Of a DNA stretch of 64,000 nucleotides, positions 1-64,000 are shown one piece after another. The stretch is from Thermothielavioides terrestris NRRL 8126 (Eukaryota > Ascomycota > Sordariomycetes > Sordariales > Chaetomiaceae). The DNA lies in contig NC_016457.1 in NCBI RefSeq assembly GCF_000226115.1, positions 3,348,001 to 3,412,000 on the forward strand, read 5' to 3'. Position numbers and translations under genes: made by a program. The first letter of the stretch is position 1, and every line of letters begins with the position of its first letter. Under the pieces are notes generated by a model. The model searched no databases. It was not told where the DNA came from and saw only the letters and a list, made by a program, of their open reading frames with translations.

Positions 1-1605
1 CCTATTTTTATTATATACCCCCTTCTCTCTACTATAAACCTATCTTCCTTCTACTTATATATTGATATCCCTCTTATTACTCTACCTTATATATATTTTC
101 TTATCCCTATACTTCTATCTTATATATATTCTTGTCCTTTACGCTTATACCTTATATTCTACTTATTCTATAGGTTGTACCTACTATATTCTATTCCATA
201 TATATCCTTAACCTTCTTATAAACAACGACGTCTATACTACCTCTACTACCTTCTATTGTATATCTATATTATACCCAGCTTATTCCTACAACTCCTTCT
301 TCTTATATATATTTAGCTTCTTTCATATAAACGCCCTATATATACCTCGTCTACCTATATAGCGTCTATAGTAGCTTTTTATTCTCCTTATAATTGTAAT
401 ATATTCCTAAGACTTATCTACTTTTATTTCCATTTATACCCTCTAGAATATTGACTATAGTTTGTTCAATAGTAGTAGGGAGGGACGTTATCCTAGGGGG
501 GACAATAACTAGGACTGTAATATATATTATCCTATATTAGGCCTACTTTAGCCTTAGACTAGAAGCTAATAGTGTCTTAGATAAAACTACAACAACTATA
601 GCAATTCTTTTTGCTATACTATTAGCGGCTATATCATTAAGGGCAACTCCGATAATAAGGATACGCTTTCCCTAAAGAGGAGGGTAATATCTACCTAAAC
701 TATATTAAGTGGCTTATATATAGCAATTTTATCTAATACGTTTAGAGCTATAGAGAAAGATATATAGAGTATACTAAGTTGTATACCAAGTACTATTAGG
801 ATTTAGCGCTCTAGACAACTAACCCCTCCTTATATATAGGCTGAAAGTGTCTAATCAAATTCTATACTAACAACGAAACTATTATAAAGCCTATTTATGA
901 AAAAACCGAGACTACGCTAGCCTACTATACTATCCTAAAGGCCTTATTTATTGCCCTTTTCTATAGCTTCTATAGTATAGTCAGTATAGCCCTTGTACAT
1001 CGATCTCTAGTATATTTAGCCTTCACTTTTAATATACCCCTAATCATCTCCTCTACGCCCTCCACCCTAGGTTAGCGAGGAGCCCTAGTTTTATACTAGG
1101 CTCTTTAAAACAATCTTGCTATATAGTACTATAGTCGTCTAGTTAAGTATATAATGTAGTATCTCGATTCTTCTTAGTGAAAGAATTAATATATTATAGA
1201 AGCTATCTATACTATAATATAGTCTTAAGCGACTATTGTTAAAATAAACTTATATCTTATAGACTATATTATCGCTTTTACCTTCCCCTCGCCTATCTAT
1301 ACTCTTTAAAGGACCTACCTCTGTTACTTACCCTATATACGCCTACTCACCTTCGACCTATACTGTAGTCAACGCCTATCCTCCTCTATAGAGGACATTT
1401 TATACGCCTATTAAGCGTATATACCGGTCCTACCTTAGACCCCTTACGTCCTTGCTCCGCCTTTTTATATACCTACTCCGCCTATATACCCGTTTAAGGA
1501 TAAGGAGAAGGACCTTTCTAATATAGGTCTAGTTATAGACTTTAAATCAATGACGCTACTTATATATCTTATCGTTTTTTTATATATAGTTATATTCCAC
1601 CTAAC
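1..1605 (-). mobile_element. Ty3-like family G2, copy D, left fragment (RIP-damaged)
   Basis: This AT-rich stretch has no usable reading frame. It matches, in the same orientation, the PPT-side internal region of copy E (about 22850-24545) and of copy F (about 30900-32521). Shared landmarks are a CTTTTTATT block (near 375, 23310 and 31315) and a TTTTTATATATAG block (near 1580, 24515 and 32500). It stops at CTAAC (1601-1605), where copy E begins, and resumes after the second CTAAC (29851-29855). The element's own LTR would lie left of the window. What the region encoded is unknown. Confidence 0.72.
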
Positions 1606-1780
1606 TGTAATATGCTAGCCTTATAGCGTATGCAAATAAGCGTACAATGTTCTATTCAACTACCTTAAGGAAGGAAAAAGGAGAAGTATAGGCTGCAGTC
1701 CCTGTGCGCAGAGTTTTTTAGGGGCTCGCGAAGTGGGTTTAGACCAACGTTATTCTGGGCGCAAGGCGGGCCTGCTATAG
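1606..1780 (-). repeat. G2 copy E 3' LTR, outer part
   Basis: These 175 bp match the start of the LTR at 29602-29850 (TGTAATATGCTAGCC here, TATAATATACTAGCC there). The LTR is interrupted after ATAG (1777-1780) by G1 copy A and continues at 22478. Removing copy A and one ATAG restores the same sequence as the uninterrupted LTR around 29770. Confidence 0.85.
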
Positions 1781-2281
1781 TAAAGTGGTGCAAAACCTCC
1801 ACACTGACCTACCCCACCACACCTAGAACCAGGCGTACGAGATAGCTTCCAAAGGAATACAGTGTCCCTCTGGACAGATGAAGATAGTACGTATCAAGTA
1901 GTAGGAAGGCTGTCTTCCAAGAGGAAGACATATAGCTTAGATATATCTAATAGGATATAGCGAAAATATAAGAAAGGACAATAAGAATGCGGTCAGAGCT
2001 CAATAACTTAGATACCTATCGTCTAGACAAAGGTAGAATAACAAAAGGAGAGGTTTAATAGCCTTCCTAGAAGAAGGAGAACCACTAACGTAGTGTCAAC
2101 GAATATATATTAACAACTGCTTAATGTCTTACTTTTTAATAAAGAAGATAGGCTTAGCCTACTTAAATATATATAACTAGAGGGTTAGACCTCCCCTAGT
2201 AACGAATACAACGCTCTAAGACAAATAGAAAAATAGAAAAACTAGGTCCCCTATATCTAGGTAGTCTATCACCCTAATCTA
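1781..2281 (-). repeat. G1 copy A 3' LTR
   Basis: This 501-bp LTR starts TAAAGTGGTG (from TGAAATGGTG, as preserved at 62861) and ends CCCTAATCTA. Next to it, at 2282-2293, is the complement of a purine-rich tract (minus strand AAAGGGAAGTG), the PPT. Confidence 0.88.
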
Positions 2282-4945
2282 CACTTCCCTTTCGAGCTTG
2301 CTATACACTCCTATAGGCAAGCTTGTACCTTAAAAGCTCTCTAATATATACCTCTTATCGTCGCTACTCCTTAAGTTGCTCTCTATATATAGCTCTCTTA
2401 GTTTACAAAGGTCTAGCTAGCTATAGTAGTTGATTATACTATCTCTCGTACTCCTCTACCTCCTTGATATATACGTCCTAGCCTTGCTACTATACTAGAT
2501 ATTTATACTTATAGACGAAGGCGTAGTCGTATAGGTTGTATAGTAGTAGGCGAAGTAGATGTCTAAGCTTTATAGGTTCTTTACGAAGGTGCTTACTATA
2601 GTACTATACTAAGGGTAACGTTCAGCTAAATAACGTAGATAATCCTTATGCCTAAAGATACTTCTATACTAGAGTATAAAGTATCTTAAGGTAGTCTAGC
2701 CTCCTTATAAGCGTATAAATAAATATCTCCTCTTCCTAGAGGTAGGGATTAAGTACTATCTTCTTAAGGGCTACTTATACTAATGCCCTAAGGTTCTTAA
2801 CTAGGTTACTACTAAAAAGGCGCTTATAGTCCATCTTGTCTATAAGGGTATCGACAAGCCTTTATATTGTAATCGCTTGCAATGTAGCAATCTCTATAAT
2901 CTTAGCTTCGACATCCTACTAGGTCGATATATTGTTAAGATCCTCTATAAATGCTATTAGTAGACCTAAAGCAACTAGCTAGTCCTCTAGTTAGAAAGGT
3001 AGAATAGTACTAGGTACTAGAAATGTACCCTATAGCTATTGTCTAAGGTCGCCTATAGGGTCTTATAAGGGTGGTACACTACTAAACTGTCTATCCAACG
3101 GGAGTTCTACGACCCTATAGTAGTATACTTAGTACGCTATATCCTTCTTTAACTAAGGTGTAAAGATAATTTAAGTAGTAGCGATTACTCCTTTTTCGCT
3201 CTAGTTAGGGAGCTAGGCTTCTCTAAACGCTACTAAGTATATAGTTAAGATCCTAAGTTCTATATTACTAAAGTGGTTATAGAGATATATAGATAGGTTA
3301 TCGAATTCGAGGACATCGAGTATAAACACGTCGTTGGCTTAGAGGACTTCGATCACCTCGTCTTCGTTGTACTCTAAGAGCGTAGACTATATAGGTTCTT
3401 AGGTCGAAGACAATAGGTCTAGAGGGAGCTTATACATCTTCCCTTCGTTCTACTACAACGAAGGGATTCCTTTAGCGTAGAGTAGGTAATCCTTAAAGGT
3501 ACTAAGAGTATTCCTATAAGCTCCTAACTACAAATGTAATATATACTACTATATAACTATCTTACTATCTCCTTAGTATAGTCGAAGCTAGGGTAGCCTA
3601 AACTACGTTTGTCCGTCTAGAAGGTAGGGCCAAAGCTCTTAAAGAAAGGCCTATATAAACTTAAAAGTAAACTATCTACACTCTTATTCTAAACTTTGCT
3701 AAGGGCAACGGATAATAATCTCCTTATATCGCTACAACTAAGGGAACCTATAGATAGACTAGAAAGTAATCTAGACTTCTAACAAAATGTTAGTATATAT
3801 CTCTATACTTTTGAGTATAGAGTCAAAGTAGTAAAGCTAGCCTATAACTTGGTCGAAGATCGTAATAGCCTAATACCTTTTGTCGACGAAGCAAAGGAAG
3901 ACCTAGAAACGACAACGGTTAGTAATAACCTTTTAGTTAGACTAGTGGAACTCCTTTAGTATAGGACTAGTATCTAAGACAGGCTATAGGTAGAACTAGA
4001 GATAGTCCTTATAAGGATAAAAGAAAAACTATATAACGTCTAGGATTATCTAGCCCTCTAGCTATTCCTTAGTAAGTAGTATACCTTCTATATTGAAAAG
4101 CAAAATACCTATATCTACGAAACTGACCTTAAAAAACCGATCTATTGTATACCTTCCCTTTAGCTAGCCTAGGAATAGGTAGCTTACAATCTTAGGGTTC
4201 GCGCTAAGCTAAGGGCTCTGAATCTAGTTAGGCCGCTAATTGATTATATCTTATAGATACTTCTTTAGGGTTTATAGAAATAAAAAAAGCTTATAACTAG
4301 TCTCCCTAGGGTAACTTAGTATCTTTAAGTCTAGCTCTTGCCCTATAAGAGAGGTATAATACTTTACTTGATCGCTATCTTCTATAAGCCTCTACGAACC
4401 TAGTGGTATATAAAACTTAAGCTCTCTAAGCAGCTACTTCCATCCTAGGGCAGCGGTTATATTAGCCTAAGATTATATAGGCCCTATAAAATTAGGAATC
4501 CTACAACAACCTATAGCAATATTTACAATAATATATAAAAATTTAGCTCGATAGAAAAGTCGCTCTCTAGATAGAAAGATCTAGACCGATTAAAGCGATT
4601 ATAAGAAAATCCAAGGCGTAGTAGGTAAAATAGAAGAAATGGTCGATTATAAAAGAACTAGCAAAAGGATTAAGAAAAAGGGGTAGGTAAGCCTTCGAAG
4701 GCAAAAGGGCTACTTAGCTCTTTCTTAAACTAGGTAAAAGAAAACGGATAAGGCTTATAGCGCCTACTGATTAGCTAGAAATAAGCGTCGCCCCCTAAAT
4801 TCTTAAGGCCTTCCTCTTCTCTTTATTATCCTAGAAGCATTTTCTTCCTCCAACCTTCTTACTACCTTATTCTAGTGCCTTCGTCTCTTTAGGCAGATTA
4901 GGTTCTTAGTAGTCGAGTCTTCTACTTCCCTTTCAAATTTATATA
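2282..4945 (-). pseudogene. G1 copy A second ORF with Ulp1-like (C48) protease domain, broken
   Basis: This minus-strand remnant matches the ORF downstream of pol in copies B and C. The frame is closed by many TAG/TAA codons and cannot be translated as it stands. Around 3680-3880 it holds the equivalent of the HWAIT...YYFDS segment; here the His-Trp pair has mutated to Tyr-stop. The codon at 3678-3680 is still TGT, in the context QSLE-stop-EC-R. Copies B and C have TAT (Tyr) at that position. This copy therefore preserves the likely catalytic cysteine. The C-terminal part is glutamine- and charge-rich. Domain family membership is inferred from residue spacing. Confidence 0.6.
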
Positions 4946-6359
4946 TAGCTCCTATATATAAATTTGTAATTTAGAAACTATAATGCTAAGTAGCTAGTAT
5001 ACCTATAATATATTGTAGGAAATTACTAATAAAGTAAGCGACTAGAGGCTACTATTATATAGGATTATAAACCGCTAGATCGATCTTTCGCTAATACCGA
5101 AAACAACGATCTTTATAGCCTAGAAGTATATCTAGGTAGTCCAAAGTAAGATAAAGGATCCGCTAATACTAAAAGATAAACGCTATACTAACAAGTATAC
5201 TATAATCTTAGTTAAATATAAGGCTATCTATAGTATAATTAAGATCTTCCAACTAAATATTAGGCTACTATATATCTAGTAGGTTCTACTAAGCAATTAG
5301 TAAAATTAATGTAGGATATAGCGATCGGTTTATATCGACAATAAGCTAGTTAATATAATTGAATAGTACTATAACACCTTAGTTCTTCGTCTAATGTTTA
5401 TAGAGTATTACAATAGTAGACTATTTAGGTATTGAATATATTATCTTACTATACACCTAAACCGAGCTTCGGCTTTCTTAATCTAAGTATAAGATCGTAA
5501 GTAAGTGCTACACTTCCCTTTTATACTTGCCCTCTAGGCAAAGGAAAACTAACACTCCTATAGTAATAAAGTTCCTTACTAAAGCTATAAACTTTTGTAC
5601 TAACGTTCGACAACTCCTTTTAACGAAGATAGGGATATCTATATAACTTAGCCCTTTAATAGCTATACTTCTTTTACTCCTCTCTTTACTAACAAATATA
5701 CTAACTATATTTAGTTGGAGAAGGAATATATCTAGACTTATATCTATAAGAACGATTAGAAGCACCTAGCTTAGGACTTGATCTTATAGGGCTACCTTTT
5801 GTATAATCCGAAGAACGATCCTAGGCTAAAGCTACGCCTAGAAGAGGTAGGCTAAGAGTGGTTTACCCTACTAGAGGATACTATCAAAGAGCAAATAATA
5901 TAGTACTAGGCCAACTGTAAAAGCTTATATTGCTAAGAGATAGAGACAATAGATAAAGATAGATAGGGGGTAGGATATAGTCTAGGAGCTTAGCCTATAG
6001 ATAGTAGATTAAGAGACTATATACCCTAATTATAGATTTTTCTTAGCCTTAGCTTTAGCTCTAAGAAACTTAGTCCTATATAATAGAAACTATCTATCTA
6101 GAGGATAGAAATGAAAAGAAAAAGGTATAAATGACTATAAGGCTTCTAAGAGTAGGGCTACCCTTTAGGAAGAAAACTTAGGTACTAGCGAAAAAAGAAT
6201 AAGATCTTAAGGGCTAAAAACGAACAAAGGACAATAGATAGACGAAGACTAAGTAAGACGTAGCTAACAAAGATATTATTAGTAAGTAGGAGGCTAATAT
6301 AACAATAGGTATTAGGAAGGAAATATAGCTAAACGCTAATGAAACTATTAGAGACAGTA

Positions 6360-7998
6360 GCTTCTATGCCCTCCCCCCTTTCTAGAATGTACGTCCCTAT
6401 ATATTTAGAGGGCTAGTATTAAAAACCGGGTAGCTTTCTATAGAGGATTTCGACGATAAGCTCCTAACAAGGTCGCTCTTTCTTTACCCCTTTTATAGTC
6501 GAGCGAGTCTAGCTAGCTTAAAGCGCTATAATATAATTAGGGGTTTCTTCCTTAAGGACCTCCTCCTTAACTATAATCGTAGTATCTTCTACGACTATTT
6601 ACATAGTTTCCTCCTTTAGTAGACTATCGCTATAAGTATAATAAAGATTATTAAGATAGTATTGCCAACTAGCTAAGGCACTATATAGTTCGCTACTATA
6701 AGGAAGCCCAACTAGTTAACTACTATTAGAATTCTTAGCCAATTAATAAAGGTAACAACCTATAGTCTAGTCACTAGTATTCTAGTTGTCTTTAGCGGTA
6801 CTAGACCCCTCTTCGCTATCCTTATAGAGCTTTAAACGACTATCGAGGTAGTAGTATTCTCCTTAGAAGTGTCTAGTATATATCTCCCTATCGTAGTAAG
6901 AGCTTAAGCGACTGTTAAGTCGGTATATTTTACTATTATAGTGCGCTAAGGTAGCTAAGCCTTAGCTAGCGCTAAGGTTAGGGTTAGCTCCTCTACTATT
7001 CTATGCTTTGCTATAGCGACCGTTATAGTAGTATTCGTCGTTGCTATACCCCTCTAAGCAAAGGAATAGGTTTACATTGTCTACTTCTAGCTAGACGTTA
7101 TCTAGCTTAAAGAACTTCTTTATATAGTTTGAAGGATATAGTGTCTAGATAGGTATATCGTCTAAAGTCTCTAAGAAGTAAATATCCTAGTCTTTAATTA
7201 TATGAATATAGAATAGGCTAAACTAACGATACTCTAGCTTCTGAACTAAGTTTATATCTAGTTAGTGCACATTGTTATAGACGAGGACGAGATTATTAAT
7301 AGATATAAGTGTATTTTCTAGGCGAAATTTATATCTATAGGCCTTATTATAGCGTTTAACTATCTTTTTATAGGCTATAGCAACCTATTTAGTAATAATC
7401 TTATAATTATACTCTACTTCCTAGAGGATATAAGTATAGAAGGCAATGAGCTTTGTATAGCGTCTAGTAGGATCCTCTCCCTCTATTTGGGTATAGACAG
7501 AGTCCTAGGTAAGAATTCGCTATATAGGAATATTAAACTCGACTAGACTAATAGGCTTATAATTGTAGGTAAGAAAGAAGGGAGATATCCTATAAGAGCC
7601 TCTAATAGTTATATAATCTATATATAAGATATATAGAAGAAGCTCCCTCTACCTCTTTCCTATACTATTAGTTATCTTTGTAAATAAGGTAGTAATTGGG
7701 ATATAGCTAGCCTCATTTACACTATTTATATACAAATTATATAGCGAGATAATAACTCTCTTAATACCCAATTTACAAAGAATCTCCTTGACTTTGCCTT
7801 TAAACTTAGAGCCTCTATCAACAACTATAACTATAGGGTAACCCTAGCGATAAAAGATATACTAGGAGATAAAGGACTTGATAGATTTAAAGGACTTGTT
7901 TAGTAGGATCTTAGCCTTAACGTATTCTATAAGATCGTTGTAAGCCTCGACAAGGAAATACTTCTTCTCTCTATAGCTAGATGGTATATATTAGATGT
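6360..7998 (-). pseudogene. G1 copy A integrase C-terminal part (pol fragment)
   Basis: This is the minus-strand counterpart of copy B about 40160-41640, covering the end of the integrase core and the downstream pol tail. The pol frame is shattered by stop codons. It ends at GATGT (7994-7998), where the copia element is inserted, and the homology continues at 15563 after the second GATGT. It encoded DNA integration functions of the G1 element. It cannot be functional now. Confidence 0.68.
7994..7998. repeat. copia target-site duplication, left copy (GATGT)
   Basis: GATGT here and at 15558-15562 flank the copia element exactly. With one copy removed, the joined flanks match the uninterrupted reverse complement of copy B around 40165-40175. 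Confidence 0.95.
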
Positions 7999-8180
7999 TG
8001 TCGCGTGCTAGTGCACACGTGACTCTATCTGCCAGGCTCCCTGCGCTCAGGGGGCACATGTCAGCTCTGCCCACACATGTATATAGACCTCGGCGCTCCT
8101 CCCACCCAGCTTGAGAGGAGCACCTCTCTCAATACACATGCCTCTGCATCCTGCATGGCCCCACTTCGCTGCTCTTCTCA
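7999..8180 (+). repeat. copia 5' LTR (182 bp)
   Basis: The LTR starts TGTCGCGTGC and ends TTCTCA (TG...CA). It is identical to 15376-15557 except at 8174. It would carry the promoter for the genomic RNA. Confidence 0.96.
8080..8086 (+). promoter_or_regulatory. Probable TATA box in copia 5' LTR
   Basis: TATATAG occurs in the context CACATGTATATAGACCTCGG, inside the LTR about 95 bp before its end. The same motif and context are kept in the diverged solo LTR at 50645-50838 (minus strand GTGTATATAGATCTCAG). This supports a core-promoter role. Confidence 0.6.
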
Positions 8181-8191
8181 GTTATGAGCCC
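8181..8191 (+). promoter_or_regulatory. copia primer-binding site (half tRNA-iMet type)
   Basis: GTTATGAGCCC directly abuts the LTR terminal CA. Its complement, GGGCTCATAAC, matches the anticodon arm of initiator methionine tRNA (anticodon CAT). Priming from a cleaved initiator tRNA is known for Drosophila copia and yeast Ty5. The first eight bases also pair perfectly with CTCATAAC at 8207-8214, so the site can fold into a hairpin with an 18-nt loop. Confidence 0.75.
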
Positions 8192-8357
8192 GGTTCGCGC
8201 ACAACACTCATAACAGCGGTGTAGCCCAGTTGGGGCCATCCTTCTTCTTTTCTCCAACAACCACTTCCAGTTTTCTCGATCGTCAACAACTCCCACAAGT
8301 TCACATCACCCCCATCGTTCAGTCTGAACAACGCAGCACACCTCAGTTTGCTTCAAG

Positions 8358-11300
8358 ATGACACTCGAAACTGAGAAAACCGTCACCGTTGCTGTTGCAG
8401 CGCTTCCAACCCTCGACAGCCCCAAGGACTGGCCAAGATGGATCTCTGCTGTTCGCCAAGAGGCCAACAACCTGCGTGTCTGGCACATCATCGACCCAGA
8501 CACCGAGCTCGCCACCGAGGCTGAGATGCTCGGCCTTCCTGTGCAGCCCACCCAGGGTGCGGCACGTCAGGCGGTCCAGGACCGCCATCTTCAGGCGTGG
8601 CACACTGCACTGCAAGCCTGGAAGGCAGCCGATCCCACCACCCGTGGCGAGGAACCTCAGTCAACCAATCCTACTGAGGAGGAGATCCGCCGTGAATTCC
8701 TCAAGCTGTGCGAGGCGTTCTCGAAGTCCGCCATCGACACTGCGGCGTTCCGTGCCGTCAACAAGCTCCGCGAGATGATCAACGTGTCTGTCAGCGACCG
8801 CTACGCACACACCGCACACGACATCATGGAGGCCGAGAACGTCACCGGCACACGCGGGTTTATACAGACGCTGCGCAAGATTATCGCACCCTCCAACAGC
8901 GCTACTTTCACTGCGCTTGCCGAGGAGTACGCAACTGTCCTTGCCAGAGGCAGCCAGAGCGGCGTCGAACCCAGGACCTGGATTCTCGAGTACATGTCGG
9001 TCCTCCACCGCGCAAGGGCGGCCAACATCGCCGCAGTCACCGACGCAACAGCCGTCACCACATTCCTCAAGACTGTGCAGAGACGCTTGGATCCAGAGTG
9101 GGCGACTCGCATGCTGAAGGATATCAGTGTGACTGAGAAGCTCGGCGGCAAAGGACCAACCCTTCTCGACTTGGCTCTCTCACTCGAGGCGATCCTCCAG
9201 GCTGAAGCGGTGGTCCACCCGAAGCCTGGAGCCTACCCCGTGCTTCCAGGAGCGCAGAACGGTCAGAAGGGCAGTCAGAAGCGCAAGAAGAACCGCGACT
9301 GCCCGTGCAAGCCGAAGACTTTTCGCCACTGGTGGTTTCCCTCGGAATGTCGGCAACTTCGGTACGCTCTGACAGGGGAATCCCTGAACGGCGTGACGCT
9401 CCCAAACGACGCGGTGAATGCAGTGCGCCAACGATTCGCCAAGGAGCGCTGGAACGACCTTCGAGTGGAGCTCCAGAAGCTCGGTTGGAAGATCCAGAAC
9501 GCATCGTCAAACGCCAAGACCACTAGTTCCAATAGTGGCGCGGGTCCTTCATTTCCGGGAGCGCTCCAGGTGCACGCTGTCATCGACCCAGCGATCGCAA
9601 GCGAGCTCGAAGGAGCGCGTGGCGTGTTCGCATCTCTCGAGTTTGGCCCACACCCGCTCAGCAAGTGCATTCTGTTTGACAACTGTGGAGCGGTCAATCT
9701 CGTCAATGACAGGGCTCTCCTTGTCCCTGGCACGTTCGTCAAGACGAGCGGTGAGACTGTTGAGGCAGGCACCACATCCTTCCCAATCTCTGGCCGCGGC
9801 AAATGGATCATCAAGAACGTTTTGAACGGCGCGCGCGGCCCGAACACTGAGGACCTTGTCATAGACAACGTTGCTGTCGTCGAGGGCTTTCACGTCAACA
9901 TTGTCTCTGAGAGACGCCTTCGAGCGCAGGGCGCTTGGTACTGCGGTCTGGATTGCACGCTGCGTTGGGGAACTTTGGAGAAGAGTATTGTACTCAGGCA
10001 GCTGGTCGAGAAGTTCAACCTGACCTTCTTGCAATACAATGCTCTTTCCTCCTACTCTGATGCCCTTCGGGTGCTCCCCAGAAGCTTTGCCGGACTTGTG
10101 ACTTTGAGCGCTGCAGTTGTGAAGAACTTTGGGAGGAGCAGGCCCTCCAAGGACCCGCTCCCAGAGAGAGAAGACCCAGCTGCTCTCTGGCACATCAGAT
10201 CTGGTCATCTGAGTTCAGAGGCGCTGGAACATCTCGTCTTGAACGCCAGAGGTGTGCGGATTCGCGGGCCTCGCAGACTGGAATGCGAGGTATGCGCGCA
10301 GGCATACGCGGAACAGGTTATTTCGCGCCGCCCACCATCGAAGCCGTCACCACGCCCATTTTGGAGGGTCTCTTGGGACCTGTTCGACTTTCCGAGGGCA
10401 CTTGACGGCTCGAACTGGCTGCTGGTCATCAAGGACGAGTACAGTGGGAAGCTTTTCGCGACTCCACTCATACGCAAGACGCACGACAGTGTGTACGATG
10501 AGCTCGTCCGCTTCGAACGCTGGGTGAAACGCCAATTCGGGCTGCCCATCTGCAAGATCAGGCAGGATGGCGACACCAGTGTCATTGGCATCAAGGGATA
10601 CACAGCGTACGAGCTCTGGGCGCAGGAGCAGGGCATCGACTTGGAGGTTACGCCTTCGGATACCAAGGAGCCCAACGGCGGTTCAGAACGCGCAGGCAAA
10701 GAACTTATCACAAAGAGCCTTGCAATGCTCACGGGCGCCGGACTTCCTCAGAACCTGTGGCCAGAGTCGACGGTTGCAGCTGCGTACTTGCACGGCATAA
10801 GCCCAAGTCGCGCTCGCAACTACCGCTCACCGAACGAGGTGCTCGACTCTTGGTTCAGACACTGGTTTCGCTGGTATCAGCCCGGTCTCGTGCATTCCCT
10901 GACTGCCGACCTGCGCCCTAACTGGGGCGGCGTTTATGCGTACGGCTGCCGAGCGTACCCGCTGACGAAGGAACGCGAAAAGGGGATTGAGAGGCGTGCT
11001 GGGAAGGTCAAGCCCAGAGCGCACATCGGGTATCTTGTTGGATACAGGGCGTCCAACATTTACCGCATCTGGGTACCGAAACTCAGGAAGGTCATCACAA
11101 CGCGCAACGTGACCTTTGACGAACGCACGTTCTACCGGGAGGGAGAGGAGCAGCTTGATGCTCAATCGGTGGCAGTCGCCAGAAAGGTTGTTGAGCTCAT
11201 CGAACTCCCCATAGAGCCTCGGGACGCCGAGGCAGTGCCGTTCGGAGTTACAGATGCCCATGAAGACCCAGTGACGGTTCCCGGCTCTCCAGGACATCTG

Positions 11301-13727
11301 GGGGGTGTGACTGAACGGGAACCGGAAGGGCAGGCTCCTCCCCACTCTCCATCCTGTCTGGGGGGTGCGGAAGTACTCGAGCATCGCGGCCAGAGTTCGG
11401 GTGAGGAGCCCACTGGTGGTCTTTACACTCCAGAACCAACACCGGAGCCGCGCCAGGAACGCCCGGACGGTTTTGGAGGGAGCGGCCCCCCTGCTGATCA
11501 CGGTGCTAGCAGTGACAGCAGACCGGTGGGAACTGCATCATCGGAGGCCCCTGATGCAGTTATCGGAGACGCCAGTAGCAGCGTCGCTGGCGGCACAACT
11601 AGGAGTGCCAGCCAGGGCAGCACGACGGCAAGTGCTGCCGCAGTCGATACTCCTAGCAGTGAAGAGGAGGTCGACCGCCCTGGCGATCAGCCAGAGGCTC
11701 CAGACGACTGGGAAGACGCCTCAAACCATGGTTCTCAGCCTGATTCTGGAACACCCGCAGCCACGCCAGCGAGGGAGAAGCGCAAGTACGTGCGCAAGGT
11801 ATACGGACCACCAACTCGTTACTCAAGACGGATCCGTAGACAGTCTCCCGGCGGCGGTGCAGGCGGAAGCGGCGGTCTGGTGTGCTTCGCAGCCCCCATG
11901 TACCATGAGGAGAGCATCGACGTACCAGATCAGCACGCGTGGCATTCGTTCAGCCACACATTTTTGGATGACCCTGTAATCGCTCTGCAGGAGGGCGACA
12001 GCATCCAGCACCGCACATTGCATGCGGTTTTCGCGGCGGCAGTCCGCCAACATCGTGACGCGCGTCCTGGGGCAACGCCAAGCAGGCCCCGGGTGCATTT
12101 TGACGACCTCGCCAAGCTTCCTAAGCGCTGGAGGGATCTCGCCAACCACCCTCAAGGGCCCGAGTTCATCAAAGCGGCTGAGGAAGAGATTCGCAATCTC
12201 GTCAACAGGAAGACATGGCGCAAGATTCGGCGCGAGACCTTCAAAGGAAGACCACTCCCTCTGAAGTGGGTTTTCGTCTACAAGTTCGATCAGAATGGCA
12301 ACCTCGAGAAGTGCAAGTCTCGCATCTGCGTTCGAGGCGACCTTCAGGAGCTCACTACTCTGCAAAGCACTTATGCAGCCACACTCGCAGCGCGCTCGTT
12401 CCGCACAATGATGGCTATCGCCGCGCAGTTTGATCTTGAGGTCAAGCAGTTCGACGTAGCGCAGGCGTTCTTGAATGCGGACCTGCCTGAGGGTGTTGTT
12501 TGCGAGATGCCTGAGGGGTTCGAAGAGCCTGGATTTCTTGTGGAACTGCAGAGAGCTCTGTACGGCTTGCGAGAGTCTCCGTTGCTCTGGTACCGAGAGT
12601 TCTCCGGCACACTTCGGAAGCTCGGCCTCACAGCTTCGCCTGAGGAGCCATGCTTGTTCTTCGATCGCCAACGGCGCGTGCTCGTGCTGTTCTACGTGGA
12701 CGACTACCTAGTCTTCTACCACAGAGACCACGCGGAGACAGCTCAGAGGATCATCGACGCTCTGAAAGCGAAGTACGAAGTGCACGAAAAGGGGGACGTG
12801 GCTTGGTTCCTGGGCATCAGGGTGATCCGCGACCGCGCGCAACGCAAGATCTGGCTCTGCCTTGACCAGTACATCGAGAAGATTGCGAAGCGCTTCGGTC
12901 TCGCGGATCAAATCACCTTTCCAAGCATCCCTCTCCCTGTAATGGAACTCCGCAAGTTCACTGGCACTGCCACTCGAGCGCAGATCAGGCTGTTCCAGGA
13001 GCTTGTTGGATCGCTACTCTACGCCGCGGTCGTACTGCGCGCGGAGGTCGCGTTCCCGGCATCGTTGCTCTCGCACTTCCTGACGAACCCCTCGGGGACA
13101 CACATTGATGCTGCAAAGCATGCAATCTCCTACCTGTTTGGCACGCGCTTCCTCGCTATTCAGTTCGGGGGTGTGCCGCAGGATGCTGCTCCCACGCAAA
13201 TCTTGCTCATCGCAGGGGACGCGTCGCATGCGGATGATCCTGATACGCGCAGGTCGTCACAAGGCTATCTCATCTCTCTGTTCGGTGGGCTCGTTCATTG
13301 GAAGGCTGCGCGCCAAGATACAGTCACCACCTCGTCTACGGAGGCGGAGCTCCTCGCTCTGTCCACCGCAGCGCGGGAGACAATGGCGTTCAAGCGTTTC
13401 CTCAGCGACCTGCAACTTGAGCTGGGTGTGCCTTGGACTGTGTTCTGTGACAACACGCAGACCATCCGGCTCGTGGTGGGAGAGAACGAACGCATCAGCA
13501 CTCGCCTGCGTCATGTTGACATCCACAACATGTGGCTGCGTCAGGAACACGCGAAGGGATCTTTCGAGGTCGCGTACTTGCCAACTGCTGAGATGCCTGC
13601 AGATGGGCTTACGAAGGTGTTGACTCGCCAGAAGTTCGAGCACTTCAGGGAGCTCCTCAACCTGCAGGATGTGCGTCATATGGTGCAGGGAGACGATCAG
13701 GGGGACAGGAACGCAAGGCTTGAGTAA
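8358..13727 (+). CDS. copia gag-pol polyprotein (1789 aa)
   Basis: This single uninterrupted ORF encodes capsid, protease, integrase, reverse transcriptase and RNase H. Gag is about residues 1-330 and ends in a Cys/His cluster (C315, C317, H324, C331), an atypical zinc knuckle. The protease motif is LFDNCGA with D441; copia proteases usually have D-S/T-G. The pre-integrase zinc site is H612, H617, C643, C646. The integrase core has D674 (SWDLFDF), D737 (RQDGD) and E777 (GGSERAGK). A Pro/Ser/Gly/Glu-rich linker follows (about 930-1180). RT has QFDVAQAFLNADLPEG and YVDD at 1446-1449. RNase H has D1621 (GDASHADD), E1662 (SSTEAELLAL) and D1698 (CDNTQ). The ATG is the first in frame, 177 bp after the LTR. 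No stop or frameshift separates gag and pol, so stoichiometry must be set by another route, probably proteolysis. All catalytic residues are present and no RIP damage is seen. Confidence 0.97.
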   Translation: MTLETEKTVTVAVAALPTLDSPKDWPRWISAVRQEANNLRVWHIIDPDTELATEAEMLGLPVQPTQGAARQAVQDRHLQAWHTALQAWKAADPTTRGEEPQSTNPTEEEIRREFLKLCEAFSKSAIDTAAFRAVNKLREMINVSVSDRYAHTAHDIMEAENVTGTRGFIQTLRKIIAPSNSATFTALAEEYATVLARGSQSGVEPRTWILEYMSVLHRARAANIAAVTDATAVTTFLKTVQRRLDPEWATRMLKDISVTEKLGGKGPTLLDLALSLEAILQAEAVVHPKPGAYPVLPGAQNGQKGSQKRKKNRDCPCKPKTFRHWWFPSECRQLRYALTGESLNGVTLPNDAVNAVRQRFAKERWNDLRVELQKLGWKIQNASSNAKTTSSNSGAGPSFPGALQVHAVIDPAIASELEGARGVFASLEFGPHPLSKCILFDNCGAVNLVNDRALLVPGTFVKTSGETVEAGTTSFPISGRGKWIIKNVLNGARGPNTEDLVIDNVAVVEGFHVNIVSERRLRAQGAWYCGLDCTLRWGTLEKSIVLRQLVEKFNLTFLQYNALSSYSDALRVLPRSFAGLVTLSAAVVKNFGRSRPSKDPLPEREDPAALWHIRSGHLSSEALEHLVLNARGVRIRGPRRLECEVCAQAYAEQVISRRPPSKPSPRPFWRVSWDLFDFPRALDGSNWLLVIKDEYSGKLFATPLIRKTHDSVYDELVRFERWVKRQFGLPICKIRQDGDTSVIGIKGYTAYELWAQEQGIDLEVTPSDTKEPNGGSERAGKELITKSLAMLTGAGLPQNLWPESTVAAAYLHGISPSRARNYRSPNEVLDSWFRHWFRWYQPGLVHSLTADLRPNWGGVYAYGCRAYPLTKEREKGIERRAGKVKPRAHIGYLVGYRASNIYRIWVPKLRKVITTRNVTFDERTFYREGEEQLDAQSVAVARKVVELIELPIEPRDAEAVPFGVTDAHEDPVTVPGSPGHLGGVTEREPEGQAPPHSPSCLGGAEVLEHRGQSSGEEPTGGLYTPEPTPEPRQERPDGFGGSGPPADHGASSDSRPVGTASSEAPDAVIGDASSSVAGGTTRSASQGSTTASAAAVDTPSSEEEVDRPGDQPEAPDDWEDASNHGSQPDSGTPAATPAREKRKYVRKVYGPPTRYSRRIRRQSPGGGAGGSGGLVCFAAPMYHEESIDVPDQHAWHSFSHTFLDDPVIALQEGDSIQHRTLHAVFAAAVRQHRDARPGATPSRPRVHFDDLAKLPKRWRDLANHPQGPEFIKAAEEEIRNLVNRKTWRKIRRETFKGRPLPLKWVFVYKFDQNGNLEKCKSRICVRGDLQELTTLQSTYAATLAARSFRTMMAIAAQFDLEVKQFDVAQAFLNADLPEGVVCEMPEGFEEPGFLVELQRALYGLRESPLLWYREFSGTLRKLGLTASPEEPCLFFDRQRRVLVLFYVDDYLVFYHRDHAETAQRIIDALKAKYEVHEKGDVAWFLGIRVIRDRAQRKIWLCLDQYIEKIAKRFGLADQITFPSIPLPVMELRKFTGTATRAQIRLFQELVGSLLYAAVVLRAEVAFPASLLSHFLTNPSGTHIDAAKHAISYLFGTRFLAIQFGGVPQDAAPTQILLIAGDASHADDPDTRRSSQGYLISLFGGLVHWKAARQDTVTTSSTEAELLALSTAARETMAFKRFLSDLQLELGVPWTVFCDNTQTIRLVVGENERISTRLRHVDIHNMWLRQEHAKGSFEVAYLPTAEMPADGLTKVLTRQKFEHFRELLNLQDVRHMVQGDDQGDRNARLE
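11297..11367 (+). repeat. Two internal copies of the copia polypurine motif
   Basis: TCTGGGGGGTG occurs at 11297-11307 and 11357-11367 inside the linker between integrase and RT. The same 11 bases precede the 3' LTR (15365-15375). The second copy shares 14 bases with the terminal tract (CTGTCTGGGGGGTG). In protein they read as a short imperfect repeat (SPGHLGGV and SPSCLGGA). They could act as central polypurine tracts, or simply reflect the peptide repeat. Confidence 0.45.
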
Positions 13728-13814
13728 AAAACAAACTAAACACAGGAGCGCACGCCGGCGCAAAACAGACTGGGGGGTGCCCGCACCCGCGAAACAACAA
13801 ACAACAACGCGGAA

Positions 13815-14728
13815 CTACTTGCCACCCTTCTTCTTCTTGGGAGTCATGGCGGCCAGCACCGCCGCCGCCACACCACGCGCCAGCGCCTCCGGGTCAAAGC
13901 CCGGAGCAGCCTCCTCCTCGCTCTCGTCCTCATCCTCGTCCTCCTCCTCGCTCTCCTCCTTCTTGGCCTTCTTGGCCTTCTTGGACTTCTTGGTGGGCGC
14001 GGCCGCCTTTGCCTTGCCCTTGCCCTTGCCCTTGGCGGGCGCGGGCGCGCGCTCGTCGTCATCGTCGTCGTCATCCTCGGCGTCGGCGTCCTCGCCCTCC
14101 ATGGCGAGGAGGGCGCGCAGGGTGGCGCGCAGCGTCTTCTGGTCCTACCACACACAGTCAGACTAGCTCTTTTCCTTTGTCTTTTCATTTGTACTCACGA
14201 GATTGGCCTTGGGCTCCTGGCGCCCCTGCATCAGGGCCAGGAAGTGCTTGGCGGCGGGGAGCACACTCGCGGGGCTGATTCATCAGTACCGTGCGCCTTG
14301 CAACTGTGCTGACAGACTTACATGGAGCGACACTTCTTGCCGCGCGCACAGCGCGCGCACCGGGCCGCTTTGCCGGGGGCCTCCCGGCACTCCCCAGAGC
14401 TCTTGCCGCGCATGGCGGACTTCAGGCAACCCAGGCAGGGCTGCTCTCTCAGGGCGCCCTCCTCCTCCTCATCCTCCGAAGAGGAGGAGGAGGAGGAGGG
14501 GGGCGCCGCACGCTTGGAGGGGGTCTTCGGCGTGGCGGGGGTCCTGCTGCAAGTGTCAGAGACGCGGATGTACGCGCCGCGCCAGTCGGGCAGATTGTGG
14601 TGTGCTCACTTCTTGCTGGCGCCAGCGCCAGCCTTGGTGGGGGTGGCCGGGAGCGGGGGAGGCTTGTTCTTGGCCGCCTTGGCGGCGCGGGCCTTCTCGA
14701 GAGCGGCGAGGCGAGCAGAGGACGGCAT
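13815..14728 (-). CDS. Antisense four-exon gene inside the copia element, Cys-rich basic/acidic protein (249 aa)
   Basis: I read a spliced gene on the strand opposite gag-pol. Exons are 14728-14610, 14546-14322, 14274-14199 and 14144-13815 (119, 225, 76 and 330 nt; 750 in all). Introns of 63, 47 and 54 bp begin GTGAGC, GTAAGT and GTGAGT and end CAG, CAG and TAG. Each has a CTGAC or CTGAT branch-like site shortly before the acceptor. All junctions keep one frame from ATG to TAG. The protein has a Lys/Ala/Pro-rich start, a Ser7 plus acidic run (57-69), a cysteine module C77-x2-C80-x12-C93-x9-C103-x2-C106-x5-C112 that could bind zinc, then acidic and Lys-rich low-complexity blocks ending KKKKGGK. 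The composition suggests a nuclear or nucleic-acid-binding protein; this is inference. I do not recognise the family. Acceptor 1 is a tandem CAGCAG, so residues 40-41 may read NR or K. The gene may be a captured host gene or an element-specific antisense ORF. Confidence 0.72.
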
Positions 14729-15364
14729 GGTTGTTGTTGTTGATGTTGTTGTTGTTGCTGATGCTGCTGCTGTTGCTCGCGGTCTGCAGAGGAAGAGTTC
14801 GGGAGATGGTTTGAGGCGCACTCACCATGATTAAATACTTCCAGGAGTGCAGCCATCGACCGGCCTGCGGCACTGCGGTATTGTCTGCATGGCGCGAATG
14901 CAACAATGGGTAGCAATGGTGGGCGTGCATTCAAGACGTTGGGCAACAAAGGCCACAATGGCACACATGCGAATGATCGCAATGCTCAATTGCGCAACCT
15001 GCACCCACAATCGAGGCGGCACGATTCAAGATACGCGCCTGAATGGAGGATGGGGATGGAACGCGCTGCGCAATTGGGAACTGCGCACAATGCGATCAAT
15101 GGCGCTCGCAACAATGCCAACGACAGCGCCCCTGAATGTCAACTTTGGCGCCCCTGGGTCTGACCGCATTCAGCGCAGCACGCAATTCGCCAACGCACGC
15201 GCCACAACGCGTACACAATGGCGCGCGGACAACTTGCACAATGGCGGCGGCTGCGCGCAATGGTGGGATCAATACCGGAGGCCACAGTTCAATGCGCCTG
15301 GCAGTGCGAGCTCCAGAGTCAGTGCCCAGCATGCGTGTTCCACAGACAGCCTCCTGAGAGTCTG
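14729..15364 (-). promoter_or_regulatory. Presumed promoter and leader of the antisense gene
   Basis: This 636-bp non-coding stretch lies between the antisense start codon and the 3' polypurine tract. On the minus strand, a CAA/CAG-repeat leader precedes the ATG. A TATTTAAT motif lies at 14837-14830, about 105 bp upstream of it. A possible 42-bp leader intron runs from 14825 (GTGAGT) to 14784 (CTGCAG). From about 14900 to 15300 the plus strand repeats CAATG at least eleven times (CATTG on the minus strand). No convincing coding frame is seen. Promoter function is inferred from position. Confidence 0.4.
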
Positions 15365-15375
15365 TCTGGGGGGTG
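15365..15375 (+). other. copia polypurine tract
   Basis: TCTGGGGGGTG lies directly against the 3' LTR (starts 15376). It is the expected primer for plus-strand synthesis. Further copies of the G-run motif occur at 11297, 11357 and 13769 (ACTGGGGGGTG). Confidence 0.75.
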
Positions 15376-15557
15376 TGTCGCGTGCTAGTGCACACGTGAC
15401 TCTATCTGCCAGGCTCCCTGCGCTCAGGGGGCACATGTCAGCTCTGCCCACACATGTATATAGACCTCGGCGCTCCTCCCACCCAGCTTGAGAGGAGCAC
15501 CTCTCTCAATACACATGCCTCTGCATCCTGCATGGCCCCACTTCGCTGCTATTCTCA
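15376..15557 (+). repeat. copia 3' LTR (182 bp)
   Basis: It matches 7999-8180 at 181 of 182 positions, with A instead of C at 15551. It is followed by the target duplication GATGT (15558-15562). Confidence 0.96.
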
Positions 15558-15562
15558 GATGT
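15558..15562. repeat. copia target-site duplication, right copy (GATGT)
   Basis: This is the second copy of the 5-bp duplication. G1 copy A sequence resumes at 15563. Confidence 0.95.
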
Positions 15563-18500
15563 TAAGGTACTATTTAGCAAAAGGAAAAGGCGAAGGCGCT
15601 ATTTAATCTACTACTTCTTTAAACCTCTAGGCATTATACGCTTAATATATACAAGCCTAAATCTACTTTATAACATCTTTATATATACTACGCTAATAGT
15701 AGTAGTTCGTTACTCGTTAGTACGTCGCCTCTCTCCTATAATAGCTAACCTCGCTATAGTACTAGTCGAAGATTAAACGCCTCTCTTTAGGGGTATCAAC
15801 AATATACCTATAACACTATATATAATTCGTACTTTAAAGGAAAAGGTAACGATCTTTAACAAAGTATTTCAACGCTTCCCTTTTAAGCTAACGTCGCTTC
15901 TAGTATAGACTATAGCTAGGTAGAGCTTCTATCGTCGATAAGAAGTAGATAATATCCTAGGAGCGCTAAGAGTAACTATCCTAAAGGTGGATAGGTTCTA
16001 GTTTCCCCTTTAGATACAAAGTCTTTTCGCTTATATAGTTAATAAAGATTTAGATATCGACCTAGTCGTCGATATCCTCTTTCGACTCCTTCTCTATATA
16101 GTTAGAGGGCCTAGACGGCTTATAGGATAATGCGTTAGCTATAACGTTCTTAGAGCCTAGAATGTACTTAATCTCAAAGTCGAATAGATGGATCTAGGCA
16201 ATCTAACGTATTATAAGAGTACCTAAAACATCGTTTATAGCACTATTAAGCTAATAGACTAGAACTAGAGTATTAGTCTCTATAGTGAAATATATATTAA
16301 AAAGGTAGTGGCGAAAACGCTTTAAAAGAAAGAGTAGCCCCCTTAGCTCCCTCTTTATAGTATTATACCGCTTCTCTACCTTTAACTAGATACCGCTCTT
16401 GAACCTATATAGATATCTCTTACTATTAGGACCAACCTACTTAAGTATACCTCTCTAGTCGAGGATACTAGCGTTGTAAACTAAGAAGATTATACTATAC
16501 TATAGATCGCTATAGATAAGCGTTGTAAAGACTAGAGCAATAGTGATTTTCTCCTTTAGCTCGTCTATCGCCTTTTACTTAGTAGGCCCCTAAGTCCATT
16601 TAGTATCCTTCTTTATCAAAGTGTAAAGAGGAATTACAATAATTGTAAAGCCCTTAATCTAGATCTAGTAGTATCCGACTATTCTAACGAAGGTATATAC
16701 CTCTTTAACGTTAGAATAGGTCTTCTACTCCTTTATCTTAATCATTTTCGCTTTCTTAGAAAGGCGTCTATCAAGTATATAAAGATAACTAAGTAAGACT
16801 ACTTTTAGCTATACCTACTTCAACTTTACTATAGCGATAGTTGTACCTACTAGCTCTACGTTTAGCAATACTATATTAATATTCTTAAAATGCTTAATAA
16901 CAAATTCGCGATATCCCCCTCTATCTAAATAGCTATTATAATTAGATCAAGGACCTTTTACTATAATATTGTCTAGGTAGACTCAACAGATATTTAGGAT
17001 AAGGTCACTAAAGATTATCGTTATAGCCTACTAGAACTAGGCAATGGAATTTATACCCCCTATTAGCAGTATATATATATAGAAGAGACTAATCAACGTT
17101 GAAAAGGTCGTTAAATTGTAGCTCTGCTCATTAAGATTAACCTAATTGTAACTAGAGAAGAGATCTAGGAGAGACATTAGCTTATAGCTATTAAAGTCTT
17201 TACTAAATTCCTCTATAGTAGATAGGATAAAAGCGTTGTAGATCGTTATAGTATTAGCCTTTTAAATATCATTGATAAGCTATAATCTACTGTCCTTTTT
17301 AAGAATAAGGAACTAGTTATTATAGTAGCTTATATAGCTATACTCGATAATCCTATATATCTACCTTTCTTTAAGTAGATCAATGACCTTCTATATTAGT
17401 GGCTTTAGAATTAGAATAGACTTACTTTACTAGGCCTTATATAGGATAGTCTTAACGTACTAGGGTAGGACAATATCCTTATAAATACGTCTATACTTAG
17501 TGAAATCCTATATAAGCATAGTTTCCTAGTTTTATAAGATCTTAGTAAACATCTCCTTTTCTAGCTTATTGAGGAACTTGTCTATAGTAGCGAGTATCGT
17601 TTAAAGACGCTCTTCGATAAGCTTTAAGCTTAGCTTAAGATCTAAGAAACGAGGGACTATAAGGTCTTCCTATTCCCTTTTAAATTGTATCTTTGCCTTA
17701 GCCTTTGTAAACTGCTTTTCTTACTATAATAGGTCTCTCTCTAGTATAGAGCTATCTAATAGTACTAAATCGACTAGTTAAACCTTATTTATAATATTCT
17801 TCTAGAGTATAAACGTCTTTAAGGTACGTCTAACCTTATACTCGAATCCTTGCCTTAGCCTCTAGTTAGAAAAGGGGCTTCTAACTAGGGTCCCCCTCTT
17901 CTCTTTTAAATAAGATAATAATTCGATCTTCGTCCATCTAGATAGAGAAGATAAAAAATAAGAATATATAACGTAAAAAAGAGTACTAAGAAGTAGTATA
18001 TAAGACTTCTATAAAACGAGATAAAAAACCACTTTACCTATATTATTGTCGAAGAAACTAAAGGCAGTCTCGCCTTCCTTTATCTCTATCTAGTTAAAGA
18101 TTCTTTTAAGACTCTTCGCTAATCTCTAGAATTGTTCCTAAACAGCTAGTTATATTAGAGATAGTAGGTAGTTCTACTAGGTAATCTTCTTAAAGACGAT
18201 ATACGTCTAGACTATCTTTCCTTCTATAAGTAGATTAATAGTAATTAGATTGCTATTATAGTAATCGAAGGTTAGAGCAATATCCTTGATAAATAGTATA
18301 TTAAGGATTGCTTTATACTTATTAGCAGTGTCCTTAGTTATAAAGAAATAAAGGTTAATGCCAACTCTACCTAGGTAAAGAGTGACCTAAGTCTCTCTAA
18401 AGAATAGTACTAAGCTATAAAGACCCTTTGAAACGACTTTAGTAAACTAGTATAGTAGTGTATATTTCTCGACGACGTTTATTAAGATATAGTTGTACTC

Positions 18501-21000
18501 TAAACCAAAATCAATTAGGGCGAGATACTTATTATAATAACCTTTTTTAAACTAGATATATAGAGTAGGAAGCGACTATATTCTTATTATTATACTAAGT
18601 TCTATATACTTTAAGACTAAAAGCGTCGAGATAGACTTCTAGAGTAGGATATAGATATAATCGTCAACGTCTCTAAGTAGACCTTTACGAATTTAGTACT
18701 CCTAGAGGCTTTCTATATAGATGCCCTATACACTGTCTTTAGTAACTCTAAAGATTGTTAGAACCATCTTAGTCTAGCTAGAGCGAAGGCTACTAAGTAT
18801 ATTTACATTAGTGTATAAAGCCTATATATAAATCCCTATATCTTTCGGTATAGTGGCTAGTCTATTAGATTTAGGAACATTAGACCCTTTATAGTTAATG
18901 ACCTCGATATTAGTAGAAATACTCTATAAATATATAATTAGAGCGTCCTTATACTTAGGCGAGATATAGACTAAGTCGTTAAGGGTTAGACTGGTCTTCG
19001 CTTTTATTATAGTATAGATTATATCCTTTATATATAGAGGTAATATAGCAACCTTTAGCGTAGGCGGCTTAGACTATAGCTCCTCTTTCTTTGTATAATT
19101 CGCTATAGCTAGGTTCTTAAGGATAGTTATATAAGGAGGCTCCGCTAGAGGTATAGGAGTACTACCTATCTAAATATCGTCTTTCTTTTCGTCCTTAGTA
19201 AACCAACGCTTAGTAGGCGATATACCCTAAAGTATAGTCTCTACTTCCTCGTCCACTTCCTCCTTAGCTTCCCCTTTAGTCTAGTCAAAGAAAGGAAGAG
19301 GTAGTTAGTAGAATTCATTAGCCTTTAGCGTAGATTATAGAACAACCTTCTAAGTTAAGATATAACCTCCTTTTAATAGGACTATATAAAACGACAATTA
19401 ATTAGACGTTATATAATAGAAGGTGGAGATAAGCTTAGGCTCCCCTTTGTATATAAGACAATTGATCGTCGTCTAGATAGTCGTAGGCTCTTGATATAGC
19501 TTAGGCTACTAGAGGTAGTACTTGTTTAGCACTAGGGATATATCTAGCTTAAATAGACGACTATTTAGACGGTTATACTTATAGCAGTAAGCTTAGTATA
19601 TAGGGTAGCTATTATATTATAGGCAATAGGCTATATATATAAGAACGAGCTAGCTAATCTTACTAACCTCTTATACACTATCAATATCTATCTTTGTAAA
19701 GGTGATCGTCTCAGTTAGTATATAGCCCTTCTTACTCCTATCGCTAAAGCAGTAGTCTATACCCTTATAATACATTAGACCTATAGCTATAGCTTTTATA
19801 GCCTCTATATACTTAAGAACTATATAGTTAGAGTTACTATAGTAATAGCAATAGCTAGAACTTATAGGTCTACTATAGCTAAGAGGACAACTATCAATAT
19901 ATAGACTAGTAACAAAGCCAATACGTCTCTCCTATAAGCGACTCCGCTACTATTAGAAATACGTCTAGAGAACCTCGATCTTATCAAAAGTAGGATCGAT
20001 TCTATATAAATAGAGAGCCTTGATCTTCTGTTTAAACTGCTTAGCGATCTTCTACTTCTAGATATATAGACGCTAGAGCTAATTAGCTAAATCGTCGATA
20101 TCGTCGAACGTAGATATAAGAGCTTTCTTTAGCTCCTCCTCTTCCTACTCCTACGACTTAGGAGTCGTCTTGACAATAGACGTAGCTAGAGGCGAATAGT
20201 ACTTCTATAGATCGATCTTACACTTATAGGTCTTAAAGAAGAGGTCTCCTACATTGAGACCTTTCTAAAGAGCATCTTAAACGAACTTAAGGAAGTCTAT
20301 CTACTTTATAATATAGATAGAGTCCTTATCGTCCTTCTTTAGGGTACGTTAGCGATCTTTAAAAGCTATCTAGATCCGCTAATCAAATGTACGTTATACT
20401 ATTAGAACGATTATATACTATAGCTCTTTATAAACTTTAGTAGAGGCGACAACGTATATATAGTCGATCAACTCAAAGTAGTTATAGATAACTTTATTAA
20501 CTAGCTAGTATCTCCTTTCGATTAGATTATAAAAGTAACTTCTATCACTATACTACTTAGGATCGTTACCCTTTTAACGCTTTAGGAACTTAGCTTTGAA
20601 AATAGCCTAGGTCTCTTAGTCTTTTTTCTCCTAGTGACGAATAATAGGCTAGATCGTAGTATTATATTAAAGCTCGAATAGATATATATAGGTCTTATCA
20701 TTAGTAACCTAATAAGCCTTATATATCTCTTTAAAGGTCTCGATCTATCGTATAGCATTCTAACTAGAGAAGCGGCCCTAAAGGCTAGCCTTCGCTAAGG
20801 TTAGAAAGATCGCGTTAAGCGCAGTAGTAAGAACGTACTTAGTTATCTTCTTTAGAGCTTTAGCTTCAGCTTGACTAGAAGGTGTTACTATAGATACCTC
20901 TATATAGATAGATGGAGTAGAGGTATCTAGCAAAGACGGAAGGGGTGTCTACGCCACTTCGGCTAGGTCTTCTTCGCTTAGTATACCTTAGAAAGGCTAT
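15563..21000 (-). pseudogene. G1 copy A gag-pol, main part (RIP-destroyed)
   Basis: This is the minus-strand counterpart of copy B 34900-40165, read in reverse: integrase start, RNase H, RT, protease and gag. It is identified by continuous similarity to copies B and C, whose YLD[D/N] RT motif and aspartic protease motif can be read. Stop codons of the TAG/TAA type occur every few codons in all frames. The coding function is lost. The limit at 21000 is approximate. Confidence 0.68.
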
Positions 21001-21953
21001 AAGACAAATACGTCCTTAGACTCTCCCTTAGAGGTTAATATTAGAATTAATAGTATTATAAAAGTCGATAAGATTCCTAGAGCTTCTATAGACAGTGTAT
21101 ATATATATTGCTAGAGTCTAATCATTAAACATTTAGCTATCGTCTTTAAGAAAGGTAACGACTATATCGATAGACTATAAAAAAACTAATATATACACTT
21201 CTATAAGAATATCGACTCTTTCGACGTCTATCTAAAGGAAGAAAACCTCTTAAATAGCTAGGTTCCTTCAGAATATATAGTCTAAAGGCCCTAAAGGATA
21301 ACTATAAGTTTCTTATAGATTACCTAGATACCCTTAGCAACCAATATACTAAACCCAACTAGTATAATAGCGGTAAAAGTATAGCTCTTAAGAAGAAAAG
21401 CAAACGTCTATACTAAGACCTTGTATCCAATATAAAACAATGCTAGATATATTGTTAAAAGGAGCTAAATATTGTAAAGGTATAGCCCTAAGCTTAGAAG
21501 CTCGTAAGTAGCTACTACACTTAACCACTTTTATAACTAGTTTGGCTAGACTAAAGAAGAAAATGACGATCGATAAAAATTCTACTCTTGTCTCTACTTA
21601 GGAGGATAGAACTATCGTCTTTCAATTAGGTTAGCGTTTTACAACTACTATATCGATAATAACGAAGCCTTAACAGGTCTTTAAAGTGTTAAGGATAACA
21701 AGATATCTTTTCGATGCCCTACGCTATCTAGGCAAAGGAAGGTCTCCTAGGACAAGGTCTCAATAGACCCCTAGAACGTATACGCCTCAATAGGCTTCTA
21801 CACCTCCTAGAGATACTAGTATCGGTATATCGGAGCCTCAATAGGTCGGCTATATCGTTGTTATATAGCTATCAATATAGTATTATATAGTTCTACGATC
21901 TTAGAAGACTTTGTAGTCCGTACTATCCTATTTAGATATAGAGCTAAGCTCCT

Positions 21954-21970
21954 CCCCGATTGAGCCCCCA
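21954..21970 (-). promoter_or_regulatory. G1 primer-binding site
   Basis: On the minus strand, TGGGGGCTCAATCGGGG begins 2 nt after the 5' LTR. It starts with the TGG expected to pair with a tRNA CCA end. The same place in copies B (from 33759) and C (from 48457) reads TAGGGGCTTAATTAGGG, the RIP-decayed form. The tRNA was not identified. Confidence 0.65.
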
Positions 21971-21972
21971 TT

Positions 21973-22473
21973 TAAAGTAGTATAAAACCTCTATACTGAC
22001 CTACTCTACTATACCTAGAACTAGGCGTATAAGATAGCTTCCAAAGGAATACAATGTCCCTCTAGACGAATAAAGATAGTATATATCGAGTAGTAGGAAG
22101 GCTATCTTCCAAGAGGAAGATATATAGCTCAGATACGTCTAGTAGAATATAGTAGAAATATAAGAAAGGACAACAAGAATACGGTTAGAGCTCAATAGTT
22201 TAGATACCTATCGTCTAGATAGAGGTAGGATAATAAAAGGAGAGGCTCAATAGCCTTCTTAGAAGAAGGAGAACCACCAACGTAGTGTCAACGAACATAT
22301 ATTGACAACTGCTTAATGTCTTGCTTTTTAATAAAGAAGATAGGCTTAGCCTACTTAAATATATATAACTAGAGGGTCAGACCTCCCCTAGCAACGAATA
22401 TAACGCTCTGAGACAAACAGAAAAACAGAAAAACTGGGTCCCCTATATCTAGGTAGTCCATCACCCTAATCCA
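21973..22473 (-). repeat. G1 copy A 5' LTR
   Basis: This 501-bp LTR starts TAAAGTAGTATAAAACC and ends CCCTAATCCA. The ATAG duplication (22474-22477) follows. Confidence 0.88.
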
Positions 22474-22477
22474 ATAG

Positions 22478-22551
22478 GTCCGTCCTAAGGCCGCTACAGA
22501 TCCTAGGCGTAGCCCTATATACCTAGCCTAGGTATAGCCTAGTCTATAATA
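22478..22551 (-). repeat. G2 copy E 3' LTR, inner part
   Basis: These 74 bp complete the LTR begun at 1606-1780. The matching block is GGTCCGTC...CCTAGTCTATAA near 29777-29850. A minus-strand purine run (GGCGAGGGGATA) follows at 22552-22563 as the PPT. Confidence 0.82.
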
Positions 22552-24545
22552 TATCCCCTCGCCCCATTGGGCAGTTAAATTAGAATATATATAACGCTAT
22601 ATCGAGCGTAGTTCAGGTCTAGTGCAGCGCTAGTTGTAATAGACGTCGGTACCTACTATTCGGTTATATAGCGCCTGCCTTATCATTAGGGTAGTCTAGC
22701 GTAGTAGCTTGCTAAGGCTTTACCGCTTATAGCCGTCCTATTGCCTAGCCTCGAGTTGTTTATTTATATTGCCCTAGTAAGTCGCTAATTAGCCTTTCCT
22801 TATTTTATACATTTGTATATTACAACTACGTTGTACTAGGCGTACCTACTAATTATGTACGATCTAGCCCCCCTCTTGTACTATTATAACTCTCTCCTCC
22901 CCTATAAACTTTATACTCTACGTTTCCTTCTTGCTTCTACCCTACGTCCCTATCTCTCCTTTGTATTCCTATCCTCTATCCTCTCTGTACGTTGGCTCTT
23001 CCTACCTTATCTTCGCTTTATACCTATTTCTCAACCTTTTTATATATAGTAACGCCTATATTGCCTACGCTATTTTCATTGTACATTCGTCCTATACCCT
23101 ATTAGTAATATTCGTTGTTTTTTTTTTATACGACCGTTCTATATCTATAACACTACTACTTTAACCTTAAAACGAACCTAACAAGAACCTACTATACGCC
23201 TAGTTCGTTCTTACAACTCTTTCTCTTTATATATGCTTAGCTTCCTACTATTTCCTTTATATATACGTCCTATATATATCTCGTCTACTTACTCTAACCT
23301 CTATAGCAGCTTTTTATTCTCTTTACAATAGCAATACGTTCTTAAAACTTACTTACTCCGTTCTCGTCTATATTTTCTAGAATATTGGCTATAGTTGTTT
23401 CGCTTAGTAGTAGTAGAGAGGGATATCATCCTAGAGAGGACGACAACTAGGATTGCAATGTATATTATTCTTTATTAGGCCTACTTTAGCCCTAGGCTAG
23501 AAGCTAATAACGTCTTAGACAGAACTATAATAATTGTAATAACTCCTTTCGCTATACTATTAGCAACTATATTGTTAAAGGTGACTTAGACAACGAAGAT
23601 AACGCCCTTCCTAAAGAGGAAGGGGATATCTGCTTAAACTACGTTGAGCGGCTTATATATAGTAACTTCGTCAAATACGTCTAAAGATATAGAGAGAGCT
23701 ATATAGAGTATACTAAGTTGTATACCAAGTGCTACTAGAATTTAGTACTCTAGGCGACCAACTCCTCCCTATATATTAGCTTAAAACGCCTAATTAAATT
23801 CTATACTAACAATAAAGCTATTATAGAACCTGCTTATAAAAAAACTGAAACTAAGCTAGCCTACTATACTATCTTAAAGGTGCTATTTATTGCCTTTATA
23901 CGTAGCTTTCATAGTATAATTAGTATAGCCTTTATACACTAATCCTTAGTATATTCTGCCTTTGCCTCTAACGTACCCCTAGTCACCTCCTCTACACCTT
24001 TGACCCTAAGCTAGTAAAGAGCCCTAGTTCTATACTAAGCTCCTTAGGACAATCTCACTATATAGCACTATAGTCGCCTTATCGAGTATATAGCGTAATA
24101 TCTCGATTCCTTCTAATAGGAGAATCGGCGTATTATAGAGGCTGTCTATACTATAGTATAATCTTAAGCAACTGTCTTTAAGACGAATTTACACCTTATA
24201 GAGTACGTTATTACATTTACCTCCCCTTCGCCTATCTATACCCCTTAGGGGTCCTGCCTCTACTACTCACCCTATATACGTATATCCCTTTATAACCTAT
24301 ACTATAGACGACGTTTGTCCTCTCCTATAGAGGACGTTTTATATACCTGTTAAGCGTATATACCGCCCCTGCCCTATACCCTTTATACACCTATTCCGCC
24401 TCTATATATATCTACTTCGCCTATATACCTGTTTAAGGATAAGAAGGAGGACCTGCTAGATATAGAACCTATTATAGAGCTAGAGTAGGTAGCGCTACTT
24501 ATATATCTTAATATCTTTTTATATATAGCTATATTCTATCTAGTT
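22552..24545. other. Unassigned 2-kb region of G2 copy E between 3' LTR and pol
   Basis: This AT-rich region is conserved among the three G2 copies (compare about 1-1595 and 30757-32521). It lies on the PPT side of pol. Short open stretches exist on the plus strand (for example 22855-23049), but they sit in pyrimidine-rich sequence and are not convincing. I cannot say whether it held a gene, or on which strand. Confidence 0.4.
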
Positions 24546-27500
24546 TTAGGAGAATAACTAAACTTAGGTATATAGTAGTTCCTCTATACCTAGGTAGTTG
24601 TATTTATCTAAGTTGTTAGTCTTTATAGGGTAGTTTATATATAAATATAACGTTTCCCCTTTCTTCTCTAGTTTAATATTAGCCTATTGTTGTACTATAC
24701 GTCTCTCTATTCTCGCTTAAACTTGTTAAGCGTAGTAGTATCTAAGAAGTTCTCTAAAGGCTTCTATGTCGGTTTATTATAACCTACCTACTTGATATAT
24801 ATATCGTAGTTGTTTCCCCTTCCCCTTACGTTCTAAGCTTTAAAGATCGCCTCTACCTTATACTTCTACTAGAGAACCCTTTCCTCCGATATAACCTATA
24901 TAGGGTCTAGTCGCTTATTTATAACTTTCTATAAAGGGAATAGGTCGGAGGCTACTTGTTCGACTAGGTCGATATAGAAGGTTAGGTATAAGCTACTTAG
25001 CACATTGAGCGTTATTATTAAAGGAGTCGGTACTATAATTATCTTATACTTAGTATTCAACTAGTTGAACTTCTTACTAGGGCAGTTCATCTTTATATTA
25101 TATAAGAAGAGCTATACCTTATCCCCTATTTAAAACTGCTTAGCTAGGCGGCGAGAACAATTTACACTCACCTATTGCTATTGCTATATATATACGATAG
25201 CTGCCTAGGTCTACTCTATCCTTTCCTTTAGATAGCAGAGGAATCTAGTAGTATAACCTTCTAAAGACGTTGTAGATACTATTGGAATTGTAATAAGTTG
25301 TATAGGACTTATATCAAACCTATAGAGGAGGTAGTTTAGACTTATCCTAGTTATAGACAAGTCTCTATTATTAAGTATAAACTAGTAAGTTAGGAGGTAT
25401 TTAGGCTAGTTGTACTATATAAAGGATATAAAGATCTAGAGGATTGCCTATACCTCTTAGTTAACCTATTCTATCCCTCTATCTGTCTAAGGATAGTAAG
25501 AAGTCAATAGGAGCTACTCCACCTCTACCGCCTTATATAGCGTAGTTTAGAACCTACTTAACTAGTCTAACCTATAGTTGGTTATAATTTAAGTTAGGAA
25601 CCTATAGAAGCGCTACTATATATTATAAAACTAAAGGGTATACTCTTCTACTCTTATCGAGTATATCGCCTTAAGCTATATATACTTAGAGAGGCAGTTG
25701 GTAATTACTATAAAGTAGCTAGGCACCTCCTCGTCTCTTATAGAGAGGTTAGTTATAAAGTTAATAGAGATCTGCTTCTAAAAGCAATTAGAGATAGGCA
25801 AAGGTTATAAAAGCCTTTGATATAGCTACTAGGAAATCTTACTCTAATAGCACTAATTATAGTTCCTAATGAACTGTTTTACATTGAATAATATAAGGTC
25901 TTGGTAGTAGTTTCTCTAAAGTATTTTAAATAGCCTATTATACCCTAGGTATCCTAATATAGCTAAGTTATAGATCTATTAGATAATCGTAGTAGTTAGA
26001 GGCTCCTATATAGGGAGCTAGAGACGGCTATAGAACTAGAGCGCGCCTTGTACGTTGAGAGAGTAGTCTACAATCTAGGTCTATACTACATTCGCCTCTT
26101 TTAGAAACTTCTAAGCTCTATTATAAATAGCTTAGAGCTAGTAAGTGTAGTGCTTATCTCTGACAATACCCTTGTCCTATAGAGCTATAAGCTACTTATC
26201 CTCGAAGAGCGTCTCTCCTATAGGCAACCTAGCTTCCTCCTATACACTAGTCTAGTATACCTTGATTAGAGGGAGTAGCTAGGTAATATACTAGCTATCT
26301 TTAGGCTTATCCTATTTATACTAAGAAAGTATATTAGGACAAGAGGCTTAGGATCCTAGTGGATACTTTAGCTCGAAGTTAAACAAAGAGAGCGTCTCCG
26401 CCTATTAGGCCTATTGTTCACTAATTAGATATAGCTAGGTAAAGTACTTGAGGTTCTTATAGTCGGTTAGGATAGTAAAAGAGGCCGCTATACTCTAGAG
26501 CTCTACTAACTAGGCTTTAAAGTAAGAGATAATAGCTAGTAGCTCTTTATCGTAGATAGTATAGTTATATTCAATAGGGCTTAGTTTTATAGAGTAGTAA
26601 GCTATAGGGTAGAGAACCCTATCCTCTCTCTACTAAGATAAGCATCTGCTAAGCGCTATACTAGAATAGTCCACTTCTACAACTATCTACCTCTTAGGAT
26701 CCTACTAGACAAGGATCAGCTCTAATATAAACGTAGCCTTAAGTATATTAAAGGCTTCCTATTCCTCTTTACCCTAGTGGAATAGGACATTCTTATAGGT
26801 AAAACGTATTAGTAGAGCTACCTTTTTAGAGAAGTTAAAGATAAAGTTGCAATAGAAATTAGCGAATCCTAGGAAGCTCTATACCCCTTGGACCTTATAA
26901 GGAGCCTCCTACTTATAGATAGCTTTAATCTTCTTAGGGTTAGGGTAGATATAGACCCCTATCTCTATAATATACCCTAGATACTTAACTTCCTTTACTA
27001 TAAATATATATTTCTTAAGGTCTAGGTTAAGGCCTATATCCCTTAGTCTTCAAAGGACCTTATATACCTTTCTTATATAGTCCTTTTAGCTCCTACTCAA
27101 GTATACTAAGACGTCGTTAAAATATATCGTTATATAGTCTCCTAGCGTTAAACCAAGGATATTATTAATATATCTCTAGAACACTGTAGAAGCATCTATA
27201 AGCCTAAAGGAGTAGACTAGCTATTTAAATAGTCTAAACCTTATATAAAACGCTATAAGGTACTTATCCCCTTTAGCTATCTAGATATAGTAGAATATAG
27301 CCCTAACATCTAGCTTTATAAGCTATTTAGCCCTAGCTAGGGATCAAAGAGTCCCTTTAATTAGGGAGAGCAGGTATTAGTCCTATTTAATAATCTTGTT
27401 TAGAGCTTAATAGTCTATATAGAACCTTTATCCTCCTCCTAGCTTCTTTACAAAAAGGACTAGGGTAGCTACTAATAAAGAGCTTATCTAGATCTATCCC

Positions 27501-29400
27501 TTATCTAATAGGTCTACAACCTACCTTTAAATCTCTAGGAGATAGTCCCTTAGTATATTATATAAAGGTTCCTATAGGAGCTTAGGAGGTTTTTCGTCTA
27601 GATTTATCTTAAGACGGATATAATGGTTAGCCTCCCCCTAATAGGGTAGTAGGCCGTTTACCTTCTCTTTATCAAAGAGGTTAGCGAAGTTATATAGCTC
27701 CTTTAGTAGAGCGACTTTCAAGTCTAGGTTGGTATTAGGCTAGAAAGTAGCTACTCCTAGTATAGTAGTTATCTTATACTAGTAACAAGGAATATATCTT
27801 ATACCCCTTTAGACTTCTTCCTTTATACTCTATAAGCTAAGCCTATAAACACTATACCTATAACTAGGGTAGTATTAGTTTCTTTCTACTATAAAGAGTA
27901 CTTATATACCTATAGGCTACTTTATAAATTAATAGTAAGGACCCTATTAGCTAAGTCTAGTACAATTCTATAGTAGTTTATCTAGAGGAGCCCTAATATA
28001 ACGTTGTACACTAGCCCTAGGACTATATAAAATATAGCAACACTGATCTACCTATTGATGTCCATTGTAATATAGACGATATATATAATTTTCTTTATAA
28101 TTTATACCCCCTTAACTATAATACCTAGGGTACAAAGAGTTAATAGACTTATCTACTTAATCCCTAACCACTAATATACTCTTTTAGTAATAGCTCTATA
28201 GCTCTAGTACCTAATATCTACTTATATATTTATAAAACTAGAGATATTTAAGAAAATAGGGATAAGAAAGAGAGGCTTGTCTATTCTCTCTCTAATCTCT
28301 ATAAACTCGTTCTAAAAGTAGCTAAGTCCTTTTAGCCTCTATACAAGACTTTGTATAGGGGCTACTCTTTTCCCTCCTCTTCTTTACAAGAGGAGTCCTC
28401 CTCTACCTATTCCTTAGCCTCTAGCTTATTAATGTCGACCTAAGGAGCTAGTCTCTTAGCTAGGGCGAAGGGATAGGTAGCTATAAAGTAGCTCTAGCGC
28501 CTATAATAGATATAGGCTCTAGCCTATTAGCGTACTATATATACTTCGTCGTTTATCTACTTTGTCTATAGTATATTTGTACTTTATTTTCCTCTGTTCT
28601 ACTACTGCTTTCCTCTATAACCCCTATTAGCTCCCCCCTAGGCTAGGGCAGTATAGGTCGTATTAATCCTAGTTATTAGTATATCTCTATCTATATCTTT
28701 CTCTATATCTATATTAGGCCTAGGTTGTTTTCCCTAAGACTATTAATGTCGTTCCTCTAGGCGAAAGGCCTCTAAGTCGATAGTAATCTTATAGTACTTT
28801 GCAATAGCTATAGTATAGTCGTTCTATAGAACCCCCTATTCTATTATAATATACTTTAACTTTAGGAAGAGGCATCGTTGTAGTCTAATAAGTTGTATCT
28901 TATTGCTTTAATTAAGTCTTCTAGCCTTCGATAGCTTCGCCTTAAAGCGAATAATAAAAGAAGAAAATAGCTCGTTATCTCCTTAGTAGAGTATACCTAG
29001 CTCTGTTAAGGCTATAACTTACTTATAAGAGTCTATATAGACTATTGTAAGATATTTAAAAAACGCTCCTAGGTCGTAGTTATATCTAAGTCCTCCTAAC
29101 TTATAGAAGGCTACGACCTTAGCCTAGACCCCCTAGCTAAGGTTCTCTCAAATAAACACCTACTAGTTGTAGAGCCCCTAATAAAGTGTTAGTCTACTAC
29201 TAGGATATACACTATTATAGCCTTCTAGGTAGTAAAGAGCTCCTTTTTACCGTCGAAGGATTGTCCTATAAGGAGGCGCTTCTACTATATCTAAGGAGCT
29301 GCTAGAGCTATAGCGTTAGTTATCAAAGCTAGGACGTTAGCTATTGTAAAGGCGTTTATAGTCTAAACTATAGTAATCTAGGCTATATAAAGTTCTTTAA
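24546..29400 (-). pseudogene. G2 copy E gag-pol (Ty3/gypsy type), RIP-destroyed
   Basis: The remnant lies on the minus strand. The RT catalytic segment reads YFNDVLVY at 27124-27101, with Asp to Asn in the usual YxDD. Integrase is recognised at about 25510-25456 as YYP-stop-TDR-x-IE-stop-VN. This resembles the AYHPQTDG...ERVN segment of Ty3-type integrases and contains the third catalytic acidic residue. Order along the minus strand is RT, then RNase H, then integrase, as in Ty3/gypsy. Gag is presumed between about 29400 and 28000 but no motif is clear. Stops replace many Trp and Gln codons, so no product can be made. Limits are approximate. Confidence 0.7.
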
Positions 29401-29601
29401 TAGTTATATTCTAACGTATAATCGTTTTCTATAGGAGTTGGAAGTACTTATAGACCTAATCTAGGTCTAGGACCTATAGGATACTTAGGTTGTTTATAGT
29501 AGTGTCTAGTCTACTCAGTACTAGCGTTGAAACGCCTAGCGTACTACTCTCGTCTATACCTAAAAGCAATAGCTACTCTATTTATATAAAGGTAGTTGAA
29601 C

Positions 29602-29850
29602 TATAATATACTAGCCTTATAGCATCTACAAATAAGTGTACAGTATTCTATTCAACTACCTTAAAGAAGGAAAAAGGAGAAGTATAGGCTACAGTCCCTA
29701 TATGTAGAGTTTTTTAGGGGCTTGCGAAGTAGGTTCGGACCAACGTTATTCTAGGCGCAAGGCGGGCCCGCTATAGGTCCGTCTTAGGGCCGCTACAGAT
29801 CCTAGGCGTAGCCCCATATACCTAGCCTAGGTATAGCCTAGTCTATAACA
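29602..29850 (-). repeat. G2 copy E 5' LTR (249 bp)
   Basis: It begins TATAATATACTAGCC and ends GTCTATAACA. It has the same length as the interrupted 3' LTR. CTAAC (29851-29855) follows as the target duplication. Confidence 0.85.
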
Positions 29851-29855
29851 CTAAC

Positions 29856-30496
29856 TTTGGGAGTAGGACTAGACTTAGGTATATTATAGTTTCTCTATAC
29901 CTATATAGTTATATTTATCTAAGTAGTTAGTCTTTATAGAGTAGCTTATATATAAATATAACGTTTCCCTTTTCTCCTCTAGTTTAATACTAGCTTATCG
30001 TTATACTATATATCTCCCTATTCCCGCTTAAACTCGTTAAACGTAGTAATATCTAAGAAGTTCTCTAAAGGTTTATACATTAGTTTATTATAACCTACCT
30101 ACTTAATATATACGTTATAGTTGTTCCCCCTCCCCCTTGCGTTCTAGGCCTTAAAGATCGCCTCTACCCTATACTCTTATTAGAGAATACTCTCCTCTAA
30201 TATAATCTATATAGAGTCTAATCGCTTATATATAACTTTCTATAAACGGAGTTGGTCAGAGGCTATTTACTTAACTAGGTCAACGTAAAAAGTCAAGTAT
30301 AGGCCGCTTAGTATATTAAACGTCACTATTAACAAAGTAGGTACTACAACTACCTTATACTTAGTATTTAACTAGTTAAGCTTTTTACTAAAGCGGTTCA
30401 TCTTTATATTATATAGAAAGAGCTATACCTTGTCTCCTACCTTAAACCTCTTAGCTAGGTAGCAAGAGCAGTTTATATTCGCCTACTGCTACCACT
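29856..30496 (-). mobile_element. G2 copy D, right fragment
   Basis: This segment is homologous to copy E about 24550-25180, that is, the pol end and the integrase C-terminal side. It continues copy D from 1605 once copy E is removed. It is broken again at 30497 by the LTR of copy F. Heavily mutated and non-coding. Confidence 0.72.
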
Positions 30497-30756
30497 TATA
30501 ATATACTAGCCTTATAGCGTCTGCAGATAAGCGTACAATATTCTATTCAACTACCTTAAGGATAGAAAAGGAGAAGTACAGGCTACGGTTCTTATGCACA
30601 GAGTTTTCAGAGGCTCGTATGCAGGGGACTCGGGCTAATGTTATTCTAGGCGCAAGGCGGGTCTGCCTCAGGCCTGCGACGGGCCTGTCATAGGACCGCT
30701 ATATACCCTAGGCGTAGCCCTATATACCTAGCCCAAGTATAGCCTAGTCTGTAATA
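30497..30756 (-). repeat. G2 copy F LTR (260 bp)
   Basis: It begins TATAATATACTAGCC and ends GTCTGTAATA, aligning with the copy E LTRs. A purine-rich run on the minus strand (GGCGAGGGGGGTA) abuts it at 30757-30769, marking this as the 3' LTR. Confidence 0.8.
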
Positions 30757-33258
30757 TACCCCCCTCGCCTAGATAGGGAGTTGGTTTAGGGCATATATGG
30801 TATAGCATTAGGTATAGACCTAGCCTAGCATAAGGTCGATTATAGCGAACGTTGACGTCCAACTTGGTATTTAAGCGGCTTAGCACTACTACCTATAATC
30901 CTACTACCTAGCTATAGATTATTTATTTACCTCGCTCCCTATATTCTCTTCTCGTTTCTAGTATACGCCTCCTCCTCTCCTCTATAACTCTGTCTTCCTC
31001 TTGCTTATATAGATATTCTTCCTTTTTATTTTCGCTTTTAGTATATTTCCCGTCTATCGATCTTCTATCCTATATATATCCTTCGTCCCTTACGCTTATA
31101 TCTTGTTTTCTACTTGCTCTGTCGAGCGTCTTCTTTGTATATTGTTGGTCTCCTTCTATATAAACTATATAGTCGTTCTACGTCTATATTCCTCCTATCT
31201 TGGCCCTACTATTGCTATTATATATTTAGCTACTTTACAAATTGTATCTACTATATTCCTATTCTATATACGTCTTATATATATTCCGTCTACTTGCTTT
31301 AGTCTCTATAACAACTTTTTATTTCCTTTATAACCCTAGTATATTATTGAGACTTATCTATTAAAATGTCGATAATAGCTACTTCCCTTAGAGATAGTAG
31401 TAAAGGGCATTATCCTAGAGGCGACGATAACCAAGATTATAATGTACATTGTCCTATATTAGGCCTGCTCTAGCCCTAGACTAAAAGCTAATAGTGTCTT
31501 AAATAAAACTGTAACAACTATAGCAACTCCTCTCGTTGTACTATTGGCGGCTATATCGTAGAAGGAGATTCTAATAATAAAGATAACGCTCTCCTAGAGA
31601 AAGAGGGAGACGTCTACCTTAATTGTATTAAGCAGCTTCTTTATAGCAACTTCGTAGATTATATTTAAAGCTAGGGAGAAGGCTACTTAGAATATACTAA
31701 AGCCTATACCAAGTGCTATTAGGATCTAGTACTCTAGGCGATAAACGCCTCTCTATATACTAGTCTAAAACGCTTAGTTAAGTTTTATCCTAAGAACTAA
31801 GCCGTTGTCAAGCCTACTTAGAAGAAGACTAAGACTAAGCTAGCCTATTATACTATTTTAACAATATAATTTAGTACCTTTATATAAAGTTTCTATAACG
31901 TGATTGCTATAGCTCTACAACATTGATCTTTAGTATACTTCGCCTTTGCCTTCAATATACTTATAGCCCCTCCTTCAACTCCTCTAACCCTAGGCTAGTA
32001 AAGAGCCTTAGTTCTATACTAGGCTCCTTAAGACAATCTTGCTATATAGCATTATAGCCGCCTAGTTGAGTATATAGTATAACATCTTAGTTCCTCCTAG
32101 CAAGAGATTCGGCGTATTATAGAGGTTGTCTATACTATAGTATAGTCTTAGGCAACTGTCCTTAAGACAAATTCACGTTTTACAGACTATAATATAGCGC
32201 TTACCTCCCCCTTGCCTATTTATACCCCTTAGGGGTCTCGCCCTCGCTATTCCCCTTATATATATCCTCTCGCCTACGACCTATACTATAGTCGACGCCC
32301 TTTCTCTTCGGTAGAGGACGTACTATACGCCTGTCAAGTGTGTATATTGCCTCCGCCTTAGACCCCTTGCGTCCTTGCTCTACCCCCTTGTATACCTGCC
32401 TCGCCTATATACCTGTTTAATAATAAAGAAGAGGACTTTCTTAACGTAGGTTCTGTTATAGACCCTAAGTAAATAACGCTATTTATATATCCTATTGTCC
32501 TTTTATATATAGTTGCGCTCTATCCGGTTTTAAGAGGATAACTAAACTTAGTTTATCGTAGTCTCTCTACGTTTAGGTAGTTGTATTTGTCTAAGTTGTT
32601 AGTCTTTATAGAGTAGCCTATATATAAATATAACATTTCCTCTTCCTTCTCTAGTTTGACACTGGCCTATCGTTGTATTATACGTCTCTCTATTCTTATT
32701 TAAACTTGTTAAATATAGTAGTATCTAAGAAGTTCTCTAGGGGCTTCTACGTTGGTTTATTGTAACCTGCCTATTTGATATATACGTAGTAGTTGTTCTC
32801 TCTCCCTCTAGTGTTCTAAGCTTTAAAGATCGCCTCTACCCTATACTTCTGCTAGGGAATACCCTCCTCTGATATAACCTATATAAGGTCTAGCCACTTG
32901 TCTATAACCTTTTGCGATAGAAGTAGGTTGGAGGCTACTTATTTAACTAGGTCGATATAGAAGGTTAGGTATAGACTACTTAGTATATTGAGTATCACTG
33001 TTAGGGGGGTAGGGACCACAACTACCTTGTATTTAGTATTTAGCTAGTTAAGCTTCTTACTAGGGCAGTTTATCTTTATATTATATAGGGAGAGCTATAC
33101 TTCGTCTCCTATCCTAAATCTCTTAGCTAGGCGATAGAAGTGGTTTATATTCGTCTACTACTACTACTATATATATACAATAGCTACTTAGGTCTACTCT
33201 ATCCCTTCCTTTAGATAGTGGAGGAACCTAGTAACGTAGCCTTCTAAAGATGCTATAA
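30757..33258 (-). mobile_element. G2 copy F, internal part, truncated by G1 copy B
   Basis: This follows the same order as copy E 22552 to about 25265: the unassigned 2-kb region, then the end of pol. It stops at 33258 where the G1 copy B LTR begins. It does not resume after copy B (46219), so the rest of copy F, including its 5' LTR, is missing from this window. Confidence 0.72.
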
Positions 33259-33757
33259 TAGATTAGGGTAATAGACTACCTAGACATAGGGGACCTAGTT
33301 TTTCTGTTTTTCTATTTGTCTCAGAGCGTTATATCCGTTGCCAAAGGAGGTCTAACCCTCTAGTTATATATATTTAAGTGGGCTAAGCCTATCTTCTTCA
33401 TTATTAAGCAAGACATTAAGCAGTTGTCAATATACGTTCGTTGACATTACGTTAGTAGTTCTCCTTCTTCTAGGAAGGCTGTTGAGCCTCTCCTTTTATT
33501 GTCCTACCTCTGTCTAGACGATAAGCATTCGAGCTATTAAGCTCTGACCGTATTCTCGTTGTCTTCTATCTTTTCTACTACATCCTACTAGATATACCTA
33601 AGCTATATATCTTCCTTTTAGGAGATATCCTTCCTACTACTCAATATACACTATCTTCATTCGTCTAGAGGGGCACTATATTCCTCTAGGAGCTATCTTA
33701 TACGTCTAGTCCTAGGTGTAGTAGGGTAGGTTAGTATAGAGGTTTTATACTATTTTA
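33259..33757 (+). repeat. G1 copy B 5' LTR
   Basis: Starts TAGATTAGGG (from TGGATTAGGG), ends TACTATTTTA (from CACCATTTCA). Confidence 0.86.
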
Positions 33758-34879
33758 AATAGGGGCTTAATTAGGGAGGAGCTTAGCTCTATATCTAAAT
33801 AGGATAGTATAGACTACAAAGTCTTCTAAGATCGTAGAACTATACAATGCTATATTAATAGCTATATAACGACGATATAGCTAACCTATTGAGGCTCTAG
33901 TATACCGATACCAACATCTCTAGGAGGTATAGAAACCTATTGAGGCATATACGTTCTAGAGGTCTATTGAGTCCTTGTCCTAAGAGACCTTCCTTTGCCT
34001 AGATAGCGTAGAGCATTAAAAAGATATCCTATTATCCTCAACACTTCGAAGACCTATTGAAGCTTTGTTATTATCGACGTAGTGGTTATAAAATGTTAAC
34101 CTAATCGAAAGACGATAGTTCTATCCTCCTAAATAGAGACAAGGATAGAATTTTTATCGATTGTCATTTTCTTCTCTAGTTTAGCTAAACTAGTTATAAA
34201 AGTAGTTAAATGTAGTAGCTATTTATAAGCTTCTAAGCTTAGAGCTATATCTTTACGACACTTAGCTCCTTTTAATAGTATATCTAGTACTATTTTATAT
34301 TGGATATAAGGTCTTAGTATAGACGTTTGCTTTTCTTCTTAAGAGCTATACTCTTACTACTATTACACTAGTTAGGTTTAGTATATTAGTTGCTAGGGGT
34401 ATCTAGGTAATCTATAAGGAACCTATAGTCATCCTTTAAGGCCTTTAGACTATATATTCTAAAGGAACCTAGCTACTTAAGAGGTTTTCTTCCTCTAGAT
34501 AGACGTCGAAGGAGTCGATATTCCTATAGAAGTATATATATTAGTCTTTTTATAGTCTGTCGATATAGTCGTTGCCTTTCTTAAAGACGATAGCTAAGCG
34601 CCTAATGACTAGACTCTAGTAATATATATATATATTGTCTATAGAAGCTCTAAGAATCCTATTGACCTCTATAACACTATTAATCCTAATACTAACCTTC
34701 GAAAGAGAGTCTAAGGACGTATCTATCTTATAGCCTTTCCAAGGTATATTAAGCGAAGAAGACCTAGCTAAAGCGGCGTAGACACCTCTTCCGTCTTCGT
34801 TAAATACCTCTACTCCGCCTATCTATATAGAGGCACCTACAGTAACACCTTCTAGTCTCTCTAAAGCTGAAGCTTTAAA

Positions 34880-37800
34880 GAAGATAACTAAGTATATTCT
34901 TACTACTGCGCTTAGTACGACTTTTCTAACCCTAGCAAAGGCTAGCCTTTAGAGCCACTTCTTTAGTTAGAATACTATATAATAGATTAAGACCTTTAAA
35001 AAGATATATAAGGCTTATTAGGTCACTAATGACAAGACTTATATATATCTGTTTAAGCTTTAGTATAATACTATAATCTAGCCTATTATCTGTTATTAGG
35101 AGAAAAAGGACTAAGAGACCTAGGCTACTTTTAAAGCTAAGTTCCTAAAGCGCTAGAAGGGCGATAATTCTAAATAGTATAGTAACGAAGGTTACTTTTA
35201 TAATCTAATCGAAGAGAGATACTAGCTAGTTAGCAAAGTTATCTATAACTACTTCGAGTTGATTAACTATATATACGTTGTCGCCTTTACCAAAGTTTAT
35301 AAGGAGCTATAGTATATAATCGTTCTAATAGTATAGTATACATTTAATTAGCGGATCTAGGTAGCTTTTAAGGACCGTTAGTATACTCTAAAGAAGGATA
35401 ATAAAGACTCTATCTATACTACAAAGTGGATAGACTTCTTTAAGTTTATTTAGAATACTCTTTAGAAGGGTCTTAACGTAGGAGACCTCTTCCTTAAGAC
35501 CTATAAGCGTAAAATCGATCTATAAAAGTACTACTTACCTCTAGCTATACTTACTATTAAGACGACTCCTAAGTTATAGAAGTAGGAAGAGGAAAAGCTA
35601 AAGAAAGCTCTTATACCTATACCTAACGATATCGACGATCTAGCTAATTAGCTCTAGCGTCTATGTATCTAGAAGTAAAAGATCGCTAAGCAGTTTAAAT
35701 AGAAGATCGAGGCCTTCTATTTATATAGAATCGATTCTACTCTTAACGAGATTAAGGTTCTTTAGATATATTTCTAGTAGTAGCGGAGTTGCTTATAGGA
35801 GAGATATATTAGCTTTGTTACTAGTCTATATATTGATAGTCGTCCTCTAAGCTATAGTAGACCTATAAGTTCTAGCTATTGCTACTACTATAGTGACTCT
35901 GACTATATAGTTCTTAAGTATATAGAGGCTATAAAAGCTATAGCTATAGGTCTAATATATCGTAAGGGTATAGACTACTACTTTAGCGATAGAAGCAAGA
36001 AAGGTTATACACTAGCTAAGACAATCACCCTTATAAAGGCAGATATTGATAGTATACAAGAGGTTAGTAAAATTAGCTAGCTCGTTCTTATATATATAGC
36101 CTATTATCTACAATATAATAGCTACTCTATATACTAAGCTTACTACTATAAGTATAAGCGCTTAAATAGTCGCTTATTCAAGCTAGATATATCCCTAGTG
36201 CTAAACAAGCACTACCTCTAGTAGCCTAAGCTATATTAGGAGCCTACAACTGTCTAAACAACGATCAATCGTCTTATATATAAAGGGGAGCCTAAGCTCA
36301 CCTCTACCTTCCATTATATAGCGTCTAATTAGTTGTCGTTTTATATAGTCCTATTAGAGGGAGGTTATATCTTAATTTAGAAGGTTGTCCTATAACCTAC
36401 GCTAAAGGCTAATAAATTCTATTAACTACCTCTTCCTCTCTTTAACTAGACCAAGGAGGAAGCTAAGGAGGAAGTGGACAAAGAAGCGGAGACTATACTT
36501 TAGGGTATACCATCTACTAAACGTCGGTTTACTAAGGACGAAAGGGAAAACGATATCTAGATAGGCAGTACTCCTATACCTCTAGCGGAGCCTCTTTATA
36601 TAATCATCTTTAAGAACCTAGCTATAGCAAATTATATAAAGAAAGAGGAGCTATAGTCTAAGCCGCCTATACTAAAGGTTATTATATTACCTTTATATAT
36701 AAAGGATACGATCTATACTATAATAAAAGTAAAGACTAGTCTAACCTTTAACGACTTAGTTTATATCTCGCTTAAATATAAGGACGCTTTAATTATATAC
36801 CTATAGAGCATTTCCACTAATATTGAGGTTATCGACTACAAAGGGTCTAATGTTCCTAAGCCTAATAGACTAGCTACTATACTAAAAGATATAGAGGTCT
36901 ATATATAGGCTCTATATACTAATATAAATATACTTAGTAGCCTTCGCTCTAGCTAGACTAAGACAGTTCTAGTAATCTTTAGAGTTACTAAGGACAGTAT
37001 ATAGGGTATTTATATAGGAAGCCTCTAGGAGCACTAGATTTATAAAGGTCTGCCTAAAGATATTGACGATTATATCTATACTCTACTCTAAAAGTCTATC
37101 TCAACGCTTTTAGTCTTAGAGCATATAGAACTTAGTGCAATAATAAGAGTATAGTCGCTTCCTACTCTATATATCTAGTTTAAAAAAGGTTATTATAATA
37201 AGTATCTCGCCCTAATCGACTCTAGTTCAAAGTGCAACTATATCTCAATGAGTATCATTGAGAAATATATACTATTATACTAGCCTACTAAGGTCGTTTC
37301 AAAGGGTCTTTATAGCTTAGCACTGTTCCTCGGAGAGACCTAGGTCACTCTTTACCTAGGCGGAGTCAGTATTAACCTTCACTTCTTTATAACTAAGGAC
37401 ATTGCTAGTAGATATAAAGTAATCCTTAGTATACCGTTTATTAAAGATATTACTCTAACCTTCAATTACTATAATAGCAATCTAATTACTATTAATCTAC
37501 TTATAGAAGAAAAGATGGTCTAGGCGTATATTATTTCTAAGAAGATTGCCTAATAGAACTATCTACTATCTCTAATGTAACTAGCTATTTAGGAACAATT
37601 CTAAGGATTAACAAAGAGTCCTAAAAGAATTCTTAACTAGATAGAGATAAAGGAAGGCGAGACTGCCCTTAGTTTCCTTAATAATGATATAGGTAAAGTA
37701 GGTTTTTATTTCGTTTTATAGAAGTCCTATATATTGCTCCTTAGCACTCTTTTTTACGTTGTACGTTCTTATTCTTTATCTTCTCTATCTAGATAAACGA

Positions 37801-40800
37801 AGGTCGAATTATTATCTTATTTAAAAGGGAAGAGGGGGACCCTAGTCAGAAGCCCCTTTTCTAACTAGAGGCTAAGGTAGGGATTCGAGTATAAGGTTAG
37901 ATATACCTTAAAGACGTTTATACTTTAGAAGAATATTATAAACAAGGTTCGACTAGTCGATTTAGTACTATCAAATAGCTCTATATTAGAAAGAGACTTA
38001 TTATAGTAAGAAAAGTAGTTTACAAAGGCTAAAGCAAAGATATAGTTTAAAAAGGAATAAGACGATCTTATAGTCCCCTATTTCTTATATCTTAAGCTAG
38101 GCTCGAGGCTTACCAAGGAGCACCTTTAAACGATGTTTACTACTATAGATAAGTTCCTTAATAAGCTAGAAAAGGAGATGTTCACTAAGATCTTATAAAA
38201 CTAGGAAGCTACACTTATATAGGATTTTACTAAGTATAGGCGTATTTATAAGGATATTGTCCTACTCTAGTACATTAAAACTATCCTATATAAGGCTTAG
38301 CAGAGTAAATCTATTCTAATTCTAAAGCTACTAATATAGAAGGTTATTAATCTACTTAAAGAAAGGCAGATATATAAGATTATCGAGCATAGCTATACAA
38401 GCTACTATAATAACTAGTTCCTTATTCTTAAGAAGGATAGTAGATTATAGCTTATTAATAATATTTAAAAGGCTAATACTATAACGATCTATAACACTTT
38501 CGTCCTACCTATTATAGAGGAATTTAATAAGGACTTTAGTAGCTATAAGCTAATATCTCTCCTAAATCTCTTCTCTAGTTACAACTAGGTTAATCTCAAT
38601 AAATAAAGCTACGATTTAACGATCTTTTCGACGCTAATTAGTCTCTTCTATATATATACGCTACTAATAAAGGGTATAAATTCTATTGCCTAGTTCTAGC
38701 AAGCTATAACAACGATCTTTAGTAACTTTATCCTAGATATCTATTAAGTCTATCTAGACAATATTATAGTAAAAGGTCCTTAATCTAATTATAATAGCCA
38801 TCTAGATAGAGGGGGACATTGTAAATTTGTTGTTAAGCATCTTAAGAATATCGATATAATATTACTAAACGTAGAGCTAGTAGGTACAACTATTGCTATA
38901 GTGAAGTCGAAGTAGGTATAGCTAAAAGCGGTCTTATTTAATTATCTTTGTATATCTAACAAACGCTTTTCTAAGGAAGTAAAGGTGATTAAGATAAAGG
39001 AGTAGAAGACCTATTCTAACGTTAAGGAGGTATATACCTTCGTTAGAATAGTTGGATACTACTAGATCTAGATTAAAGGCTTTACAATTATTATAATTCC
39101 TCTTTATACTCTAATAAAGAAGGATACTAAGTAGACTTAGAGGCTTATTAAGTAGAAGGCGATAGACGAGCTAAAGGAGAAAATTACTACTATTCCAATC
39201 TTTATTATATTCGTCTATAGCGATCTATAGTATAGTATAATCTTCCTAGTTTATAACACTAGTATCCTCAGCTAGAGAGGTATACTTAAATAGGTCGGTC
39301 CCAATAGCAAGAGACACCTATATAGGTTTAAGAGTAGCATCTAGTCAGAGATAGAAAAGCGGTATAATACTATAAAAAGGGAGCTAAAGGGGCTACTCTT
39401 CCTTCTAAAGCATTTTCGCTACTACCTTTTTAGTATATATTTCACTATAGAGACCAATGCTCTAGTTCTAGTCTATTAGCTCAATAGTGCTATAAGCAAT
39501 GTTCTAAATACTCTTATAATACGCTAGATTGCCTAGATTCGCCTATTCGACTTTGAGGTTAAGTATATCCTAGGCCCTAAGAACATTATAGCCAACGCGT
39601 TATCCTATAAGCCGCCTAGGCCCTCTAACTATATAGAGAAGGAGTTAGAGAAGGATATCGACGACTAGGTCGATATCTAAATTTTTATTAACTATATAGG
39701 CGAAGAGACTTTATATCTAGAAGGGAAACTAGAACCTATCCGCCTTTAGGATAGTTACTCCTAGCGGTCCTAGGACATTGCCTACTTCCTATCGACGATA
39801 GAAGCTCTATCTAGCTATAGTCTATACTAGAAGCGACGTTAGCTTAAAAGGGAAGCGTTAAAATACTTTGTCGAAGATCGTCACCTTTTCCTCTAAAGTA
39901 CAAATTATATACAATGCTATAGGTATATTGTTGACACCCCTAAGGAGAGGCGTTTAATCTTCAACTAGTATTATAATAAGGTTGGCTATTATAAGAGGGA
40001 ACTGATATACTAATAGATAACAAACTACTACTACTAGTATAGTATATATAAAGATATAGCGAACTAGATTTAGGCTTATACCCTATATTAAACGTACGAT
40101 GCCTAGAGGTTTAAGGAAGTAGTAGATTAGATAGCGCCTCTACCTTTTCCTTTTGCCAAATAGTACCTCGACATCTAATATACACCGTCTAGCTATAGGG
40201 AGAAGAAGTATTTCCTTATCGAGGCTTACAACAATCTTATAGGATATATTAAGGCTAAGATCCTACTAAACAAGTCCTCTAAGTCCGTCAAGTCCTTTAT
40301 CTCGCGATATATCCTTTATTACTAGGGTTATCCTATAGTTATAGTTGTCGACGAAGGCTCTAAGTTCAAGGGCGAAGTCAAGGAGATCCTTTGCAAATTG
40401 GGCATCAAAAGAGTTATTATCTTACTATACAATTTATATATAAACGGCATAAATAAGGCTAGCTATATCCCAATTACCACCTTGCTTACGAAGATAACTA
40501 ATAGTATAGGAAAAAGGTAGAGGGAGCTCCTTCTATATATCTTATATATAGATTGTACAACTATTAAAGGCTCTTATAGGATATCTCCCTTCTTTCTTAC
40601 CTACAATTATAAGCCTATTAGTCTAATCGAGTTTAATATTCTTATATAGCGAATTCTTGCCTAGGACTCTATCTATACCTAGTTGGAGGGAGAAGATCCT
40701 ACAAAGGTCTATACAAAGCTCATTGCCCTCTATACCTATATCCTCTAGGAAGTAGAGTATAATTACAAGATTGCTACTAAACAAGTTGCTATAGCCTATA

Positions 40801-41640
40801 AAAAAATGGCTAAACGCTATAATAAGGCCTATAAATATAAATTTTACCCTGAAAATACAGTTATATCCGTCGATAATCTTGTTCTCGTCTACAACAATAT
40901 ATACTAGCTAGATATAAGCTTAGTTCAAAAGCTGGAATATCGCTAGTTTAGCCTATTCTATATTTAGATAATTAAAGACTAGAATACTTACTTCCTAGAG
41001 ACTTTAGACAATGTACCTATCTAGACGCTATATCCTCCGAACTATATAAAGAAATTCTTTAAGCTAGATAACGTCTAGCTAGAAGCGGATAGACTAATCC
41101 TGTTCTATCGTAAAGAGGAGCGCTATAACGGTAGGTACTACGATAAGGTTAGTAACGAGGGTTATAGCGATAGAGAGCGAGATTCTTCAAATGTATATAA
41201 CTCGATACTCGCCAACGACGGCGAAGGGGAATATAGCGTCGTCAATAGTATTAGCCTCAACTAGGCAAAAGGGGACTATGCCTATATCTTCACTAGCCTA
41301 GGTAGCTACGCTAATCACCTAAGTGGGCTTCCCTACAATAGCATTATAGTTCTAAATTGCAACAAGGTCTATAGTATAAGCGATTATAACGATAGGACGC
41401 TAAGAGAGGATAGTATAGAGGATACTATAATTATAGTTAAGGAGGAGGTCCTTGAAGAAGAAACCCCTAGTTGTACTATAGCACCTTAGGCTAGCTAGAC
41501 TCGCTCAACTATAAAGGGGGTAAGGAAGGAGCAACCTCGTTAAGAGCTTATTGTCGAAATCCTCTATAGAAAGCCACCTAGTTTTTGACATTAGCCCTCT
41601 AGATATACAGGGATATACGTTCTAGAAGGGGGGGAGAGTA
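34880..41640 (+). pseudogene. G1 copy B gag-pol (Ty3/gypsy type), RIP-destroyed
   Basis: Reading through TAG/TAA codons in one frame gives recognisable pieces. A gag zinc-knuckle relic CYYYSDSDYIVLKY lies near 35881. The protease motif LALIDSSSKCNYIS lies near 37210. RT carries YLDN at 38751-38762; copy C has intact YLDD near 53653. RNase H (TETNALVLV) is near 39440. The integrase lies at about 39900-41000 and includes KKYFLIEA and VDEGSKFKGEV. The tail ends near 41640. RT before integrase places it in Ty3/gypsy. Dozens of stop codons in all frames show it is dead. I see no chromodomain, though the tail is too damaged to exclude one. Confidence 0.74.
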
Positions 41641-43050
41641 TAGAAGCTGCTACCTCTAATAGTTTCATTAGCATTTAGCTACGTTTCCTTCCTAATACCT
41701 ATTATTATATTAGCCTCCTATTCGCTAGTAATATCTCTATTAGCTATATCTTATTTAGTCTTCGTCTATCTACTGTCCTTCGTTCATTTTTAGCCTTTAA
41801 GACTTTATTCTTTTTTACTAATATCTAAGTTTTCCTTCTAAGGGGTGACCCTACTCTTAGGAGCCTTATAGTCATTTATACTTTTTTCTTTTCACTTTTG
41901 CCCTCTAGATAGATAGTTTCTATTATATAGGACTAAGTTTCTTAAAGCTAAAGCCAAGGCTAAGAAAAATCTATAATTAGGATATATAGTCTCTTAATCT
42001 ACTGTCTATAGGCTAAGCTCCTAGACTATATCCTACCCTCTATCTATCCCTATCTATTGTCTCTATCCCTTAGCGATATAAGCTTTTATAGTTAGCCTAA
42101 TACTACGTCATTTACTCTCTAATAGTATCCTCTAATAGAATAAACCACTTTTAGCCTACCTCTTCTAAACGTAGCTTTAGCCTAGGATCGTTCTTTAGAT
42201 TATATAGAAGGTAGCTCTATAAGATCAAGTCCTAAGCTAGGTACTTCTAATCGTTCCTATAGATATAAGTCTAAGTATACTCCTTCTCTAACTAGATATA
42301 GTTAGTACACTTATTGCTAAAGAGAGGGGTGAAAGAAGCGTAGCTATTAAAGGGCTAAGTTATATAGATATCCCTATCTTTACTAAAAGGAGTTGTTAAA
42401 CGCTAGTACAATAGTTTATAGCTTTAGTAAAGAACTTTGTTGCTATAGGAGTATTAGTCTTCCTCTACCTAGAGGGCAAGTATAAAAGGGAAGTATAGCA
42501 CTTACTTACAACCCTATACCTAGATTAAAAACGTTGACGCTTAGTTTAGGCGTATAGTAAGATAATATATCTAATGCCTAAGTAGTCTACTATTGTAATA
42601 CTCTATAAACATTGGACAAAGAACCAAAGTGTTATAGTACTATTTAATTATATTAACTAGCCTATTGTCGATATAAACCAATTGCTATATCCTACGCTAA
42701 TCTTACTAATTGTTTAGCAGGACCTACTAGACGTATAGTAATCTAATGTTCAGTCGATAGATCTTAATTATACTATAGATAGCTTTATATTTGACTAAGA
42801 TCGTAATATATTTGTTAGTATAGTACTTATCTTTTGGTATTAGCGAATCCCTTATCTTACTTTGGACTATCTAGACGTACTTCTAGGCTACGAAGATCGT
42901 TGTTTTTAGTACTAGCGAGAGATCGATCTAGCAGTTTATAATCCTATATAACAATAGCCTCTAGTCGCTTACTTTATTAGTAATTTCCTATAATACATTG
43001 TAAATATACTAGCTACTTAGCATTATAGTTTCTAGGTTATAAATTCGTAT
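41641..43050. other. G1 copy B spacer between pol and second ORF
   Basis: About 1.4 kb is conserved in copies A (about 4950-6355) and C (about 56650-58065), with no recognised motif. It may hold the start of the second ORF or a leader. Confidence 0.4.
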
Positions 43051-45700
43051 ATAGGAGCTGTATATAAATTTGAAAGGGAAGTAGAAGACCTGACCAAGAA
43101 CCTAATCCGCCTAGAGAGAGGAGGGCACTAAAATAAAGTGGTAAGAAGGTTAGAGGAAGAAAATACTTCTAGGATAGCAAAGAGAAGAGGAAGGCTTTAA
43201 GAAATTAGGGGGTAAACGCTTATTTCTAGCTAATCAGTAAGCGCTATAAGCTTTATTCGTTTTCTTTCGCCTAGTTTAAGAAAGAGCTAAGTAGCCCTCT
43301 TACCTTCGAAGGCTTGCCCACCCCTTTTTCTTAATCCTCCTACTAGCTCTCTTATAATCAACTATTTCTTTCGCCTCGCCTACTACGCCTTAGATTTTCT
43401 TATAATCGCTTCAATTGGTCTAGATCTTTCTGCTCAGAGAGCAACTTTTATAAGCTGATTTTTTATATACTATTACGAGCATTGCTATAGGCCATTGTAG
43501 GATTCCTAATTTTATAGGGCTTATATAGCCCTAGGCCGATATAACTATTAACCTAGGATAGAAGCAGCTACTTAGAGAGCTCAAGTTTTATATGCTATAA
43601 GGTTTATAGAAGCCTACTAACGATAGCGATTAAGTATAGCATTACACCTCCCTTATAGGGCAAAAGCTAGATTTAAAGATACTAAGTTACCCTAGGGAGA
43701 CTAGTCCTAAGCTTTTTCTATTTCTATAGACCCTAAAGAAGTATCTATAAGATATAATCAACTAACGACCTAACTAGATTCAAAGCCTTTAGCTTAGTAC
43801 AAACCTTAAGATTGTAAGCTACCTATTCCCAAGCTAGCTAGAAGGAAGGTATACAATAGATCAGTTTTTCAAAGTTAGTTTTATAGATATAGATATTTCG
43901 CTCTTCGACGTAGAAGGTATACTACTTGCTAAGGAATAGCTAGAGGGCTAGATAATCCTAGACGTTATATAGTTTTTCTTTTATCTTTATAAAGACTGTC
44001 TCTAGTTCTACCTATAGCCCGTCTTAGATACTAGTCCTATACTAAAGGAGTTCTACCAATCTGACTAGAAGGTTATTGCCAACTATTGTTGTTTCTAGGT
44101 CTTTCTTTGCTTTGTCGATAGAAGGCATTGGGCTATTACGATCTTCGACTAAGTTATAGGCTAGCTTTACTACTTCGACTCTATACTTAAGAGTATAGAG
44201 ATATATACTAATATTTTATCAAAGGTCTAGATTGCTTTTTAGTCTATCTATAGGTTCCCTTAGTTGTAGCTATATAAGAAGGTTATTGTCTACTACCTTT
44301 AGCAAAGTTTAGAATAGGAGTATAGATAGTTCGCTCTCAAGTTTATATAGGCCTTTTTTTAAGAGCTCTAGCCCCGCCTTCTAGACGGATAGACGTAGTT
44401 TAGGTTGCCCTAGCTTCGGCTATACTAGGGAGATAGTAAGATAGTTGTATAGCAATATATATTATATTTGTAGTTAGGAGCTTATAGGAATGCTCTTAGC
44501 ACCTTTAAGGATTGTCTACTCTATACTAAGGGAATCCCTTCGTTGTAGTAGAACGAAGGGAAGATATATAAGCTCCTTCTAGACCTATTGTCTCCGACCT
44601 AAGAACCTATATAGCCTATACTCTTAGAGTATAATAAAGACAAGGTGATTAAAGTCCTCTAAGCCAACAATATATTTATATCCAATGTCCTTAAATTCGA
44701 TAATCTACCTATATATCTTTGTAACTACTTTAGTAATATAGAACTTAGGATCCTAGCTATATACTTAGTAGTATTTAAGGAAGCCTAACTCTCTAACTAG
44801 AGCGAGAAAGGAGTAATCGCTACTATTTAAATTATCTTTATACCCTAGTCAAAGAAGGATATAGTATACTAGGTATACTACTATAGGGTTATAGGATTCC
44901 CACTAGACAGACAGTTTAGTAGTATACTATCTTCGTAAGACCTTATAGACGACCTTGGACAATAGCTATAGGGCACGTTTCTAGTACCTAGTACTATTCT
45001 ACCCCTTTGACTAGAGGACTAGCCAATTGCTTTAGGTCTATTAGCAACATTTATAGAGGATCTTAATAATATATCGACCTAGTAGGATATCGAAGCTAAG
45101 ATTATAGAGATTACTATACTATAAGCAACTATAATATAAAGGCTTGTTGATACCCCTATAGATAAGATAGACTAGGAGTGCCTCCTTAAGAGTAAGCTAG
45201 TCAAGAACCTTAGGGCACTAGTATAAGTAGCCTTTAAAAAGATAGTACTTGATCTCTACCTCTAGGAAGAGGAGACACTTGTCTATACGCTTATAAGAAG
45301 GCTAGACTACCTTAAGATACCTTATACTCTAGTATAGAAGTATCTTCAAGTGTAAAGATTATCTATATTATCTAGCTAAACGTTACCCTTAGTACAGTAC
45401 TATAGTAAGCGCCTTTGCAAAGAGCCTATAAAGCCTAGACGTCTACTTTGCCTACTACTATACGACCTATACGACTATACCTTCGCCTACAAGTATAAGG
45501 ATCTAGTATAGTAGCAAGGCTAGGACGTATATATCAAGGAGGTAGAGGAGTACAAGAGATAGTGTAATCAACTACTATAGCTAGCCGGACCTTTGTAAGC
45601 CGAGAGAGCTATATATAGAGATCAACTCAAGGAGTAGCGACGATAAGAGGTATATATTAGAGAGCTTTTAAAGTGCAAGCTTGCCTATAGAAGCGTATAG
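43051..45700 (+). pseudogene. G1 copy B second ORF: coiled-coil start, Ulp1-like C48 protease domain, Gln-rich tail
   Basis: The start reads as a charged helix (KFEREVEDLTKNLIRLE near 43070). The central domain resembles Ulp1/C48 peptidases: RRHWAI with His at 44126-44128, YYFDS with Asp at 44177-44179 (17 codons later), then QQSLE, and at 48 codons after the Asp a Tyr codon where copy A has Cys. The presumed oxyanion Gln lies six residues before it. In yeast Ulp1 the catalytic residues are H514, D531, Q574 and C580, giving nearly the same spacing. The tail is Gln- and charge-rich (DVYIKEVEEYKRQ). Real C48 enzymes cleave ubiquitin-like proteins; in this element it may have processed element or host proteins. 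Copy B itself is non-functional: many stops and Cys to Tyr. Confidence 0.65.
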
Positions 45701-45719
45701 CAAGCTTAAAAGGGAAGTG

Positions 45720-46218
45720 TAGATTAGGGTAATAGACTACCTAGATATAGGGGACCTAGTTTTTCTGTTTTTCTATTTATCTTAGAGCATTATATCCGTT
45801 GCTAAGGGAGGTCTAACCCTTTAGTTATATATATTTAAGTGGGCTAAGCCTATCTTCTTTATTATTAAGTAAGATATTAAGCAGTTGTTAATATATATTC
45901 GTTAACACTACGTTGATAGTTCTCCTTCTTCTAAGAAGGCTATTGAGCCTCTCCTTTTATTGTCCTACCTCTGTCTAGACGATAGGCATTTAAGCTATTG
46001 AGCTCTAACCGTATTCTCGTTGTCTTCTATCTTTTCTGCTATATCCTACTAGACGTACCTAAGCTACGTATCTTTCTCTTAGGAGACATCCTTCCTACTA
46101 TTCGATACGTACTATCTTTATCCGTCTAGAGGGGCACTACATTCCTCTGGGAGCTATCTCGTGCGCTTGGTCCTAGGTGTGGTGGAGTAGGTTGGTGTAG
46201 AGGTTTTGCACCATTTCA
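45720..46218 (+). repeat. G1 copy B 3' LTR
   Basis: Starts TAGATTAGGG after the PPT, ends GCACCATTTCA. The last 100 bp are less mutated than in the 5' LTR. Confidence 0.86.
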
Positions 46219-46486
46219 ATATAGCATCTTCAAGCGGTAGCTAAATGAGAACTAGAACGTTGATAGCCTCAATAGCAATATACGCTTCAATATATGCTTC
46301 AGTATATTTGATATAGCATTTAATAACTACACTATTATAGCTAACTAGATCTAGCACTTTAACAAGCATTCTTTCTAGTATTATCTTATCATTTAAGTAT
46401 ATAAGCTTATATTCGAAGAGTGGTTTAGCTATAGCGTATACAACTTCTAGAGCCCTAACGATATACTAGAATCTAAGTAGAATAAT
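46219..46486 (+). pseudogene. AT-rich remnant, possibly a transposase fragment (part 1)
   Basis: Reading through TAG as Trp/Gln gives IWHFNKHSF and then FEEWFSYSVYNF. This faintly resembles the HxxxH end of a BED-type finger in hAT transposases. The match is weak. The remnant continues at 47061-47120 and 47623-47952 once the inserted LTRs are removed. Confidence 0.2.
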
Positions 46487-47055
46487 TATAACACACAGTT
46501 GTGAGTCACCTGTGGTCACCTGTGGCCAACTGCGCAAGTGTGGGCTCACTAGGCCCACTAGGCCCCACAACAGCACTGGGGCCCGCAACAGTGCATAGGC
46601 CACCTTACGCACAGGCTACTACACTCCTATATTTAGGTGGGCACTTGCCTACATCTCACACTCTTGCAAAATAGATCAATCTTGCACACTTCCAAAGAAA
46701 AAAAGCTTCTTGGTTAGGTGCTTATTATACGAACAAAGTGGGTTGCTACCTAGCCTCGTCAGCTAAGGTAGCGGAGCACCCAACTAAGAAGGTTTTTTCT
46801 TTGAAAGTGTGTAAGATTAATCTATTGCAAGAGTGTGAAATACAAGCAAGTACCCACCTAAATACGGGAGTGTAGTGGCCTATGCGTAAGATAGCCTATG
46901 CACTATTGCGGGGCCCAGTGCTGTTGTAGAGCCCAGTAGGCCCACACTTGCGCAGTTAGCTACAGGTGACCATAGGTGACCCACAACTGTGTATAATAGT
47001 GCTTTGCTACTGTGGCTAATGAGGCTAGGTAGCAACCTACTTTGTTTATATAACA
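46487..47055 (-). repeat. S3-type solo LTR (288 bp), interrupted by a second copy
   Basis: Its ends are TATAACACACAG and TATATAACA, the decayed forms of TGTTACAC...GTGTAACA read in reverse. A 5-bp duplication, ATAAT, flanks it (46482-46486 and 47056-47060). Removing the inner copy (46723-46998) and one GTGCT leaves 288 bp that match 61246-61527 in reverse orientation. No coding frame is seen. Short inverted ends and a 5-bp duplication fit a solo LTR better than a MITE. Confidence 0.7.
46723..46998 (+). repeat. S3-type solo LTR (276 bp) nested in the previous one
   Basis: It runs from TATTATACGAAC to GTGTATAATA and is flanked by GTGCT (46718-46722 and 46999-47003). It lies inverted relative to its host copy, creating a long palindrome. 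It is less RIP-affected than the G1 sequence around it. Confidence 0.72.
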
Positions 47056-47060
47056 ATAAT

Positions 47061-47124
47061 ATACGCCCTAATGATTATATCTACTGCCTATTAGTAATAG
47101 ATAGCTTCTTATAGCACTATATAT
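47061..47124. other. Remnant between solo LTRs (part 2)
   Basis: This short AT-rich piece continues the remnant ending at 46486. It ends in ATAT (47121-47124), the left target duplication of the next solo LTR. No function is seen. Confidence 0.35.
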
Positions 47125-47618
47125 TGAATTTGGGTGATAGACTACTTAGACATAGGGACCCAGTCTTTCTATTTTTTTTTTTTAAAGCGTTACATTCGTT
47201 GCTAGGGAGTCTAGCCCTCTGACTACATATATTTAAGTGGGTTGAACCTATCTTCTTCGTCATTAGGCAAGACATTAAGCAGTTATCAATATACGTTCGT
47301 TGACACTACGTTGGTAGTTTTCCCTCTTCTAGGAAGGCTGTTGAGCCTCTCCTTTAGTCGTTCTACCTCTGTCTAGATAATAGGCATTCGAGTTGTTGAG
47401 CTCTGACTATATTCTTGTTGTTGTCTCTTATGTTTCTACCGTATCCCGCTAGACGTACCTGAGCTACGTGTCTTCCTCTCGGGAGATATCCTTCCTACTA
47501 CTTAATATATACTATCTTTATCTGTCTAGAGGGATACTATATGCCTTTAGGAGCTATCTTGTATACTTGGTCCTAGGTATAGTGGAGTATATTGGTATAG
47601 AGGTTTTATACTACTTCA
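47125..47618 (+). repeat. G1 solo LTR (494 bp)
   Basis: Starts TGAATTTGGG and ends CTACTTCA; flanked by ATAT (47121-47124 and 47619-47622). The internal region was lost by LTR-LTR recombination. It supports a 4-bp target duplication for G1. Confidence 0.82.
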
Positions 47619-47956
47619 ATATTAGATATCTATAAATACTGCTTTATATATAATATCATTATTGTTTTCCTACTATTATATTTATTATATAAGATATAGC
47701 AAATGGATATAAATATATTCTAATATATTAGGAATGTATATTAAACGTACCTTTGCTAGGCAATTCACTCGAGCAAGCTAACTTTTATATGTATATAGTT
47801 TATTAAGAACCTCTAAGTTAGTTGCCTTGCTTAGAGCTAAACCTATTACTAGATCTAATATATAACTAGAAAATCGTTAAAGCAAGCTTTATAGAGAGTA
47901 AGATTATATCTAGCTTTACAAACTTAGAGATATAGCTATTAAATTATACTATCTAT
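47619..47956. other. Remnant between solo LTR and G1 copy C (part 3)
   Basis: AT-rich sequence. Reading through stops gives a run with PCLELNLLLDLIYN and IISSFTNLEIQ, which I do not recognise. It may belong to the same dead gene as part 1. Confidence 0.25.
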
Positions 47957-48455
47957 TGAATTAGGGCAATAGACTACCTAGATATAGGGACCTAGTTTTT
48001 CTATTTTTCTATTCATTTCAGAGCGTTGTATTCGTTGCTAGGGGGTCTAGCCCTCTAATCATATATATTTAAATGGGCTAAGCCTATCTTCTTCGTTGTT
48101 AAGCAAGATATTAAATAGTTGTTAATATATATTCGTTGATACTATATTGGTAGTTCTCCTTTTTCTAAGAGGGCTATTAACCCTCTCTTTCTATTGTTCT
48201 ACCTCTATCTAGACGATAGGCATCTAAGCTGTTGAGCTCTGACCGTACTCTTATTGTTGTTTTTTATATTTCTATTGTATTCCGCTAGACGTATCTAAGC
48301 TATATATCTTCCTCTTAGAGGATATCCTTCCTACTATTCGATATATACTATCTTTATCCGTCTAAAGGGATACTACGTTCCTTTGGGAGCTATCTTATAC
48401 GCCTAGTCCTTAGGTATAGTAGAGTAAGTTAGTATAGAAGTTTTATACTACTTTA
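47957..48455 (+). repeat. G1 copy C 5' LTR
   Basis: Starts TGAATTAGGG, ends CTACTTTA; 499 bp. The decayed primer site follows after 2 nt. Confidence 0.85.
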
Positions 48456-49559
48456 AATAGGGGCTTAATTAGGGGGAGCTTAGCTCTATATCTAAATAGG
48501 ACAGTATAGACTATAAAGACTTTTGGATTATAAAACTATATAATACTATATTGATAGCTACTCGAAGACGATATAGCTGACCTATTTAGGCTTTGGTATA
48601 CCGATACTAGTATTTCTAGGAGGTGTAGAAACTTGTTAAGGTATATATGTTCTAGGGGTCTATTAAGACCTTGTCCTAGAAGACCTTCCTTTGCCTAGAT
48701 AGTATAGGGCATTAAAAAGATATCTCGTTATCCCTAATACTTCGGAGACCTATTGAGGCTTCGACGACGATATAACGGTTATAAAATGTTAACGTAATCT
48801 AAAGACAATAGTTCTATTTATCTAAGTAGAGAGAGAGGTAGAAGTTTCGTCGATTATTATTATTATCTTTAGTCTAACTAAACTAGTTACGAAAACGGTT
48901 AAGTATAGTATAAGTTTCTAAGCTATTAAGCTCTAGACTATACCTTTATAATACTTAGCTTCTTCTAGCTATATATTAAGCACTGTTTTATATTAGATAT
49001 AAGGTCTTAGTATAGATTGCTATTGTTCTTTTTAAGAGCTATATTCTTACTGCTATTATACTAGTTAGGTTTAGTATATTGATTGTTAGAGGTATTTAAG
49101 TGATTTATAAGGGACCTATAACTATCCTTTAGGGTATCTAGACTATATATTCTAAAGGAACTTAGCTTTTTAAGAGGTTTTCTTCTTTTAGATAGACGTT
49201 AAAGATGTCGATATTCTTATAGGAGTATATATATTAGTCTCTTTGCAACTTGTCGATATAGTTGTTACCTTTCTTAAAGACGATAGCTATATACCTAATA
49301 ACTAGGCTCCAACGCTATATATATACTTTATCTATAGAAGCCCTAGGAATTCCATTACTCTCGATAATACTATTAATCTTGACATTAACCTCTAAAGGAG
49401 GGTCCTAGGACGTAGATGTCCTATAGCCTTTCTAAGGTATATTAAGCGAAGAAGAGCTAGCTAAAACGATATAGATACCCCTTCTATCTTTGTTAGACTC
49501 CTCTACTCTATCTATTTATATAGAGGTACTTACAGTAATACCTTCTAATCTCTCTAAAG

Positions 49560-52500
49560 CCAAAGCTCTAAAGAACATAACTAAGTATATTCTTGCTACT
49601 ACGTTTAGCGCGACCTTTCTAACCTTAGCGAAGGCTGGCCTATAGAGCTACTTCTCTCGTTAGAATGCTATACATTGGATTAAAACCTTTAAGAAGATAT
49701 ATAAGACTCATTAGGTTACTAATAACAAAACCTATATATACCTGTTTAAACTTTAGTACAACATTATAATCTAACCTATTATCCATTATTAGGAGAAAAA
49801 GGACTAAGAGACCTAGGTAGCTTTTAAGACCAAGTTCCTAAAGCGCTAGAAAGGCGACGATCCTAAGTAGCATAGTAACAGAGATTATCTTTATAATCTA
49901 ATTAAAGAGAGATACTAGCTAGTTAGTAAAGTTATCTATAATTACTTTAAGTTAATCGACTATATATTCGCTATCGCCCTTACTAAAGTTTATAATAAGC
50001 TATAGTATATAATTGTTCTAATTATATAGTATATATTTAATTAGCAGATCTAAGTAGCTCTTAAGGACTACTAGCATTCTTAGAAGAAGGACAATAAGAA
50101 GTTTATCTATACTACAAGGTAGATAGATTTCCTTAGGTTTGTTTAAGAAGCTCTTTAGAAGGGTCTTAACGTAGAAGACCTCTTTCTTAAGACCTACGAG
50201 TGTAAGATTGACCTAAAGAAGTACTACTCGCCTCTAGCTACGCCTATTGTTAAGACGGCTCCTAAGCTATAGAAGTAGGAAGAGGAGGAGCCGAAGAAAG
50301 CTCTTATACCTACGCCCAACGATATCGACGATCTAGCTAATTAGCTCTAGCGTCTATATATCTAGAAATAGAAGATTGCTAAGCAGTTTAAGTAGAAGAT
50401 CGAGGCTTTCCATTTATATAGAATTGATCCTACTCTTAACGAAATCGAGGTACTCTAGATATATTTCTAATAGCGGAGTCGCTTATAGAAGAGACGCGTT
50501 AGCTTTGTTACTAGGCTATATATTGACAATTGTCCTTTTAGCTATAGAAGAGCTATAAGCTCTAGCTATTGCTACTACTACAGTGATTCTAACTATATAG
50601 TCCTTAAATATATAGAAGCTATAAAAACTATAGCTATAGATTTATAAGGAGAGGAGGCGAGGGCACATCAGGTGGCTGAGCGAGAGCCGGAGAGAAGAGG
50701 ATGTAGAATCGAAGGAGCTCCTCCTAGTAGGTGGGAGGAGAGCTGAGATCTATATACACAAGTGGGAGCTCAGCCTCACAGATGCCAGAGCTACAGAGCC
50801 ACAGAGCCACAGACAGGGGGCCAGTGTAGTACGTGACAATTTAATATATTGTAAAGGTATAGACTACTGCCTTAGTAATAGGAGCAAGAAGAGCTATATA
50901 GTAGCTAAGACAATTACATTTGTAGAGGCAGATATTAATAGTATATAAGAGGTTAGCAAGATCGCTTAGCTCGTCCTTATATATATAGTCTATTGTCTAT
51001 AGTATAATAGCTACCCTATATACTAGGCTTACTATTACGAATATAAGCACCTCAATAGTCGCCAATTTAAACTAGATATATCCCTAGTGCTAAACAAGCA
51101 CTACCTCAAATAGCTGAAGCTATATTAGGAGCCTACAACTGTTTAGACGACGATCAATTGTCGTATATACAAAGGGGAGCCTAAGCTTACCTCCGCCTTC
51201 TATTATATAACGTCTAATTAGTTGTCGTTTTATATAGTTCTAATAGAGGAAGGTTATATCTTAACTTAGAAGGTTGTTCTACATCTAATGCTAAACGCTA
51301 ACAAATTTCGCTAGTTGCCTCTTCTTCTTTCTAACTAGATTATAGGGGAAGCTAAGGAGGAAGTAGACGAAGAAACGAAAACTATACTTCAAAGTACATT
51401 GTCTACTAAGCGTCGGTTCGCTAAAGACAAAAGGGAAGACGACTTCTAAATAGGTAGTACTCTTATATCTTCTACTAAGCCTCTTCGCTAGACTATCCTT
51501 AAAAACCTAGCTATAGCAAATTGGCTAAAGAAAGAGGAGCTATAGCCTAAGACACTACTACGAAACGTCGCTATATTGCTACTATATATAAAGGATGTAA
51601 TCTATACTATAATAAAGGCGAAGATTAGTCTAACCTTTAACAACTTAGTCTATGTCTTATCTAAGTATAAGGATACTCTAATCGTATACCTATAGGGCAT
51701 TTCTACCAACATCGAGGTTATCGACTATAAGAGGTCCAGTGTTCTTTAGCCTAATAGACTATCTACTATACTAAAAGATATAGAGGTCTATATATAGACT
51801 CTATATACTAATATAAACACGTTTAACGACTCTCTCTCTAGTTAGACTAAGACAATTCTAGCGATCTTTAGCATTACTAAAGATAGTATATAGGGCGTCT
51901 ATATAGGAAGCTTCTAAGAGCGTTAGATCCATAAAAGACTATAGAGGGATATTGATAATTATATCTATACCCTTTTATAAAAGTCTGTTTCAACGCTTTT
52001 AGTCTTATAATATATGGAACTTAGTGCGATAATAAGAGTATAGTCTCTTTCTACTTTGTATATCTAGTTTAAAAAGGGCTATTATAACAAGTATCTTACT
52101 CTAATCGACTCTAGTTCAGAGTATAACTATATCTTAATAAGTGTTATTAAAAAGTATATAATGCTATACTAGCCTACTAAGGTTATTTCAAAGGGTCTTT
52201 ATAGCTTAGGGCTATTTATTAGAGAGACTTAGGTTACTATATACTTAGGAGAAGTTAGTATTAATCTTTAATTCTTTATAACCAAGGATATTACTAGTAG
52301 CTATAAAGCGATCCTTAGTATATTATTCGTTGAGGATATTGCCTTGACCTTTGATTACTATAATAGTAACCTAATTACTATTAATCTAATTATAGAGGGA
52401 AAGATAGTCTAGGTATATATCGTCTCTAAGAAAATTGCTTAGCGAAACTACCTACTATCTCCAATATAACTAGCTACTTAGAAGCAATTTTAGGGATTAA

Positions 52501-55500
52501 CGAAAAGTCCTAAAAGAATCTTTGACTAGGTAGAGATAAAGAAAGGCGAAACTGCCTTTGGTTTACTTAACGATTATATAAGTAAAGCGGTTTTTTATTT
52601 TATTTTATAGAAGTCCTATATACTACTCTTTAATACTCTTTTCCAAGTTATACATTTTTATTCTTTACCTTCTCCTTCTAGATAGAAAAAGTAGAGGCAG
52701 ATTAAATTGTTGCCCTATTTAAAAAAGAAGAGGGGGACCCCAATTAGAAACCCCTTTTCTAAGAGAAGACTAAGGTAGGAGTTTAAACGTAAGATTAAAA
52801 AGACCCTAAGGACATTTACGTTCTAGAAGAATATCGCGAATAAGGTTTAGCCTATTGACTTAGTGTTGTTAGATAGTTTTATATTAGAAGGAGACCTATT
52901 ATAGTAAAAAAAGTGGTTTATAAAGGCTAAGGCTAAGATATAGTTTAAAAAGGACTAGGAAGACTTTATAGTCCCTTGTTTCTTAGATCTTAAGCTAGGT
53001 TCGAGGCTTATAGAGAAGCGCCTTTAAGAAATGCTTGCTACTATAGACAGTTTTCTTACTAAGCTAGAGAGGGAGATGTTTACTAAGATCTTATAGAACT
53101 AGGAAGCTACGCTTATATAGGATTTCACTGAGTATAGGTATATTTATAAAGACGTCATTCCGCCTTAGTATATTAGGACTATTCTATATAAAGGCCTAGT
53201 AGAGCAAGTCGATTCTAATCCTAAAACCGCTAATATAGAAGGTCGTTGATCTACTTAGAGAGAAGTAAATATAGATAATTATTAAGTATAGCTATATAAA
53301 CTACTATAATAGCTAGTTCCTAGTTTTAAAAAAAGATAGTAGTTTATACTTTATTAATGACGCTTAAAAGGCTAAGGATATAACAATCTATAATACTTTT
53401 CTCCTACCCATTATAGAGGAATTTAGTAAAGACTTTAGGGGCTATAAGCTAATGTCCCTCTTAGACCTCTTCTCTAGATATAACTAGGTTAACCTCTATA
53501 AATATAGCTGTAATTTAACGACCTTCACAACGCTAATTAGGCTTTTTTATATATATACACTGCTAATAGGAGATATAATTTCTATTACCTAATTCTAGTA
53601 AGCTATAACGACGATCTTTAGTAACCTTATCCCTAATGTTTATTATATCTACCTAGACGATATCGCTATAAAAGGTCCCTAATCTGATTACTAGCTATTT
53701 AGATAGAGGGGGATGTTGAGAATTTATTATTAAGCATTTTAAGAATATTAATATAGTATTGCTAAATATAGAGCTAGTAGATATAACTATCGCTATAAAG
53801 AAATTGAAGTAGGCGTAGCTAAAAGTAATTCTAGTTAGTTATCTCTATACGCTAGAAGGGCACTTTCCTAAGGAAGCGAAGGTGATTAAGATAAAGGAGT
53901 AGAAGACTTGTTCTAACATTAAGGAGGTATATACCTTCGTTAGAATAGTTAGATACTACTAGATTTAGATTAAGGGTTTTATAATTATTATAATTCCTCT
54001 ATATACTCTAATAAAGAAAGATACTAAGTAGACCTAGGGGCTCTCTAAATGAAAGGCAATAGACGAGCTAAAGGAGAAAATCATTATTACTCTAGTTTTA
54101 GCGACGCTTATCTATAGTAATCCTTAGTTTAGTATAATCTTTTTAGTCTATAACGCTAATATCTTTAGATAGGACAAGGTACTTAAGTAGGTTAGCCCTA
54201 ATAGTAAAAGACACCTATACCAGTTTAAAAGCAATATCTAGTTAAAGGTAAAGAAGCAGTATAATATTATAAAAAGGGAATTAAAGGGGCTACTCTTCCT
54301 CCTAAAGCGTTTTCGTTGCTACCTCTTTAGTATACGTTTTATCGTAGAGACTAATACTCTAGTTCTAGTCTATTAGCTTAATAGTGCTATAAACAATGTT
54401 CTAAGTACTCTAATAATGCACTAAATTACCTAGATCCGCTTATTCGACTTTAAAGTCAAGTATATCCTAGGTTCTAAGAACGTTATAGCTAACATATTGT
54501 CTTATAAACCACCTAGGCTCTCTAACTATATAGAGAAGGAGGCGGAGGAAGATATTAACGACTATGTTGACGTCTAGATCTTTGTTAACTATATAGGCGA
54601 AGAGATATTGTATCTAGAAGAGAAGTTAGAGCCTATCCGACTTTAGGACAGTTACTCCTAGTGTTTCTAGGATATTGCCTACTTCCTATTAACGATAGAG
54701 ACTCCGCTAGGCTATAGTCTGCACTAAAAGCGACGTTAGCTTAGAAGGGAAGCGATAAAGTATTTTGTCGAAGATCGTTATCTTTTTCTCTAGAGTATAA
54801 ACTATATATAGTATTATAAGTATATTGTTAATACCCCTAAAGAGAGGCATTTAATCTTCAACTAGTGCTATAACGAAGTTAGCTATTATAGGAGAGAGTT
54901 AATATACTAACAAATAATGAACTACTACTACTAGCGCAGTATATATAAAGATATAGTACAGTAGATTTAAGCTTATTCGCTATATTAAGTATATAATGCT
55001 TAGAGGTTTGAGGAAGCAGTTAGTTAGATAGCGCTTTTGCCTTTCTCTTTTACTAAATAGCACCTCGATATCTAATATATACTGTCTAGCTATAAGGAGA
55101 AGAAGTATTTCCTTATCGAGGTGTACAACGATTTTATAAGATATATCGAGGCTAAGATCTTACTAAATAAGTTTTCTAAGTCTATTAAGTCCTTTATCTT
55201 ATAGTATATTTTTTATCTCTAGGGCTACTCCGTTGTTGTAGTTGTTGACAGAGGCTCTAAGTTCAAGGGCAAGGTCAAGGAGATCCTCTACAACCTATAG
55301 ATTAAGAGAGTTATTATCTCGCTATAAAATTCGTATATAAATAGAGTAAATGAGGCTAGCTATATCCTAATTACTACCTTACTTATAAAGATAACTAATA
55401 GTATAGAAAAGAGGTAGAGGGAGCTCCTTTTATATATTTTATATATAGATCGTACAACCGTTAGAGGCTTTTATAGAATATCTCCTTTCTTTCTTACCTA

Positions 55501-56650
55501 CAACTATAAGCCTATTAGTCTAGTCGAGTTTAATAATCCTACTTAGCGAATTCTTACCTAGGACTTTGTCTAAACCTAGACAGAGGGAGAGGATCTTATA
55601 AGGCTCTATATAAAGCTTATTGCTCTCTATACTTATATCCTTTAAGAAGCTAAGTACAACTATAAGATTGTCGCTAAATAGGTTACTATAGTTTATAAAA
55701 AGCTAGCTAAACGCTATAATAAGGCTTATAAATGTAAATTTCGCCTAAAAATATAGTAATATCTATTAGTAATCTCGTCCTCGTCTATAACAACGTTTAG
55801 TAGCTAGACCTAAGCTTAGTCTAAAAGCTAGCGTACCGCTAGTTTAGCCTATTCTATATTTAGATAATCAAAGACTAAGATACTTACTTCCTAGAGACTT
55901 TAGACAATATACCTATCTAGATACTATATCCTCTAAACCAAGTAAAGAAGTTCTTTAAGCTAGATAACGTTTAGCTAAAAGTAGATAGCTTAACCCTATT
56001 CCTTTGCTTAGAGGAGCGTTATAATGAGGAGCGTCGCTATAATAGTCGCTACAACGATAGCTACTACAACGAGGATATAGATATTGCTTAGGCCTATACC
56101 TTAGCGCTTTAGGACAATAGCGAAGGAGAGTCCAACGCTATAGCTAGCACTAGTTACAACTAGGCAAATAAAGACTAGACCTATATACTACTAGGTAGTT
56201 ATACTAATTACTTAATTAGGCTTTTCTACAACAGTATTATAGACCTAGATTGTACTGACGGCAGACCCTACAACGCTATAAATAGTCGGTAGCATCGTTT
56301 TTAGGAACCCTATTGCGATTATGCTAGCCTCTACCTAAGCGATTACACTAACCTCCTTTACTTAAACTATTGGGGTAAGGCCTATAGAGCAACTGTCTAC
56401 AACGACGTCTATAGAGAGGTAGTTGCAGAGGACGTTATGATAGTAGTAAAGGAGGAGGTCCTTAAAGAGAAAACCCCTAGTTGTATTATAGCGCCTTAGG
56501 CTAGCTAGACTCGCTCTATTGCAAAGGGGGTAAAGAAGGAGCGACCTCGTTAAGAGCTTATTGTCGAAATCCTATATAGAAAACCGCTTAGTCTTTAATA
56601 CTAGCCCTCTAGACGTATAAAGAAATATAGTATAAGAAGGGGGGAGGTCC
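49560..56650 (+). pseudogene. G1 copy C gag-pol, RIP-destroyed and interrupted
   Basis: It is collinear with copy B gag-pol: gag zinc-knuckle relic CYYYSDSNYIVLKY near 50570, protease-like IDSSSEYNYI near 52105, RT YIYLDDIAIKG near 53645, integrase near 54950-56050. It is split by the solo LTR at 50645-50838 just after the zinc-knuckle region. Stops replace Trp and Gln codons throughout, so it cannot encode a working polyprotein. Confidence 0.72.
50645..50838 (-). repeat. Solo LTR related to the copia element (194 bp)
   Basis: This GC-rich insertion is flanked by ATTTA (50640-50644 and 50839-50843). On the minus strand it starts TGTCACGTACTA (intact copia LTR: TGTCGCGTGCTA) and keeps GTATATAGATCTCAG and CTCCTCCCACC, as in the copia LTR. 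It ends CTCCTTA, where CTCA would be expected. It is diverged from the 182-bp LTR but clearly of the same kind. Its lack of heavy RIP shows it arrived after copy C had decayed. Confidence 0.8.
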
Positions 56651-58074
56651 TAAAAGCTACTTCCTCTAATAATTTCACTAGTGCTTTACTATATTTCCTT
56701 CCTAATATCCATTATTATATTAGCCTTTTACTTAATAATAATATCTCTATTAGCTATATCTCGCTTAATCTTTATTTATCTACTATCGTTTACTTATTTT
56801 TATTTCTTAGACTTTTATTCTTTTTCGTTAATATCTAAATTTTCTTTCTAAAGGGCGACCCTACTCTTAGGGGCTTTATAGTCGTTTATACCTTTTTCTT
56901 TTTCACTTCTACCCTTTAGATAAATAGTTTCTATTGTATAGAACTAAGTTTCTTAGAGCTAAAGTCAAAACCAAGAAAAATCTATAATTAAGGTATATAA
57001 TCTCTTAATCTACTGTCTATAGGCTAAGCTCCTAGACTATATCCTACCCCCTACCTATCCCAATCTGTTTTCTTTATCCTTTAGTGACGTAAGCCCTTAC
57101 AATTAGCTTCGTACTATACTATTTACTCCCTAATAGTATTCTCTAATAGGACAAACTACTCTTGGTCTATATTTTCTAGATATAGCTTTAGCCTAGGATT
57201 ATTCCTTAGATTATATAGAAGATAGCCCTATAAGATTAAGTCCTAAGCTAGGTACTTCTAATTATTCCTATAGACGCGAGTCTAAGTAAATTCCTTCTCT
57301 AACTAGATATAGTTAGTATATTCATTGCTAAAGAGAGGAGTAAGAGAAGTGTAGCTATTAAGAGGCTAAGTTATATAGACATCCTTGTCCTTGCTAAAAG
57401 GAGTTGTTAAACGCTAGTATAATAGTTTATAGCTATAGTATAGCACCTCGTTGCTATAGGAGTATTAGTTTTCCTTTACTTAGAGGGGGCGAATATAAAA
57501 GGGAAGCGTAGTACTTACTTGCGACCCTATCCCTAGATTAAAAGCGTTAACGCTTAGTTTAAGCGTATAGTAAAATGATATATCTAACGCCTAAGCGGTC
57601 TACTATTATAATGCTCTATATATACTAGACAAAGGACTAAGGTGTTATAGTGCTATTCGATTGTATTAACTAGCCTATCGTCAATATAAAACTAATTGCT
57701 ATATCCTATACTAATCTTGCTAATTGCCTAATAGAACCTACTAGATGTATAGCAATCTAACGTTTAGTTAGAAGATTTTAATTATATTGTAGATAGCTTT
57801 ATATTCGACTAAGATTATAGTATACTCGTTAGTATAGCATTTATCTTTTAGTATTAGTAGATCCCTTGTCTTGCTCTAGACTATCTAGACGTACTTCTAG
57901 GCTATAAAAATGTTCGTTTTTAGCACTAGCGAAAGATCCATTTAGTGGTTTATAATCCTATATAACAGTAGCCTCTAGTTGTTTACTTTATTAATAATTT
58001 CCTACAATACATTATAGGTATGCTAGTTGTTTAGTATCTTGGTTTTTAGGTTGCAAACTTGTATATAGGAGCTA

Positions 58075-60715
58075 TATACAAATTTGAAAGTGAAGTAGAA
58101 GACCTAACTAAGAACCTAATCCGCCTAGAGAGACGAGGGTATTAGAATAAAGTAGCGAGAAGGTTAGAGGAAGAAAATAGTTCTAGGATAGTAAAGAGGA
58201 GAGGAAGGCCTTAAGAATTTAGAGAGTAAACGCTTATTTCTAGCTAATCAATAGGCGCTATAAGCCTTATCCGTTTTCTTTCGCCTAGTTTAGGAAAGAA
58301 CTAAGTAGCCCTTTTGCCTTCAAAGGCTTGCCTACCCCTTTTTCTTAATCTTCCTACTAGTTCTCTTATAATCAACCATTTCTTCTACCTTACCTACTAT
58401 ACCCTGATTTTTCTTACAATTGCTTTAATTGGTCTAGATCTTTCTACTTAAAGAGCGACTTTTCTTTTAAGCTAATTTTTATATACTATTATAAATATCG
58501 CTATAGGCCGTTGTAGGATTCCTAATTTTATAGAGCCTATATAGTCTTAGACCAATATAACTGCTAACCTAGGATAGAAGTAGCTGCTTAGAGAGCTTAA
58601 GTTTTATATACTACAAGGTTCGTAGAGGCTTGCTAGAGATAGCGATTAGGTATAGTATTACACCTCCTTTATATAGTAAAAGCTAAGCTTAAAGATACTA
58701 AGTTACCTAGGTGAAACTAGCTGTAAGCTTTTCCTATTTCTATAGACTCCGAAGAAGTACTTATAAGATATAATCAACTAACGACCTAACTAGCTTTAAA
58801 GTTCTTAGCTTAGCGCGAACTCTAAGATTGTAAAGTATCTATTCTTAGACTAGCTAGATAGAAGGTCTTTAATAGATTAGTTTTTTAATATTAGTTTTAT
58901 AGATATAGGTACCTCGCTCTTCGATATAAAAAGAATATTATTTAGTAAAGAATAGCTAGACTACTAGACGATCTTAGACGTTATATAGTTTTTCTTTCGC
59001 CTTTATAAGGACTATCTCTAGTTCTATCTATAAGCTGTCTTAGATTATAGTCCTACGCTAAAGGAGTTCTACTAGTCTAACTAGAAGGCTATTGCTAATC
59101 GTTATTGTTTCTAGGTCTTCCTTTGCTTTGTTGATAGAAAACATTAGACGATTGCGATCTTCGACTAAGTCGGAGGTTAGCTCTACTACTTTGACTCCTA
59201 GTTTAAAAGTATAGAGATGTATATTAATATCTTATTAGAGGTCTAGATCGTCTTTTAGTTTATCTATAAGTTCCTTTAGTTATAGCTATATAAGTAAGTG
59301 ATTATCTATTACCTTTAGCAAAGTTTAGAATAAGAGTATAGATAATTCGCCTTTAAGTTTATATAGGCCTTTCTTTAAGAACTTTAGCTCTACCTTCTAG
59401 ATAGATAGATATAATTTAAAATACCTTAGCTCTAGCTATACTAAGGAGATAGTAAGAAAGTTGTATAGTAGTATATATTGCATTTGTAGTTAGTAGCTTA
59501 TAGGATAGTTCTTAGTACCTTTAAGGATTGCCTACTCTATGCTAAAGTAATCCCTTTGTTACTATAGGACAACAGTAAGACGTATAAGCTCCCTTTAGAT
59601 CTATTGTCTTTGACCTAAGAACCTATATAGCCTATATTTCGGAGTACAATAAAGATAAGGTGATCAAAGTCCTCTAGGCCAACGACGTGTTTATACCTAA
59701 CGTCCCTAGGCTCAACGACCTACTTATATATATCTATAACCACTTTAATAACGTAGAGCTTAGGATCTTAGCTATATACTTAGTAGCATTTAGATAAGCT
59801 TAGATCCTTAACTAAAGTGAGAAAGGACTAATCGCTACTATATAGCTAATCTTTATACCCTAGTTAAAGCAAGAGGTAGTATACTAGGTATACTACTATA
59901 GGATTATAAAGCTCCTACTAGATAGATAGCTAAGTAGTGCGCTACCTTTATAAGACCCTATAGGCAACCTTAGGCAATAGTTATAGGCTACGTTTTTAGC
60001 GCTTAGAACCGTTCTACTACTCCGACTAGAGGACTAGCAAGCTGCTTTAAGGCTATTAACGATATTTATAGAAGATCTTAATAATATATCAACTTAGCTG
60101 AATATTAAGGCTAAGATTATAGAGATTACTACGATATAGGCGACTATGACCTAAAGGTTTGTCGATACCCCTATAGATAAGTTCGACTAGGAGCGTCTCC
60201 TTAGTAGTAAGCAAGTTAAGAACCTTGGGGCACTAGCGCGAGTAGCCCTTAGAATAATAGCACTCGATCCCTACTTCTAGGAAGAGGAAACGCTTATCTA
60301 TACACTTATAAGAAGGCTAAACTATCTTATAATACCTTATATACTAGTGTAGAAGCATCTTTAAACGTAAGGATTACCTATATTATCTAGTCGAACGTCG
60401 CCTTTAGTGTAGCACTATAGTAAGCGCCTTTGTAAAGAGCCTATACAGCCTAGATATCTACTTCGCCTACTACTATACAACCTATATAACCGCGCCTTCG
60501 CCTATAAGTATAAGTATCTAGCATAGTAGCAGGGCTAGGATATATGTATTAAGGAGGTAGAAGAGTATAAAAGACAATGAGATTAGCTACTATAGCTAGC
60601 TAGACCTTCGTAAGCCGAGAGAGCTATATATAGAGAGTAGCTTAAGGAGCAACGACGATAAGAGGTATGTACTAAGGAGCTTTTAAGGTATAAGCTTGCC
60701 TATAGGAGTATATAG
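58075..60715 (+). pseudogene. G1 copy C second ORF with Ulp1-like domain, broken
   Basis: It matches the copy B second ORF. The coiled-coil start (ESEVEDLTKNLIRLE) is near 58085. The KHxTIAIFD...LYYFDS segment lies near 59145-59205, and QSLE-stop-EY follows, so the putative catalytic Cys is Tyr here too. The tail reads as a Gln-rich helix near 60545-60700. TAG/TAA stops are frequent; non-functional. Confidence 0.62.
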
Positions 60716-60734
60716 CAAGCTCGAAAAGGAAGTG

Positions 60735-61224
60735 TAAATCGGGGTAATAGACTACCTAGATATAGAGACCTAGTTTTTCTATTTATTCCAAAGCGTTGTA
60801 TTCGTTGCCAAAGGGTCTAGCCCTTTAATTATATATATTTAAGTAGGCTAAGCCTATCTTCTTTGTTATTAAGCAAGATATTAAGCAGTTGTTAATATAT
60901 ATTCGTTGATACTATATTAGTAGTTCTCCTTCTTCTAAGAAGGCTATTGAGCCTTTCCTTTTATTATTCTACCTCCATCTAGACAATAAGTATCTAAGCT
61001 ATTGAGCTCTAATCGTACTCCTATTGTCGTTTCTTATATTTCCACTATATCCTACTAGACATATATAAGCTATATATCTTCCTCTTAGAAGACATCCTTC
61101 CTACCACTCGATATACACTATCTTTATCCGTCTAGAGGGACACTATATTCCTTTAGAAGCTATCTCACACGCCTAGTCCTAGGTGTAGTGGGGTAGGTAA
61201 GTGTAGAGGTTTTGCACCACTTTA
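60735..61224 (+). repeat. G1 copy C 3' LTR
   Basis: Starts TAAATCGGGG after the PPT (GAAAAGGAAGTG), ends GCACCACTTTA; 490 bp. Confidence 0.85.
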
Positions 61225-61245
61225 ATACCTTGATAACTTAGCTAA
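61225..61245. other. Flank between G1 copy C and S3 LTR
   Basis: Short unique-looking sequence ending GCTAA (61241-61245), the left target duplication of the next LTR. Confidence 0.5.
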
Positions 61246-61527
61246 TGTTACACGAACAAAGTGGGTTGCTACCCGACCTCGTCAGTCAAGGCAGCGGAGC
61301 ACTCAAACCAAGTCGGAACTTTGGAGGAGTGCAAGATCGATGTATTGCAAGAGTGTGGAATGTGGGCAAGTGCCTGCCTAAATACAGGAGTGTGGTGGCC
61401 TGTGCATAAGGTGGCCTGTGCACTGTTGCGGGGCCCAGTGCTGTTGTGGGGCCTAGTGGGCCCAGTGGACCCACACTTATGCAGTTGGCTACAGGTGGCC
61501 ATAGGTGACCCACAACTGTGTGTAATA
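61246..61527 (+). repeat. S3-type solo LTR (282 bp), best-preserved copy
   Basis: It runs from TGTTACACGAAC to GTGTGTAATA and is flanked by GCTAA (61241-61245 and 61528-61532). It is GC-rich with little RIP. Open frames of 75-93 codons across it overlap on both strands and look incidental. It serves as the reference for the two nested copies at 46487-47055. Confidence 0.76.
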
Positions 61528-62221
61528 GCTAAATACGGCTAGTGCAGCTCCGTTAGAACGTTTAGTGTAGCTCTGATTAGTTCTATACGTTATACTTTAA
61601 TAACTTAGCCGAATATAGCTAGTGCAGCTCTGTTAGAATATCTAGATTAGCTAGATTAGCCGAACCTTGGCTAAATCAGCCAAGGTACATACCGTAGCTC
61701 TAGAACTTTATATAAATACCGCAGTACCTCCCGGCTATAGAAGATAGAACCTTGAACTAAATAGATCCTTTTGCAAATTGAAATGCAGCCTCTGCTTACT
61801 TGATCTATTTTTGCATATGCTATAACCACCACCTACGCTACGCCATCTCTATGATGAAGTACACTAGTACTAGGGTCCAAAGACCTTATATCCTTGCGAT
61901 CAACTTCCCTATTCCAAACACTCCTTCGAACTATCCTCTGAACCATCCTTCCAATACCTCCCGATCAACCTACCTTGCACCTCCGGTGCATACCTCCGAA
62001 CCTGCTGTCCTGTGCCGGCCCTCTCCTCTAGCACAATAACAATCTATCTCTCTAACAAAAAGCAAATGGATAAAATATATATAGGATATATATATAAAGG
62101 TTGTTAAACCTACTATAGCAGTAGGCTATGTAAATAGAGTTAGAGAACTGCTATAGTAGTAGTTGTAGTAAGGTGGTTACTCCGAGCCACCTACCCTGCA
62201 CCTCCGGCGCAGTAGTGGTTG
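61528..62221. other. Repeat-rich spacer before the Tc1 element
   Basis: Two related units, TAACTTAGC...AGTGCAGCTC...GTTAGAA, start near 61235 and 61600. The first is split by the S3 LTR. A 9-bp perfect hairpin (ACCTTGGCT/AGCCAAGGT) lies at about 61664-61686. A TATATAAATACC promoter-like motif lies near 61711. Two copies of CCTACC[T/C]TGCACCTCCGG occur at 61969 and 62190. A 13-bp perfect inverted repeat (CTACTATAGCAGT) occupies 62110-62122 and 62147-62159. I see no supported gene. The 79-codon frame at 61800-62039 lacks any recognisable feature. Confidence 0.45.
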
Positions 62222-62860
62222 TACAATGGGGTCCAAAAAGTTATACGCCACATTCAGCCCTCCCAAGCTACCTTTTTCCTATTCTGGCCATCTCCTACTT
62301 ATACCTTCTATCCTCTGTTGCACACTGCTCTTCTTCTTCCTCTCCAAAACAACAACTTAGGATAGTCAGCCTATCGAAAATCTTTCGAAAGGAGCTTACA
62401 GAGGCCTAGAGAAGCTATATCTAGGGCCTTCACGTTGCTAGGCTTATAGGAAGTTCTATTGCAGCCTAGACTAGGTTCCACCGCTCTACTATTAATCGAA
62501 CTATCCAAGCAATTACTAACAACCTTGCTAATAGCTCCGAAAACCTATTTAAATCGGCTCCTAGGTTTGACTAGCCCCCTAAGCTCGATAAGCGAGCCGT
62601 TTAGCATCTTCTTCGTTATACAAATGCCAATCGAACCGATACTTTTATAGCCTTAGCAACGCCCTCCAAATTAGGCCAATAGATCAACCGTTCGATAGTT
62701 CGAGCCATCCTCAAAGCCAATAGCAAAGCTTGTCGACATGCTTATAAGAAGCCTTAGATCAGCCTAACCAACAAGATAAAGCGATTGGCCTTTCGTCGTC
62801 GGAATAAGTGGACACCTTGGTCCTTAGTCTATTAGTCTAACAAAGCCTACTTCGAAGTAG

Positions 62861-63349
62861 TGAAATGGTGTAAAACCTCTATACTAACCTACTCCACTAT
62901 ACCTAGGACTAGGCACGTAAGATAGCCCCTAGAGGAATATAATACCTCTCTAGACAGATGAAGATAGTACGTATCGAATAGTAGGAAGGATGTCTCCCAA
63001 AGGGAAGATACATAGCTCAGATACGTCTAGTAGGATATAGTAGAAAAGATAGAAGACAACGAGAATACGATCAAAGCTCAATAGCTCGAATGCCTATCGT
63101 CTAGATAGAGGTAGGACAATAAAAGGAGAGGCTCAATAGCCTTCCTAGAAGAAGGAGAACTACCAACGTAGTGTTAACGAATATATATTAACAACTACTT
63201 GATGTCTTGCTTAATAACGAAGAAGATAGGCTTAGCCCACTTAAATATATATGATTAGAGGGCTAGACCCCCCTAGCAACGAATGCGATACACTGAAACG
63301 AATAGAAAAACTAGGTCCCTATATCTAGGCAGTCTATTACCCCAATTCA
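62861..63349 (-). repeat. G1 solo LTR (489 bp) inside the Tc1 transposase
   Basis: It starts TGAAATGGTG and ends CCCAATTCA, with intact TG...CA ends. It is flanked by GTAG (62857-62860 and 63350-63353). Removing it and one GTAG restores the transposase frame (AYFEVGEDGRS). Confidence 0.9.
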
Positions 63350-63560
63350 GTAGGGGAAGACGGTCGATCTATTTACGTCACTTAGACCCCTAAGGAAGAA
63401 TACTACTTAGATTGTCTTTAGCCATCGTTTAAAAGCGAGAGAACCAAAGTTGAGGTGTAGAGATACTTTTGTAGGCTATACAAAGGCCCTATTGTTATCC
63501 TTCCTTAGGGGACCCAGCTAAACTAGATAGAATATATAGATTAGATCTTTCTACCGTACT

Positions 63561-63808
63561 TGTTACACGCGGATAGTCCTCGGTGACCATCTAGCGGTAA
63601 ACGTGTAAGGATGAGAAAGATCAATGCCTCTTAGCCTCGTCAGCCGATGAGGCGGCACTCTTAAACACTAGTATATGTTACAAAAGTATGTTGATGTAGT
63701 CTACTGTTCTATAAAGGGGTTGCGGACGAGGTTCCTCTTTTAAGGGAACGCTCGTCACCCTTGACCGCGGTGCAGTCATAGGTGCCCTTGCCACAGTTGC
63801 GTATGACA
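63561..63808 (+). repeat. 248-bp solo LTR inside the Tc1 transposase, distantly S3-like
   Basis: It runs from TGTTACACGCGG to GCGTATGACA and is flanked by GTACT (63556-63560 and 63809-63813). It is GC-rich without RIP-type decay. It shares TGTTACACG, TAGCCTCGTCAGC and a CCACAGTTG-like end with the S3 LTRs. Removing it and one GTACT restores LPYF..PFYK in the transposase. Confidence 0.8.
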
Positions 63809-64000
63809 GTACTTCCTTCCTTTCTATAAGAAGATAAGGGCCTTATACGGGCTATAGTATATAGTTGCAAAAGGATAGAGCTATATACCACTATAGTAGG
63901 TTCCTAGGCTTGGTCAAGAAGGCTACGAACATCTAGATCTTAGATTGGCTACCCCAGAGCCTAGACCTCTCTCTAATCGAGAATATATAGCACTAGATAA

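Follow-up and report, generated by a model that had tools for sequence, protein, structure and literature searches.

Zhao et al. are said to have described in 2011 an additional antisense gene, brtn, in the Boty-like elements of Botrytis cinerea; Boty is a Gypsy element, unlike the Copia element analyzed here, and Grande is a Gypsy element of plants. The nuclear regulator HBZ of HTLV-1, a bZIP protein, is encoded in antisense orientation at the 3' end and is made from a spliced mRNA with its promoter in the 3' LTR. As far as the main text of PMC7264820 goes, accessory genes in antisense orientation are known from LTR retrotransposons of plants and of Botrytis, with their function open; brtn is grouped there with antisense ORFs located after pol and before the 3' LTR, and gene23 of maize Grande, a member of the aORF-3R class (Gomez-Orte et al., 2013), is described as an antisense gene located between pol and the 3' LTR with its own promoter and a nuclear protein product (PMC7264820). 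For the antisense ORFs of Retand (ORF4) and RIRE2, the text of PMC11963269 gives a long region between pol and the 3' LTR and domains predicted to bind DNA, and it states a nuclear localization for HBZ.

Like brtn, the gene described here is an additional antisense gene of a fungal LTR retrotransposon, a likeness of description, and introns of brtn are not mentioned in the main text of PMC7264820. With gene23 it shares the position, together with a candidate promoter upstream of the gene; a cysteine module is not mentioned for gene23 in the text of that source and is a feature of the gene here. Retand ORF4 and RIRE2 differ by their transposase-28 domain and their plant Gypsy lineage (text of PMC11963269), and the likeness to HBZ, which belongs to a retrovirus, is again one of description, in that a reverse-transcribing element has an antisense gene at its 3' end. 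The word "intron" is absent from the main texts of PMC7264820 and PMC11963269, as is the word "antisense" from those of two papers on Copia and LTR elements of fungi, PMC5445492 and PMC3248453. Among the open-access papers listed by our searches we recognized none on an antisense gene with introns in a Copia element or an element of fungi; the subscription originals on Boty and Grande lie outside this scope. Antisense accessory genes are already known, and what sets the gene here apart is its Copia setting and its introns.

Thermothielavioides (Thielavia) terrestris NRRL 8126 is a thermophilic, saprotrophic fungus. The window, by which we mean the whole stretch of 64,000 nucleotides analyzed, corresponds to C1:3348001-3412000 of the 36.9 Mb genome of six contigs, and deposited proteins of this Chaetomiaceae ascomycete match the antisense product. 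A Copia element occupies positions 7999-15557. It had been called intact in a sequence-only reading of the window, and this holds: gag-pol is open over 1789 aa in a single forward-strand frame (8358-13727), the two 182-bp LTRs on the same strand (5' LTR at 7999-8180, TGT...CA; 3' LTR at 15376-15557) differ by a single mismatch at 15551, and the target site duplication GATGT can be read directly on both sides (7994-7998 and 15558-15562). Pfam places SH3_retrovirus at residues 854-926, upstream of RVT_2 at residues 1296-1520, and the frame contains a YVDD motif. RVT_2, the integrase-linked SH3 domain upstream of it, LTRs bounded by TG...CA and a target duplication of 5 bp identify the element as Copia (Pseudoviridae-type).

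A putative primer binding site, GTTATGAGCCC (8181-8191, forward strand), is complementary to the anticodon arm of the host tRNA-Met and not to its 3' end, and we take it to be of the half-tRNA primer type, as in Drosophila copia. The genome matches its complement at 29 places, of which 19 are the focal copies' own sites; nine of the other 10 were tested, and three of these nine are tRNA-Met according to ARAGORN. Fungal GalEa elements are marked, as far as the text of PMC5445492 goes, by QTDD in the RT and by a hairpin directly after the 5' LTR (CTGATCAGT or CTAATTAGT, 85% of families). By these motif criteria, and not by a tree, the GalEa clade is ruled out, as gag-pol has YVDD instead of QTDD and the 5' LTR is followed by GTTATGAGC instead of the GalEa hairpin; folding of the stretch after the 5' LTR gave nothing notable (z 0.38). 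Outside positions 8000-16000 the window is AT-rich and RIP-like (31-42% GC in 2-kb bins), and no open frame of at least 250 aa is listed there.

The antisense gene extends over 13815-14728 on the minus strand, opposite gag-pol and between the pol stop (13727) and the 3' LTR (15376), which is the location of the aORF-3R class. Its four exons of 119, 225, 76 and 330 nt add up to 750 nt and thus to 249 codons followed by TAG. Exon 1 (14610-14728) begins with the ATG at 14728 and is followed by intron 1 (14547-14609; 63 nt, GTGAGC...CAG), which introduces an in-frame stop if retained. Exon 2 (14322-14546) contains a six-cysteine module and is separated by intron 2 (14275-14321; 47 nt, GTAAGT...CAG) from exon 3 (14199-14274), and intron 3 (14145-14198; 54 nt, GTGAGT...TAG) leads to exon 4 (13815-14144), which according to the splice model carries the acidic/basic tail and the C-terminal stretch and ends in TAG. 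All of these boundaries, proposed in the sequence-only reading, were confirmed when checked letter by letter. Read unspliced, each of the three minus-strand frames is interrupted within 13815-14728. The further claim that no single-frame ORF search reveals the gene stands, but the deposited model THITE_2120895 already had two of the three introns. This NCBI protein of 165 aa matches the spliced product without a difference from residue 85 to residue 249, so it was read across the same junctions 2 and 3; it is a truncated version of the antisense gene, named uncharacterised. A search of the literature for the locus tags of the antisense gene found no mention of them. Sense-strand coding in the same stretch is ruled out by a longest spliced sense frame of 135 codons and by a near-flat distribution of transversions by window coordinate (14/9/10).

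Directly upstream of the antisense ATG lies a CAA-rich leader (14729-14760, minus strand), and a TATA-like box, TATTTAA, about 105 nt upstream of the ATG is a candidate promoter (14831-14837, minus strand). The box reads TATATAA in the four copies of subfamily B as well as in L019 and L024. Its survival in decayed copies proves little, because a box without G or C is immune to repeat-induced point mutation (RIP).

The splice model alone is weak evidence for a gene and only mildly improbable: when the stretch was shuffled 500 times with a first-order Markov model, 7 of the shuffles also permitted 249 or more spliced codons in one frame by loose splice rules. These shuffles speak for a chance origin, in which a GC-rich, repetitive 3' region happens to permit the spliced frame, but we regard this as highly improbable: a protein homologue that aligns across the junctions and a divergence pattern that follows the spliced and not the continuous frame, both described below, largely refute it and raise the gene above chance.

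The homologue is BT67DRAFT_434178 (P0004 in the following), a protein of 330 aa from Trichocladium antarcticum, which represents another Chaetomiaceae genus, and it is the sole homologue found outside the species among 8000 candidates scored. The E value of the match, on a scale of 5.8 billion sequences, is 1.7e-10, and 36% of the residues are identical in an alignment of 161 columns that covers all three junctions. At junction 1 the alignment is gapped and of low complexity, with conserved residues matched on either side; LEKARAA of exon 1 is conserved in P0004, and exons 2 and 3 are covered by the alignment as well as by the splice model. The sequence-only reading had staked the gene on homologues beyond this locus, and P0004 is one, aligned across the exon junctions. 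Within the module 44% of the residues are identical and six of six cysteines are kept. Without masking or correction for composition, the raw score of the module is 51.2 bits, and the highest score among 1000 shuffles is 28.5 bits; with both, the module match reaches only E 0.034 in a single comparison. Searches started from P0004 returned only P0004 itself. A host paralogue of the product was not found in this genome among 99 candidates scored, where everything apart from the element copies and one fragment of 100% identity had E values of 0.045 or above.

The spliced product has a computed mass of 26 kDa, a pI of 9.2 and basic clusters. As the sequence-only reading had proposed, it combines a six-cysteine module with acidic and basic tails: a serine/acidic stretch is followed by the module C-x2-C-x12-C-x9-C-x2-C-x5-C and by alternating acidic and lysine-rich tails, and much of the product is of low complexity. 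A search of the product and its pieces against Pfam gave nothing above cut-off. The closest described domain in layout is the six-cysteine fungal domain DUF3716 (PF12511), which shares the arrangement C-x2-C ... C ... C-x2-C ... C with the module; it differs in that its own Pfam model does not pick up the element, having 10 loci above cut-off in the genome and none of them at the element. Membership in DUF3716 is ruled out by a score below the Pfam gathering cut-off, and the similarity of the profiles is weak (hhalign P 3.8e-4, probability 36%). The Zn(2)Cys(6) binuclear cluster (PF00172) has the spacing C-x2-C-x6-C-x5-12-C-x2-C-x6-8-C and is ruled out as well, with a second spacer of 12 in both the product and P0004 and an hhalign probability of 7%; PF00172 scores 15.9 bits on part of the P0004 module, where the Pfam cut-off is 21. 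By hhalign the module is therefore closer to DUF3716 than to Zn(2)Cys(6). A search of solved structures with the module as one sequence had no match, and with the module pair it gave two Rieske proteins only (E 0.036 and 0.062); NCBIfam gave no lead. We call the module unclassified, because Pfam has nothing above cut-off and the DUF3716 model has no match at the element; it is probably metal-binding.

The stretch is present in the genome in at least 19 near-identical copies, at least 20 divergent loci and at least one fragment of 164 bp. The antisense gene with its introns accompanies a full-length pol match in all 19 near-identical copies, and it is found in 20 decayed loci too, three of them matched only in part; as in the aORF-3R class, it is present in most copies of the family. 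By search scores 13 of the 19 are identical in the gene (8 of the 13 were checked base by base), and the other six have one common missense change, G157C, as their sole difference in the gene. The spliced frame is thus kept in 19 of 19 near-identical copies, and the frame-breaking differences between sister copies that had been named beforehand as evidence against the gene are absent among them. The near-identity of the copies argues for recent activity of the element. Gag-pol itself is less uniform: 14 of the 19 have an open stretch of 1799 codons, in one it is shortened, and in four a short insertion breaks the frame. The insertion lies at a common place in the copies at C1:4577319, C1:7734050, C2:8402873 and C5:769713, and all four have kept the antisense gene. 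Three of these four are among eight copies with unrelated 3' flanks, which indicates that a pol-broken copy was multiplied, presumably in trans.

The divergent copies are of a different kind. Compared with the window copy, L009-L017 show 194-232 transitions and only 1-5 transversions, and over eight decayed copies (L009-L013 and L015-L017, of which L015 and L017 are partly misaligned in the 5' half) 72% of the CpA and 48% of the CpG sites are changed. Judged from the aligned copies, this transition pattern is the mark of RIP-like decay. The C-to-T changes hit CpG as well and not CpA alone. Divergence in the copies of 65-79% is almost entirely made up of transitions in CpA and CpG, and their use as direct evidence of selection was rejected. 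As the decayed copies cannot be treated as if they were selected, only transversions and indels were used. Both the gene and pol are broken by RIP-like mutation in the 20 decayed copies, which therefore say nothing either way about an intact frame. All 20 decayed loci were fetched; the alignment of 17 leaves out L026, L027 and L028, in which the gene is matched only in part, and the pol figures leave out L015, L017, L019, L020, L022, L024, L027 and L028, which are misaligned or rearranged in pol. One locus, L014 (C6:3203100-3211836), is a mosaic whose pol is diverged like subfamily B and whose antisense gene is diverged like subfamily A, and its composition suggests recombination or template switching between subfamilies.

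Evidence for constraint at the protein level comes from subfamily B, which comprises four copies (L018, L021, L023 and L025). Its 33 fixed transversions in the coding part fall on codon positions one, two and three of the spliced frame in a ratio of 9/5/19 (chi-square P 0.009), and the same 33 give 9/14/10 in a continuous unspliced frame (P 0.53). The counts for exons 1 to 4 are 4/0/1, 2/2/6, 2/2/5 and 1/1/7, which means that exons 2-4 each obey their own spliced phase and that exon 1 has no third-position excess. Nonsynonymous transversions number 20 where 26.5 are expected (P 0.006), no stops are among them, and 10 of 164 intron sites carry transversions. It has to be taken into account that these 33 sites largely represent one divergence common to four copies; the same test in subfamily C, which consists of two copies, was not significant (P 0.25). 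In pol, which served as positive control, transversions are distributed 10/11/50 by codon position, and constraint in the antisense frame is hence weaker than in pol. Among the 17 decayed copies that were aligned, indels in exons come in multiples of three (3, 6, 9 and 18 nt), with one offsetting pair of 5 nt in L022, an alignment shift, as the exception; intron 3 has indels of 4 and 1 nt. The exons join to a length that is a multiple of three in 17 of 17 copies. Repeat slippage alone would also favor multiples of three in the GAG/GAC-rich stretches of the gene. Conservation at the protein level, a further property of the aORF-3R class, is accordingly found here in the homology to P0004 and in the divergence of subfamily B, at a strength below that of pol. 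At the level of the sequence the antisense gene is real and the core of the earlier interpretation, a protein-coding antisense gene transmitted with the element, holds, given the homologue across the junctions, the divergence in the spliced frame and the intact frame in 19 of 19 copies.

A gene of this kind might be nothing but a host gene that was captured with its introns in antisense orientation and is carried along as a neutral passenger without a role for the element. The introns resemble those common in fungi, the entry for P0004 is that of an ordinary protein with one member on one contig, and third positions of the antisense frame diverge by 7.3-8.1% as compared with 2.8% in pol (four subfamily-B copies), with the antisense introns also diverging faster than the third positions of pol. 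Nevertheless, we consider a passenger distinctly unlikely, as this genome has no host paralogue among the candidates scored, the gene is open in every near-identical copy and constraint is detectable between subfamilies A and B. It is also conceivable that the antisense transcript, convergent and spanning the 3' part of the element, acts as RNA, forming dsRNA with the genomic RNA and thereby tuning copy number or silencing, with the reading frame as a by-product. By position such a transcript would be wholly complementary to the genomic RNA over 13815-14728, and antisense non-coding RNAs of retroelements are discussed in the main text of PMC7264820. An RNA role, however, needs neither a codon-phase constraint nor a protein homologue across the junctions nor splice sites, and seems unlikely to us.

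We therefore think it probable that a recently active Copia element carries an antisense accessory gene that codes for a helper protein expressed in the nucleus, comparable to aORF-3R genes such as Grande GENE23. According to this model, the gene would be transcribed in the nucleus from integrated DNA, starting at its own TATA-type promoter just inside the 3' LTR, and the transcript would be spliced and translated into the 26-kDa basic protein, in which the probably metal-binding six-cysteine module would be flanked by low-complexity acidic and lysine-rich tails. The TATA-like box and the basic clusters are hints at a possible antisense promoter of its own and a possible nuclear location. The introns would pass intact through every cycle of retrotransposition, as the sense genomic RNA offers no splice sites at their borders, and since this RNA is presumably neither spliced there nor coding for the protein, expression would be limited to integrated DNA. 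Most likely, the product would be a nuclear helper of the element's life cycle that binds nucleic acid or chromatin, and candidate steps at which it may act are transcription, nuclear entry or the choice of the integration site.

The last of these steps can be set against the surroundings of the insertions. The 3' flank of 600 bp has a GC content below 45% in 18 of the 19 near-identical copies (the window copy, L001-L008 and L067-L076). A GC content this low is seen in 7 of 40 genome samples taken at even spacing (Fisher P 1.2e-8) and in 3 of 25 copies sampled from a sister Copia family (P 2.8e-8 versus the focal family). The sister family has 45-48% identity to the focal family in the pol part (five compared). 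Its 25 copies were taken in rank order, leaving out one partial hit, from at least 37 loci at 35-48% identity among the best 80 of 204 candidates; five of them were checked as one family (88% identical), and the element end determined there was carried over to the other 20. Older decayed copies of the focal family have such a flank in 14 of 17 cases, where spreading of RIP could also lower the GC content. The different flank counts point to a strong bias of insertion or survival: RIP-like islands are preferred by the focal family, or are where it survives, and this is not so in the sister family.

As a refinement of the helper model, it has to be considered whether the product is an integration-targeting factor that sends the element into RIP-mutated heterochromatin. 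Besides the flanks, this would fit the observation that no chromodomain is listed in gag-pol (Pfam, E up to 1). However, in Ty5 and the chromoviruses the targeting function is part of the integrase, and also here targeting may lie in the integrase or in the composition of the target DNA, or the pattern may reflect survival bias, any of which would do equally well; moreover, AT-rich flanks are taken as heterochromatin by inference. A role of the antisense protein in the AT-rich insertion bias is thus possible, and a targeting factor as such is in our view rather doubtful. The more specific idea that a nuclear cysteine-module protein, expressed only from integrated DNA, steers the Copia element into RIP-mutated heterochromatin as a trans-encoded antisense factor for targeting or for tolerance of silencing appears doubtful.

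In the sister family (L037-L041), pol and the 3' LTR are likewise separated by about 1.2 kb (roughly positions 1620-2820 of the loci, counted in sense direction). When a profile was built from the window product, P0004 and the 17 decayed copies, four of these five sister copies showed a weak antisense match, all at a common place (E 0.0012, 0.0022, 0.043 and 0.21; E 2.9 in the fifth copy, L040), and none of 200 shuffles scored as high, with a RIP-biased composition of both profile and targets. At the same place tblastn of the plain product and of P0004 gave nothing better than E 4.4. Because of the RIP bias and the missing tblastn match, we do not count the sister-family match as a homologue.

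Returning to the antisense gene of the focal family, genes of this type hide from annotation, as is evident from a deposited model that is truncated and called uncharacterised. The three introns would provide an unambiguous, strand-specific mark of antisense gene expression. Furthermore, the series of subfamilies, the homologue in a second genus and the contrasting sister family make the role of an antisense accessory gene directly testable.
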